Position numbers and translations under genes: made by a program. 64,000 bases of DNA from Scedosporium boydii (taxonomy: Eukaryota > Ascomycota > Sordariomycetes > Microascales > Microascaceae), in assembly GCA_002221725.1 (NCBI GenBank), contig NJFT01000085.1:62001-126000 (forward strand), in the 5' to 3' direction. Shown one piece after another: positions 1-64,000 of the stretch. The notes beneath the pieces were generated by a model that made no database searches, was not told the DNA's origin, and saw nothing but the letters and a program-made list of their open reading frames with translations. The stretch's first letter is position 1; each line of letters begins with the position of its first letter.

Positions 1-667
1 TTCGTCCGCCCATGTCTCTCCACTCCCTGCAACTCACAGCCCATCCGGCTCAGATTTGTTCCAGAAGCAAAAGGGGAATCCCTAGCACAATCGGAGGAAC
101 TGAATGCACTTTTGCACCTTTGCTTTGCAAAAAAAGGAAGATGGTTTCCCCTTCCCGCGGTCGTCCATGCGCGCCCTACACCATCTTGAGTTTAGCTTGA
201 TCCAGTCCTTGAGCTTGACCCACCACCATCACGACGACGACCACCCCCGTTCTGTGAAGCCCCTCCTGGAGTGGGCATGGACATGTGGGAGAGACACTGC
301 GAGGGGGATGGGAAAGGAAAGTTAAAGTTGGGTTTTTATGGGGGTCCTATCCGATGTTTTATGATTCCATTTTCTTTCTTTTCTTTTTTTGGCTTCTTTT
401 TTTTCATGAGGCAAGGTGTCTCTTGATGTCTCGCGGTGACAGTGGTTTTACGTTACTTTTTATTTTCTTTTTGTTCATCTGAGCTGAGTGTTGAAGGTTT
501 TGCATTAAAGGCGCGATTTATGCCTGCTGTGCTGCGGGTGTAAGAGGACCTCGATGATCATCTTGATATCCCTCGTTTCGACGCTCTAAGACGCGCCGAC
601 AAAAGCGCCAAGAGAAAGAAACCGGAAAAAGACACAAGAAACAAGCGCTAACAAGCGACGAGAAACA
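1..667. other. 5' flank of the P450 gene, no gene seen
   Basis: No coding stretch with convincing composition or splice signals is visible on either strand. The sequence has T-rich tracts (about 370-400 and 460-480). The last 60 bases before 668 are A-rich, as expected for a fungal 5' leader. It presumably contains the promoter of the P450 gene, but I cannot point to a specific element. Confidence 0.5.
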
Positions 668-2932
668 ATGGGCATCGCGACGCTCCCGACGGTGGTGGCC
701 GTCGGAGGCGCATTCGTGGCCTACGCGGCGTATTCGGCTATCGTGAGTCTACGGGCCAACATCGAGGCGGCCAAGAGGAGTGGCCTGCCTTACATCATAT
801 CGCGTATGTTTTTTTTTCTACGAATCCCGAGTCGCTCTGCTCTTTCAGAATGTTCTCGAGCTGACCTCTTTAGCCCTCTCGCCGATATGGCTGCCGGCGC
901 AAATCACCCACAAACTCTGGATGCCCGTCGTCCGAACCTGTCTTCCCAAGTCATGGTGGGAAAACTGGATAATGTGAGTCTTTCTCCTTCTCTCCCCCGT
1001 CCTTCCAACAAGGGATAATAAGACTAAATCCCTCGCAGCTTCCTAACCCAAGACTGGTCCTACATCCACAACCACGCCATCTTCGCCCTCCACGGCCCAG
1101 CCTTCTTCGTCGTCTCCCCCTACTCCACCATGCTCCTCACCTCCTCCGCCGAACTCATCCGCCAAATCACCCACCGCCGCGAACACTTTCCCAAATTCGT
1201 CGAAACCTACGAGATCCTCACCCAGTTCGGCGACAACACCCTGACGACGGAGGGTGCGCTGTGGCGAGTGCACCGGCGCGCGACGGCGGCGAGCTTCAAT
1301 GAGCGGAACGCGGCGTTGGTGTTTGCCGTTGCTGTTGAGCAGACGCAGGGGTTGGTGGAGAAGTGGATGGCGGACCAAGCGAGTGGAGGGGAATCGAAGC
1401 CCGTGGACACGATTGATAGTGATACGATGAGGTTGGCGTTGAATATTATTGGGTATGTGGGCTTTGGGCTGAGGTTGTTGTGGCCGGGGCAGAGGTTGCC
1501 GGAGGGGGTGGATGGGGAGAGATTGGAGAAGTATTCGGGGTTGGAGCCTGTTGGGAGGCATAGTATGAGTTTTGTGGAGACGATTGCGGTTGTTTTGGAG
1601 AGGATTTTGTTGCTGCTTGTTGTGCCCGAGGGGGTTTTGAGTAGGTTTCTCTCTGAATTTTTGGACGGCCCTTTCTTCTTTGTTTGGACTTGTGAAACTG
1701 ACATGAGTCGTTCAGGATATCTCCCATTCAAACAGGCCAAGGAAGCCGCCGAAGCCTACCAGAACTACGTTCAATACATGGAGGAACTCCTTGAAGAGAA
1801 ACTCCAAGACATGCGCACAGGCTCCGCCGACGCCGAAGAACCGGGCATGGACATCATGGGCCAGCTCGTGCGATCGACCTACGGCGACGGCGTAAAGTCT
1901 ACGACACCCATAAACGGCACGACGAACGGCTCATTACTTAACGGCAACAAACTTCACAACGACGTCGAAAAAACTGGCAAACTAAACAAATCCGACATCC
2001 TCGGCAACGCCTTCATCATGCTCGTAGCAGGCCACGAAACCACCGCCAACGCCCTGCACTTCACCTTCATCGAACTAGCGACGAACCCCTCCGCACAGCG
2101 CGCCCTACAGCGCGATGTCGACGCTCTGCTGGGTCGTGACACGGATCCGCGGACGTGGAGCTACGAAGGGAGCGTGGGACCGTTGCTGGCGAGCATGGTG
2201 GGCGCGTGCATGAACGAGACGCTGAGGAAGTGGCCGTCCGTCGTTGAGGTGCCGAAGAAGGTGGCGGGCGGCGGGGACCAGGTCGTTAGTTTGGATGGGA
2301 GGAGCGTGGTGTTGCCGGAGGGGGCGGCGATTAGTCTCGTGGCTGTGGCGGCGCATCGCAATCCGAGGTATTGGCCTACGAGGAGGAGTAGAGTCACCGG
2401 AAAGGAGACGGATTTGGATGATTATGTTCCCGAGAGGTGGTTTCGGAAGTGTGCGGGCGGTGAGGAGGACGAAGAAAAAGAAGGGAAACTGGAAACATCG
2501 ACACCATCCAGTGCCACTACGGAATCCTACGAGGAAGGAGAGAACGAAGAGGATTTTGGGGGCTACAAAGGTCCCGATACGAGCGGAGAACTCTTCAGGC
2601 CCGAACGAGGCGCATACATCCCTTTCTCGGATGGCGCAAGGTCCTGCCTCGGGAGACGGATCGCGCAGGTGGAGATCGTGGCGGCTCTGGCGGTCATTTT
2701 CCAAAAGTACAGTCTCGAGCTGGCCGTGGACGATTTCGTGGGAAAGATGAGCGACGTTGAGAAGATGGGGAGGGAGGAGAGGGAGAGGGTGTATAGGCTT
2801 GCGCAGGAGCGGTGTAGGAAGAGGATGAGTGAGGCGACGAGTGTTTTGACGCTGAAGATGCAGCCGGGGGAGGATGTGCCTGTGAGGTTGGTGAGGAGGG
2901 GTGAGGAAAAGTTTGTTAGTTGGATTGAGTGA
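668..2932 (+). CDS. cytochrome P450 monooxygenase, four exons
   Basis: A membrane-anchored haem-thiolate monooxygenase. My exon model is 668-803, 874-973, 1039-1640 and 1716-2932, giving 684 aa. Intron 1 (804-873) has donor GTATGT, a CTGAC branch site and a TTTAG acceptor; a nearer CAG at 848 breaks the frame. An N-terminal hydrophobic anchor (about residues 5-28) is followed by a GLP turn. Family motifs are all present: I-helix AGHETTA (about 381-387), the ExxR helix NETLRKWP (about 445), the PERW segment, and the haem loop FSDGARSCLG with its ligand Cys near 590. The usual length is about 500-550 aa; the excess comes from hydrophilic insertions, one before the I-helix and an acidic Glu/Ser-rich one (about 520-560) just before the haem loop. 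Substrate and CYP family cannot be read from the sequence. The P450 identity is secure; exon 1/2 is the least certain junction. Confidence 0.93.
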
Positions 2933-4659
2933 TGAGATTTTGCTGGGTCTTGTGTTAAGAGCTACAGCATTATTAGGATTGGATCTGTTCTTTTTTTTTT
3001 TTTTTTTTTGTATGATACCTGGGATGGGAGGACATGGGCATCTAGACTGGTTTTCAAAATACAGCTAGTACTGGATCCTGGACTACAAGGCTACGAGTAA
3101 AGATTGAGGATGAGGGAGATGGTGTAAATGGCGACTCTTGAGACCAGGCGTTCGAAAGTCGGATTCAATATCCGCGCTTCATCTGCCGGGCTTGCTGACC
3201 GAAGGACGGATTACCTAGAAAGGAAAACGGCAAAGGACAAAGGACTCCCGGAGCCCAGAGTTTTTCGCGTTTTCGGACACGCGACGAGAGAAGGATGGAA
3301 AGGGCGCAAATGATTGGTTGGCGATGGCGGAGACTGGAGATTAGGATTTTCTGTGACAGTGGGTAGTGGGGAGTTGGGAAGCGGAGGTGTCGTGATGTTG
3401 TTTGGCGGGTTGGGAAAGTAAACAATGCAATTTGGAGCGGGCGACCTTGTTGGGACCAGCTCGATTATGACACTCATCCTCATTGAAGATGAGGTTCATC
3501 GTGGTGATGCCGTTCAATGGAGAGCACGAAGGGAAGCTCCTGCCGCTAGTTGTTACCAAGGTGGGGGAGAAATTCTGGATTATGTCATTCATGGAGGACA
3601 AATTGGAGAGTCGGCGTCGCGTCACTATCTCGTGATATCACCCATTGAGAAGGAGCTTCGATGAGCCGGGAAGAAAATTGACCCAAGGACAAACAACATA
3701 AACTCTACGAAGGAGAGAGCTCAAAAACAATACAGAAGAAATCGTCGGGGGCGGGAGCGAGAAATGGAAGGAAAAATTGCGAGGCATGAATGAAGCTGGC
3801 TCTCTCGGTCGTTGTCCGGACAGAAAGAGGAAATCAAAACAAAACATAACAACATCCAGCATAATAATTTGTGCAGCTATTAATGCGCGCTAAGGTATCA
3901 AGGTAAATGTACTCCAATTCTCCCTCGATGGCCCTGCCCGATGTAGGGACATTGCGGTGCGCGAATTGCAAATGGATGTACATAGATGTAGAAGTTCAAG
4001 GATTCCATCCCTCCAAGTTGAGCTCTTCTTTGGACTCCCACCGCTCAGCTGCCACTTGCCTCCACCCGATCGATGTCATTGCTCATGGGATGCGGGCAGG
4101 TACCGAAAATCGAAGTACCTGTACATGTTTCGGCCACTGGTCACCACCTTCCCGTAAGGTCCAAGCCCAGACTCCCTTGTCCCTTTTCCAACGTCGCTCG
4201 CTGGTCTCGGTGATGTGCTGTGTTGCTCCTCATTGCTCCTCGTTGCTCCCCTTTGGGCAGGCTCTGACACCACTCCCTCCCACTACCACCACCACCACCA
4301 CCAGCCACCGACTTTATTATGCTTGCCGCCCCTCAACCCAGGACAATTGAACATTGTCTGTAACCAAGCCTCCCCCCATCAATACACTGCATTTGATCAA
4401 TCGGACTGACCATCCTCTGGCCCAAGCAAAAACATCCATCACCAAGCTTCACTGTTCAGAACACGGGAAATCCCCATATACCACTGTTTCTCAAGCTTCA
4501 TAAGCCTGTTGCCTGTCCACTTCCCCAGTCTAGCTCGCCCCAAGCTTCCCACCTCACCTTTTTGCGTGTTATTTCTGCCCTGGTCGTATCAACAACCACG
4601 ACGCGACTCTCTTTATTCACCCAACTTACAATACGCCTTTTTCATTCTACAAACAAACA
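2933..4659. other. intergenic between the P450 and the SAP-like gene
   Basis: No convincing gene. It holds a T run at about 2991-3009 in the P450 3' flank and a CCA microsatellite at about 4279-4305. Short open frames here (for example 3425-3664) have no family resemblance or supporting splice structure. The last 150 bases before 4660 are pyrimidine- and CA-rich, typical of a fungal promoter and leader. Confidence 0.45.
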
Positions 4660-6106
4660 ATGTCGGGCTCAAATAGCTGGCTGCGGGCGCAACGAAAGAG
4701 TGACCTCGTCGAGGTTGCCGATAATGTCGGCCTCACAAAGTAAGTTGCTCGCGCTGTTTCTCATCTTCTTCGTTCCTTCCATTGTTTTCTTTTTTCGGGC
4801 TCGGGAAATCTTCGCACCGTGTTCGCAGTTCTCGAAATGATGATGACGCTATTGCGCGCCTGCCCCGCGATATGTGCGACAAGTGGTCTAGACAGCTGGA
4901 CTCTTCCCCCAGTTGCGGTTTGCGATGCTGTGTGGGCGCATTCGCGTGCGACGAACTCTGCGCTCCGGATCGATTTTCCAGCCCGAGCGGATTCTTTGTC
5001 GCGTCGCCCGTGGCCCGACAACAACAGAGTGGTTTGCTAACAAGCTCTCGTGCACAGCTACGAGGGTCTGAAGAAGGCCGAGCTCGAGATCGCGCTCGAC
5101 CAATATCTCTCCCAGAACTCTCCTACCTTCTCTTCCGATCCAAGGGTCGCCGGCTTTTACAACAGCCAGGCTAAGACTCGCTCCTCGCCTATCAAGAAGG
5201 AGATTGTGTCGGAGGAGCCGGAGAAGCCGCTCAGAGCGACGAAGCGTCGGGTTACCAAGGCTCCCGAGGACTTTTCTACCGAGTAAGTTTCCGAATGCCT
5301 TCTGTTTTGGCTTGCGCCTCTGCGCTGTCATCAATCCCGGAGCAAAAACGAAGGAGAGACGTGTCTTCTAACTCTTCGCGCTCAGTGACGACTCGCGCGC
5401 AGTTGTCGCTACCTCCAACGCTGTCCTCCGCACCCCCCGCGTTGCCTCACTCGCGAGCCGCATCCCCCTCCCCGCCTCGCCCGCCGACGTCGCCCAGGCT
5501 GTCGACCGTAGCACCATTGCCGTGCGCCAGCGCGTCGCGTCCATCTACCAGGACTCGGGCGTCAACGAGGCCGCCCACGCCACGCGCGAGTCGCTGTCCA
5601 CCGTCACCTCCATTCTCTTCACCGTCGCCGCTTTCGAGTTGTACTTTTTGCGACGCGAGGTTCTCGCCGACACCTACGCCTTCACGATCCCCGCCATATC
5701 GTTCCTCGGAACCAATGATTACCCAGTGCACATCCCCGACATGTTCTTGCTCTTGACCTCGTCCTTCTGGTCGCCCACGCTGCTCTGGCTCGCCACGAGC
5801 TTGGTCATCCCTGCCACTTTTGGTTACTTCTACAACTTGTCCGTCGCGAACCAGCCCGCTCCCGGACGCGGCAGGCGCGCCTCTGCTCCCACCCCGGATT
5901 ACATCGTTGATCCCCTCACTTTCAGCATCGTGAAGGCGCTGGTGTCGTACGTCGTGTACGCGCAGGGCGTCACCTTTTATGGCCTCGTGGATGAGACGAG
6001 CATTGCGAGGATCAATGGTGCATTGTACGGTGGCTGGAAGGGCGTGCTTGTGGGGAGTGCCATTACGGGGCTTACGAGTCTATATGATGCCATCTTGAGG
6101 AAATGA
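4660..6106 (+). CDS. SAP-like domain, multi-pass membrane protein
   Basis: Exons 4660-4739, 5058-5282 and 5386-6106 join in phase to a 341-aa protein. The start is chosen because the ATG (after CAAACAA) opens the peptide MSGSNSWLRAQRK, which continues across the intron into a SAP-like helix-extended loop-helix: DLVEVADN then YEGLKKAELEIALDQYL (about residues 14-46). A basic linker (about 55-100) follows. The C-terminal half has several hydrophobic segments: around the stretch ending FELYFLRREV, the stretch with DMFLLLTSSFW and LWLATSLVIPATFGYFY, and AIVKALVSYVVYAQG-like and GVLVGSAITGL regions near the end. SAP modules commonly bind DNA, so an inner-nuclear-membrane or ER role is possible, but that is inference. 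The first intron (318 nt) is much longer than the others in the window. I see no frame damage. Confidence 0.8.
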
Positions 6107-7407
6107 AGAGAGGATTGAGAATTATTGAGCCTCTTCTCTCCCCCTCAACTTTTCTCATGTTATTTCCACTCATTGTCCTCGTGGCAGAAATTCATACCCG
6201 GCTGCGAGCGCAGCAAAACTCGTTTACCGTGAACCGACCATTTCTTAGTAAGGACGGGTCTGGTTCATTATTGGTTCGCTTTCGGCTTTTTTATCATTGT
6301 TCCCGCTAGACGGTTTCGTTGGGTAGGATGATTTTTGCTCTCTACTTTTTGTTTTCTTCATCTTTCTTGATGTGAGCCGGCGTTTTCCTGGCGTTGAGGC
6401 GTCATGGCTGGTCCGGTCAACTCTTTTTTTGTTTTGAAAAAGGCAAGAAAAGAGGTCCGAGAAGAGGGGTGGTATTTTCAAGCACGATTGTCGTGTTCCC
6501 AGGAGAGCTGGGAAGTTTCGATACCGTTTGGATGAGGAAAGCGAGGGTTTGGTTTTCTTAGTGCCTGCTGTGTTTCTCTACCTGAGTATTTTGATATCTA
6601 CTTTCCCCCCCCTTGGACCTTTGGCTCCTCTTTTTTTGGATCCTTTGGAGAACCTGAGTCTTCTCGAATTGGTTTCTCCCGAGTTCTTTTCTCTTTTTAA
6701 ATGGCGGGGTTTGCTTTGGAGAATATCCAGATGGGAGTGTGGTGGTTGGGTAGGTTCGGATGGGATGGATGGATGGGTTTGGGGAGACTCGGGGCCTGCT
6801 TTGGTTTGCTTTTCGCGCGTGTTTATATGAGTGACGATGGAATATATTTGCTTGTTCTACAATGTTGGTTCCTTGCTGTGAACTCTCTCGATCTCGAGGT
6901 ATTTACGCATGTGTGTTCGGTTGAGTTTCTTGGGAAATTTGGAACATGGCGAACTTGAGTCGCTATTGTGAGTGTGCTTCCCTAAATATTCTTAGATCGA
7001 AGTATTGCCCTTGGCGATGCTCTCCCTGCCTTCGTCTTCTCAGTCACCCAGCACAGCTCTCATCACTTCCCGACCACCTCGAGATGGCTTGCGTGAACTG
7101 CTCCGGAGATATCACGTGAGTATTCTGAGCGCCACCACCGCCTTAGTTAGTGTGGTCCGTGCTTAAGCCCTGTGGCTCAACTCTCCCCCACCTATCTCCC
7201 ACCAAGAACCTGACCAATGAGGAAACCGTCTGCGTCTCTGTAGTCCTTGCACCGTGCCCACAAAGCAACTAATTCGCAAAGCCCACGGCGGGAAAATCAT
7301 CCACACCACCCATTTTAACTTTTGCGGATACCCTCATCTTCTTCCCTTCTTTCTCTCTTTTTTTTTTTTCCTTCGACATCTAGTTAGCGAGAGAAAACAC
7401 CGACAAA
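6107..7407. other. intergenic plus leader of the eL42 gene
   Basis: The 3' flank of the SAP-like gene runs into the promoter of the ribosomal protein gene. A pyrimidine-rich tract (about 7350-7375) directly precedes the eL42 start, as in many ribosomal protein leaders. A possible short spliced upstream reading frame starts at 7084, with a donor GTGAGT at 7116 and an acceptor TAG ending at 7243. It would encode a Cys-rich start and run out of frame through the eL42 ATG. No other gene is supported. Confidence 0.45.
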
Positions 7408-8204
7408 ATGGTACGTTTTCCTTTTTCTTTCGCTCCAGCGACGGACTTACGCTCTACCGAATTGCGATATGAACGACTCGAGGCGTTGGGCATTCTCATG
7501 GCGAGCTGGAAAGTTGGGAGAGAGGATGGGTTTTTACTGACGAGAATTTTTGGGGGAAATAGGTCAACATTCCCAAGACGAGGAACACTTACTGCAAGGG
7601 CAAGGACTGCCGCAGGCATACCGCCCACAAGGTCACCCAGTACAAGACTGGCAAGGTATGTTTTTTCGCGAAAACGAAGAGGCGTGTGAGCGTGAGCTAA
7701 CTTGGTTGATATAGGCCTCCCTTTTCGCGTATGTATTCCCTTGAAACCCCGTCTCCTCCATTCTTCCGAACGATTGTCGATATCGATGTGCAGCGAATTC
7801 GAGGGCGTTCTCTTTTCCAACCCAAGCTAGCTGTCGCGAGACCGGAAACATTCGAACTTTGAAAAAAAGAAGGACCAGAGGCTAACGAGAATCCACGAAC
7901 AACAGCCAGGGTAAGCGTCGATACGACCGTAAGCAGAGCGGTTATGGTGGTCAGACCAAGCCCGTTTTCCACAAGAAGGCGAAGACCACGAAGAAGGTTG
8001 TGTTGCGATTGGAGTGCGTGAAGTGCAAGACCAAGGCCCAGCTCGCCCTCAAGCGTTGCAAGCACTTCGAGCTTGGGTATGTTTCCTCCCCTCGTCCCTC
8101 CTCGTCCTTATTTCATTCCTTTCCGGAACATTGTTGTGGATATTAACAATATTTTTTCGTACAGTGGTGACAAGAAGACGAAGGGTGCCGCTCTTGTGTT
8201 CTAA
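7408..8204 (+). CDS. RPL42: 60S ribosomal protein eL42 (L44 / L36a)
   Basis: A component of the large cytoplasmic ribosomal subunit near the E site. Five exons: 7408-7410 (only the ATG), 7563-7655, 7715-7728, 7906-8076 and 8165-8204. They join in phase to 106 aa, the family's normal length. The protein starts [17 protein letters not shown] and continues with [20 protein letters not shown], the zinc-binding cysteines (CKGKDC near 12-17, LECVKCK near 72-78) and the C-terminal [14 protein letters not shown]. Intron 1 splits the start codon from the rest, and exon 3 is only 14 nt. Intron-dense structure and a pyrimidine-rich leader are normal for highly expressed fungal ribosomal protein genes. 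No oddity is seen in the protein. Identification is certain. Confidence 0.98.
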
Positions 8205-8541
8205 TTGCATTTTGTCAAACGGTTTCCTCCTATTACAATTGTCGTTATCTCTCTCTCTACTACTCATGGCATATGAATCAAACGGAACGGGGATTTCTGG
8301 CGAAACTTCGAAAGAAGACACACAAAAAAAGTGGTAGAATTGGTGCTGCCCTTCCTGGTTTTCTTTTCGGTAGGGTTTGGGGTTGCGGAGCCATAGGGAA
8401 ATGAATTTATAACCAAAGAAAAAAAAGAGAGCCCTGTTGGCTGCAACTTTTGAACGTTCAACTATTGTTTCTGGTGTATTTTTTGGGAAAATATTTGTCT
8501 CAGATCGATGTTACTCACAAAACTAGGTTAATACTAACGAC
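8205..8541. other. 3' flanks of two convergent genes
   Basis: A short spacer between the 3' ends of the eL42 gene (+) and the 2H-phosphoesterase gene (-). It contains AT-rich stretches, including an A-rich run near 8415-8430, that could serve as polyadenylation regions for either gene. No gene is visible. Confidence 0.5.
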
Positions 8542-9610
8542 TTAGAAACCCTCGCCTGCCATGATCGTCCGACCACCGCCATACCATACAGTCCCGGCCC
8601 TCATCTCGAGTCCTTTTTCCTGCCCGACGACCCATTCGCCGATAAATTCGCTCCGACCACTCCAGACCTCTTCCTCGAGCCAGCGGTTGACTTCATTGAC
8701 GGCAGCTACCCACGCTTCGCGCTGTGCCTGCGTCCTGTGGTCATCGCGCGTTAGGTAGCGTCCGAGGGTTATGTGTGCCGAGGGGAGTTGGTATCGCGGT
8801 TCAGGCGGCGTGAGAGAGAACTTTTTCACGAGGTTGTAGGCATCCTGACGGAGGTGGTGGTAGGTGTACGCATCACCGCTTTCTTCGATGTTCTCGAGGT
8901 AAGAGGGGCAAGACGGATCCGGAGAGGTATGCGGTTCGCCCGCCGCTGGAAGGAAAGTGAGGGCTATGCCAGTGGCGTCATACGAAACGAGGGGCTTGAC
9001 GAGGCGTGAGCGGTGGGAGTAGGTGTAGTTTACGAGGGTGGAGACCTGTGGGCGCAATGGGGCCAAGAGACGTGCTATTTCTTCTGGAGTTTTGGAAAAG
9101 GCTATCTCTACGACTGTGATGTGCATGCGTTGAAGTGGCATGAGCCAGAGGTCTGGTTGCCCTTGGGTGTCAGCGGAGAGGAGGGAAAAAAGAAAACGGC
9201 ATGCCCGTGGTGAGAGACTAACGCGGGGCAGCGAGCTTGAGCTTCGCTTGAATGGCAGAGGCGAGCTTAAGGACATGTTCTGGCGGACGACCCCATAGAA
9301 CGAGGCTGTTCCGCGGATCGAGGGCCTGACCCGAGGCATCTTTGCCGGTTGGAGAGAACTCGGTGAGGGAGAGGTAGTGCTCCGGGGTTACACCAGGGAA
9401 GGAGGGCGAGAGGAAGAGGAGGGATTGCTGGGCATTGCGGTTGGCTCGGTGGGTGGAGTAGGCGTGTTGTATCTCGGCCTGTGAGGGTTTAGCTTTGGGA
9501 GGATTTCAGGTGAGGCCTTGAAGAGCGGGTGGTCTTACAGGGGAGTTGTTGCATTTGGAGATGAGGGCCGAGAAGGGGTCCGGCTCAGGGGAAGACGTCG
9601 TTTGAGGCAT
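8542..9610 (-). CDS. 2H phosphoesterase / RNA ligase-cyclic phosphodiesterase-like protein
   Basis: Minus-strand exons 9610-9539, 9478-9223 and 9161-8542 join in phase to 315 aa. The start ATG at 9610 opens MPQTTSSPEPDPFSALI; exon 2 begins AEIQHAYSTHRANRNAQQ. Two HxT motifs about 115 residues apart define the 2H superfamily fold: HITVVEI (about residue 123) and HITLGRYL (about residue 239). In this superfamily the two His-x-Thr/Ser motifs act on 2',3'-cyclic phosphates or related phosphodiester bonds in RNA or nucleotides. The exact substrate is unknown; ascomycetes carry uncharacterised members of this size. The intron 2 acceptor is AAG, slightly unusual, but the phase and the TGAC branch site support it. 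Confidence 0.8.
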
Positions 9611-10437
9611 ATCGCCGTCGACTGGAGACATGTCTTGGAAATGACTTCCTCGACTCTACTCTCAGAAATACAATGGGATAATACACTGAACCAATTTCTC
9701 TCTGTCAAAGCAGCCACTTGAGACTGTCAGATGAACTTCTGAGATAGGTCCAAGGTGAACCCCTTGGATCAGCCCAAGGTCGTTCCTGCCCAGTCTTGAG
9801 ATGTTGGCCACGTGATGGAGATGACCAATCAGCCCTGAACATCTCCAACGACACTTGAGGTCGTCTTCTAGGCTCGTCTTCACTTCTTCATTCCATTCCT
9901 TGTCAACAACATCTCCTCAGGTCTGGGTGGGCTCCAGGGCCAAAACTGGCTGTCCAAGTTGGCAGTCAGTCGGGGGACTTCATCAGCCTCTTTTCATCAT
10001 CCTTTGACACCTTAATGAGGTCTTTATCATCCAAGATCATCATTTCCACCTTTTCGTCTCCTTCAGCTTCAATGGGAAAAAGGTCGTGGGCAAAAAGTCT
10101 GCTCCTTTGTTGATGGAAAACAAACCAGCTTGCGTTCGAACAGTGGGGCTTATCCTCCCCCACCACATTCGTGTTCGTGTCCTCCCATCTCTTTCCTCCA
10201 TCTCCATCCACCCGAACCACAACCCGCGTTCAGTAAGTCAATAGCTGGTCCTGAAGCTATCAGATATCACTGGGACAAGATCAGTTACACTAACAATGAT
10301 GATGGAGTTATAGAGAAGAGAATGTAATAGACCTTTGGCTGCTGGCGGGAAGGGTTATCTGTCAACAGTACAGAAACCTTTCCCTTCCTAGTAGGCGACC
10401 AGAGCTGTTGTCTATCTTGTCTCTAGAGAAGGCTTAA

Positions 10438-10537
10438 AGTCGAAGACGAGAAATCGACCGACGAGGAGCTCCGCCGATTCCAGTGGGAGGGAGATGCCTT
10501 CGTGCACCTCCTGTCCGCTCCGGAATCGGCGCAGTAG
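10438..10537 (+). pseudogene. inverted relic of a DNMT5-type SNF2 helicase segment
   Basis: Translated on the + strand this short stretch reads TDEELRRFQWEGD followed by LLSAPESA and a TAG stop at 10535-10537. The intact DNMT5 ATPase on the opposite strand contains PDEELRRFQRGKGD and LLSAPESAGSN at about 11217-11310, in its C-terminal helicase lobe. The nucleotide match is also clear, with a 3-nt difference in the middle. A duplicate of part of this gene, or of a paralogue, was therefore once placed here in inverted orientation, and only about 75-100 nt remain recognisable. It has no start, no exon structure and no continuation on either side. Confidence 0.7.
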
Positions 10538-10681
10538 CGGCTTCAAATCGACGTTGGTTTTCAAATGAGAATGACTTCAAAACGACGTATCAATTGGGGG
10601 CAATAAACAGGTAAGTATGTATAACGTCTCGCCCTCCTGTTCCATCTCTCATCACTTTTCCATCCCTCGTTCCCTTGATAT

Positions 10682-10779
10682 TCTTACATGCCCTTCCTAT
10701 CCGTACATAGCCCCCATTACCCATACATGACATTTTTATCCGTACATGACCTTCTTATCCTTACACACGCCCTCTCACT
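10682..10779. repeat. five-copy 19-20 bp direct repeat
   Basis: Five imperfect tandem units related to CCGTACATGACCTTCTTAT follow each other with a period of 19-20 bases, ending just before the pyrimidine-rich 3' flank of DNMT5. Each unit shares a TACATG- or TACAYA-like core. No function is evident; it may lie in or next to the DNMT5 3' untranslated region. Confidence 0.7.
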
Positions 10780-10840
10780 GTTCTCCGCTGTCCATACCCC
10801 CAGTCCTGGAACATATCCACCGAGATACTAATGTTGCCGT

Positions 10841-13800
10841 TCAAAAGATATTGTCAACATCTTTCGGATCAAATGACTTTCGAAGTAACATTGAGACCTC
10901 GTTGGCGGCCAGAACCGAACTCAACGTGCTTCTCACCACCTCGGAATCACCACCCTCGCCCTCTCCAGTCCTTCCGGCAGATCCTGCCTGGATCTCCATT
11001 TCCATAGCCCCCTCGGCTGGCTGCAGTGTCCTGCCCAAATGATGCTCCAACACGTCTACGTCAAGGGTGTGGGTTGTAACCAAGTCGTAGATGAATACGT
11101 CCTTTGTCTGTCCTGGCCTGTTGCAACGACCAATTGCCTGCTTCATGACCATCTCCCATTGTCGCTGGTCACGACTGAATAGCGGACCAACAAACACGAT
11201 ATGGTTCGCATTTACCAAGTTGCTGCCAGCTGATTCCGGCGCGGACAGGAGCTGAAGAAGGACATCTCCCTTGCCCCTCTGGAACCGGCGAAGCTCCTCA
11301 TCGGGCTGCGCCCGGTCCGTCCTCCCGACATCCAAACCCGCTGAGCGTAGAGCGGCATCAACCGGTCCCATCTGCTCTGGGTAGGGGACGAATACAAGAA
11401 CCTTCTCGTTGGCGTTCTTGGCTGCCTGGACAATGTCAACCGTCTTTTGCAGTTTACCGCCCATACCTAGCGAGTTCATTGGGGTGTCGCCACGGCTCGT
11501 CACGAATGCGTTGCCCGGCACAGCCTCTCCCGTCAAGATGCAGTTACATTCGTCTGCCCGACACACGGGCAACTCGCAGCTACCGTCATCCTTGGGCGGT
11601 CCCACGTCCTTCATCTCCTCCGAGCATCGCTTGCAAAGCAAGTGCCCGCAACTGGTCAGGATAAGAGCATCCTCTGGTGCCTCGATCTGTGTCACCTTGC
11701 AAACGTTGCAGAAAAGACCAGGCGACAGCAGGCTGGCCTTTCTGCGAGATGCTTTGCCCTCCTTGGTGCATTTAGGGCAGATATCGTTTTGGCCTGAGCA
11801 CAAATGGCAAAGGAGATGTTGACAGTCACAATACTCCCGCGCCTCGTCATGGATGACGTCACACCTTCCACACTCGTGGCACCATCGACCATCGAGGACT
11901 TGCTTGGCAAGCAGTGAAATAGAGTTGAGGAACCTATATCGACGGAACGCCTCTTGGATGAGGTTTCGAGCGGCCTCTTCGACGCTCAGAGAGGTTAAGA
12001 TCAAGTCGTCTAGACCCTCTTCAAGTTGCGTGCCCCGCGTCACCTTTTTCCGTCCCACAATGGGGAAGCGAGATGGCACAGCAGACCCGAACTCAAAGTC
12101 CTTGTCACTAGCCTTTCCTCCCTCGAATCGGGAGAGGCTCTTCCGAAGGTGTTCGACATTATCACTTTGAAGTGCCTTTAGTCCGATGTTTCGGTGTTTC
12201 GCCCGCAACACTTGCATCTCCTTTTTTTGCTCCTCGGTCATCGAACGCTCTTGCTCGTTCCCACTTTCATCCAAGCTCTTGGGAGGGTCACGGAACCCGC
12301 ACTGCTTTTCAATCGGATCTTGGTTGTATACAACCACCCTCTCAGCAATTGTTTCATCAACCAGGCCCTTCGCCTTTGTTCGGAGCTCATCCATCGATAG
12401 ATTTTCCAACATCAGGGAGTCTTTTCCAAGAACATGGAAGCAGTCGCGAATGATAAGACATAGCTCATGCTTCGACAAGAACTCTATCCTCCCGAAAGGG
12501 TCCGGATACCAGTCAACAAAGTAGCTAGTTCCAGCGCCGCCGTCCCGAGCCTGCCATGTATCGGTACTCCAGTTTTGCGGATTATCATACACCGAATCAT
12601 TCTCGCGCGACCCCAAGAGGGTCTTCCGAACAATGCTGGCAATCTCTAGACCGCCAAACTCTTTGGCGTCTCGGGAAGAACAATGGCGGACTATCTCCAC
12701 GCGGTAGGTGTCCGCCTGGCCAAACTTCATTGAGCGGGTGGCGGCCGTCGTGGCGGGATGGGAACCGGAACCTCCACCGTTGAGCTGGGCATCGCCTCCC
12801 TCGGCGCCGCCCCCCACAATCTCTTTCGCCGGCTCGGCGAATTGATGTGCGAGCCACATAAATCGGTCGAATTGAGACTTCAGAACTCGTCTCATCTTCA
12901 GATATGACATCTTCGCTTCATTCACAATCAAATGGAGAACATCTGAAACTGTCATGTTGCCAGTATTCCGGCCTTGCAGGAGATCGCATGTCTCGCCAAT
13001 TGGGAGCGCCGAAAATACCAGGAGCGTCTTTACTGATGCGTCGTACCGTTCCTGCTGCGTGAGAGACTGGAAAGCATCCGTCTTCTTGTTGAGGTTTAGA
13101 ATGGCTCGCACAGCGTTGCTGCTATCGCCCGACAAGCTCTGCACGTCCCAACGAGCATCATACAGACACTGTTGCAGTCGGAAGTAGTTCGCCTTCGACG
13201 TGGTTTCGCTCGGAACAAAGACGACCTTGCGAATGACCTTGTAACAGTCGCTCACAACAGCCGAATTCTGCCGCATGTACATCGATACAAACTTCTCTCC
13301 TTGGAGATGCCGCTCATGCGCGAACGCCTCCGACTTCAACTGCCGGAGTGCTCGATACTGCTCAGACGCAGACATGTCCGTGGGCGACGGGCCCTCGGTG
13401 ATGGGTCCCAGGTACAGGGGCAGAGCCGGCTCCTCTCGTGCAACGTGGACGTTGATCATGGACGCCATGTCACAAATCTTCGCCAGACACGACATCGGGG
13501 GCGTACCAGACAGGAGCCACTTGGAGCACGCCACACTCTGGATGATGAACGCCGTAGCCAACACGTCGGAGTACGAAAACTCATCATAGATGATCCTGTC
13601 CCAGCTGTAAAACTCGAAAAGGGTCGCCCCCTCGTGTGCATTCGCTGCCTGTTTTAACACCTTCTCGCGACTCGACTGCGACAGGTCGCGAATGTCGGGC
13701 AGTTTGCTCGCATTGCGGGACTTGCGGGACTGTCCGTTGCTGTCTGTGGAAGCATCCGTCGTCGACGCTGCGCCGCCCTTTCGACGCTTGCTCGGCGGCA

Positions 13801-14119
13801 CGTGGTTCTTGCAGGCATTATTAAGAGTTTCCTGGTTCGCCGCAACTGCTTTCAACGCTTCCTCGGCAACATTGAAATCTTCACCCTCGTTGACATGGCG
13901 TCGGTGGAGATCGCGGAGCTTATCGCAGCCTGGGAAATAAAACTCTTCAAAGTTTCTCTTGGTGTCGGGCCCGGCCATTTTAACCTGGCCAGACGCCGCG
14001 GCGAAGGTGTCTCGCGCTGAAGCCGTAAGTCGCGCGGCGGTATGCGATATCAAGACAATGTCGGCCTCTTCGAGCTCTTCTTGATTGATCTTTTTCGCCC
14101 TCGTTTTGAAGACGACCAC
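10841..14119 (-). CDS. DNMT5: DNMT5, downstream part: SNF2 ATPase with RING finger
   Basis: A continuous 1092-codon frame, in the same frame as the methyltransferase part and separated from it by one TAG. It begins NVVVFKTRAKK, the direct continuation of SNF2 lobe 1. Visible parts in order are the Walker B region YDEFSYSD (DEAH-type box altered to DEFS, near 13580), motif III LLSGTPP (near 13520), a long insertion, and two cysteine clusters (about 11560-11900), the second with RING-like C-x2-C and CGHLLCKRC spacing. Then comes helicase lobe 2 (about 11080-11450) with KVLVFVPYPEQ, LLSAPESAGSNLV and motif VI QAIGRCNRPGQ. In DNMT5 this ATPase is required to couple ATP hydrolysis to maintenance CpG methylation. 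If translated alone it would start at a downstream ATG (near 13978) and lack ATPase motif I. It is either the back half of a readthrough or unbroken protein, or a dead remnant. Confidence 0.85.
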   Translation of the reverse strand: MVVFKTRAKKINQEELEEADIVLISHTAARLTASARDTFAAASGQVKMAGPDTKRNFEEFYFPGCDKLRDLHRRHVNEGEDFNVAEEALKAVAANQETLNNACKNHVPPSKRRKGGAASTTDASTDSNGQSRKSRNASKLPDIRDLSQSSREKVLKQAANAHEGATLFEFYSWDRIIYDEFSYSDVLATAFIIQSVACSKWLLSGTPPMSCLAKICDMASMINVHVAREEPALPLYLGPITEGPSPTDMSASEQYRALRQLKSEAFAHERHLQGEKFVSMYMRQNSAVVSDCYKVIRKVVFVPSETTSKANYFRLQQCLYDARWDVQSLSGDSSNAVRAILNLNKKTDAFQSLTQQERYDASVKTLLVFSALPIGETCDLLQGRNTGNMTVSDVLHLIVNEAKMSYLKMRRVLKSQFDRFMWLAHQFAEPAKEIVGGGAEGGDAQLNGGGSGSHPATTAATRSMKFGQADTYRVEIVRHCSSRDAKEFGGLEIASIVRKTLLGSRENDSVYDNPQNWSTDTWQARDGGAGTSYFVDWYPDPFGRIEFLSKHELCLIIRDCFHVLGKDSLMLENLSMDELRTKAKGLVDETIAERVVVYNQDPIEKQCGFRDPPKSLDESGNEQERSMTEEQKKEMQVLRAKHRNIGLKALQSDNVEHLRKSLSRFEGGKASDKDFEFGSAVPSRFPIVGRKKVTRGTQLEEGLDDLILTSLSVEEAARNLIQEAFRRYRFLNSISLLAKQVLDGRWCHECGRCDVIHDEAREYCDCQHLLCHLCSGQNDICPKCTKEGKASRRKASLLSPGLFCNVCKVTQIEAPEDALILTSCGHLLCKRCSEEMKDVGPPKDDGSCELPVCRADECNCILTGEAVPGNAFVTSRGDTPMNSLGMGGKLQKTVDIVQAAKNANEKVLVFVPYPEQMGPVDAALRSAGLDVGRTDRAQPDEELRRFQRGKGDVLLQLLSAPESAGSNLVNANHIVFVGPLFSRDQRQWEMVMKQAIGRCNRPGQTKDVFIYDLVTTHTLDVDVLEHHLGRTLQPAEGAMEMEIQAGSAGRTGEGEGGDSEVVRSTLSSVLAANEVSMLLRKSFDPKDVDNIF

Positions 14120-14122
14120 ATT

Positions 14123-14125
14123 CTA
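14123..14125 (-). other. in-frame TAG interrupting DNMT5
   Basis: On the minus strand the frame reads Ser-Asp-Gln-Thr, then TAG, then Asn-Val-Val-Val-Phe. Both sides are conserved SNF2 sequence in one frame. The preceding 30 bases contain no GT that could serve as a donor, so the stop cannot be removed by a nearby intron even though TAG would be a legal acceptor. A single C-to-T change (CAG to TAG) would create it. A genuine nonsense mutation, a base-call error and programmed readthrough all remain possible. Confidence 0.85.
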
Positions 14126-17100
14126 CGTCTGGTCGCTCTGCTGAAGGAATCGCCTGATCTCAGACTCCCACTGGCCGATAATGTGATTGGGGACGACGAT
14201 TAACGTCGCTTTGAGATGCACGAGTCTGTCTCCCATCCAGCCGCGTCGCTCTTGGATGGACTGGTCGACAAGACGACGTTGTACATCGATCAAAGCTAGC
14301 GAAATAACCGTCTTTCCGTACCCGACTTGATGAGCCAAAACGCCACCCCTGGACTTATTCGGCGTCCACGCGCGTCCGACCAGGCGGAGACCCACCGACT
14401 GCTCGATGTATTCCTCGACTTCCGTCTCCATGTACGCCTCAGGGGACTCCTCACGTTTAATCATCCAGCCAAGTGCCAATTTCTGATCTGGTCGGAGACT
14501 CAGGTCGTCTGGGAAAGATGGGGGAGGAGGCGGAGGCGCGTTGTTATCGGTGGCGACGACAGGCCGAAGCTTCATCTCGAACGGAGTAAACTTTTTGGGT
14601 GTGTCATGGAAGTTGTGAACGAGTTCAGCAGTGCCTTGACCCTGGCTCAAATCCCTCTGTATGCCCTTCTCCTGAACACCTTCTCGGGGAAGATAACCGG
14701 CAGCGCGGTGGATCAAAGTCGCGAGATCTACTTTGATCTCAACCTCGAGGCTCGAGGCCTCGGAAGCACTGACCGAAATGGATACGGGAGTTGGTCGGTC
14801 GTTGATGCGGTTCTCAAATTTCTCACACTGTTCTGCATCTGAAATAATCTCAACGACCTTGTCGTCCATGTTCCTGATTCGGTGGACAGCCGGCATGACT
14901 GGAACACAATCACCACAGAGATTCGTGCCGAGGGGAACCGAATCCGTATGACCGACCCCCTGAGGAAGACAAATTAGAGCAAATCTAATCGATCGAAGCA
15001 AAGCATCTCTATCGCGCTGTCGAACGGGGTAAAGATTCGAAGATTCGACGAACAGGCCGGAATTATCCCGCCACAAGGCAGCATAGAATGAATTCGGGAA
15101 CGGGAAGTCTACCAGAGGGATCTTGAGATGCGCCCATGTCTCCGCTTGATTGCACTTACGATCGCGAACGCATTGCCACATGCCGTCGCCGACGTGGACC
15201 TCGGGGACTTTCGCGATCGAGTTGATTGACTTTGGCAAGGCTCTTGCCGGATCCTTGGATGCAGCAACACCAGCCCAGTATCCTGGGTACTCGCACCTCA
15301 GGCCAATATGCGGACGATTTTCTCCGGCCACTTGCGGAATGGTGACTGGATTAATCATACGCGCCCATTTCGACCGACAAGGACGATACTCTTTATCGAA
15401 ATAGAGAAGGACGTCGCGGTTCTCAAAGTCATGCAGCATTCGATTCGTCTTCGCAATGACCCATCGATCGTTGAAGCCGTGGCATTCCTTGTCGGGATCA
15501 AGGAAGTGGTAGAGCTCGCTCCTCTCCTGAATGTACAGAAGAGAATGTGACGTCCCGCAGTGCTCGGTGAGCGTGTAGGCGTCACCGAGAAGCTGGGCCA
15601 CATCGTCGAAAGCCTGGCCTTGCGAAACCACGTTGCCCGCGTGATCAACCATCGACACGAGATCGTATTTAATGCCTTCAAGGCGCTCAATACCCGGATG
15701 AACATTGACGATAACCGTGTGTTTGTCGTCGACCCAGAGACGCCAATCCTCCTCACGGGGAATGACCATCGAATCGGGGTTCTTGAGGACAGCCCTCATT
15801 ACGTTGTACTCGGGATCCTGCAGGTACCCGAGTTTCTTGGAGATGATGCAACCTTCAACATCCAGATACACATTCCACATAAGCGAATCCTCGCCGATCG
15901 AGATGTCGACGTGAGAGCGAGCAGAATGGTATCGAGCGGTCAAAACTTGCCCGACGTGGAATTCCTTGAAGTAATATGTCGTGTTCGCACAGCAGACATC
16001 GAAGGCTTCTTTGGCGCGATCGGAGAGATACACGTCGCCGAAATCCTCGAGTGCAGGAACTCGAATACCGACTTCGTCCCGCGCCGTCAAGGTGAAAATA
16101 GGCGGGAGGGATTCCGTGACAAGCGACATCGCCTCCGCCTCGCTGTACAATTTAAAATCGATCGGATAGTCCACAAAGTTGTGCAAGGGATTTCCCAAGC
16201 ACTTGCTGCATCGGAACTGTTTGCAGTCTTGACAGAATTTGAGGCCACGCGCGCGGTTCCGAATGCTCAAACCGTCACAGGGACAATAAGAACGACATAC
16301 CCTGTGGAACAGAAACAAACGGCTCAATTTGGTGTTTTTCAGGGCAGACGAATCCCATTTCTCGCACATCTCTTGAGTAACGTTCTTGATCACTGCACTA
16401 GGTCGCTCGGTGCCCTCTTCGTCCACGGCGCCCTCTTCGTCCACGGTGTTCTCTTCGTCCACGGTGTTCTCTTCGTCCACGGTGTTCTCTTCGTCCACGG
16501 TGCCCTCTTCGTTCGCGGTGGGCTTTTTGCGCGGGGTGCCCTCTTTGCGCAGGATTTCCGAGAAGCTGTTCGCCTTCTCCTGGAGACCATAATCCGTACC
16601 GATGCAAGCGTTGTGCTCTGCGAGAAGTAACGCGAGTATAACACAGCCAACGACAGATGTCGTCATGGCATTTCCTGCGAGGTCACGCCAGTCCTTATCG
16701 CACTCGGTTGACGGCACAAGTTTGTCTGACTCGATGCCCTGAAGGCGGAGTGCCTCCAATCCGACGAGCAACCGACCCTGGCTAGTGATGAAAGGCAGGC
16801 CGTTGGGAGTGAGACAGGGAGACTGTCCTACTTGACCAGGGCTGCGATCGACGTTCTGCGACAAGTCGATAACATGATTCTTGAAACGGAAATCAAAATT
16901 ATGAGCGGTGTCGATCATCATTCGCAGTTGGACAATGTCCAAAAGGTCACAAACCCTCGGTCCCTGGCGTTGAATCAGGGTTTTGTGGGACAAATCGTAC
17001 GGCTTGCATGCGCCACGCGCATCGAGGCGTGTATACTGGTGGACATCACGAAGCAGACCATATTGCTTGCGGGCGTGATTGTGTCTCATCTGGCACATGG

Positions 17101-18958
17101 TTGCCTTAACGGTCGGCTCTCTGCTAGCTCCTCGTTCGATCGGGATGAGGCTCTCGCGAACGGTCCGATCGCCATATCGAAGAAGAAGATTGCGCAGCGG
17201 GATTCGAGCAGTCGATTCAGCTTGGCCGATGAGGGTCTCCCAGGTTTCGCAGATTTTCGACGCACGTTCTTGGCCGTAATGGCGTTTGTCCACGGCGACG
17301 AGATAGCCTCTTTGGCGTGTATGCGGCACGCCATAGTTCGCGGAATCGAGCTTGACGTGCATCGCCGAATAACCAATCATGGGAAACCACACATTGACAA
17401 TGTCATGCCAAGGGGATTGATTAACATTCTCCATGACGGCCAGCTTGGGCCGGGCCTTGTTCACGTACGCCAGCGATGCAAGGAAAGTCGTGGCGGATTC
17501 GCCAGTCGCATCCTTGGCCTCCTTCATAAATGCCTCGAAATCGACTTCATCGCCGTCGAGCCTGGCGTTGTATCGGGCCGTCAAATCGCCTAGGTCCTTG
17601 TTCTTCTTGGAATTGAGAGAAGAAAAGTCCACACAGGACGATCCGACGACGAGGACATCTACCTTGGTGGGTACGTCGGCCGGGAAACCGGCGGCAGTGG
17701 TGGCCTTGTCATTTGCGGCGAACTCGACGACGTCGCGGAAGATGTGACCCTCGGGCTTGATGTTTCGTCGGATGAAGGCTTGCTTGACGGGTTCGATCTC
17801 GACGCTGAAGAGGTGCTCGTGCGAAAGGGACTTGTCGTGGCCTAGAGCGTAACCAGCCTCTTGGAAGAGCTTGAGGGCGATGATGGGAGCGTCGGTGCCG
17901 GAGCACAGGGTGCCAATGGTGAAGTGACGGCCGCCGGTCGCGATGATGTCCTTGAATCCGAGATCTAGCAATCCCTTGAAAAGAAAAACGAACAGCTCGG
18001 GGATGGAAGTGGCGATTTTCAGGTGTTTGTCTTCGGATTCTTTGGGCTCTTGCTCGTCCGCTTCCTCTTCTTCGTCACCGTCGGCGCCGTCGTCGGAGTC
18101 CTTTGCCTTTTTGGACTTTCCTCGCTTGGTCGCCGCCTTGGAAGTCTTCGCCCTCTTGGCCGGCGGCTTTCCGGTTGTTGTTGTTGCCTTTGCAGGCCTC
18201 TTGGCCGTCGACCTCGCAGGCCTCTTCGCCGCCGTTGTCTTCGCAGGCTTCTTGGCCGCGGTCGTCGTCTTCCTCTGCCTCTTCTTCGTGGAGGGTTGAG
18301 CACCAGCATCAGTACCGGCAGCAGCGTTGGCCGCAGGTTGGGGATCGGGCGGGTCGATATCCATCGCGTCGCCGTCACCGAGAACCTGGGAAACGGTGGT
18401 TGTGTTGTCGACCACAGCGGCAGCGGGTGGTTGCTGCGTGTTGGCGCGCCGGACATTCTGAAGAGGGGGGAGGGGGGAGGGGAGGATGAGGGGCGCCGAA
18501 GAAGAAGCAGAACGGACATTGACGGAAGGGGTTGAGGGGACGGCGTGAGTATTGGAGGTGGTAGGGGTGGGAATGGCCGGAGCAGGCTCGTGGACTACGG
18601 GATTGACCCAAAAGCCCCCGGAGTTAGAAGGATATTCACCTGGAACGACAGTATTGGCGCTGAAGGGCTGGTCATTGCTGGGAGGGATACCGGTGGCTAC
18701 ACCGTGACCCACTGCAGAACGCTGCCAATCAGTCAATCTGGGAGTGCCACTGTTGATCGCGCTCGGCATTGCACTCCGAGTGGGATGCTGGGGGTGGGCG
18801 TGGTTTCGATGTGGTTGAGAAGGGACCTGAGGCCGTTCGTCGTAAAGTCCGACGTCGGGAAGAGGATTCCAGTTCTTGCGGTTGGAAATTCCCGAAGGAG
18901 CACTACGCCCAGAACCGTTCTGGCCAGTGTCCTCGAAAGGCGAGCCTTGGCCCGACAT
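14123..18958 (-). CDS. DNMT5: DNMT5, upstream part: cytosine-C5 DNA methyltransferase plus SNF2 lobe 1
   Basis: A 1611-codon frame starting at ATG 18958, apparently intronless. Residues 1-340 are low-complexity: Pro/Ser/Asn-rich, then a histone-H1-like Lys/Ala/Thr tract (about 220-285) and an acidic patch. I see no chromodomain there. The methyltransferase follows: motif I GTLCSGTDAP (about 348), motif IV GSSCVDFSSLN (about 438; SSC in place of the usual PCQ, as in the DNMT5 class), motif VI VMENVNQ (about 508), motif VIII TRQRGYL (about 548) and motif X LAGNAMTTSVVG (about 760). A six-residue repeat insertion and a Cys-rich zinc cluster (about 895-930) come next. BAH-like or linker sequence leads to SNF2 lobe 1 with ALGWMIKRE (about 1495), motif I VGYGKT (about 1545) and motif Ia LIVVPNHIIGQW (about 1595). 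The family maintains CpG methylation on hemimethylated DNA, ATP-dependently. All methyltransferase motifs are intact; the frame stops between SNF2 motifs Ia and II. Confidence 0.93.
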   Translation of the reverse strand: MSGQGSPFEDTGQNGSGRSAPSGISNRKNWNPLPDVGLYDERPQVPSQPHRNHAHPQHPTRSAMPSAINSGTPRLTDWQRSAVGHGVATGIPPSNDQPFSANTVVPGEYPSNSGGFWVNPVVHEPAPAIPTPTTSNTHAVPSTPSVNVRSASSSAPLILPSPLPPLQNVRRANTQQPPAAAVVDNTTTVSQVLGDGDAMDIDPPDPQPAANAAAGTDAGAQPSTKKRQRKTTTAAKKPAKTTAAKRPARSTAKRPAKATTTTGKPPAKRAKTSKAATKRGKSKKAKDSDDGADGDEEEEADEQEPKESEDKHLKIATSIPELFVFLFKGLLDLGFKDIIATGGRHFTIGTLCSGTDAPIIALKLFQEAGYALGHDKSLSHEHLFSVEIEPVKQAFIRRNIKPEGHIFRDVVEFAANDKATTAAGFPADVPTKVDVLVVGSSCVDFSSLNSKKNKDLGDLTARYNARLDGDEVDFEAFMKEAKDATGESATTFLASLAYVNKARPKLAVMENVNQSPWHDIVNVWFPMIGYSAMHVKLDSANYGVPHTRQRGYLVAVDKRHYGQERASKICETWETLIGQAESTARIPLRNLLLRYGDRTVRESLIPIERGASREPTVKATMCQMRHNHARKQYGLLRDVHQYTRLDARGACKPYDLSHKTLIQRQGPRVCDLLDIVQLRMMIDTAHNFDFRFKNHVIDLSQNVDRSPGQVGQSPCLTPNGLPFITSQGRLLVGLEALRLQGIESDKLVPSTECDKDWRDLAGNAMTTSVVGCVILALLLAEHNACIGTDYGLQEKANSFSEILRKEGTPRKKPTANEEGTVDEENTVDEENTVDEENTVDEEGAVDEEGTERPSAVIKNVTQEMCEKWDSSALKNTKLSRLFLFHRVCRSYCPCDGLSIRNRARGLKFCQDCKQFRCSKCLGNPLHNFVDYPIDFKLYSEAEAMSLVTESLPPIFTLTARDEVGIRVPALEDFGDVYLSDRAKEAFDVCCANTTYYFKEFHVGQVLTARYHSARSHVDISIGEDSLMWNVYLDVEGCIISKKLGYLQDPEYNVMRAVLKNPDSMVIPREEDWRLWVDDKHTVIVNVHPGIERLEGIKYDLVSMVDHAGNVVSQGQAFDDVAQLLGDAYTLTEHCGTSHSLLYIQERSELYHFLDPDKECHGFNDRWVIAKTNRMLHDFENRDVLLYFDKEYRPCRSKWARMINPVTIPQVAGENRPHIGLRCEYPGYWAGVAASKDPARALPKSINSIAKVPEVHVGDGMWQCVRDRKCNQAETWAHLKIPLVDFPFPNSFYAALWRDNSGLFVESSNLYPVRQRDRDALLRSIRFALICLPQGVGHTDSVPLGTNLCGDCVPVMPAVHRIRNMDDKVVEIISDAEQCEKFENRINDRPTPVSISVSASEASSLEVEIKVDLATLIHRAAGYLPREGVQEKGIQRDLSQGQGTAELVHNFHDTPKKFTPFEMKLRPVVATDNNAPPPPPPSFPDDLSLRPDQKLALGWMIKREESPEAYMETEVEEYIEQSVGLRLVGRAWTPNKSRGGVLAHQVGYGKTVISLALIDVQRRLVDQSIQERRGWMGDRLVHLKATLIVVPNHIIGQWESEIRRFLQQSDQT
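16410..16520 (-). repeat. in-frame 18-bp tandem repeat inside DNMT5
   Basis: About five to six copies of an 18-nt unit encode (G/N)(T/A)VDEE in the DNMT5 protein, C-terminal to the methyltransferase core (about residues 815-850). The unit length keeps the frame. The middle copies are nearly identical, which suggests recent expansion by slippage and probable copy-number variation between strains. It likely forms a flexible acidic linker. Confidence 0.9.
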
Positions 18959-21900
18959 CTTGAGAAGAGATTCCTAACGAGTCGGGGGTTGGCTTGGGAT
19001 GAGCCCAAAGGGCGAAAATGGCAGAAATGCTGTTCTTTTTCCTGTCGATTCTTCTTTTTCGTTAGTACTACTAACCACAAAAGAAAGTTGAACCTGTCTG
19101 GGGGTAGGGGTCTCAAATGAGGGCCCGATGCCACATCCAAGCGACTTGCGTCCAGGAACGTATGCTCGACGAAGCGGAACGGCTGCCCGGCAGGGAGGAA
19201 ACGATGCAACGACGAAAGAAAGAATGAAACAACAATACCATACCTGAGACAGGGTAAACTGAGTTTGCTGGTGCGAACCAGAAGGTGTTGGATGATGAAG
19301 TTCGAAGAAGTACGATGAAGGGTGATGAAGGCGGAATGAAGTTGATTTGATTTGGAAGAAAAGAGGAAGAAGTTTTCGTGAAGCGGTGGTGGCCTCGAGG
19401 GAAATTTATGTGTTTCCAGAAGTGACGCGTCAGGGTTATTGATTCTACGGCACGCGCAAGAAACAATCACGTTACTGGAGCTGAGACTTCCCTTTACGAA
19501 AAATCTAAAGGGTTTTCTATTCTTATTATTGGAGGGAACTCGTGCTGAAATGCCGAGTCATTCGAGGAGGGAGGAGCGGACTGGAGGATCCTATGGGCTT
19601 TGTTGGGCTCCTTCCCGTCAGGGGACATCATGAGGAATTGTGGAGGGGGAACTCTGAGCGCAGAGGGGGGGTGAAAGATGGGGATGGTGTCTTTCTCATC
19701 TGTGAGGCGCAAGAGGGGGTTCAGTTGGAGACGAAGATGCAAGAGCTGGACTGTGGTCGTGGTTGTGGTCACTTTGGACTTACAGCTTATCGGGCCAGGT
19801 GAAGGCTTGCTGTCTTGTCTGAAATGGCAGCAGTAGGAATTCACCAAAATCCAGCTAAAAAGGGGCTACAGTTGTGCTTTCTCAGATATTATCCAGATTG
19901 TCCTTCACTTGAGAAGCCAGCTTTTGCTTTGGAGAGAGGTGGAAAGGAGCCAGCAAGAGGGAACAGGACCTGTCCTTGTCTGGAGGACTTGGATGGCTGT
20001 GAACTCTGATAGCGGCTTTTAAGAATATTATTATTACAGCTGAGTTGACTCTTTATGACCTCTGCTTCTGCTTTATTATTACTAAATTGACATCCTTTTT
20101 TGTTCATATTTTCTTGTCTTTGCTTGTTGTGCTCTTTCTCTTTTGTTGGAAGGCTTCGAGTTGGGAATGGGCGGGAGACTTATTGTGGGCTTATAGCTTC
20201 TGGAGGGTACTAACCATGGCTGAGACAGTTGTAGGTAACTTTGACTTGACATGTCCTTTAGCAGAATCGGGCACAGAAGTTTGTTGGAGTCTGTTTTGGC
20301 AGGATATAGCCACGGACAAGATAGGACTGGAGCTGCTGCTTCACTTTGGGGGGAGAGGGAGGTTACGCTACATCAAATGGGTCGTTTGCGATATCACAAT
20401 ACTCGTATCACGAGTCAAATTCACCACGTTGTATTTAACATAGAGACTAGGTCCCTTAAAGTGGCAGAGAAGAGTCGTTTATTATCGAGAATTCTTGTAG
20501 TCTGGATTACCTAGTACAATTTGTCCATGATGGACAACCATATATCAATCCTAAATGCTCATTGCTTCCACCGTGGCGAAATGATTGTCTCCAACGATTA
20601 TCTCCGCTATGGTATTGTGTCCATGGGCGATGGGACGACTTCGCTTATAGGAAGGACGAGTCAAATAGATGTAGTCTTTGGGCCTTCGAATCTAAGCTAT
20701 ATTATTTCCTGGAGTTGTAATGCCGGGGAAATGTTTAGAGTCACTCGGGAGCCTGGTATCTACTTCTCTGCCGCCTCCCAGCCTTTCAACATATCAGCCT
20801 GTGCCCTCCCTCGAACTTCGTAGGGGGTCGTAGACACCGTAATAAGAAGCAACTATCTTCTGAATGTCCCTCAAAGGCTTCGCGCAGAGCTTTCTCAGTA
20901 CCAGGGCGGCCTAGGAAGACGAGACGGTGTCGAATTTCGCGAGGGTTATTGGCGTGGACCTAAGGAGCGAAGAGGAGTTAGCGCTGGGGGTAGAAGACAA
21001 AAGGACGGCGGAAAACATACAAGGGGAGAGTTGTACCGCTAAAGACTCCCCTCTTCATCGATAAAATGGGCATAGTAGCCGGATGTAGTTCGGATTGAAC
21101 TCTCCCAGGCAACGGCCATGATAGAGCTCAGTTGTGGTCGTTCACAGACATTACTTACCGCCTCCCACCCTCTTAACCATTTCTTCGAAGCACCTTTAGC
21201 CTCTGCTCGTGATCTATTGTTGCCTAGGTCCATTTTCCAACGGCTCCGTTTCAACTCCGTCTCTATCCACAGGCTCGACTGGCGTTTTCGAGTGGTAGCG
21301 GCCTTGCCAACCGCTTAGGCTCGGGATATATTTGCGGCGATCTTTTTCGTTGGGGGATGGACTCGAAGCTCTCGGAATACTTTTGTTTCTCGGTTGTAGG
21401 CTTGAATGCTCCGGTCTGTTTCTAGTCGGTGAGCTTATCATCTTGTCGTCGCCGTCGTCGTCGTCGTTGTGTTGATGTCCATCGTGCCGCAGCGGCCCAT
21501 CGTTTCAGGGCCTTAGGATTCACTCTTGTATTTTATGGAAATAAATGGAAACAAGGTAGAACCTCCAGGAGTGGTACTTGCCTGGAACGAGGAAACGCGT
21601 CAGGCCTGACCGTAGGGAATACCAAAAAATACGGCCGATTATTTTTCATTGTCCTCCCTCGTTTTCGTTTCTCTGGCGTATTTGCCTGTGATGCGGGGGT
21701 GGGGTAGTTCCTTCCCCCCTCATCCTCGGGTTCCTGGGAGATGGACGCTGCTCCTCCTCCTCCGAAGTAAGAGAGTGGCTGCTGCCAGTCCATGAGCCGT
21801 GGTGAGATGATCCTCGACATCCGGCTTCATGGTCCAGACGCTGATGGTGGAGTGTTCAAAGATCCGCTGCCTTCTTTGCTTCGCGATTCCCGCCCTTTGC

Positions 21901-23012
21901 GTAACATATATCAACGCAAACATATATATGCCGTGCAGGTCTTGCCTTTCGACTCTGTCAGGGTACGCCTGATTACCTCGCCTGGTCTTGCCGCCGAAAA
22001 CTTTGGCTGTAGCTCACCTCTCCAACCACGGCGGGAAGGGGGATACATATTCCTCCAAAGGACAAGTCTCCTTCAGTAGGTCACCCGCCTCCTTTGTCTG
22101 GTGCTGGAATTTCTTTGTAGGCAACCTCTGATTCCTAGCAAGTTTATGTGCTGCCGCTTTACTCGGGAATGCCCGCTTTCGAGGCAGTGGAGCTAGGTCA
22201 ACGGCTTGTCTCGTACGAAGAGGAAACAGCGCAACTTGAGGACGGAGTGCTGACGCCCCTGGGAGGTCTATATTGTCCGGGCCATTCTCCCCTCCCTAGT
22301 CACCGGTCTCGCCGTGCATACAACCCTTGTCCATACATCGCTTCTTTTTTCAACGTGCAGCGGAAGTTACGTTTAATCACCGGAGACAACCACGGTCACG
22401 AGATGGACAGAGGCTTGCTTCTATTTTCGGCGAAGCAAAAAATCAAGGGACAATGCCAGATGTTGAATGCACAGAAAACCCCTTCCTGCCGGTGATCGAG
22501 CCGCCTGTTCAAGGGGCGCTGTTGGCCATGATCCGACAGGATACTAGGGTTGTCCCAGGCAGACAGCTGCAAGGAACCTGCGGGGACTCTCGGCCCTGGA
22601 GTATCGACCGGGACAAGGGGAAGAGATGCACTCAACCTTGGAGGATAGGCTCCCTCTCTGTAGCAGCGAGAGGAGATCCCAACGATAACGGAATTGAGCA
22701 TTGATGAAATTAGCGAATAACGGCTTCCCAAAACGATCGTTGGTGTAATAGATAGGGGGGCGCGATTGTTTTTCTGGGGTACATCAGGACCTGGAGTTTC
22801 TGATCAGCGATCCATGGACCAGGGTTTCTTTGTTATGATCAGGGATTTGGGGAGCAGGCTGCAGCTGAATTCAGATTCAGGTGTGGCTGAGTCGAACAAT
22901 GTTGGGCAAGGCTGCCACGCCTAGCTAGAAACACGAATGATGAAGACCTAACAAAAACCTGAGAAGACAAATCCAGGAGACGAGAAATCCGAAAGCCCAG
23001 AGCCACGGCAAC
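18959..23012. other. DNMT5 upstream flank and gene-poor stretch
   Basis: About 4 kb with no recognised gene. The first 500 bases probably hold the DNMT5 promoter and leader. A long minus-strand frame at 18733-19470 overlaps the DNMT5 start in another frame and looks like a shadow. One short plus-strand frame (20527-20823) is listed as a weak candidate. A CGT/CGC-rich microsatellite lies near 21440-21470. I found no transposon coding domain. Confidence 0.4.
20527..20823 (+). CDS. weak candidate small protein
   Basis: An ATG-initiated frame of about 98 codons ending in TAG at 20821-20823. The composition is protein-like (mixed polar and hydrophobic residues, segments such as GIVSMGDGTTSLIG and QIDVVFGPSNLSYIISW) and not repetitive. 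I recognise no family, signal peptide or splice signals. It stands alone in a gene-poor stretch, so chance is a real alternative. Confidence 0.2.
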   Translation: MMDNHISILNAHCFHRGEMIVSNDYLRYGIVSMGDGTTSLIGRTSQIDVVFGPSNLSYIISWSCNAGEMFRVTREPGIYFSAASQPFNISACALPRTS

Positions 23013-25337
23013 ATGGCAAGTCCGGAAGATCTCGTCGCCGTTGTGGAACAACTCGTCCAACGAGTCGCCTCTCTGACCGACAAACTTGGGGAAACAAACA
23101 AGCAGCTGCAGAGCCTCGCAGAAAGCTCCGGCTCATCGAGGAGCGCACCGACGGAACCTTACGCGATCCCGAAAGGCTGCTTCATCGAGTCAGACGTACG
23201 TCTGAGGAGAATCGTGACTACGCAACAGGACGTAGATGTGGCCCGTCAAAGTCTCAAGGCCAATTTTGATGGGTACCTGCGCTGCAAAGTGATCACCATC
23301 CTCGACGCACCGGTCTTGGTCCTTGACCACCTCGATTCTAGGATCCAATTTCCATATCCGCGTGGCCAGATACCGCTGCGCGGCACTGCTGTCCCCGAAT
23401 TTTCAGAAGACCAGCTAAGATCTCTTCTTAAAGAGGAGCTTGCCCAATGGCCCTGGCAGCATGCGGCTGACTATTTCCTGCCGAGGGCGCAAAGAAAAAC
23501 GCGCTTGTCGGTGGATGGGAGCTTAGCGCTCCTCGGGAAGCAATCTCACTGGTTTACTCAGAATTCGCAGGGGGTAATTCGTCTGCGAGGGTGTAAAGAA
23601 CTGTTCTCCGGCGTCTCTTCCAGAGGATCATTGCAACCATCTCCGTCTAGGGATTTCCAGTACGGTTAAACCTTTCCCCGGACTCATCTCCACGGACGTT
23701 TTCTTTTAACGATAACTAGTGTCTTCGTAATTCGTGCTGGCATTATACCATTCAACGACTTTCCAAGTCTCTCGGCCCTTGTCGCCCGCCCCGATATCCC
23801 GATCAAAGAGATCAGGCCGATTTCCCAGGTACGCTCATTCCTGGAAGAATTCTTGGATTTGTCATTGGTCAAGCTTTGGTATCAACTATACTGGTACCCG
23901 GACGGTATAGGGAACGTCTTTGTGTTGGACCACCATTCTCGCTGCTTCCGGGTTGCGGCCTATGAACCCGAGACCTGGGGAGACTTAATCCCGGCCGAAT
24001 TGCGCCAGCTCCGCGGATTCTTGTTGAATCGCAGGTATGGGCGTTTCCCCGGTAGACCTTGGTTCAAAGAATCTTTCGTGTCCGTCCAATGCAAATTTTC
24101 GAGGGTATTCGGCCAACCAAATATCCTTCCAGACTTCAGGATCGTCGTCCTGACGGAAAAATGCCATGTGATAGACATCGAACGCCTACAAGAGTTCAAG
24201 GACGGCCCGGTAGTCGCCAAAGGGTTCGCGGCGGGTATTCACCTGTTCCAACTTGTCGTCTACAAATCGATAAAGCATTGGTTTGAGGGATGGGAAAGCT
24301 GCCTATGGTGGCTGGACAAAGAATGCGGCATTAAGGTGAGTCTGAGCCCTCCTGTTCATGTCGTTGGCTGCGGTGACCTGGATTTTCTCCCATCCCCCCC
24401 CGGTTCCTGATAGATTTACCTTCGAATCTAACGACTTTCAGGTCAAGGATACGTTGGATGAGGGCAAGATGGAGGCTTTAATGTTCGACCAGTCATTCCA
24501 ACTATCAAAGAAATATTTTCTTAGTCTCCAGGACCTTCGCATCTTCCAGAGAGACGTCCCGAATCAGCGAAAATCAATCGAAGCCATGGCCAAGGATTTC
24601 TCAGACGATATCTGGATTAGAGATAAGTTGCTGGGTCTTCCAGAGATGAGTCTTGAACATCCGTTCCTGGCCGAGGAAATCCGTACCTTGCAAGCGAACA
24701 TGAATGTCATCGTGGCCTATCACGGCGAATTAGAGAGGAAGCTTCTGGAGAGAATTGCCGCCAAGACCGAAGAGATCAAGGGACTCCGCGACGCGGTCAG
24801 TGAAACGAGACAATTTACCCTGTCTTTCCATTCCCGGGCATCTTGAACAGGACAGGACTGACTTCGGTCTCCAGCTCTTCAATGCCACAGCGCTCCGTGA
24901 AGCCTCCGAATCCTCGAAAATGGGCCGATACATATTCGCCTTTACCATCGCCACTATCATCTACCTCCCACCCAGCTTTATTGCTGTAAGTTCTTTTTTG
25001 TCCCCCTTCACGTCGGTGCTCGAGAGAGAAAAGCAGGCGGTAACAGTTTGGCAACGTTTGTTAAAAGACGGTATTCGGGACCGACCTGTTTCATGAAGAG
25101 GTTGTCGGAGACACCATCGCCAAGTTTAGGAGCGCAACCATCACCTTGTCTCTTGGCACCTATGTCATTGCCTTTCTCGCCCTGTGGGGTGTTTATAAGA
25201 TGCACGCCGTGGAACCCTTTCTTAAACGGAGCAGAGATCTCTTGGTAGGTAAGGCGCAGGCCTGGAAGAGACGAGCGGCCGATTTATTTTACCGCGGAGG
25301 GAGAAAGGACAAGGGAGATTTAATCTTAGATGTATGA
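23013..25337 (+). CDS. CorA-like membrane protein with long N-terminal region
   Basis: My five-exon model is 23013-23590, 23720-24335, 24442-24795, 24875-24985 and 25068-25337, giving 642 aa. The last four junctions are in phase with good signals. Intron 1 is inferred (weak donor GTGTAA, branch TTAAC, acceptor CTAG) because without it a TAA at 23667 ends the frame. The N-terminus has a short coiled-coil-like segment (about residues 5-40, ending LGETNKQLQSLAE). The C-terminal third has the CorA-like fold: a long helix with LEHPFLAEEIRTLQANM and ELERKLLERIAAKTEEIKGLRDA, then TM1 (FAFTIATIIYLPPSFIA), a degenerate GMN loop reading VFGTDLF, and TM2 (LGTYVIAFLALWGVY). True CorA channels keep Gly-Met-Asn there, so Mg2+ transport is doubtful. 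Fungi carry many such CorA-like proteins of unknown role. The neighbourhood is accessory in character. Confidence 0.75.
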
Positions 25338-25500
25338 GCCGTACTAAGCGGCCGACGGGTTCGGTACGAGAGCGTCCATGCGGCTCTGAAGATATTATCT
25401 GACGCTTGGTTCGTCGCTGCCATTTAACACCACAGACCAAGCCATTAGAGGCCTAGTCGAGAAGCTTTCCTAGCGAGAATCACATCTCTTTTCAAGATCG

Positions 25501-25959
25501 TTAATGTGATTCGATGCGGACAAACACCACCTCGCCATGAAGCCTTAAGACTGCGAATGTCCGGCTTCTAATACCAGCGTTAGCCAAGTTATAAAGGCCC
25601 TCACTGTCTGTCCTAGGCCATACATTTCCAATATCTACCGGGTGAATTTCTTCCTCGCCTTCGAACCTCTTCGCCGAAGAGGGTTTTGGAGATATCAAGT
25701 ACACCGGAGCATCATTTGGTACGGATCACGCTGAGGGCGCAGTTACTCCTAAGCATCTGCCACAGAGGCAGAACGGTTTGTTAACAAGTTCCCCTGCCTT
25801 CTTAGGGGATCTGGACCCGCAGCCCTTGCGAGATTTATTGTCCTCTCCTCGATATCTTTGGGCTTGAGCCTGTATCATAAGAGCAGACCAAGATTGAAGG
25901 AGTTCACCAACAACCTCAACAATAAACAGAATGCCATGATGATGAGTGCCTGGATTCAT
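25501..25959 (-). pseudogene. coding-like stretch with one in-frame TGA
   Basis: Two minus-strand frames in the same phase, 25959-25729 and 25725-25501, are separated by a single TGA at 25726-25728. The upstream part includes a Cys-containing segment ending CLCGRCLGV. The downstream part ends in a protein-like tail with GLYNLANAGIRSRTFAVLRL and a TAA stop. A CGA-to-TGA change would explain the break, and no intron across the stop is convincing. I do not recognise the family. It may be the 3' end of a decayed multi-exon gene whose other exons lie at 26-28 kb. Confidence 0.3.
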
Positions 25960-26779
25960 GCCCGAGTCACCATTCCTGTCTGAAGTGATCTTTTATAGCC
26001 TCATCGCCAAGCAGGCGGCTCGGGCTCATTTGAAAAAACTTGGCCACGGCTGCTGGCTCGATTCGACATCGCGGTAGTCGGGTTCGACATACGATCTTCG
26101 ATGATGGTGAGATTCCACGCTCTTCTCAGGTTTCCTCAGCGCTGACCCTTGTCGTCTATAGATCTCCACGAGGGCTCCCCAATGCTGCGTTCTTCTTCCC
26201 AGCACCTTCTCCTTCGTCTGCGTCGCAACCCCGGAAAGCGAGGGCGCCGAAAGTTTCCTTGGCTCTGTGCTGCTCCAACGAGCTGCGTGATTTTCTGAGG
26301 GTTTAGGACAGTGTATATAATGTTCCCAATGGCGCAAAACAGGAGACATCACCGAGACAAGGGCTTGTGTAGCCAAGTGCCGGCCTCAGAAGTGGAACGC
26401 GGATTTATTGCCAAATGGAACAAGGGAGCCATGAGCTGTCCAAGAAAGGAATGAAGGAAGAACGTCAAGTTGTCTCGCAAGTGGCTTGACTGGGCTACTT
26501 CTTCCAGCATATTAAGGGCCGAGACTGATGTCTAGGGTCTCACATATGAACTTGGCGCTTCCACGCCTTTCCTCAGTGAGAGGAGAGTCTCGAAAGGGAT
26601 AGATCCACCATAGACATCTTGTCGTGATGTAACCACTTCCGGTCATGGCGCTGGTGAAGGAGCTCTGACTGTCGCAGGGATTTCAGTCTGAGCCGTCGGC
26701 ACACTTGTGGATCCATCGGGTTCGACATGTCCTTCCCTCGAATGCAGAAAAGTCTGCAACTGTGCGCCCAAGTTCGTCA

Positions 26780-27040
26780 TCATTCTTTGGGTTGCTTGAA
26801 GTTGACTTTGCTGAGCATTTCTGCATCTCGTCGTTCATCAGGAATTTCTCTCGGTTCGTAGTAATATTGGTCAAGTATAGCAGATTCGTCGACAAAAGCA
26901 AACTCGTCAGGGTCCTCTTGTTCACTCTGTCCCTGTGGTTGCGAGGACGATGAAGCGATTGCTGGCTTCATGTACTTGACGAATGATCTGTAGGACTGCC
27001 CAAGCTCTCGCGAATAAGCCGCTCTTGCTTCGTTGAGTTC
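26780..27040 (-). CDS. candidate terminal exon, unknown protein
   Basis: A minus-strand frame preceded by a good acceptor (TGTCACAG at about 27041-27048) and ending in TGA at 26780-26782. The 86-residue product starts ELNEARAAYSRELGQSYRSF and continues with an acidic Ser/Gln-rich segment and a Tyr-rich piece (DQYYYEPRE). The composition is protein-like. No start exon could be linked with confidence; 27853-27974 is one possibility. No family recognised. Confidence 0.3.
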   Translation of the reverse strand, partial: ELNEARAAYSRELGQSYRSFVKYMKPAIASSSSQPQGQSEQEDPDEFAFVDESAILDQYYYEPREIPDERRDAEMLSKVNFKQPKE

Positions 27041-27852
27041 CTGTGACAACAGCCGCAAATTTGATCATCATGTCAAGCCGGCGAGCAGTTATATATATAG
27101 CTTCAGTCCCGGATTCCGAGGCATTTCAGGACAATATACTCAGCGGTCTTGAACGTGGTCGTGCACTCAAGCTGGGTATTCAACCCGCAAAACATTCTTG
27201 GGGGTTCCCTTCCGCTCTTTCCTTCACGGCCCAGCTCGAAGCGTTGGTGCAATATTTGATGCCAGCCGTGTGATTAGCGTGACGTGCTCCCAGACGGTTG
27301 GGCCGTTCACATTTCTCTCCCCTCGCCCGGCTCACAAAACGAGGCCATCACCGGGTGGAATGAGGAGTGAGGGAAGAAAGAATTACAGATTCGGTGTCCA
27401 AAGTATATAGCTACGACGAGGCTTCTTCGTGACTCGAGTGGCGAACGCGCGAAAAGAGGTAAAGGAGAATCCGCGAGATGGAGCCCCAAAGCGCTCGGCA
27501 CTGGTTTGACTCGACTTTGTTCCAAGACTGCAAGATTTATCCGTCGTGTGTTTTTCCATCGCCGCCTCCATTCATTCTTCCCACCCGTCACCATCCAGTT
27601 AACTCTCCTTCTCCGGATTCCTAACTCTGTGGGTTTTGGCTTTTTCGGCCTCATGGTCAAAGAAGGCGAGTGTGTGAAATCGGGGAACATCTCCATCGAT
27701 AATGTAAATAAGTTTCCTTGTCGAATTCTTTGAGGTCTTTGGACCTGCTCTTCATGGTGTAATAGGAGGTTGGCACCGCTGTCAGCACGGTCGTCGTTGG
27801 GGTCAAGGTGACCATCCACATGTAGGACGTGCCAGCCCACAACCCGACTTAC

Positions 27853-27974
27853 CTTCTGGACGTAGGCAAAAAACTTCCGAGGAAGCCTAGTCTTGGGACC
27901 ATCTGCCGCAGTGACTTTAATGAGAGCGCCCACGTGAATGAGGAGAAAAAGGGACTCGTATGTGTCTGGTGATC
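27853..27974 (-). CDS. candidate internal exon, unknown protein
   Basis: A minus-strand exon-like segment bounded by an acceptor (GTGTCAG, just upstream of 27974) and a consensus donor GTAAGT (27852-27847). It reads GSPDTYESLFLLIHVGALIK and then a basic segment ending FFAYVQK. The flanking splice motifs and protein-like composition are the only support. I recognise no family and could not connect it in phase to a neighbour. Confidence 0.25.
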
Positions 27975-29583
27975 CTGACACCCATGCGCTGGCTAGCTAT
28001 CGGTGAATTGGGGCAGATCCTCTGTGATCACCTAACAACAGGTTTATGCGCTCAATCCACATGCAAAGCCATCATTACCTTCGCCTTCCCATCGACCTTC
28101 TCTGTATTTGTTCTCAAGGTTGGTAGTTTGGGAGTGGCTATCCCCGTCCTCACGCCCGTCACCTTCGGCGTCATCTCCATCCTCCTGCCCGCGGATGGAA
28201 CTGAAATCCGTGGTTATTAGTTAATCTGGAAGAAAAGATTAGGGAAAGGAAAAAGATCAATGGTTATACTGTATGCTGGTAGAGGAACTGGATCAAATTT
28301 GAGGGCCCTATATCGGCGATGCCATGGCGTCATCGTCCGTCGGTTCTCGAGGATGCTGCTTGCTCATCTTGGTAATGAAGCTCCTACGGTGCTGCTGTCC
28401 TGGTTCCGGGGCCGGGGTTGGTGATGTTGGCTCATTGGATTTCGCCCCCAGCAAGCCGACGGATGGCCTACTCCAGGGGGTGTCGGATGCGCCTCGGGCG
28501 AGACTCCGAAGCTCGCCCCTATCGTCCGTGGTGAGAGCGTTTCCCGCTGACGTCAAACGCCTTCAAGGACCACCCACACGTTGACGGCTTTACCAACCAT
28601 CTACTCTGGTTGGCCGAGAACCGTCAATCCTTGCTTAAAAACGGGGTCGAGAGTCTTTGGATACGGGAGCAATATTTGGCGACAGTGGTACACTTGTCGC
28701 TCGGTCACTATTCGCGCCGACGCGGCTGGCGCATACCGACAAGCAGTGTTATAGGCATCGAGTGCCTGGTGATGACCCCCAAGCTCAACAGGTGCGAGGA
28801 CTAACTGGTTGGCAAACTGCAGAGACACTCGCGGGCTTAAAGGTGGCCTCCGTAGCACAATTTTCAACTGAATTATCGTGTATTCCGCTCAGATATGTCA
28901 CCGAGAAGTTAAAGTTCCTCGACTCATCCGCAAATCATCACAGCCAGTCCAGCCATCCTGCATGGCGGCAGGGAAAAAAAGAAACCGAGGGCATCGCTTC
29001 CCGTTTCGACCAGCGTATTCGCCGCGTAGCCAGGCCTTTCAAATGAAACCCCAGTTTCCAACCCGGGTATGATCTTTGGTATTTGGGTTTCACATATGAT
29101 GTGAGGAAATGTCTGCTGTTCATGGATCAATGCCAAAGAACTGCTTCCTTCTGGCCCACTCGGCAGCCGTCTGAAAAGAAAGACGAACAGCCACCAGCAT
29201 GCCTGCCAGTCGACAGATATTATCTTGGAAGCCCGTTCCTCTTGGAATCTGGGGTCGCCATACCGAAGAGGTGTTTTGAAACGCCGAAATCATACACTCG
29301 TGGTAGACGCATTGGCATCGATCCCGAATAGAGAACCAACCGAGACCGATGATACAAACATGACCGAAATATCCTACTGATGGGGCTGTCCATCGTGGAT
29401 CCCAATTTAAGACAAATAAAAGATGACGAGGCTCGGATCTTCGAGAAAGAGAGTTCTCAGACGATGGAGGTGTTCGCGGGACCGTTCGTACCTGCGTGGA
29501 AATCTTGAGTCTGGGGGACATGGCAGCTCTGGATGATCCATGGTATAGAAATACTCAAATAGGTCGCCCATTCCCCCAACCCC

Positions 29584-30454
29584 TTACCCACAAACGCCAG
29601 TGTTTCCAGGCGTAAACCTCTTGCCTATTCTCTCCTGTGAGGAAGGCGGATGTCCGCTGCTTACTGAGGCACTCCGCAGACACGCTCCAACCCAAGGATC
29701 AATCATCTCGCGAATGAATTGATGATTTCGTTGTTCGAACAGGTCCATGGGTATCCTTCCGGCCATCCGTCGAAGGTACGCCTCTGCCTCTTGCTCAGTA
29801 CGAAGGTCTGGGTCCATAATTATGTTCTGGCCCTACCATACCATGTCGGGAGTGTCAGAAAAGACACACCTTGCCTTGGGGGTTTCATCCACAAGGCAGG
29901 CGTATTGCCCATCTTCAGGGTTCTCCGGCACAAGATACATATATTCCCGCCTACATTTTGATGGTCCTTCTGACAAGTAGCGTGCCGTTTCTGAATGCCT
30001 TGGTCTTAGTTCTAATTGACCTTGGCCAATTATGGTCAAGCTTACTTCTCCTGAAAAGGGCCCTTGTTAGCGGAGTCTGACTAGAGTCTGAAAAGAGTAT
30101 AAACTTACGATTATGATCGCTCCCACAAGCGTGAAGAGTTATCTGGAAGATTACTTCCCAAGGCGGCTTGATTTTCCTCTGAATGAGCAGTGCAAACCCA
30201 AAGTCTGCGCCTGTCTGAGCCAATTCCTCAACTGCTTTGCAAATCTTTCGCAAAACTCGCATTCTACCACACGGGGAGTAGTCCGGGGACATGCTCACTA
30301 AGGCGTCCGATGCCAGGAGATGTCGCAAAGACTCCTCCTCAAGGAGGACCACTGTAGGTCTCGACTTTTCTTCACAGAAATGCTGGTATTTCTTCCCATG
30401 TAGAGATCGCACTGAGTCGCCCCTGATGTGTGGGAGACCACCCGACCTTCTCAC
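29584..30454 (-). pseudogene. two-exon coding-like stretch broken by an in-frame TAG
   Basis: Exon A (about 30454-30109) reads through RPTVVLLEEESLRHLL and GADFGFALLIQRKIKPPWE to a donor GTAAGT. Exon B starts after TTTTCAG at 30050, joins in phase (c plus ga), and continues with SLTIIGQGQLELRPRHSET and REYMYLVPENPEDGQYA. It then meets TAG at 29833-29835 after DTPDMVW. The same frame continues without break as GQNIIMDPDLRTEQEAEAYL to a stop at 29584. A 46-nt intron (donor GTGTGT, branch CTGAC, acceptor GTAG) would remove the TAG but shifts the frame. The start of the gene is not found. No family recognised. Confidence 0.35.
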
Positions 30455-31526
30455 GGCAGTTAAGAATTCAGAAGCTTGAAGCCATCGTTGTCCTGCTGCC
30501 AGGCCTTTTCCAGGGACACGCGACTATGACTTACGATCGAGTCGTCGCCCTTCTCAGTGGCATCCGATGAATGCTTGAGACCCGAACTGAGCTCTCCTCT
30601 TCATTCTCATTCGTTGCATGGAATGTGAAGTATGAGGAAACCGAGCCTCTTGAGCCGTAAGGAAAATAACTACCAGAGAGCTCACGAGTGAAGACGGGGA
30701 TACGGAAAAAAGAATATAGTGCTGATACCAACGACGAGAAGATGTTCTCGAAGCTTCGACGGCCGATGTCCGATGTCGTACTTGTACTTGTGTAAGGGAC
30801 TCTCGCCGGTTTTTTGTGCCGAGGATATTTAATTTACCCTTTCGGTGTTGGATAAAGGAGCAGGAAATCACTGTGGATCTATCCAAGTCCTTCAGGCCTA
30901 AGACCTACCTCCCTCGGAAGTTCGCAGTGCCGTCACACTATTCCTCGGATCTCTGCTAGGGCAAGATCTTATAGATCATCGGATATCTCCCTTCGCACTT
31001 TTCAACCTCCCAACCACCCGTGCGCTGCGGCTCATTGTGGATTAGTGTTTTTTGAGACAAACCAAGTATTCGTTGTTATTGTCCTGAGCGAGCTCGCGTT
31101 CAGGGCCGTTGAGCCAATCGTATATCCTCTCATTTCGACAGCGAACCGAATCGGTGGGGGGCTTCGCCAAAAGACGAGCATCCCCTCTACCATTGCCGAT
31201 GCCAGCAGGTTGGTCGATGAGCCGAGAAGTTTCTGGTTGAATGATGCCAAATCGGCACACTAGAAGATCTACCCTGGTTGGTAGGGACTCTTGAAAACTC
31301 TCGGCTTCTTGCAGCTTCAAGTCTGCATCAATTATCCTGTCCGGGGTCATGGCGAGGGTCGCACAGGCCAGGGATTTCCCCCTCGAACGTGATTGCAACT
31401 TCGGAACCGAGTCTACCCTACAGTAGGTGGAGTGGGTTGAGTAAGTGACGCGATAATGGGCTCCTTGAGTCCTAGTATATTGTCGGAGGAAGGCCGATGT
31501 CAACTTACGATGAGAATAGTGCTATC

Positions 31527-33052
31527 TCACGTCGGCGTAGTTCGCGATGATGCGGTGCTGTGAAACCAGGGATGATCAAGAATCTCCTTGGCAGTCGGCC
31601 GCTGCTTCGCATCATAAACGAATATCTTAGACAGTAGGTCGAATAATAGGGAAGCTTCAAATTCGGAAATCCTAGGAATCGCATCCGGCAGTCCACCTGA
31701 CTCGTCATCGTAGTCATAGATGTAGACGTTATCCACCTTTACGGCCTTGGGCTTCCATATCATGTTGTCAAAACAAGACGGGAATGGTTCTTTTTCACTG
31801 GGGTCGTAGCCACGCCCTTCACCTTCGGGTGGAAGCCCCTTACCTGTGTCGACAAGGTTGCCTTCCAGCTGATCCCATATCTTGTAGACGAGATCCCTCA
31901 AGAACCGCTTGTCATCCAATTTCTCGACAGGGCCTCCCTTTTTCGGATTCTTCGTTGGATATCCCTGGTAGTCCCAAAGGATATCTCCCCACTCGGTGGG
32001 CATGTACCCCAGGATTTCTTCCACCCTTCTTACTAGCTCGACGGGGCAGTAGGCGGAAAAAAATGGATTATATCCGGCTCGGAACTGGAAGAGGCAGCAG
32101 CCTAGGGCCCAGACGTCGCTTGCGGGACTGGGCGGTAAACCGACAGCAACTTCGGGGGCAAGAAACTCGGCGGGTGTGCCTAGCATCTTTTTGGGAGGAG
32201 ACGAAATTGGAAAAGACTGATCAAAGTCAACGAGTATTGTGTCACTGCTGATAAAGCTGAAGTCCAGGGATAGAAAGTCAAGTGCTTTGACGAGGTATCG
32301 AGGTGCCTCCGGACCGGTCTGTTCGCCGGACTCCAGTTCAAGCTCTTGAGTTACCGGGGATCCAAAGAGACGGTAAATTCCGGCTTCGTCAAGGTGGTCG
32401 AAACCCTGCAGGGTGAATAGGATATTCCCGGTGGCGACATCTAAGATAAGTTAGCAGGAAAACATTAAGAAGAGTTCAAGTTTTATCTGAGGGGGATCCA
32501 GAACATACCTCCGTGGCAAATACCCTGCGCGTGGAGATCGGCAAGGGCTTTTGCAGCTTGATATCCAACCTTTCGAGCGAGCCACGGTTTTAGCCTACAC
32601 GAAAAGAGGGTCGACAACTCCGAAGCAGATGGGCCAAAAACGGGCAAAACTAGACACAGATGTCGACCGTTTGGGCCCTCAAAAGTAAACCGCCCAAGTT
32701 CGGACATGAACGTTGCTGGTCCTCGGGCACGGTTTGAGACGGCAACCTGGCTGCTTAGAACACGAAGAGACTTGTCGCTAATCGATGAAGAATGCTTTGC
32801 TGCGACAAACTTCAAAGCCACCCACTTCCTGTCGCACTCGTCTCGTGCTAGCCAGACAGTGGAGAAGCCGCCCGCCCCGAGCTTGTGCACGATCCTGTAG
32901 CGACCTCCATAGTAAGTGTCTCCGAGATTGACGGGATGGAAGCCCCCTGGGCGGTAATGTTCGGGATCTTCTGCCTCGAAATTGGGGCAAAGGAAGCGGA
33001 GAGAGTGGTAGGATTCACTATCGCTATCCTGATCGACGGGGAGTAGCGACAT
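31527..33052 (-). CDS. SRPK-like protein kinase, divergent
   Basis: Exons 33052-32509 and 32440-31527, joined across a 68-nt intron, encode 485 aa from the ATG at 33052. The N-terminus has the YRPGGFHPVNLGDTY lead typical of fungal SRPK-like kinases. The glycine loop KLGAGGFSTVWLARD (about residues 58-72) and VALK lysine follow. The catalytic loop across the splice reads CHGDVATGNILF: the Asp and Asn are kept but the usual Lys-Pro is lost. The magnesium-binding DFG reads DFD (ILVDFDQSF). The APE region is FLAPEVAVGLPPSPASDVWALGCCLF, and RPTAKEILDHPWF closes lobe XI. Canonical SRPKs phosphorylate SR splicing factors; this type is an expanded, fast-evolving fungal subfamily of unknown substrates. 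Whether it is active is unclear given the loop changes. It sits alone in the accessory stretch. Confidence 0.88.
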
Positions 33053-36000
33053 TTTTGGTTCCGCAGATGAGAGCCACGTTTGAGTTCTAAATGAAAAAGA
33101 AAGACGTCAAGAACGAGGCGTGAAGCATCGCAAGGACTGCGGGGGGAGAAGATGCTGGAGTCGGCATTTTATTCGCAGATTGGTCAATGATACATTAGGC
33201 AGCCTTGTTGGCTCGATGAATGAAGGATGGTAGATGCCTAGAACAAACCGCAGGTCCTGTCGAGTCTTGCCCTGATTGGGTGCCTGGTCCAGTGCGACTG
33301 TTGGGAATGCGGCAAGGCTGCAGCTTTGAGGTTTCCATTCGTCAAACGCGTGGTTGACAACAAGAGAGTTGCTGCAATCCAGTCACGCTCCGGACTCGGA
33401 GCCATGCCCGTGGTGTGAAGAGACCGGTCACCGAAAGGACAGGTTGGTGACCCATTACTTTCCAGGTCGGTCGATCCAATGGAGTTCTCCTTTGCTGAAA
33501 ATGAAGGCGAATCAAGAGATCTCTTTGACTCCACGACCGTCTGGGCAAGAACCATCTCGTTTCTACGCCAATGGCACAATTTCCCAGGACGATTATACCC
33601 GAGTCAGGGGAGAATGCCTCGCTCAGTTTGGTTCACATTAGATACGGTAGCATCTTCCTCGTCCCATTGCAAGTTGATACATTGGACAAGGTTGCTTGTA
33701 TATGGTCTCCTTCGCGCCTCCTTGTGTTGTTGGCGGTTGGAAGGCTAAGTTCATCGAGATCTCAGCAAACGACTTTATGATCGACAATGAGCCGTTGGAT
33801 CCGGGTTGACCCGTTGCTCGATTTCCACGGAGCCCGGGGGGTTCTGACATCTATGATACCTCCAAAGAACCGGCACAATCGAAACAAGTGCGGCGGAGTT
33901 CTTGAGAGTGACGCGCAAGCCGGACCGCCGGACCCTTTCCTCAGATCCCAGATCTTCTTGACCCGACGAGCCCTAAAGTCTTGCCGAGTTTGTGCAGTAC
34001 TTTGAACCCTCTGTAGGAGGATTAGGTCCGTTGCTTTGTTGTTTTCGAATGGCCGTATTCGTTTCACAGGTCATCAGGTCTCCCAAGCGGCCGTCGCACC
34101 TCGTGTCCGACGTGATCATGCACTCTGCTCTGTCCACATCAACCCCAGGACGGTCTGGCAGACACCTTATGCCGTGGTAAAAGAGTAGAACCCTCAGGTC
34201 TTGGCATACTAAGAGAGCCTATTAGAGCTATGTCAATTGATCCGATGCGTCGGTGGGCACACAAAACGTTAGGGTACGCTCGCTCCCATTTCCGCCTTGG
34301 GGAACGGAACCCCGACAGGTACATCTCTGGAGGTTCGCTTTCACGTTTCTGAAAGGGCCAACCGAAAGGAAACATGCTCCAATGCTTGCCCTCAGGAGCC
34401 GCAGTGCTCCGTCAAGAAGCGGATGTGTGGCATTGGTAATCCCGCTTGGAGGGAGATGCTTGTAGGCCATCCATAAGCCTGAAAATATCAATGAAGTCAA
34501 TCTCTTCGTCAACGCCGATAAGATTGTGAGGAAGTAACGGTTGGGAAACGGAAATCTTGTGCTTGAGAGCGTATATCCGTACCGCCCGAGTGCGGCAGAG
34601 TCGCATTACTCACGCATCTAATCTCGAGAGTGCACCGCCTCTCTGGAAACGTTGGCTATCGCCGACTACACGGGAGCCACGCAAGAGTGGAATTTCCAAT
34701 TGTGTGATGGTAAGAGACCAGAGCGGAGTGCGCTAGGCTTTTGACTTCGAAGCAGACGATATGCCCTCCCACAGTTGGTCCGGTCGGAAAACGTGAAACA
34801 AAGCGGTTACCAACTGTCGGGTGCGGGAATGCCCAATCTTGGAAGCCACTGATGAGTACATAGCTTTATATACTAGGAAGGAGAAGCTAGAGCCGCAATG
34901 TCGAAGGCTTTGGGGATGCTGGATGTATTGAGCACTGGCACGGTAAACCCCCAACTCATGGCTTAGAATCAGATTCAGAATTTGATGCTGGAGTAGGTAG
35001 CCTTTTTTTGGATCGCCCAGGCGCAAAAGAGAAACCATCTGGCCCTATTCCGAGAAGTTTGATTTGTGATATTCACTAGAGAGGCTTCTTTCGTCTCAGC
35101 TTCTGGGAGGGATACTTCATAGGTAGGTCGCGATGATGTATATAACTGCGTCGTTGGGAGGTTGGTGTCTAGAAGAAATACCAACGCCCACGCTTCATAT
35201 ATTCGAAGGGGCACCACCCGAATACGATCCTGATAGGACGTAAACGAATACCCAAAGGAAGAAATGGTCCCGGTTGATCCTCCAGAACCAAGTTGACTGA
35301 GCTTTGACCTTCTTCGCACCTTTCTTGAGCTTTCGTAAGATCAGGTCGGTCGTATCAAAGGATCTTGTCACAGGAATTGGCACTTCTCCACAACGTCCTT
35401 CAAGAGTTGTCGGTGAGCCTTTTGGCCAATGTATATATATGTGGTTTAGTCGGACCCGGGAGCGGGCCCGAGAGATTGGAGAATTGGCATTCTCCCTCGA
35501 GGTCGAGGTCGAGGCGTCCCGATGCAAAAAAATATTGACCACCCCCCATCAGAGTTATCGGGGGAGAAATACCATCCTTCGCTGGCAAATAGTATCCGCC
35601 GTCGCCGTTTGATCCGGCCCCTGAGCTTCTGATTCTGCCCCATGAAATCGTCAGCAGCTGTAACCGTGCATTGAGAATTGCACCGCCTATGACCACCTCG
35701 TTGCCTGTTCCTACTTACCGTCCTTAACCTCTCCGCTAGGATTTTAAGCACTTTTAGTTTATGCTCGCTCTCGTAATTTCTCTGTTCTCGCTGTTCGAAA
35801 TGGAGCCGGATTCGCCCTATCGCAGCGGATGGATTCAGAACGATTCATTTGGAGGGAGCAGAGGCAGTTCCAACTGACCTGCTAGACTCGAGCCCTAGAA
35901 CTTGGGAGCCCCTGATGTTCGGCACCAGAGTGAGTCGGCGGTTAAGAAATGCTGCCGCAATGAAGAAGCAACGGACATAGCAGGGGCCAGCGACGGGGAC

Positions 36001-36565
36001 TCAAGAAGAGACAGGCAGCCGGGCGCGGACCATGAGGTTGATGTCGACGGTGATCAAGAAGCTTGATGTCTTTTGCTCACGCTCGATGGAGGACGCGGCT
36101 GTAACCTCGAACTCGCCCGATTGGTGCTCACGGTTGAACGAGCTCTCCTTGTTATCGCCTGAATGTGAGACGCCTGGAGGGAGTCGAAGAGGTGGTCTTG
36201 GGGTGAGGGGCAGGAGTGGGAGTGTCAAGAAAAGAGGGAGGGGACACCTCCGCATCGGAAGAGGATACATAGACGTCCATTCCGTTCAAGGGGGTGGGGC
36301 GGGAGACTGACGTAGGCGTCTTGGCAGTCAAGGTATTAGGGGATTGGGAGCCTTATTGCGACTGTTGATGAAGTTCTTTGAATGTGAGAAAAACGTTGGG
36401 GAATCGCTTGAGTACTTGATGGGTCAGTGGAGCTCCGAACGGTCGAACGACCACCACGACCGCTCGAATGTGCCTGTTGTCCTAAGGCCACTACTGCTAC
36501 TTGTGCCGGATACATACGCATGTGACGCAGTTGAGGCAAGTTAGTCGATATATATATCAATTCCA
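33053..36565. other. accessory stretch, no confirmed gene
   Basis: About 3.5 kb upstream of the kinase. Coding-like pieces occur on both strands without a consistent model. A plus-strand frame ends near 33808 (reads KAKFIEISANDFMIDNEPLD then TGA). Minus-strand pieces at 34733-35600 include TRSFDTTDLILRKLKKGAKK. A minus-strand exon-like segment at about 36001-36165, preceded by ATTCAG, ends INLMVRARLPVSS. I recognise no family. Confidence 0.35.
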
Positions 36566-37151
36566 TCACGTATCAAGGCCATAGGCGGCTTTCGCATTTG
36601 GCGACGCCGCCACCACCGCCTGCAGCTGATCTTGGCCCGGAAATAATATAAGATCTGGGATGGCAAGAGGAGAGGCTGCGTCTCCCAAGCTCTTCAGGTC
36701 CGAAAACGCCCCAAATATATACCATTGATCGATGTCCCTTCTGTAAGCCCAGGGACCACTTCTTCCAGGATATGCATCGCATCGATTGCAAGAATACCGT
36801 CGCGAAGTGAAAAAGAAAACACCGCGGGGCGGTCTGAGACCTGCAGAAGAGGCTCCGGCCATTCGGTGCCATTGCCCGTACCAGCTCCGTATAAATCGGG
36901 GCATGGCTTCGGAGCAAATCGAGGGCCAAGCTTGTCGGCGGGCATGGGCTTCTGTAAGCTTCGTGACTGATTCTTCGATTATATTCCCCTTGTTAGGCGA
37001 CTGGATTTTAAATGTGATGTTGGCCTAGTTCTAGAGTCTCGCTAGAAATAGTCTCCACGACGTAGAAGGCAGAATCATTCGCGGAGAAGAAGAGGACAAG
37101 CTCATTACGCAGGGAAACATCGTTTGACGCCAAACCGGATAGGTCACTCAT
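36566..37151 (-). CDS. small hypothetical protein, up to three exons
   Basis: ATG at 37151 opens MSDLSGLASNDVSLRNELVL and then FFSANDSAFYVVETISSETLEL before a TAA near 37011. A second exon starts after CTTACAG at 36951 (PADKLGPRFAPKP onward, with QVSDRPAVFSFSLRDGILAID), ends at donor GTATAT (36723), and joins in phase to exon 3 (36675-36566). The protein then ends with AVVAASPNAKAAYGLDT. The exon 2/3 intron (47 nt) is clean. The exon 1/2 link is not: no good donor precedes the TAA. The parts read like one compact globular protein, but I recognise no domain. It may be intact with a donor I have missed, or broken at exon 1. Confidence 0.4.
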
Positions 37152-37747
37152 TGTCGGAGTCATAGGGGATAGGAGAGTCCTCCTTCGATGAGGCGCCGGC
37201 TTGCGATGCCAATTGCGGCAGGCGTTCCAATTGGTACCCTTGTTTTGGCTGTTAGTGAAGTCGGCGGCTCTCTGACGATTTGATACAAGCCATGGCTGCC
37301 GCTACTCAGTCGTCGCCGTCTGTGAAGCCGAGCTTAGACAACCAGACGAGATCGACACAAAAGATGTCGGTCTCGTAGGATAGTAAGTCCTCTATTGTAC
37401 AGATGCCAGTACGCTCCTAGACAACAACAGTATAGGAGGGGCCAAAAATGGATGATCCAAGCTGTATATGGCGGGATAGCAGGGGGGATCTACGTTGGTC
37501 TTTGTCTTTGGTTAAGAGGGGTCAGAGAGTGAAGATCGTAAGAAAGAGTCACTTCACAATGGGAGCGTTGCCTTCCCAAATATAAGAAGTGCCGCTTAGT
37601 TCTTGCTTGGATATTGGGGAGGGCATCAAACTTCTATTTGCCAAATTGCAATAGCATCATTGCTTATAATCATTACAATGAAGGCAAGAGTATCTTCGGA
37701 CATCGTGAATGTTGACCACGTTCATCTTACTCCCATAAAACCTTTGG
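37152..37747. other. intergenic, no gene seen
   Basis: About 600 bases between two minus-strand candidate genes. It presumably holds the promoter of the 36566-37151 candidate and the 3' flank of the next locus. I see no repeats, RNA genes or convincing frames. Confidence 0.4.
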
Positions 37748-39009
37748 TTAACCTAGGCAGTAGTGTTCCCTGTAGATCGATATGTATGAGATGGAGAAAT
37801 ACAGTTCGCTCCGTTTCATAAAGGACAAATCCCATTGCGGACCGAAGAGTGTCTTCGATATCTGTCCCTTTGACCTGTTGTAGAACTCGAGGGCAGACGG
37901 AACTGTTTCGTATCGCCAGCAGCAACGACGAAAGCCCACAGGGAGACCGCCAAGGGGACAGCGAAACATACTGCAAGTTCTGCCAGTTGTCCGCCCCTTC
38001 GGATACGATGGGCGGTTGGAGGCACTTTCAGGGACGCCCAGTTCGTGGAAGTCCTCGGCTTTGGCCCTTGCATACGAACTCAAGACGGTTATGATGCGAT
38101 CCATCTCCATCCTCATTTCACAGACCTCTTCCTCAATCTGATTTCTCAATCGTTTTCTCCCCCCTGACTGGAAGTCCTTCTTTAGTGTGCGCAGGGCGCT
38201 GGTTGGCGGCGCCACATCCTCAATCAAGGCACTCCAAGCAGCATCTACCCGTCGACGTGCTACCCGCAAACCCTTGTCGAACTTTAGAAAGTAAGGGCTA
38301 TTGAATACCGTATCCGCGCCGACAGCATCCGTGGCTAGAATGGCTTGGTTCCGTGCTGCTGAATTTATGCCATCTGCGCGAGGGCGTTGGATCTTCAATG
38401 CGAGATGAAATCGACAGTCAAACCAGGCATCATTCCAAGCTGCTGGAGCCAGGAACCGGACGTCCCAATAGTTAGCGTCGCTCGAGCGCTCCCCATCAGC
38501 GATGTCATCTATAAGGTCCGAGGGAAGCTCTTTCGAGTACTTGGCGATGTCCGATTCGCCCTCCAAGTGCTTTGGATGGTTCGAAGGGCCTCCGATGCAT
38601 TCATGGCATTGCCGCTTCTCTCCCCAAAGCCGAACCCCCCTGTCTCGCAAAGTAGTTGTAGCACGTCGCGGCTGCCGTGGAACGCCGCATAGCTCACAGC
38701 TCCCATGTAACCCATGTACACCCCTCCGACGTCGTATTCGTACGGCAACACATCTGCCACGCCCACTTGACATACTACCGTCCTATCATCCACCAACGTC
38801 CTCGCGCCCTCGGACCAGTCGTCCCTTGTCGCCGAGCATAATGCCGTGTATGTAGCCCGAGAGCCAGGGCCAACGCCGTGTCCTCGGCGAGGAGCTGTGG
38901 AAGGTTTGATGCAAAAGGGCTCTCCTTCTACCCAGTAACTTAGAATGAATAAGAGTATTGAAGGGGTAGTAGGGTAGAATACATATAGTAAAAGAGTGCT
39001 TCGAGTCAC
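37748..39009 (-). pseudogene. hypothetical protein with a frame change in the middle
   Basis: Two long minus-strand frames overlap near 38.57 kb. The upstream one (39009 to about 38570) carries GSRATYTALCSATRDDWSEG and an ankyrin-like piece (GAVSYAAFHGSRDVLQLLCE). The downstream one (from about 38600 to 37748) continues with DIAKYSKELPSDLIDDIADG, then DANYWDVRFLAPAAWNDAWF, then charged helices (TLKKDFQSGGRKRLRNQIEE). No donor and acceptor pair explains the switch, so a small indel is likely unless an intron was missed. The start is also unclear, with a possible acceptor GGGTAG near 38935. No confident family. The composition of both halves is protein-like. Confidence 0.4.
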
Positions 39010-41188
39010 ACACGGCCAGACCCGAACGGTTTTGGTGGATCTCGCCTGGTACGCCGTCTGTGCAGTTGCGACGGTGACAAAGAAGAAAATAACGACGAAA
39101 TACCTTACACACTCATCTGGGAGATTGAATATTGGCGGAATCCATGATTCTGTAAGTGATTGGCAACAATGGAGTCTTCGTCAGAACCAACCCTGCGTGG
39201 GAAGTTCAATTCATAAGAAACAAATTTTTTTACCACCTTCGGTGAATAGCTTTGTGCAAAAGTTGCGATGCCGGTGCTACATGCGAAGCGATTCGCAAAA
39301 CGACGGGCTTTGTCGCCGACATTTGGGGGTGTTGTCGGGCCCCAAGGAAATGTAGTGTTGTGTGGACCTCACGGCCCACGACACCACCAAGAGTAATACA
39401 CCGGCGCCAGTTGCCTTTTCAACCATTGCTTCAGCTCCAGGGGCCGTGAACTCGCCATTCAGCCTCCTGGCAATGTATCTTGACTACTCGCCTCGTTGCG
39501 CCAGCGAAGATATATTGGCCCCGTCTGCGGAATCACCAAATCCCACTCCGCGGCGAGCTATCCCTTCGGTGTCGACTTGCTGGGAGCTCGCTCATGCTCC
39601 GGAGCTCCTTTAACTTCGGGGACACCTTTGTAATCTTAGGAAGCAATTTCCGGACATAAATTTGGGATCCTCCCCATCATTTTCCGGACTGAGGCACAGC
39701 GGGTTGGCCATAGAGTCGACCTCTTTGCCCTTGATAGAAGGATTATCCTCTCCTCAGTTGTCAGCGGTAGTAAGTGGGCTGCAAGCAGGAGCGAGTTGCA
39801 ACTTTTGGGTTTTCAGTTGCTTGCCAAACCTCATCTCCTCTGATTCGTTAGCGAGTCCGGAGCCTCTGCCTTAGGGGCCAGAGAAGTCCTCCGTCACACG
39901 GTCGACCAAGGGCAGAAGTCCGGCGTAGGGGGGAGAGGGGGCAGGAAACCCCGCGGAGTGTCTGGCGAGGGAGGTGCTTCGAAGAGATGCTGGCAAGAAA
40001 GGCCTCTGTAAACCTACGACGGATGCTGAAGCTCTTCAGAAAGCCGGCGAAATGCGCAGGGATCTCGACGCCGTTAGATATAGAGGCAGCGCGGATCTGG
40101 GAGGTGGCGTTAAAGCTTTGCTGTAGGGCCTGGAGATTACCCTTACAGGCAGCGCCCGCACCCCAGTTCCCCGTCGTTAGCATAGTCCGTTGCGGACAAG
40201 AGGTCATACAGCGCCCAGGTCGTGGGCTTCCCACCGGGGGTTATGAGGGCTGGGAGTTTAACCGGTGAGATTTTAAGTGGGCGATTAGCCGCATGGCTTG
40301 GGCATTGTCCGAGTACCTATACCTTTCTTCGTTGGGAGGTCCTCAACTCCGTTAAAGTTGGGGTTTGCTCGGAGGCGTCTGGGGATAATAGTGTGGAGGT
40401 GCCCCCCAAAACCAGATTGGATAGGCTGCCGGCAGAGATTCTAAACCCGCAACCCCGGCTTTTATGGGACTAAAGTTTTGCTTCGTACTCAACAGGCGGC
40501 GGTCGAGTACCACCATCTTCCCCTACCAACGTGTATCCTCACTGTGTTCGGGGATGCAGACCGATCACTCAAATCATCCTGGCCCATGGCCGACGATCCC
40601 CTCGCAACGGATAGATAAGACTCGAGTGTGAGATTGCTGGGTGTTTTGAAAGTGGCGCCTGCCTCTCATATGTATTTCCCGAGAAGCAGACGGCATTAAA
40701 ACCAGGAACCTCGATCGCCGAGTAGAGACTAGCGTCTTGGACAACGTGTTGGGTGATGGCTATGAGGGACTCGGTTGTGTCTTCGGCCTTGTACGCGGGC
40801 GGGAACTAGTTAGGACTAACGTTAGCTAGAATTTAGGCGTCGAGTTTCGTCGCAGAAGGGGAGGAAGGTCTGTAACATATACTTACACATCACCAGATGG
40901 GTAAGTGATGCCTGATGACAGTCCATTGTCAAACTGCCTCGCAGCCTTGGGAAGAATCCCTCTGTTGTCGAAAAGCAACGTAAACTGCTTCCGCGTATAT
41001 ATGTCCACAAGGGATCGAAATGCCTGGATTTTCAATCCATCGTTGTTGACATCGACGTCAAGTCGTGTCGATTGCGCCACGGAAGGGAAGATCAAGACAA
41101 CAAACAGCGGCTGACCCGAGAATCGAGATTGTTGCCTTTGCATACGCTTCCTCTGCGTGGTATTCGTTGAACTTTCCTAGAGAGAACG
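39010..41188. other. accessory stretch, no confirmed gene
   Basis: About 2.2 kb. A minus-strand frame at about 39848-40234 reads TTGNWGAGAACKGNLQALQQ and has protein-like composition, but no start, splice support or family. Minus-strand pieces near 40822-41143 are similar. Nothing else is identifiable. Confidence 0.35.
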
Positions 41189-41681
41189 CTAATATGTGAA
41201 GAGCTCTTGTATCAAGGGAAGCGGATGTGGTCCTTCCGAAGTACTCAGAGGAGAAACGCCCTGTCCGAACTCGGAAGACGGTCGACGTTGATACCTAGAG
41301 TTATGGTGAGCAGTGTCAAGCGCCCCCGCGAATGGTAGATCATGTAGTGCCGCTGGTTCAAGCGCTGGGGCGTCGTCGGCTCGGCACCAACAGACAAGAC
41401 CGTCGGTTGGGATGTTGTGTCGCTCGGTGACGGCCGGGGGGACCCTGAGCCGATGATATTCGGGGTGGTCATATATATGGTGCAGGCCCCCGAGCCACTC
41501 TCTCCCACAGAGCAAGCAGAACTCATGTCCGCACACACACCTTGAGACAGTGTCAGAAATTGTGGCGAGCCGCCAAAACGTGAACTGTTACTTACACGAT
41601 GTGGTAGCAGCCTTCCCCTTTTTCAACAAGACGTAGGCAGCTAAAGCAAAACTGATAGGTCACACATGTGTGGAGCGCCAT
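41189..41681 (-). CDS. small orphan Rcat (RING2 of RBR type) zinc-finger protein
   Basis: Exons 41681-41596 and 41540-41189, joined across a 55-nt intron (donor GTAAGT, acceptor AAG), encode 145 aa from ATG 41681. Residues about 11-44 match the Rcat domain of RING-between-RING ubiquitin ligases: C-x2-C (CFSC), then EGCYHIV holding the Cys at the catalytic position, then C-x-C and GHEFCLLCG, giving the usual cysteine ladder. In RBR ligases that Cys takes ubiquitin from the E2 as a thioester. Here RING1 and IBR are missing and the protein starts immediately before Rcat, so this is either a truncated RBR gene or a stand-alone Rcat protein of the kind seen in some fungi. A second His/Cys-containing stretch (HIYDHPEYHRL, LVCWC) follows. 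The tail is low in structure. Confidence 0.6.
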
Positions 41682-41836
41682 TTGGATTAGGTCAGGTTCC
41701 AATAATTGCTGAAGGGAGACGGCCCTCCGCTCCCGAACTGCAGCAGACTAGGCTGCTCGTGCGGAAGTAGAAAGGAGTCGAAGGTCCGGATGGTCCCTGG
41801 TCCTTGCGTGCCCGAACCAGGCAGCATCGGAACACG

Positions 41837-42442
41837 CTAAGGTCGTCTGGGGAATTCCAAGGTCAACTGAAAACTCTTTCGTGGAAAATAGCCAACTGAA
41901 AGAAGGAACAGCAATTGGGGAGCATCTCTCCTCTTGGTACGCCATTTCTTGATCGAACCGGCCGGCAAGTCAAGGATGATTCTGGCAAGGCTGACAGCCG
42001 CCGGCTGTTGACAAACCTCAGCCAGTGAATGGTATTCCGTATTTGTGCTGTCGTCTTCAGCCAAAGGCCGGTCCGGAGAATCCAGCTGCGACGAGAAGTG
42101 GCTCCGTGAACTGGTCCTGTGAGTCCCGCCCGACCCCAGTCTGAAAATCAGATATTCCGGCGTTGCCATCTTGAACTTGAGCGGGTCAACGTGGCCCGAT
42201 TCGTACCGGACCACCACCTCTACTCTCCTGTTCGTCGTGTCTTCGTTAATCCTCAACCAACACCGCTGCATGCTTGCCTGTTGCGTTAACGTGGCGTAGA
42301 CCCATCTGCAGTTTATTGCGAATTGCGACTTTGGATCCTCCATAAAGGCCAGAGCCACGGCTTCCACCAGCGCATCTCCAGCATTGTCGGCTTTGGGCGT
42401 CTTTCCAGGAACACAGCAAATTGCAGAGTATCTCTTCATCAA
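41837..42442 (-). CDS. hypothetical protein, about 201 aa
   Basis: A single minus-strand frame from ATG 42442. It contains protein-like segments (GDALVEAVALAFMEDPKSQF, RRVEVVVRYESGHVDPLKF, EYLIFRLGSGG) and no repeats. I recognise no domain. It lies about 155 bases upstream of the Rcat gene on the same strand and could be an independent gene or an upstream exon set, but no splice link with matching phase was found. Confidence 0.3.
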   Translation of the reverse strand: MMKRYSAICCVPGKTPKADNAGDALVEAVALAFMEDPKSQFAINCRWVYATLTQQASMQRCWLRINEDTTNRRVEVVVRYESGHVDPLKFKMATPEYLIFRLGSGGTHRTSSRSHFSSQLDSPDRPLAEDDSTNTEYHSLAEVCQQPAAVSLARIILDLPAGSIKKWRTKRRDAPQLLFLLSVGYFPRKSFQLTLEFPRRP

Positions 42443-44342
42443 GATCGGTGCGGAACCGGTTGTAAGTGCGGACCTCTACATCTTTCTCCTTGGCTGAGTT
42501 CCGCTGTTGCCAATGCAATAGCGAGATGTCGTACTAACGGGCTGAACGGCGGTGGTAATCGCGTCTACATTCCACGCCCAACACATTATGAGGGACGGCT
42601 AGTTGAGTAGCATGATGTGCCGGCAACCGAGGCCCAGGCCAGAGCTGATCTCTTCTAGGAGTTTCTTGCCCAGATAGAACGGGATACGCCAGCACAGAGT
42701 AGTATAGAACCACTAAAGGCGATAGAAAGAGGAAGAGCTTGTGTCCAAGTCCAGATGCAACCGGCTCTTCATAAACGGCTCCTGTTCGGCTTGTTGTTCA
42801 GAGTTTAGTGAGACGGCTTTTAGACACATATTGGCCTGAGCAGTGTGGATTAGTATCGGAGATAATAATTTGGAAAAAAGGAGAGGACGATTTGGGGGAT
42901 ACCTTCAGAAGGTGGCCTGGAACAAGTCGATTGGGGATGGGATGGGACGGTAAAGGATAGGTTCTCTAGGAAATGTGTGTGGGAGGAAATATACAGAGAC
43001 GCGTAAGGAGAGCACAAATAGATAGATATATAGGTATTTACAGTTCCGAAACGGACAAGAAGAAAGATAAACCCGACGGAGGCCAGTTCGCGCTCCTTTG
43101 TGTCTACCATTGACCTTCTTCTTCCTAAAACAGCCTCGGTCCCCGCAAGGCATGAAGCCGATAAGGACAGTCATGACAACATCGGATGTCGGATACTCCG
43201 CTCGACACGATCGCGCGTAATTTCCGAGTTCATGCTAGGACATTGTCGAGCTGAAGACATAGTGAGGAACCGTAATCAGGACTGGAATGATACAGCAAGC
43301 CTTTGACCTGGACATATCGACTTTGAAGCGTTGAAAACAACAAAGCGGAAACCACGAAGTAATTCCAGGTGATAATGTCACCTTGTACTGCGAAGGATGC
43401 AGTCCTCGTACTTGATGTGTCGTTCTCGAGGGATCACAAACGACACCGCCGTCGCTTCTGTAAGGCGATGCTTGTCAACACAACCGCCGAAGTCTCCCGG
43501 ACAGAGCCTCAAGACCATTCTGCTCTAGATCTCATCCAGAGACCATCGAGAGAGCGAAGTTCAACTTGGGCGGCCAGGACTTGCGTTAGTGAGAAATGAA
43601 CTCCAGCGAAGGAACTCAAAGATCCCATCTCTCGATTGCGAAAAGGCTCGGCATGAGAATCCGCTCTGAGGTCGGCCCTGGTGTGTCCGTGGGACGAACA
43701 ATCCTGTGTCTAACTGCGATCTCTACCCTCAACATACAAGAAGAGAGATGGGAGTAATTTCAATAAGTCAAAACGCACCCATAAACCACACCCCCCAGCA
43801 AGGACCCAGGTACATGACGGGCATTCCATGTTTCACTACCACCAGCTTAATCGCAATGGATTTCCCAATCCCTGATAATAGTACAATCGACGTGTAGGGG
43901 GCCAAGTAAGCCTCTTGATTGTCGCTTGGGCACTGGTTATACTGTTATCGTATCTTGCTCAGGAGGGTGCTGTAGTCCATCATGGCTCGTGAAGAGGGTA
44001 AAAAAAAGTTAAGGATGTCTTTATAGTTTGTCTTTTGTTCAAAAGAAAAAAAGGTTCAACCTTCTGATTCGCAAGAGGCTGCAAGTGGCAGATTCTGCCC
44101 AGCTCTACAAAGATCCCTACATCTTCAGCACAGAGGTTAAAGCCTAGATTGAAGGGTATGTTGTGGAGCTGGATTGTGACATGGCTAGGCGCAAGGTTGT
44201 TTCTCTCGATGATAGAAAGAATGATCCGCCGTGTGCCTATTTCATCATAAAGATGAGTTATTGGAAGGCTCCTTATCACTGTTTCTAATAGGCCAGGGAA
44301 ATATATAGAAGAACCAAAAGGGAAAAATAACTTATGTGTCGC
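42443..44342. other. accessory stretch, no gene seen
   Basis: About 1.9 kb. The open frames here are short, and their translations look like noise or antisense. I see no RNA gene, transposon domain or clear repeat. Confidence 0.35.
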
Positions 44343-45397
44343 TCACCGAGCTTGACACAAGAGACTGTTGAAGCATTCGGGTTCGTCTTGTACTGGGTTT
44401 AACAGCAGATACTCGTAACCAAGGTCGCCAGGCCATGGAACCAAAGGTGAATTCCCGCGGCCCAAATACTTGAAGTCCTCAAAATCATGGCCCAAGCCCG
44501 GATGAAGGACACCGAGTCCCTTCGGCACTCGAACGTGACGTTCGTATGGAGCCATCGCGACAATCTTCGGAAATTTTCGGTACCGTCAAACCAGTTCTTG
44601 TTGATTTCGTCAAGATTGATAAGATTATTCGTTCAGATCTGGTCGGCAGGGCAAGACTCAATGGTGATGGCAGTAGATTCCAGCCTATTAGATCTTCACA
44701 GGAGGAGTCGTTTCTGCACGCCAACAGAGCCTCCGTCCGATTCATTGCGCCCGCCTCGCCGAGCACCACCGCCTTCACCCGTCTCATCTTAAACTTGCTG
44801 TAGGGCCTGTCGCAGGAGCCGTCCGGCGTTGTGCGCACCGCGTCTACCGCGCCACCGATGTTGGCGATCGATGTTCTGAAAACGCTCTGTGCAGTCGAAA
44901 ACAAACTGCCGTCTCCTCTTCCGTCCGTCATATAACTTCAATATTGAGTGCTCCAAGTGTAGATGATACCTTGCCACTCATATCTGTTCCAGCTATCGCT
45001 CACATTGAACAATGAACAATCGCTTGACGACGTGTTCCATGAATAAGTTGAAGGTGTAGGCAGCGATAGCGGGAGTTGTCCCCGATGTTAGCCCGTGAAA
45101 TCGACAGTTTCCGCGTCTCGTTCCCCAAGTCGATACTTCTAAAACTGTGGTAAGTGGGAGTGTAGGCAAGATCAGTGGTAATCTGCAGCCGAGAACGTCA
45201 AAAATAACGACGGGCAGCATGATCGAGTGCCGGCCACCGCCGGAAGAGACGTCGACAAAGGTTCCATTTCCGTCCCGGTCATTTCTGGCGTACGGACGCG
45301 CCAAATATCGGGCCTCTGAGTCACGATTGAAAACGGGAAGCTTGTCTCCACCATGGATGGGTCTGGGTATATGCTTCATATGGAGAGAGAGGCACAA
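44343..45397 (-). pseudogene. coding-like locus in several frames, unknown protein
   Basis: Three consecutive minus-strand frames look coding. 45397-44993 includes SEARYLARPYARNDRDGNGT and FVDVSSGGGRHSIMLP. 44931 to about 44660 includes FSTAQSVFRTSIANIGGAVD and RVKAVVLGEAGAMNRTEALL. The stretch from about 44640 to 44343 includes INLDEINKNWFDGTENFPKI, then MAPYERHVRVPKGLGVLHPG and a Cys-containing tail. A donor GTGAGC near 45003 could end the first part, but I could not connect all three in phase. It may be a multi-exon gene with missed introns or a decayed one. No family recognised. Confidence 0.3.
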
Positions 45398-48238
45398 AGC
45401 ATGGCTACTCGACAGCTAGGGAATTCTACTGAGAAGTCATTGGCTGTTGCGGACCAGAGCTCGAGGGCGAGGACGGGCGGTATGGCTGCGTTATCCGCCG
45501 TGGCTCTCTGGCTCGGTTCAAGCCCATCATCGATGCTGTCAGCACTTCAAAGGCAGCGCGGTCTAAAGGCTCGGTTTACTGTTCAAAAGATAGCGCGGCG
45601 TTGTTCATTCCGAAGACAACCCAGAGCGATCTTCCTAACGGGTTCCATATTTGAAATTTATCCTTTCGAGCGGCGACGGACTTATCGACCCTTGGTATGC
45701 TCGACAAAGTCAAAAGCTGCCGCGGTTTTCGGCGCATCGCTTCGCGATGAACAAACAGAACGGATGCGAGCAGTGCCGCCTCCCTGCGACGACAAAACCG
45801 GAGCGGATCTTCCCCTGGAGTCTCGCGAGACGAGCTGAAAAGCCCTTTGATGGAATGAAGGATGGATCTGTGGGAGGCTTGCTATTCTCATTTAGGACGG
45901 AGATAATGTCTGCTGTATTCTCAGGTCCTTTCCGCTCAAATGGATATTTGCTGTTCTGCGTGGCTCAGCACCATTCTAAACTGACTGCCACCTTGGCGTA
46001 GGAGTCCGTTCAATGTGATAACCGACTCTCTGGCTGCAGAGAGCAACTCCTAGAGAAGAGGTCGAGGAGGATTTCTTCCTAGTGAATGACTCCGCCAAAT
46101 GCCATGCTCGAGAGGGAAGAAACCAGTCCCGGCACCTTGGCGTACGGACGACGGCGAAAGCTCACGAACAGACCGAATATCCCATCATTCAGCGGGAACA
46201 GCGCAGGGACACCCGCTCACTCCAATCGTAATGCTCGACATTCCCCTGTCAGGAACGAAAGGTCTTTGCGAGCCTGTGCACTTCCCGCCGGCTCCAGTTG
46301 CCTCTGGAATCTGTCCAAATCGGCGACGAGTGTTGCCCATCATATGGGAGCCATATTTTCTCCGCAATAGGGGCGTCTCTCACGGTCCCTCCGTAGCCTC
46401 CTTGATCAGACAAGCTCTTTCGTCCTCGGACTCGGTTATACCTGTAGGCTTTTGGAAATACACAAAAGTTTCAGACGGTTTTCCCGGTGTCGATGCGCTG
46501 TGGCGATGTGAAAAGCTTGACACAGCTGGCCACTGCAAACGACTTGTACCATTCAACGAAGGCTCGAAAGCTTGTCGGCTGAGCAACTCAGCCTAGTAGA
46601 CACGCGCGGCATCCCAATTCCCCAGTTGGAAGTTACCGCATGCCACCCATCGGGGCTTGATGTCGACGGTTTCTTCCCCATCGTTGGTTCTGGCGCCATA
46701 TGCCCATTTTCCTGGGAGAACTTTATCGAAGAATGGCTCGGCTCTAATGTCACTGCAACAAAGAACAATCCGTGGTCCTCAGACAAGCGAGGGGCGCAGT
46801 TCTCGCCGAGTGTGCCGGGCCGACCGCAGAACAAATCTTGCGTAAGAACTTAGACGCGGAGAATTTGTGAGGGCGATTTTCGAGAATACGGCGGCGAATG
46901 TAGTCAGGAGCAGTTTTATGGGACTGCATATCTCTCTCGAATTGAGCAAGAAGGCTGTGATCAGAAAGGCATATAGATAACAGCCCCCGTAGTACACCCG
47001 CATGCATTAAGTGAGCGAGACCCGTCGCGGCTTCGGCTGCGGTGTGAGTAGCAATGAACACTTCGCCGAGGTACCACCGCCCGGTGGAAAAGCATGTCGG
47101 ACATGCCGCGGGTAACAGAGCGGCGGATCACGCCTTTTCCATTCCGGAAACAGGAACACGGTCGAAAAGGGACTTGTTCCCTCTTCCTATGGTCTTGAAT
47201 CCACGGCCTCGTCATAAGGGTCCATCGTGACGAAAGGCCCCTCTCCGACAATGGTGGGAACGCCCCAAGAGATCGTACGTATATATTCTGAAGCGACATC
47301 CGTTTGCTGGTGTTAGTGGTGTCTTCGGCAGAAATTGCCTTCGGCCGTTGGCTTCGAGGATGGAATCGACGAGGCAGGGCCAAGCCACCGCGATTGATGT
47401 GGTCCCAATCACCTCTCGGTTGCGATTCTCGTTTCCGGGCAGCGCCCATTGCGGTTCCTCGACCGGTTCCCGACCAGAACGTTGAGGGACGAGTTCGAAC
47501 AACCCGAAGACTATTTTAATTAGGTCCCATTGGTCGTTCTTGGGGAGCGTAATCTCGCGGGCCTTTCATCAGTTGCTTCAGGGTGGGCAATAGTAGAGAA
47601 TATGTCGAGAAGTGCAGCTCACTAGGCGCAGCGTCTAGTTTCGGTCGGCCAGTTACCCTTCGAACGCGCATCTCAGTCGGCGGGTATATAGAAAAAGAAT
47701 ACTCTATAAAAGAAATGCATTAGTTGCTGTAAGCACTGAAGTTGGTCTCCAGAATACACCAGGGATCGGGGCCATGCGGTTTCGTAGCCTCTGGCACTCG
47801 GCGCACCGCGGCCGCACGTCACGCCCCTGGATTGAATCAGGAGGGCATTGATGTAACTCGAACGATGCGAGGACCACCCTATAGACTTATCCCTCGGTTT
47901 GAGGGGATCTGTTATATAGTTCATCCCCGGAACAACGGGAAAACGAATCGTTAAGGCGGTTTTAAGACTTGTCGGATTATTTTAGGCGCTCTTGGATGTG
48001 TCCACGGCGTCGAATCCCAATCAAGATGCAGGATAGTCAATAGCTTTCTTGCTTTTAGGCTTCCCAGAACCCTCCGCACATCGCTGTTTGGGCTTGGCGT
48101 TTCGATGGGTTTTTCGGGGGATTTGGCAAAACGACATATTGGCTTGTTTGGGGAAGCACATCGCGGTTTAGTAAAGGTTAGGGTAAGGATCTAAGAGAAC
48201 GATGTGGCTTACATGACATTGATTAAAGAACAGCACAG
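45398..48238. other. accessory stretch, one weak candidate
   Basis: About 2.8 kb. A plus-strand exon-like segment at 46572-46850 is listed separately. Minus-strand frames between 46961 and 47502 are open but in overlapping frames with no consistent product. Nothing else recognisable. Confidence 0.35.
46572..46850 (+). CDS. candidate exon, unknown protein
   Basis: A plus-strand frame (open upstream to about 46540) reads SAEQLSLVDTRGIPIPQLEV, then DVDGFFPIVGSGAICPFSWE and FIEEWLGSNVTATKNNPWSS. It ends PGRPQNKSC at a consensus donor GTAAGA (about 46841-46846). The composition is strongly protein-like and the donor is well placed, but I found no partner exon downstream. The same bases are also open on the minus strand. 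No family recognised. Confidence 0.3.
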
Positions 48239-48795
48239 CTAGTAATCGCCAGTGCTCCAATAGTCAAGTGGTAGATAAGAGTTAGTCTTCCGCCTCGTTG
48301 AGACCTGCAACTGTCGTTTAGGAATTCTGAGAGTCATTTTCGGATAATTCGCCATTTGCTTGCAGTATCGTGGGTCTCTTGGAAGGAGATGAAGGAGCAC
48401 CAACAAGCCCCGTGCTAAGGATCCAGCAGCTTCTTTCAGTGTTTCTGATATTGAAGTGTCAATGATAGCCAGTTTGTTATTTGGCCAAGAGTCCCTCTGA
48501 GCCGCCAAGACAACCGCAGGCAGCGACATATATCCGAGACTTGCCCTTGTTGCCGTCGCCGAGCCTCGCCGTCTGACTATCCTCGCCCGAAATAAGCCCA
48601 TCAAAATCGATCTGAAACAGAGACAGAGGAGCTATTCCCGAGCGGTCTTTCAGGATCCGAGAGGGTGAGTGTGGCGCCAGGAAATAGATGGCGCCGCCTC
48701 GGGATTGCAAAAGAACGGCTGTGCCGAGTAACATCCAAACGAAAGGCAAGACGCATCAAAAGAGCCAAGGTATCAATGCCCAGGCCATGGGCCAT
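48239..48795 (-). pseudogene. coding-like stretch using three frames in succession
   Basis: Reading on the minus strand, a frame beginning MAHGLGIDTLALLMRLAF shifts to one carrying FVWMLLGTAVLLQSRGGAIY, then SRILKDRSGIAPLSLFQIDF and LISGEDSQTARLGDGNKG. It shifts again to SLGYMSLPAVVLAAQRDSWP and NNKLAIIDTSISETLKEAAG, ending YLPLDYWSTGDY and TAG. The joins are within a few bases and leave no room for introns, so two small indels are the simplest explanation. No domain recognised. Confidence 0.35.
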
Positions 48796-50152
48796 GAGTA
48801 GGCCCTACTCGTAACCGAGACACGCCTCGCAATGCTGAGGACAAGGATGGCGCTCAGGCCCGTGATGCCTGGCCGCGATAAACAAGAAGGTGAATCGAGG
48901 AGGATATTCTCTTCCTATCCCGTGATTCGGCCGAGGGACTTTTCATACTGACGTCGAGTCGATCTCATCTCCGAGTCGTTGAATCTGACTAGGAAACCAT
49001 GTAGTCATCGTGAATCCAAGTCAACACGCATCGTTTATTCTGAGCACAACACTGCGAAGGAAAGTTCCGTCAGCTCAGCTATACATTTCTTGAATAGGGG
49101 AAACAGAATCATCTTCCCGATTCGCACATGAGACGTCGGTCAAGCCCTGGTCTTACTGCAGATGCGATGGAGACATATCAGTGGGCTTACCATGGTTCGA
49201 GTTGTGCCAACTGGGTTTAACACCGCAGTGTGGGCAGTTTCCTCTGCGGAAAGTATCGCAGTCTTTCCCACGACACCCTGGATATTTTGCACAGAGATAT
49301 AACGGCGATGTGGGGGGGTTGGGGGGTGTTTCCTTCGCCCAAACAAAGTATTGCCGTCTCGATCTCGGTATATTAGACGGCGGGACCCGAGTCACCGTCG
49401 GAGATCGTGGTATTTGCGGCCGTTTCGTAGTCTTCGATTGGCAATGCGATGTTGAAGAATCCGCCCGCCTGCTGTCACACTATAGGGGAGCAAGGGTTAG
49501 CATAGATAGTCAGGGCAGTTAAAGAAGTTTGTGACTATACCTCTTCAGAGCTTGCCTTGCTCTTCCCTCTTGATGCCTTCCTAGCAGTTTCTCTCGTCCG
49601 AAAGATGAATGATACGCGAGACGGCGTCCATGAGAAATCTCTCCTTAGATAGCCCTTTCAAGTAGCAAATAACAAGAGTGGGGACTAATGTTGTACCGAC
49701 TAGCGATAGACAGCTAGCTAGCCATCATCCCCTGCTAGGCGGCACTTACTGGAATGCTTCCTTGTAAGAAATTCATGTGTATTTGTTCAGATTCCAACTT
49801 ACTGGTATGTTGTGAAAGTAAATTACCCTTATATCAGAAGGCTTGAGGCAACATCTGAGGACACTGCCTCTTCTTTGTCGTCTATCTCCAAAGGCGAGCC
49901 TGTCTATCTTGGAGAAATCTGCTCCCAGTGGCACAGGCAGCATTTAACCTTAGCATCAAACTTGGTAGTGGAAAGGGAATAGGTCTCTGATCTACAACAG
50001 CATAATTGCCTGTGGGACTTCCGAGGTAGGAGATGGTGTCTTTCTTTCGGTCATCATGGAGGTTTGGTGACAGCTTGGAATGGGTCGTTAAGAGCGTGAG
50101 TGAGGAGGCAAGATATGATGTTGCAAGAGTTACGAATATTACCGCTGAGTAA
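48796..50152. other. accessory stretch, no gene seen
   Basis: About 1.4 kb, mostly closed in all frames, especially 49530-50150. No RNA gene, repeat or transposon feature recognised. Confidence 0.4.
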
Positions 50153-50509
50153 CTAATGCCCTCCGCAGCACTCCCGGGTCATTGCTCTTCGAGCCACCAC
50201 AACCGCCCAGAGCTTATCTGGGCAAGCTTGCCTGACCATACTCAATGGATGGTCTCGAAACGCCGAAGAGGCCTCAATCGCTGCTCCATCGGCTGAGGTG
50301 GGTCCAGTTTCCTCCTCATCGAGGCTCATCGCGAAGTCCTGGATCATGAGAGATTGTTGCGGCCTATCGCCGATCTTCTCCGTCGAGATTGTGTTCCCTA
50401 GGTAGGCGCATCCGGTCGAGCGCACACGAAAGGGATTACGCCCGTCGATCTCCAGTGGATAATTTGCACGCGTCCCGATCTTCACAAATCGAAAATTAAG
50501 ATCGGACAC
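50153..50509 (-). CDS. candidate exon or small protein, unknown
   Basis: A minus-strand frame of 118 codons starting with ATG at 50509 (MSDLNFRFVKIGTRANYPLE) and ending CCGGH then TAG. It has protein-like composition and contains ETGPTSADGAAIE, encoded by one arm of the 42-bp inverted repeat. The same peptide (ETGSTSADGAAIE) is encoded on the + strand at 51329-51370. No domain recognised. Confidence 0.3.
   Translation of the reverse strand: MSDLNFRFVKIGTRANYPLEIDGRNPFRVRSTGCAYLGNTISTEKIGDRPQQSLMIQDFAMSLDEEETGPTSADGAAIEASSAFRDHPLSMVRQACPDKLWAVVVARRAMTRECCGGH
50273..50314 (-). repeat. 42-bp inverted repeat, left arm
   Basis: On the minus strand this arm matches the plus-strand sequence at 51329-51370 at 41 of 42 bases. 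Both arms encode TSADGAAIE in an open frame. The arms are about 1 kb apart in opposite orientation, which indicates a partial inverted duplication. Confidence 0.85.
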
Positions 50510-51019
50510 CTACGACGTCTTTGGCGAGCCGGTGGACATCTTAGATAACCGATTTAGGTCATCGTGAGAGCCTCGGTCGTGCCCGTCAGCCTTGTGTGCA
50601 GCCGGAGCTGCTCCGGACTAACCATTGGCGGGGATTTGCACGTCGAAGCGATTCGTACTCGATAGACTGTGCGGTAGTCGAGCAGTGGATGGTGCGGTCC
50701 AAAGTTGAGACAGGACAATGTCAAAGCTGTACATCTGATGCAGCGCTGCGGGAAAGGAGAGGTTAGAAGGCTGATCTATCGATGGTTGCAAACTCAATCA
50801 TCAGATCGTACATGTATTCCTCAGTGATATAAGCTGGAAGAACGGTATTCCCTTTCCGCCGATCATCGACATATTTACGAGGCCTTCCATGCAACTAGCT
50901 TTGGCGAACTGGTATTGGAGACACCGCGACGCGAAGAGCCCCGCTGGCCAAACTGGCTGGAAGTCAGTGGTGTGCTCGCGCCTGCCACGTTTCGGATACC
51001 CCTTCTGTGTCGAGGTGTC

Positions 51020-51310
51020 TCAATAGAATATCAAGCCACGACAGGATTCAACGCCCAACCCCAGCCTCAAGATGACGGCTGTTTCTTGTTCTAGCACTGT
51101 TACCTCGAGTTGGTTCTCGATGATCTTACGGAGCTTCGCTAGTTTTGTAGACCCGGCAGTGATCGCTTTGAGGTTCTTATGTAGAAATTGATTGTCCGGC
51201 GTCCCCGGAGTGGTGAATGCAGTGAGGGGCCTGCGGAGAAGCTTGTCCAACTGCGCCGCTGTTTCGCCAGGCAACTGCAGCACACCAGGCAAGTGGGAGG
51301 AGAGGAGGAG
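51020..51310 (-). CDS. candidate terminal exon, unknown protein
   Basis: A minus-strand frame reading HRAFQWLLLSSHLPGVLQLP, then ETAAQLDKLLRRPLTAFTTP, NQFLHKNLKAITAGSTKLAK and LRKIIENQLEVTVLEQETAV before a TAG. It looks like a helical domain and is among the more convincing unassigned stretches. No start or upstream exon is resolved; the frame is open back to about 51350. I recognise no family. A link to a SNF2-type helicase spacer crossed my mind but is unsupported. Confidence 0.3.
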   Translation of the reverse strand, partial: LLLSSHLPGVLQLPGETAAQLDKLLRRPLTAFTTPGTPDNQFLHKNLKAITAGSTKLAKLRKIIENQLEVTVLEQETAVILRLGLGVESCRGLIFY

Positions 51311-51328
51311 CCACTGAAATGCTCGGTG

Positions 51329-51370
51329 GAGGAAACTGGATCCACCTCAGCCGATGGAGCAGCGATTGAG
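51329..51370 (+). repeat. 42-bp inverted repeat, right arm
   Basis: Partner of 50273-50314 in opposite orientation, with one mismatch. It lies in a short plus-strand frame (51188-51388) that reads SVEETGSTSADGAAIEFHSP before a stop. On the minus strand it overlaps the upstream end of the 51020-51310 candidate. Confidence 0.85.
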
Positions 51371-51481
51371 TTCCACTCTCCAACTTGATTTGGCAGATCA
51401 TCCTCGTTCCTTGTCCGGTGAATAAAACGAACTGTCCAAGGCTTGGCAGTCCTCTAACAATCAAAGTTCTCGCTGCGATCA

Positions 51482-51763
51482 GAGTATATCTTTGGCAAGC
51501 AGTGCCTCGGCGGGAAGTCTTCCCTTCTGGATATACTGGGGAACCCAATTGAACGATTTCTCGACCGTCTGATGATCCGGGATGTTCCAAGATTTGTCGA
51601 GTGGCCCGATGAAGAGGTTTCCCTGAAACCTCTTGTCGGATACAGCCCTCAAATCCTAGTCGAAAACATCCTTGTGAACCTCCTCATTATCCTAGACAAA
51701 ATCCGAAGAGCTGAGGGCAGACGACAGAACCAGCGTCCAAGGCTTTCGTGTGAATGGCGCTAA
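51482..51763 (+). CDS. candidate exon, unknown protein
   Basis: A plus-strand frame reading FGKQCLGGKSSLLDILGNPI, then ERFLDRLMIRDVPRFVEWPD and VGYSPQILVENILVNLLIIL, with a stop at 51761-51763. An ATG lies at 51572 inside it; the upstream part is equally protein-like, so an upstream exon is likely. No domain recognised. Its orientation is opposite to the neighbouring candidates. Confidence 0.3.
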   Translation, partial: EYIFGKQCLGGKSSLLDILGNPIERFLDRLMIRDVPRFVEWPDEEVSLKPLVGYSPQILVENILVNLLIILDKIRRAEGRRQNQRPRLSCEWR

Positions 51764-54098
51764 TATAGCGCATCCGGCCGGACGAGCTTGAGAGCCCCGA
51801 CGTGTGTCATGAGGACAGTCTCTCTCTAAGGCCGAGAGCTGCCGCGGACCGCATCGCGATGGTGGAAGTGAGACATGGTTAGATGCCAAGATTCGATCTG
51901 ATGATGAGAAGACCGCCACGAAGCCAGGAAGCAGGGGGTAAACACGTCCATTGGTACTGAATCCCCACGATACCTTCAGCTTGCGCCCAGTCAAGTCGTA
52001 AGTCCATCGGTACTAAGTTTTCCCTTCCAGCCCACAATCGAGGGGTTCGAGCATATGTTGGAAAACGGAAGAACTCGCACCCGGGCAATGCTCCCTTCCG
52101 TCGACGGCGTCGGATGTGGATTTCAGAATGGGTTGCATGGCTCTTGTCATCCTGGCGATTCCCCAGGATCGTGACGCCATCTGATAGCTCTTTAAGAGGA
52201 CAAAGGCCCACCAAGCGCTTCCGTACCCCTTAGCAGAGAACTATGGGGTTGTTGTACGAAGAACCAGTGAGCGCCCGGGGAGGCCCTCGTCGTCGTCCGC
52301 TGCCACCTGGAGGGGAAGGAGGCAGACTTCCAGGTACTTTGTGTAGTAAGTTTGCGAGGAGGCACGGGTCCGCTGACGTCGATACATTCCCAAAACAGGG
52401 AAACAACTTGCGCCCCATTTAGTAATGTGTTGATGTATATATAAGAACAGATTGGCCCATGAGCTCTGGTGGTAAGACCCCCAGCCCAAAGGCCAGGTAT
52501 CAAATTGCTCTTGGATGGTGATGCCGACAATAAGAAGTGGCTGCTTGACTGTGTTGTCATGGCCATTCCCTGCTGCTAGTGAGAGTGCTGTGCGGCTTTT
52601 GATTGTTCTTCGTGTTCGCGGTCCTGGGTCTGCAGAGAACAACGCCCATAATGTTAGCATACCTGCCCTTTGACAGAAGATTTAGGGTTGGACCTGAAAG
52701 ATGCTTTCTTCCTTGTACATACTGTATGATAGCAAGATGGAAAAATCGTTGGCGAATGAACGATAGATCTGTGAGATCATCCCTGGAGGCGTCGCCCAGC
52801 TGAGTGGAGGGTAATAGGTTGTTGGAGTGAAGATTGCTGACAACGACAGTAGAGTAGATAGGATAGAAGTACCACCACTATACTACTATACCGAAGTAAA
52901 GTAGATAACCTCATTGGCCCAGGTGCTTCACAACCCCAACCTATGCAGGAGGAGATGTTAGGGAACACTAGGAAACTAGCTTACTTTAAAAGGAGAGGGA
53001 AAGAAAAGTTGACTGAAAGTTGACTAGTGCTGCCGAAGAGCAGACCCTCGAAGTCCATATCGTCCCGCTCTAGTCGGACGAAAGACGAAGCCAATAGTCC
53101 TGGGGCACAAGTATGCCAGAAACTTGACACCCCCTCTTGAAACGCGTCTGCTCCAGCCTGAATGAAAGGCGAGCCAGGGATCTCCCCGCATTCTTCGAAG
53201 TGATTCTTCGACGGGGCATTTTTGACCTCCTGGGGCGTATGATCCCCTTCCACCGGTCTTCCGAACCAGGGCGTCCCTTTCGTCAACTCCCAGAAGGAAC
53301 CGAAACTGGCGCTAACAAAGAGGGATCGGGGAAGAGGCCCTTGGTGGAATCAAGTGGAAGATGAAACCCGCAAAACACAGTTGTGGATGCAAGCTGAACC
53401 AGAGGCAAACAAAAGGAGAGAAGAGATGGGATTCTCCGTATGCCAGACTTGGGGCGATCTGCCTCGGGGATAGGGGAGGAACCACCCCTGGGAGTAGGCT
53501 TCCTACTCGTGTTGCCTTTCCCCATCCCCAGCAGTGATCATCATTCGCATGCCGGGCTAGTTCAGTAGCCTTTCGTAGGAAGCGAGGGAAACTATTGCAG
53601 CTCGGCGGTATTGTTGGCAAGAAAGGGACATCGAATCCCACCGTCTGAGAGTGGACAGGCACGCGAGGCCGTTTTTCACGCCCCAGTGGATGAACCCGAA
53701 TGTTTCTTCGAGGTCGAGGTTATACCCCAACGGAACTCGTATCCCCAGCCATAGCCATTGAGACCTTCCATTCTAATTAGGTCCCATTGCAACTGTAGGA
53801 CACTCCGATTTTCGAGAGCAGATGACTTGTTCCGGCACAAGATCTCGATTCAGTTCGTCGAGAGTGAATTTGCCGTAGAGCGAAGTGCTTTTCGACCCCG
53901 CCGCTGGGAGGCCTTAAGTTGGAGCTTATGTCTCTCGTTTCGTCCCATGAATAAGGAGTCTGGCTTTCGAGATAGTTAGCTTGATGATGATGCCCAGCTT
54001 GGATATCTTTCCAGGAGGACAGACTTACCGATCCGCATGGCGCTTCCAGCGAGGGACAGTTCCGAGAACGAAGAGCAGGCCGAATGCCGAGGTCGCCT
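51764..54098. other. accessory stretch, no confirmed gene
   Basis: About 2.3 kb. Short frames at 52192-52660 (-) and 53283-53662 (-) have no family resemblance. A sequence starting TGTTGGAGTGAAGATTGC at about 52819 resembles the way some retroelement long terminal repeats begin, but no second copy, end motif or target duplication is visible. Confidence 0.35.
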
Positions 54099-54449
54099 TC
54101 AGGTGGGTTGTCCCAAAGAACTGGCCGTATGCCGGAATTCTCGAACGTCGACTGCGGCTTCGATACCAACTCCGAGGACTGTAAACCAGGTCCCAGTATT
54201 CTCAGAAAAGACCCAGGCCAAATGTCCATAGAGATAGTCAACAGCTCCGCAGAGTTTGAAGCTCACGTCGCCTTCCGCTTGTTGCCTTCGTGTGTTTGGG
54301 ATGCTGGGTATAGTCAAAGAACTATCTTCATGCAGAGCCTGGTGAGCAACAGTGTAGAAGGGCTTTGGGCTAGACTCTCCAAGGAGCATGTCTGGTGAAT
54401 ACTGGATTGCAATGAAATGGGATTGGTAACTTGAAAGCAAGGCTGCCAA
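54099..54449 (-). CDS. candidate exon, unknown protein
   Basis: A minus-strand frame reading LAALLSSYQSHFIAIQYSPD, then KPFYTVAHQALHEDSSLTIP and CGAVDYLYGHLAWVFSENTG, then WFTVLGVGIEAAVDVREF, ending in a stop at 54099. It is protein-like, possibly secreted or globular, with no recognised family. The TAG at its end is followed in frame by further open sequence (to about 54030), so the end may not be the true one. Confidence 0.3.
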   Translation of the reverse strand: MAALLSSYQSHFIAIQYSPDMLLGESSPKPFYTVAHQALHEDSSLTIPSIPNTRRQQAEGDVSFKLCGAVDYLYGHLAWVFSENTGTWFTVLGVGIEAAVDVREFRHTASSLGQPT

Positions 54450-54772
54450 CTCTGCTGGGATTCTTAGAGGAAAAGTGCTTTATATAGAGTGTAAAAGTAA
54501 AAAGAAGAGACAAAGGCTGGAGAAAGTCTTAGATAGCAGCACCACCTATACTACATATATATAAGGAAGACCTACAAAGCCAAAAGATGGAAGATAGAAG
54601 TTAGAGTCCAGCTCTAAGGATCTAGGCTTTAGTAGGAGGGGTAGTGGGAGGAGGAGGTTGGAGGAGGATGTGGGAGATTTGGAACCTGGGTGGATGTGTA
54701 GGAGGGAGAGTTTGAAGGTGATGGTTCGCAGGAGGAGATGGGCCTTTATATAGATGTGGGGAGGTAGATAGT
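54450..54772. other. purine-rich lead-in to the tandem array
   Basis: AG-rich on the + strand, with GGAGGAGG-type runs around 54635-54680. Short phrases resemble the tandem units that follow, so this may be a decayed upstream part of the array. No gene. Confidence 0.5.
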
Positions 54773-55665
54773 GATCAGGGGTGACAGAGATGGTGAATCA
54801 TAGGTGGACCTGGAGCAGGAAGGTGAGTTGGTTTGTGTACTCAAGTTGGAAGGAAGGATGGAGTTTATTTACATGTGTTGTTTGTAGCTTGCAATAGAGA
54901 GATGTAGAGGTGGCCTGTGATCAGGGTATAGTAAAGGTAGAAAATTGCAAGTGGACCTGGAGCAAGAGAGTGAATTGGTTTGTATACTGGAGTCGGAAGG
55001 AAGGATGGAGTCTATGTCTAGATGTTGTCTGTGGCTTGTGATAGAGGTTGATAGAGGTGGCTTGTGATCAGGGTATGATAGAAGTAGTAAATTGTAAGTG
55101 GACCTGGAGTGAGAGAGTGAGTTGATTGTATTCTGTAGTTGGAAGGAGGGAGGGTGTCTTTTTTGTATGTTTTGTTTGCAACTTGTGATGGAGATTGATA
55201 GAGGTGGCTGGTGATCTAGGAATGATTAACGTAGTTAACTGTAAACAGGCCTGGAGTAAGAGAGTAAATTTGTTGCTGTGTTTGACTTGGAAGGAGGTAG
55301 TGTGTATATCTTTATATCTTGTTTGCAACTTGTGATATCTGCATGTGGAGGTGGCTGTTGATCAGGGATAGTAGAGATAGTAATTTACAAGTATATCTAG
55401 AGTTGGAGAGTGTGTTTGTTGGTGTACTTAACTTGGAAGGAAGTAGATGGTGATTGGGGGATAGTGGAGATGGTGATTCACAAGTAGATCTAGAGTAAGA
55501 GAGTGAGTCTGTCTATGTGCTCTATTTGGAAGGAAGTAGCTGGTGATGAGGAAACAGTAATTTACAAGTAGACCTGGAGTAAGAGAGCGAGTCTGTTTGT
55601 ATTCTCTACTGAGAGGGAGGTGTGTACATGTGTGTTTTGTTTGCAGCTTGTCAATCACCTGGACC
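54773..55665. repeat. degenerate tandem array, period about 147 bp
   Basis: Units start with GATCAGGG or a close variant at 54773, 54919, 55066, 55213 and 55360, giving spacings of 146, 147, 147 and 147. Two shortened units start at 55452 and 55545 (spacings 92 and 93). Shared internal phrases include GTGGACCTGGAG(Y)AAGAGAGTGA, TTGGAAGGA and, in the full-length units, GCTTGTGAT plus GAGGTGGCTKGT. The short units lack the second half. The units have diverged in sequence but keep their length. There is no coding capacity. The array sits at the right edge of the accessory region, next to a conserved metabolic gene. Confidence 0.85.
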
Positions 55666-55967
55666 GGGGACTGGCATCTCTTCATGTACCACACGAGAAC
55701 TTGAAGTTTGGGTAAAGAGGGAAGGAAAGCCAAATTCTATTCATGATCTCCATCTTCTGTTCCAGTCTGAGTATCCAACACAAATATCTTTACATTGACG
55801 ACGGAGGCAAGACCCGAACCGAGAAAAGGGCGGACTGGTATGTTACCAAGCTTATCCAATATGCTTCCCACCTCCTATTAATCGAAACGCTTGTAGATCG
55901 CTTATCCTCAATTTCCGACCTTCCTCCCGACAACATTGATCTCCATTCCGATCCGTTCCTCTCTCCA

Positions 55968-57092
55968 TCACAACTTCGACCAAATCCTCCTGTCGTCCTC
56001 GCCTTCCAAATCCCCTTCGATCTCAACATTCAAGCCCCCTCCAATGGGAGCCTCCGACTGCAATACCACCTCCTGGCAATCCTCCCTCCCGACGCCATTC
56101 GCAAACTGCACAACCACAAAGTCGACCTTGTCCTCCGGCCTACCCAAAACCACCATGGGCGCATGCCACGTTCCGGCACCGTACGTGACGGCCTGGTCTG
56201 CCGACGCGACGAAGGCTTGCAACTTCTCGAGATCGGGCAATCCCGGGCCAGGGAGATCGCGGCCAGTCGGGGTGGGCATGGCGGCGTAGATGGGGGAGTG
56301 GTGGAGCGTCGGGGCCACGATGATGAGGTAGGCGGCCTTTCGGCGGGGGGAGGAGAGGGGGATGAAAGTCTGCGTTGTGTAGGGGTGTCTTTCGAGGATG
56401 GTGACGGGAAATAGATGAGTTTTCCTCGCCTGGGGTAGGTAGACCGCCGGTGCCCGATATTCACTGCTGACCAGATGCCTGGGAATGTTGGCCTTGCCCA
56501 CAGGAGAAGCAGACGATGAAGACGAAGACGAAGTAGAAGTAGAAACATCGAACTCCTCGGCAATGGTAATATCATCAGGATCATTAGAAAACGTAGGAAG
56601 ATCATTAGACCTCCCATGCTGTGGCTGCTGGTCCTGGTGGTCATGCACGCGAGTAGAACGCTCCCCCGCCTGGGTCTGGGTATGAGCATCCATCACCTCC
56701 CCCCTTTCCCGACTCCTCCTCCTCTTCTTTTCTTCCTCAGCGTCCCGGATGGCATCCCGCACGGACGACGCAGAGGCGGAAACGGGATGCAAGGGTCGCG
56801 ATCTGCAGACAAACAGGTCGATGGCCAGGTCGGCCGGGACTCTGCTGGGGGCCTGCGAGTAGAGATCCCGCGGGCGCGACACGTTCTGGTACTTGATAGC
56901 GGTGCCCTGGTTGGCGGGCACGGCATCGAAGGGGAGGGAAGAAAGAATGGGGGAGTTGGGCACGGGGACGGGCAGCTGGAGGTTTCGACGGGGGTTTTCG
57001 ATGACGTCGCCGAAAGGGGCGAAGGACGATGCCGTCAATGGTTGGGCGGGGACTGTGAGGGAGAAGTGCCCGATGGACACCTGGAGAGACAT
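55968..57092 (-). CDS. DAL3: ureidoglycolate lyase (ureidoglycolate hydrolase family)
   Basis: Splits ureidoglycolate into glyoxylate and urea, the last step of allantoin breakdown for nitrogen. A single frame from ATG 57092 gives 374 aa. The N-terminus has the family lead LTASSFAPFGDVIENP (about residues 19-34) and GTAIKYQNVSRP (about 63-74). The cupin-like core has ILERHPYTTQTFIPLS, then KAAYLIIVAP, LQAFVASADQAVTYGAGTWH and APMVVLG, with the catalytic-pocket His and Lys region recognisable. Fungal members are usually about 200-270 aa; the excess here is one insertion of roughly 90 residues (about 113-205), basic then Ser/Asp-rich, probably a disordered loop. The core is otherwise complete with no frame damage. 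The symbol is by family, after the yeast gene. In fungi such genes are typically under nitrogen catabolite control; I did not verify GATA sites here. Confidence 0.92.
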   Translation of the reverse strand: MSLQVSIGHFSLTVPAQPLTASSFAPFGDVIENPRRNLQLPVPVPNSPILSSLPFDAVPANQGTAIKYQNVSRPRDLYSQAPSRVPADLAIDLFVCRSRPLHPVSASASSVRDAIRDAEEEKKRRRSRERGEVMDAHTQTQAGERSTRVHDHQDQQPQHGRSNDLPTFSNDPDDITIAEEFDVSTSTSSSSSSSASPVGKANIPRHLVSSEYRAPAVYLPQARKTHLFPVTILERHPYTTQTFIPLSSPRRKAAYLIIVAPTLHHSPIYAAMPTPTGRDLPGPGLPDLEKLQAFVASADQAVTYGAGTWHAPMVVLGRPEDKVDFVVVQFANGVGREDCQEVVLQSEAPIGGGLNVEIEGDLEGEDDRRIWSKL

Positions 57093-59412
57093 GGCGGCGG
57101 ATGAGATGGGATGAACGGGGTGAATGAGTGGGGGTAGGTGGGATGGGCGGGATGAGTGTGAGGTGGGAATGAGAATGAGACCTGGGAGTGATCAACGTTG
57201 CGGTGAGATCAATTGATGCGGCTGGTGGCTGGTCTTGTCTCGGGTTTGACGGCCTCGGATCCAGGGGATTCTGGCAGTTATTTTCGCGAAAGAATTGATT
57301 TAGCCTTGAGTGGAATGAGTGGAGATCCCAGTCGTCCCCGGCCGCGAGAGTATTTCGGTATCGATGTGATGCTGAGCGTCGTTGACTGAACTGTTTTCTG
57401 GGGGGTTTGGAGCTTGTCGACGTGTTTTGGTGGATCGATTCGATTCGACGCGCAATTTCCTGAGATGAGGCTGGGAATGAGAGTAATAATGTTAATAAAT
57501 GTTAAGGAAGTAGTATGTCTTTAGTGTGGCGGTTAGCAATTCAAATCGGGCTCTTAGCGTCGGGGCTCTTTCCCCTTTCTGCATCGCAGCCCAAAACACT
57601 GCCGCGTTGGTCCGGGCAATCATCAACCACAAACCACAAGTCAAAGCACGAGCACGACCCATCGCCAGGGCCGAGAGCCATCAATCGATCTCAATCGTGA
57701 ATACCGAGGCAGATCTACGGAGTCTCGAATTGATCCATCATCATCATCCATCACATGAACTCCATACAACCCGTTCCAATCCAGTTCCATCCCATCTCTC
57801 GTATCACGTTCAGTTCATGCCCTAGCTCACTTTAAAAATTCAGGACCGAGACTGACCTGAACCAATCCATTTGTTCAGTGACATTTCCCGATTGATGATT
57901 ACTTGTTGTATCCTTCGGACGGGTGCCGAACGTACTCCTGTCCAATAAGCCGTGAGGCCTATAATTGGGCCGACCTGAGGCCGGAATCGGAACTAAGCCG
58001 TCTCGCGGGCCGGGAACTACGCCAGAGTCTCCCTCCGCGGGTATCAAAACCGGAATAGTGAGGGCGCCAGATGGCATCGGACGTCTTCCATGAGACCAGA
58101 CTTCACCAAGATCTAGACGATGCATCATGCAGTTAAGTGGCTCAGACCTTTCTCTTTCCCCGACACGCACGCTGGGCGCACCTCCTTCAACACCGCCGCA
58201 AGAACTCCTGCAAGATGCCGCCTAGTTCACGCGTCGATCGGCCACGCAGCGTTGCATCGGAAAAACAGCCGCCGCAATGGTGGCAGAAGAGATCACAGGT
58301 GGTTCGTCGGCTGCCAAGGCTGTGCTGTCGAGCGGTTATAGGCAAAATTTCCACAAGCGTTGGAGATCCTTTGTTTCTGCTGGCACTTTCATCCGCCGAG
58401 CTCAGAGATGAAGCAGTCATTCGAGATGGTGAAGATGGAAAGCCAGCCATTGTACTCCACTGTCCGCTGATCGTTCATCCCATTTCCCCTTTTTTTTCCG
58501 CCTTGTTATCTTTGAAAGGAAGGAAAATGAACGGTAATGATCGCCAGGAAATGGAAATCTCCGCTCGAGGGACACAAAACTCGGAAGAGAAAAATAAGAC
58601 GGAAGTGACATTTTATCCCAACTTTCCTCCCATTATCCCGGCGCAGATCTCGAACCAAAAGACAAGCCAGGGCAAGTAGAATGGAAAGAAATGGTGGCAA
58701 GCGCTTCCTTCGACGAACCATTCCATGGAAGTTTATGGGAGAAGGGTTCATTCGACCATGGAGATAGTATCTCCAGCTCGATGGTTCAAAGATGGGAAGT
58801 CTTCCTTCACGCACCGCTCCTTTTTTTCTCTCCCCATCCTCTTTTGCTCGTGGCAGGTGTTCATCCCAGCCGAAGTCGATCAAGCTTCAAAACATCATTT
58901 TGCCAGCCCGGCTGTTTATAGCGAGAGGCTGTGTGCATCATTCGGCTGCAATAGCCCTTGCTCTATATCACATTCGCCTTCGTCGTTCATGCGGATGCAT
59001 TGGGTGTTGGGGGTGATTAGAGGACTGGTATATAGACTGAGCAATTCGTGAAGCCCCTCGTTTGCCCATCCTTTGCTTCCTCGGGTTTCCCCTCTTGGAT
59101 CTCGTCCTTTAGGTCACCTTCGTTCGTGTGGCCGCTGGGTTCTCATTCTTTTGATTGTTTCTTTTTCCCCATCGCTCGACTGTTTTACTTTTATTGCTCT
59201 CTGCCGAGATCCCGGTTACTTCTCTCGTTTAAAGATTCTTGGTGGGATTAAGACCGGAAGCGTTCATTCTCTAGACATCTTCAACTTTACGCGAGACGAA
59301 GCAAACCCCGGATTGTCTGAAAAGCCTTGGGCATCTTCAGCAAGAACGGACTTCAACCCGATTACCACAACGTCAATGCCCACTCGGTAGCAAACCGCTA
59401 CCTTCAAACACG
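57093..59412. other. intergenic between divergently transcribed genes
   Basis: About 2.3 kb that should hold promoters for ureidoglycolate lyase (-) and the small membrane protein (+). Open frames here (57515-57825, 58120-58679, 58691-59051) lack family resemblance. The last several hundred bases before 59413 are pyrimidine-rich with T runs, typical of a fungal leader. Nothing else identified. Confidence 0.45.
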
Positions 59413-60009
59413 ATGCGCCTCCCAAGGATACCAACAGTCCTCGAGACCTCCTCCAACATCCTCCTCCCAAGGCAAGACGACACAAACACCAACAACTCCA
59501 ACAACCAAGAAACCACAATCATAACCACCACCACAAACCCTTCCATCGCCATCATAGTATTCACCGTCATCCTCGCCATAACTCTGTTCTTCGTTCTCAT
59601 CCTCACCCTCTACTGCGTCCTCTCCAAACGCTGGGCCTCCAAGCGCCGAGACATAGAAGCGGCGCATGCCCGCCCGCCGCGGACCGCCGAAATCACCACC
59701 GAGATTAAACCTATCACGAAGAAGAGTGGGGGCAAGCGCGTCCCTACACTCGTGTTTCAGCAGCACGAGCCCGACGCGCATGGGTACTTTGCGCCGCTTT
59801 ATCTGTCACGCGAGGGTCGGCGCAGTGGTGGGGTGGAGGGTATGGATGAGGATCGGCTGGCGGATGTGAAGAGGGATGTGCTGGAGGTTTTCGATCCTGC
59901 TATTTTGGAGGTGATGGGAGAGGAAAAGAAGAAGAAGGCGGATGAGAGAGTGTCCGTGAGGGATTTGGTTGAGGAGGGTAAGGGGAAGAAGAAGAAGACG
60001 AGGCCATGA
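59413..60009 (+). CDS. small single-pass membrane protein
   Basis: A 198-aa single-exon frame. It starts MRLPRIPTVLETSSNILLPR with no clear signal peptide, then has an Asn/Thr-rich stretch (about residues 22-43) and one strong transmembrane helix (SIAIIVFTVILAITLFFVLILTLYCVL, about 44-70). A positive stop-transfer segment KRWASKRR follows, so the C-terminal 125 residues are probably cytosolic. That tail has GYFAPLYLSREGRR, an Asp/Glu/Lys-rich helix and a KKKK-ending basic terminus. I recognise no named family; ascomycete genomes contain many such uncharacterised single-pass proteins. The ATG is the first in a frame that begins about where the pyrimidine-rich leader ends. Confidence 0.65.
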   Translation: MRLPRIPTVLETSSNILLPRQDDTNTNNSNNQETTIITTTTNPSIAIIVFTVILAITLFFVLILTLYCVLSKRWASKRRDIEAAHARPPRTAEITTEIKPITKKSGGKRVPTLVFQQHEPDAHGYFAPLYLSREGRRSGGVEGMDEDRLADVKRDVLEVFDPAILEVMGEEKKKKADERVSVRDLVEEGKGKKKKTRP

Positions 60010-61831
60010 TGAGTGATTTATGGGGTATGATGGTGTTATGATTGAGAAAGACGAGATAAGCTTTTCATTTTTACTTGGGCGTTGAATAGGTATTGGCTTT
60101 GGGTCTGGACCATAGACATAGACGGCGAGTCGGGCGTTGGCTTAGGTGTTTGGATTTATGTTACGAATTACTTTTTAAACTACGGATATCGTCGAGCTTT
60201 TCTGCGATTTACATGACTAGAATTGATGCTGATGCTCCATTGGACGTGCTCTTCAAGCTAGCACCTTCCGAAGGGGATAAAAAACCTCTCTTCTCTTCGT
60301 GCATCCAAGTCAGATCTCCAGTTTCCTCGATCACCATGGCCTCGACAAGAGGGGACCAGCAGCCATCCTCACCCCGTCTCATGAGATTCAATATTCTCTC
60401 GTCCAAGGCAGTTCAGCTCTCGGGTTGTCCAACGCCACTTCGATCTGCAATCTAACTGAACCGCGGCCACAAAGCCATGGGCATGGCATTTCCCTCCCAT
60501 CAAGGTCGCTTTCCTGCCGTAATAAAAGCATACCTTAGATACGGGTCATCATTACGTTCCCGCTTTCCACGATGTCCCATGACACACACCGCAGTAGGGA
60601 ATGAATCACGATATCTTCGCGGGAAACGACTCGTAACAGACACGACACGACCGGGATGCTCAAGATCATGCCAAAACATACCCACGACGAGCTATTCAGT
60701 AACTTCATCAATAAACCCAACCAAACCAGGGAAAAGGCTCTCCCATCCCATTCCGCCCTCGCCGAGCTCGCTTCCGGCTGAACACCCCAGCCCAATTACC
60801 CATCCCAACGGACTAGAACCGAGTCAGTCCCCAATCCCCCCGTCTGCGTCGCCCTTATCTCTGGTCTAGATCATTATTCAAGCAACCAGGACGCAATTTT
60901 TGGAACCCGTTTTTCTAAAAACAGCACTGCGCTCGTGGTAAACGACATGCCGGACCATGAACCCGAGGACGGGAAGTGCAACGAAAACAAAAATCAGATA
61001 TACCCGTCCGTAGCTCAAATGTACCACGTCGAGATGTATAAATAGAAACAGCTTTATACGGCCTTGGCTTGTTTCCCGGGAGAAACGGTTTGCTCCCAGC
61101 GGCATGTAATATCTCGTGCCGTTCAGCTTCTATGTCTCAGAGTATGCCTCACAAAAATATCTCATTGAGAGTCAACGGGAGTATTTCCACCTCGTGTTTC
61201 CTTTTCCCTTTTGTCTGGAATTGAGATACATTGCTCTCTGTTCCGGGTTGGGTGCGGTCAGATGCTAGTGCCGGGGGCCGGGCTGATTCGAATCTGTGTC
61301 AGGCCATGACAATATGGAGATGCATGTAGATTTGTATCTTTAAGCCCTTGTTTGCATGAGTTTGAGGGCCTGATTTCCCATCCCGACCTTCTGGATGCCA
61401 TGTGGAGGCAAAGAAGGTAAGGTTTGGAAGTGTTGGCCAAACGATTGCCTCCAGACATAGCAATCAGAGCGGAACATGAAGTTAGACTATCCTTGGGAGA
61501 GTGGCAAAATCAGATGCCCCCAGGCTTGTCTCAACAGTTATCAGAAGTTGTAAATAGTTAAGTGATGTCACTATAGGTTCGTGGGAGAGTTCATTGTGGT
61601 TGGAAAGTATATCGATAATAGAGAGTCATTAAACTATGCTTTTCCGCCTTGCTAACACCTTCATCGCCTTGGCGAAAGCGTGGTAAATGACATCAATGAT
61701 GTTTAACAAATAGACATCAGAGCAGGCATCAGCCGAACAATGAAATAAGAGTAAAGGAAAAGAGAAATATAGGAAACAGGAAGAAAAGGAGAATGAAGAA
61801 CCTCCCTCCCATAATACCATTCTCCTCGCAA
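60010..61831. other. intergenic, no gene seen
   Basis: About 1.8 kb between the 3' ends of the small membrane protein gene (+) and the laccase-like gene (-). Open frames at 60093-60455 and 60477-60869 are short, with no recognisable product. No RNA gene or repeat recognised. Confidence 0.45.
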
Positions 61832-63968
61832 TTACCACACCCACCTCCTCCTCTGCCTCAACCCCGAGTCCAACATGGGCAACCACGGACTCTTCGGCGC
61901 ATACGCCCTCCAAGCATTACAATTCGGCACCATCTGATTCAAATGCATCAACTGCGGGATATCGCTCTTCCTCTCCAAGAACTGCATCCCGAACCCCTGA
62001 CTCACATGCCACCCGATGTGACAATGCAACAGCCAAGCCCCGGGGTTATCTGTGTAAAAGGCAATGACCATCCATCCGCTCCCGGGCATCTGCTCGACGT
62101 CCCTCCTCGGCGGGTTATCGAACTTGAGCTGCGAAAAGTGCTGGTCGCGATCGAACCGACCTTCCCCTTTACCCAGGACGAGGAAGTCGTGGCCGTGCAG
62201 GTGGATGGGGTGCGGCAGAATAAAGTTGTTCTGGATGATCCAGTACGTCCAGACGTCGGCGTGTGGGATCTCGATGATGTTGTGCTTGGGCTTCCACGCG
62301 TTGTCGCTCTCGTAGATGTATTCGAGGATGGGATGGTCCCATTCGATCTCGATGTCCACGTCGTTGATTTCCCATCGGAACACCTTGCCGCGGAAGTCGA
62401 CAACGGGCTGCTCGAGATCGACGCGGAGCTCGCCGGGGTCGAAGTCGTTGGGGTCGAGATGCCTCTCGAGGTAAGGCACGAGGTTCTTCTCGTTCTCGCA
62501 CGCGGCTGCGAAGGACACGCCCTGGTCCGTCGGCAGCGCGTCGTCGTCGGCACCTTCGTATGAGAAAATGGCCGCAGGGAAGGGATTCTGCGTTCGGCCG
62601 CAGTTGTTGCGCGCTTCCATCGTCACGTTGAACCAGTAGTTGTCGACGGGCTGGTTCGCCTCGATGATGACGTCGTACCGCTGACCGACGGCTAGGAAGA
62701 TCCTATCACGGACGGTAGGCTCCGTGACGACTAGGTCCGCTTGGATAATCTTCATCGTGTGGCCCACGAGGCTGACGGTGATGGAATTGTCCACGCTCGT
62801 GTTGATGAGACGGAGCCGGTGAGTCTTGCCCGGCGTCAGCTTGATGCGGTCGTACGCGCCTTTGGACGGGTCCGCGTGGTGGACATTCTTTCCGCGGAAG
62901 AGAATGTTCTGGCTGTCTGGCGGGCCAGAGATCTCGGCTGCTCGTCCGAGGTTGTCGGCCGTGTCGTGATAGTAGTCGTTGATGATGTCTACAAGTTTTC
63001 TGTCGCGTTAGATAGGCAACATCCTCTAGAGTAATAAGCTGATTCTGGACACTTTGGAGGTTTCTCAACTTACATGGGCCGAGATCGATATCGTAATTTT
63101 CCACTGCAGGGCCATTTACAATCATCGCTCCGAAAACACCATTGCCATATTGTCCAGAGTAATGGCTGTGCCACCTGTTTCCCGCGAGCCTGGATTAGCT
63201 TCACTTGAAATGGACCACTGCACCATCTTTCCTTCCATTGGAAAATTACTTGAAAAAATAATAGGAACTCAACTTACCAAGAGTTTCCGTATTGAACCAC
63301 ATGGAACGAGTACGTCTTGCTCGCGCCCGGTGGAATGGGACATTCCGTCACTCCGTTTGCTCCATCTTGGTCACTCTCTCCAATCTGCCTGATTCCGTGC
63401 CAATGGATCGAGGTACTGCGGGAGAAGAGAAAAGAAAAACGAACAATGTTAGCTTTTTAGCCGCCAAAGGGACCACCCACAAATCCCCCGATTCTCGACA
63501 AAACAAGGCCGGACTCTGCGCCCAGCAGTGCACTGAAAGGAAGGGAAACTGCAACCAACACACGGCTTGGGTTGAAATTGAGAAGACTGCAAACCAGAAG
63601 ACAAGATAACAACACCGACAAGAACAGAGGTAGGCGAATGGCTGGTCGTGAGAAAGCGTGAGCGAGAATAGAAACCAACTTACCCGTTGTCTTGCAACAT
63701 ATTATGCACATTGACGACGATGTAGTCACCCCAATCTAAATTTGTCGTAAAATCTTCAGAAATCCGTTTCCCAAGATAGGCAACACGGGTCGGGATACAA
63801 GGCCCCCCGTTTCCCCAATCCCAGTGTTTGCCTGCATTGTTGGGGTCTCATATATTGCCCACATTAAGCCGGAGGGTGGAGGGCGGAAAGCGGGTTGGGA
63901 TAAGAGCAGGGTCTGGAAATGACAGAAAGGCCCCTTACCAGCTACAATTGTTGGTCCGGGATATTGTC
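61832..63968 (-). CDS. laccase-like multicopper oxidase, 5' end outside window
   Basis: Oxidises phenolic or related substrates and reduces O2 to water; normally secreted. Visible exons (minus strand) are 63968-63939, 63831-63684, 63415-63278, 63174-63074 and 62988-61832, all joining in phase. A further upstream exon with the start and signal peptide must lie beyond 64000, since an acceptor CTCAG precedes 63968. All four copper signatures are present: L1 SIHWHGIRQ, L2 WWHSHYSGQYGNG, L3 HPIHLHGHDFLVLG and L4 HCHIGWHVSQGFGMQF. L2 has Trp where Tyr is usual (WYHSH). Ten residues after the L4 Cys is Phe, a position that tunes type-1 copper potential. The N-terminal part begins GQYPGPTIVAG. The C-terminus is short (LRQRRRWVW). 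Melanin, lignin and detoxification roles are all possible; the sequence does not decide between them. Confidence 0.93.
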
Positions 63969-64000
63969 CTGAGGGGATTTAGAGTTAGCCTAATGAGGTT

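Follow-up and report, generated by a model that had tools for sequence, protein, structure and literature searches.

The window, a 64,000-nucleotide stretch of a Scedosporium boydii contig, carries on its reverse strand a gene for a DNMT5-type DNA methyltransferase whose reading frame is divided by one stop codon. The front frame (14123..18973, stop to stop) comprises 1616 codons plus the TAG, or 1611 codons from the first methionine, and the back frame (10841..14122, stop to stop) comprises 1093 codons plus a stop. The two lie in identical phase with the TAG at 14123-14125 as their sole separator, and apart from it the approximately 8.1 kb of coding sequence contain no further stop or frame break. 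A sequence-only reading had given the TAG these coordinates and had taken the two long frames for two parts of a single DNMT5 protein; the former is borne out by the frames, and the latter by the frames, Pfam and a match to PDB entry 7r76. The features of the locus are:

14126..18958, reverse strand: DNMT5 front frame from its first methionine, with the N-terminal tail, the methyltransferase, the middle region and the first part of SNF2 lobe 1 (frames, Pfam, PDB match)
16598..17944, reverse strand: C5 cytosine methyltransferase domain, covering residues 344-792 in the numbering of the stop-to-stop frame (Pfam, PDB match)
14138..14485, reverse strand: pre-stop part of SNF2 ATPase lobe 1, from the GYGKT of motif I to motif Ia (Pfam, alignment)
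14123..14125, reverse strand: in-frame TAG, with the proposed edited A at 14124 (frames, alignment)
14112..14136, reverse strand: predicted RNA hairpin with a 7-bp stem and the UAG in its loop (folding; chance frequency computed)
10844..14122, reverse strand: DNMT5 back frame, with the rest of SNF2 lobe 1, a RING-like region and lobe 2 (frames, Pfam, PDB match, conservation)
11111..11455, reverse strand: Helicase_C domain, SNF2 lobe 2 (Pfam)
10841..10843, reverse strand: stop codon closing the whole DNMT5 gene (frames)

Pfam recognises a DNA_methylase domain and the first part of an SNF2 domain in the front half. In the back half, Helicase_C scores 24 bits, barely above its cut-off of 23.5, and a candidate RING between the ATPase lobes (zf-RING_5) scores 24.5 bits, below its cut-off of 27.9. 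Both halves match PDB entry 7r76 (front, 1.9e-88; back, 4.7e-31), which was deposited under the name Rad8 and which we take to be Cryptococcus DNMT5. The methyltransferase, SNF2 lobes and C-terminal helicase follow one another in matching order in the two proteins, but the S. boydii frame is interrupted by the UAG in lobe 1. The order seen here, with the C5 methyltransferase domain preceding the SNF2 ATPase in a shared phase and linked to it only across the TAG, is the architecture of DNMT5, an enzyme known for maintaining CpG methylation through very long periods, and the predicted function of this protein is ATP-dependent maintenance CpG methylation. The nearest named relative of the back half is from Thermomyces stellatus (Microascales, Sordariomycetes), at 36% identity. 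A second DNMT5 copy was considered and rejected, as a search of the genome (42.9 Mb, 442 contigs) found none. A short tandem repeat of TVDEEN-like units is present on the reverse strand between the methyltransferase and the middle region, at about 16390-16540 of the window.

The TAG lies between the helix of motif Ia (QWESEIRRFL) and the strand NVVVF, upstream of motif II (DEFS), and the alignment thereby confirms the earlier placement of the stop between motifs Ia and II of SNF2 lobe 1. Of 108 protein matches, 96 span the site with both flanks of the TAG aligned, and almost all of these have a short loop there. Columns that hold the same residue in at least 90% of 70 full-length relatives are largely retained in DNMT5 (127/140 before the TAG and 43/44 after it), in agreement with the earlier statement that all other motifs look intact. 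The window together with positions 1-190000 of contig C1 (254 kb) contains 118 same-phase pairs of frames of at least 80 codons, and the DNMT5 pair has the highest coding potential on either side of the stop. Six of the other 117 pairs were inspected by eye; three have splice signals, and three look antisense or non-coding.

In the fungal literature surveyed (PMC11156358, PMC4817773, PMC11087585, PMC9600606, PMC12167651), A-to-I mRNA editing is said to be common in Sordariomycetes, where the genes known to have premature stops corrected by it include PUK1/STK-21, FgRID, AMD1 and FgAMA1. In this literature, editing sites favour a U at -1 together with an A or a G at both +1 and +3, and a position in a hairpin loop. 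The activator Ame1 is a DUF726 protein; its MV pair, approximately 30 residues before the catalytic Ser, is indispensable for editing and originated in Sordariomycetes. DNMT5 is not named as an editing target in the papers surveyed for this point, mostly as titles and the beginnings of abstracts, and our search found no report of A-to-I editing in Microascales. The S. boydii genome contains three DUF726 genes (five matches at three places); the one on contig C118 has the MV pair, and the other two have LN and LD there (read by eye, with the spacing one residue off). The C118 gene is predicted to encode an Ame1-like editing activator.

Three DNA methylase genes are encoded in the genome. The DIM-2-like gene, which has BAH stretches, contains no stop in the stretch examined. 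The RID-like gene consists of 486 codons ending in RWKVIALAN, a TAG, and then 252 codons starting with GLPALRKRLIMIGAGPGE, all in one phase:

L012 1579-1581 (G000:C52), reverse strand: in-frame TAG of the RID-like gene (same-phase frames)

Among the 120 of 370 matches listed, 119 are relatives other than record P0109, and the 118 of these that could be aligned have Trp (61), Tyr (49), Phe (7) or Leu (1) at the TAG column, with Trp in all nine of the nearest. The nearest named relative among the matches listed is from Cephalotrichum gorgonifer (Microascales, Sordariomycetes; 61% identity). P0109, a separate JGI record, is 97.1% identical to the RID-like protein over 480 residues and ends exactly at the TAG codon, although its stop triplet is not visible and a contig end is possible. 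According to published work, the RID gene of Fusarium graminearum has a UAG that is edited to UGG in perithecia. The editing site there (UA644G) is apparently another codon than the TAG of S. boydii, which counts against editing here, and the RID interruption therefore seems to have arisen twice.

Stops are present in 24 of 141 kinase matches in the genome. Inspection covered 12 of these 24 (C275 and C75 are among the remainder) and yielded four clean splits:

G000:C18:87141-87143 (L044 741-743), forward strand: TAG-TGG in subdomain IX of an NDR/CBK1-type kinase (sequence; strong predicted hairpin)
L041 1270-1272 (G000:C205), reverse strand: TAG of an ankyrin-repeat kinase (sequence)
G000:C88:33702-33704 (L047), reverse strand: TAA of a kinase (sequence)
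L045 (G000:C124:18101-19300): Aurora-like kinase copy with a TGA and a frame change (sequence)

The other eight (C22, C1, C48, C339, C167, C120, C227 and C10) were rejected as clean splits, since by eye they look like introns or splice ends. The C18 kinase reads GYDGRCD-TAG-TGG-SIGIILYE, and its closest PDB match is yeast CBK1. PUK1/STK-21 is described as edited in kinase subdomain IX, where the sequence is UAGUAG in F. graminearum, UAGUGG in N. crassa and UGGUAG in F. verticillioides. From this motif and the kinase family, we infer that the C18 kinase is the PUK1/STK-21 orthologue; that the orthology is drawn from motif and family is a point against the editing reading. So is the C205 ankyrin-repeat kinase, in which a clean in-frame TAG between DVILEDS and DGIFIVMEYL lies outside any hairpin. 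The C88 copy has a clean in-frame TAA, and its paralogues on C31 (77%) and C56 (73%) are free of stops where they match; the C124 copy has a TGA at the usual Trp, and its C43 paralogue (81% identical) is likewise free of stops over the matching part. Plain nonsense lesions therefore occur in this genome, which lowers confidence in editing and raises that in a nonsense mutation.

The DNMT5 UAG has U at -1, G at +1 and A at +3, which matches the published preference, the U and the G being part of any UAG. The probability that its A lies in a hairpin loop is 0.84 to 1.00 with flanks of 15 to 50 nt, and 0.97 at ±30 nt. The corresponding values are 0.89 to 1.00 up to ±25 and 0.19 at ±30 for RID, and 1.00 up to ±30 for the C18 kinase. 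At ±20 nt, a setting chosen after several had been looked at, all three sites are in hairpin loops with a minimum free energy (MFE) of -10 or lower. Of 302 out-of-frame UAGs in long frames, 21% reach a loop probability of at least 0.95 at this setting, and 34 do so with an MFE of at most -10. At the published ±30, 118 of 301 such UAGs are in a hairpin loop and 45 of 301 are in one as stable as that of DNMT5. Hairpins are thus common among background UAGs. The MFE fold of the DNMT5 site at ±40 places the A in a stem, and the 81-nt stretch is no more stable than its shuffles (z = -0.51). The modelled hairpins support editing but do not prove it. At the DNMT5 TAG column, where the loop aligns loosely, the 96 relatives most often have Tyr (31), Phe (19), Pro (13) or Leu (8), and Trp in only six, which may count against editing to a Trp codon.

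On balance, the DNMT5 TAG is probably a genuine genomic stop that is corrected by A-to-I mRNA editing in the sexual stage, so that UAG is read as UGG (Trp). In favour of this stand the clean split, the lack of space for an intron, the well-kept back half, the parallels in RID and the C18 kinase, and the C118 gene with its MV pair. The Tad2-Tad3 tRNA deaminase, with its activator Ame1, would deaminate the A of the UAG, and translation of the edited transcript would give one full-length DNMT5. In hyphae, the transcript would give a 1611-residue methyltransferase cut inside its ATPase and probably inactive, with the DIM-2-like enzyme presumably uninterrupted. Full-length DNMT5 would then probably be made only in fruiting bodies, where the stop would be erased in mRNA during sexual reproduction. 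The editing of this UAG, its timing and the capability of each form of the protein are inferred from the genome sequence. In common with PUK1/STK-21, FgRID, AMD1 and FgAMA1, DNMT5 has a lone in-frame UAG in an intact coding sequence, a hairpin loop, U at -1 and an Ame1-like activator in the genome, but unlike them its editing is a prediction. If edited, DNMT5 would join the targets of a mechanism that is already known, as a new one.

A recent nonsense mutation, in which the strain has lost DNMT5 function and the back half is too young to have decayed, is unlikely. It would account for one stop amid otherwise intact motifs, no close relative with a DNMT5 that could show the age of the stop was found, and little-decayed interrupted kinase copies (C88 and C124) do exist. 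However, these copies have spare, uninterrupted paralogues whereas DNMT5 has none, and RID carries the same type of lesion in common with a 97%-identical record. RIP was rejected as the cause of the stop, as DNMT5 is single copy and its TA/AT ratio is 0.42, whereas a decayed SNF2 gene on C20 reaches 0.97. The C20 gene (L039 3000-7500) has many stops in every frame and a raised TA/AT ratio, and has probably decayed by RIP. In Zymoseptoria tritici, dim2 is reported to have been lost through gene amplification and RIP (PMC8016269). A fungal DNA methyltransferase gene is interrupted in the genome in both species, but DNMT5 of S. boydii is single copy and has no RIP signature.

A sequencing or assembly error at 14123-14125 is considerably less probable still. 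The assembly is fragmented (442 contigs), but the rest of the DNMT5 coding sequence has no other break, the RID stop recurs in the separate record P0109, and the kinase stop falls exactly at a known editing motif; the recurrence in P0109 led us to reject general sequencing error as the main reading. The sequence-only reading had suggested that the lesion is very recent or that the sequence is wrong at this point, with a possible loss of maintenance methylation. None of these gains support as the leading explanation beside the lone in-frame UAGs of RID and of the kinase at the PUK1/STK-21 motif and the encoded Ame1-like activator, and the earlier naming of RNA editing as something to check was right.

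It is highly improbable that the stop is read through, or that the two frames yield two proteins, without editing, as had also been suggested. Both halves are intact, but the context, UAG AAU, differs from the leaky contexts UGA CUA and UAG CAA UUA, and neither half would be a whole enzyme because the split lies inside one ATPase lobe.

The possibility that the TAG closes an intron, as one does in the C22 kinase, can be dismissed, because conserved residues flank it at a distance of a few codons and splicing would take away either motif Ia or the strand that follows; this is a stronger argument than the lack of a donor within 30 bases on which splicing had been discounted, correctly, before. 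Eight of eight back-half relatives (P0001-P0008), found in a search whose length limits favoured split proteins, have their starts downstream of the stop position, in six cases by 8 to 18 codons, and P0006, a T. stellatus gene model, is among the eight. An intron in those species would explain these starts, and a shared stop would explain them equally well. One of the eight, P0007, is a DNMT5 fragment recorded as Candidatus Bathyarchaeota and is probably fungal contamination of an archaeal bin.

A wider proposal, possible but doubtful, extends mRNA editing of DNMT5 to the methyltransferases as a set. RID and DNMT5, two of the three enzymes, would be kept silent in hyphae, and a single editing system would activate both of them in the sexual stage, so that the DIM-2-like enzyme is the only one at work during vegetative growth. 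The interruption of DNMT5 would, on this proposal, be old and shared across Microascales. If editing does gate DNMT5, maintenance methylation would depend on the sexual cycle, like RIP by RID, and it would be a mistake to annotate the gene as split or broken. The role of DNMT5 in the sexual versus the vegetative stage becomes testable from one base in the RNA of the two stages.
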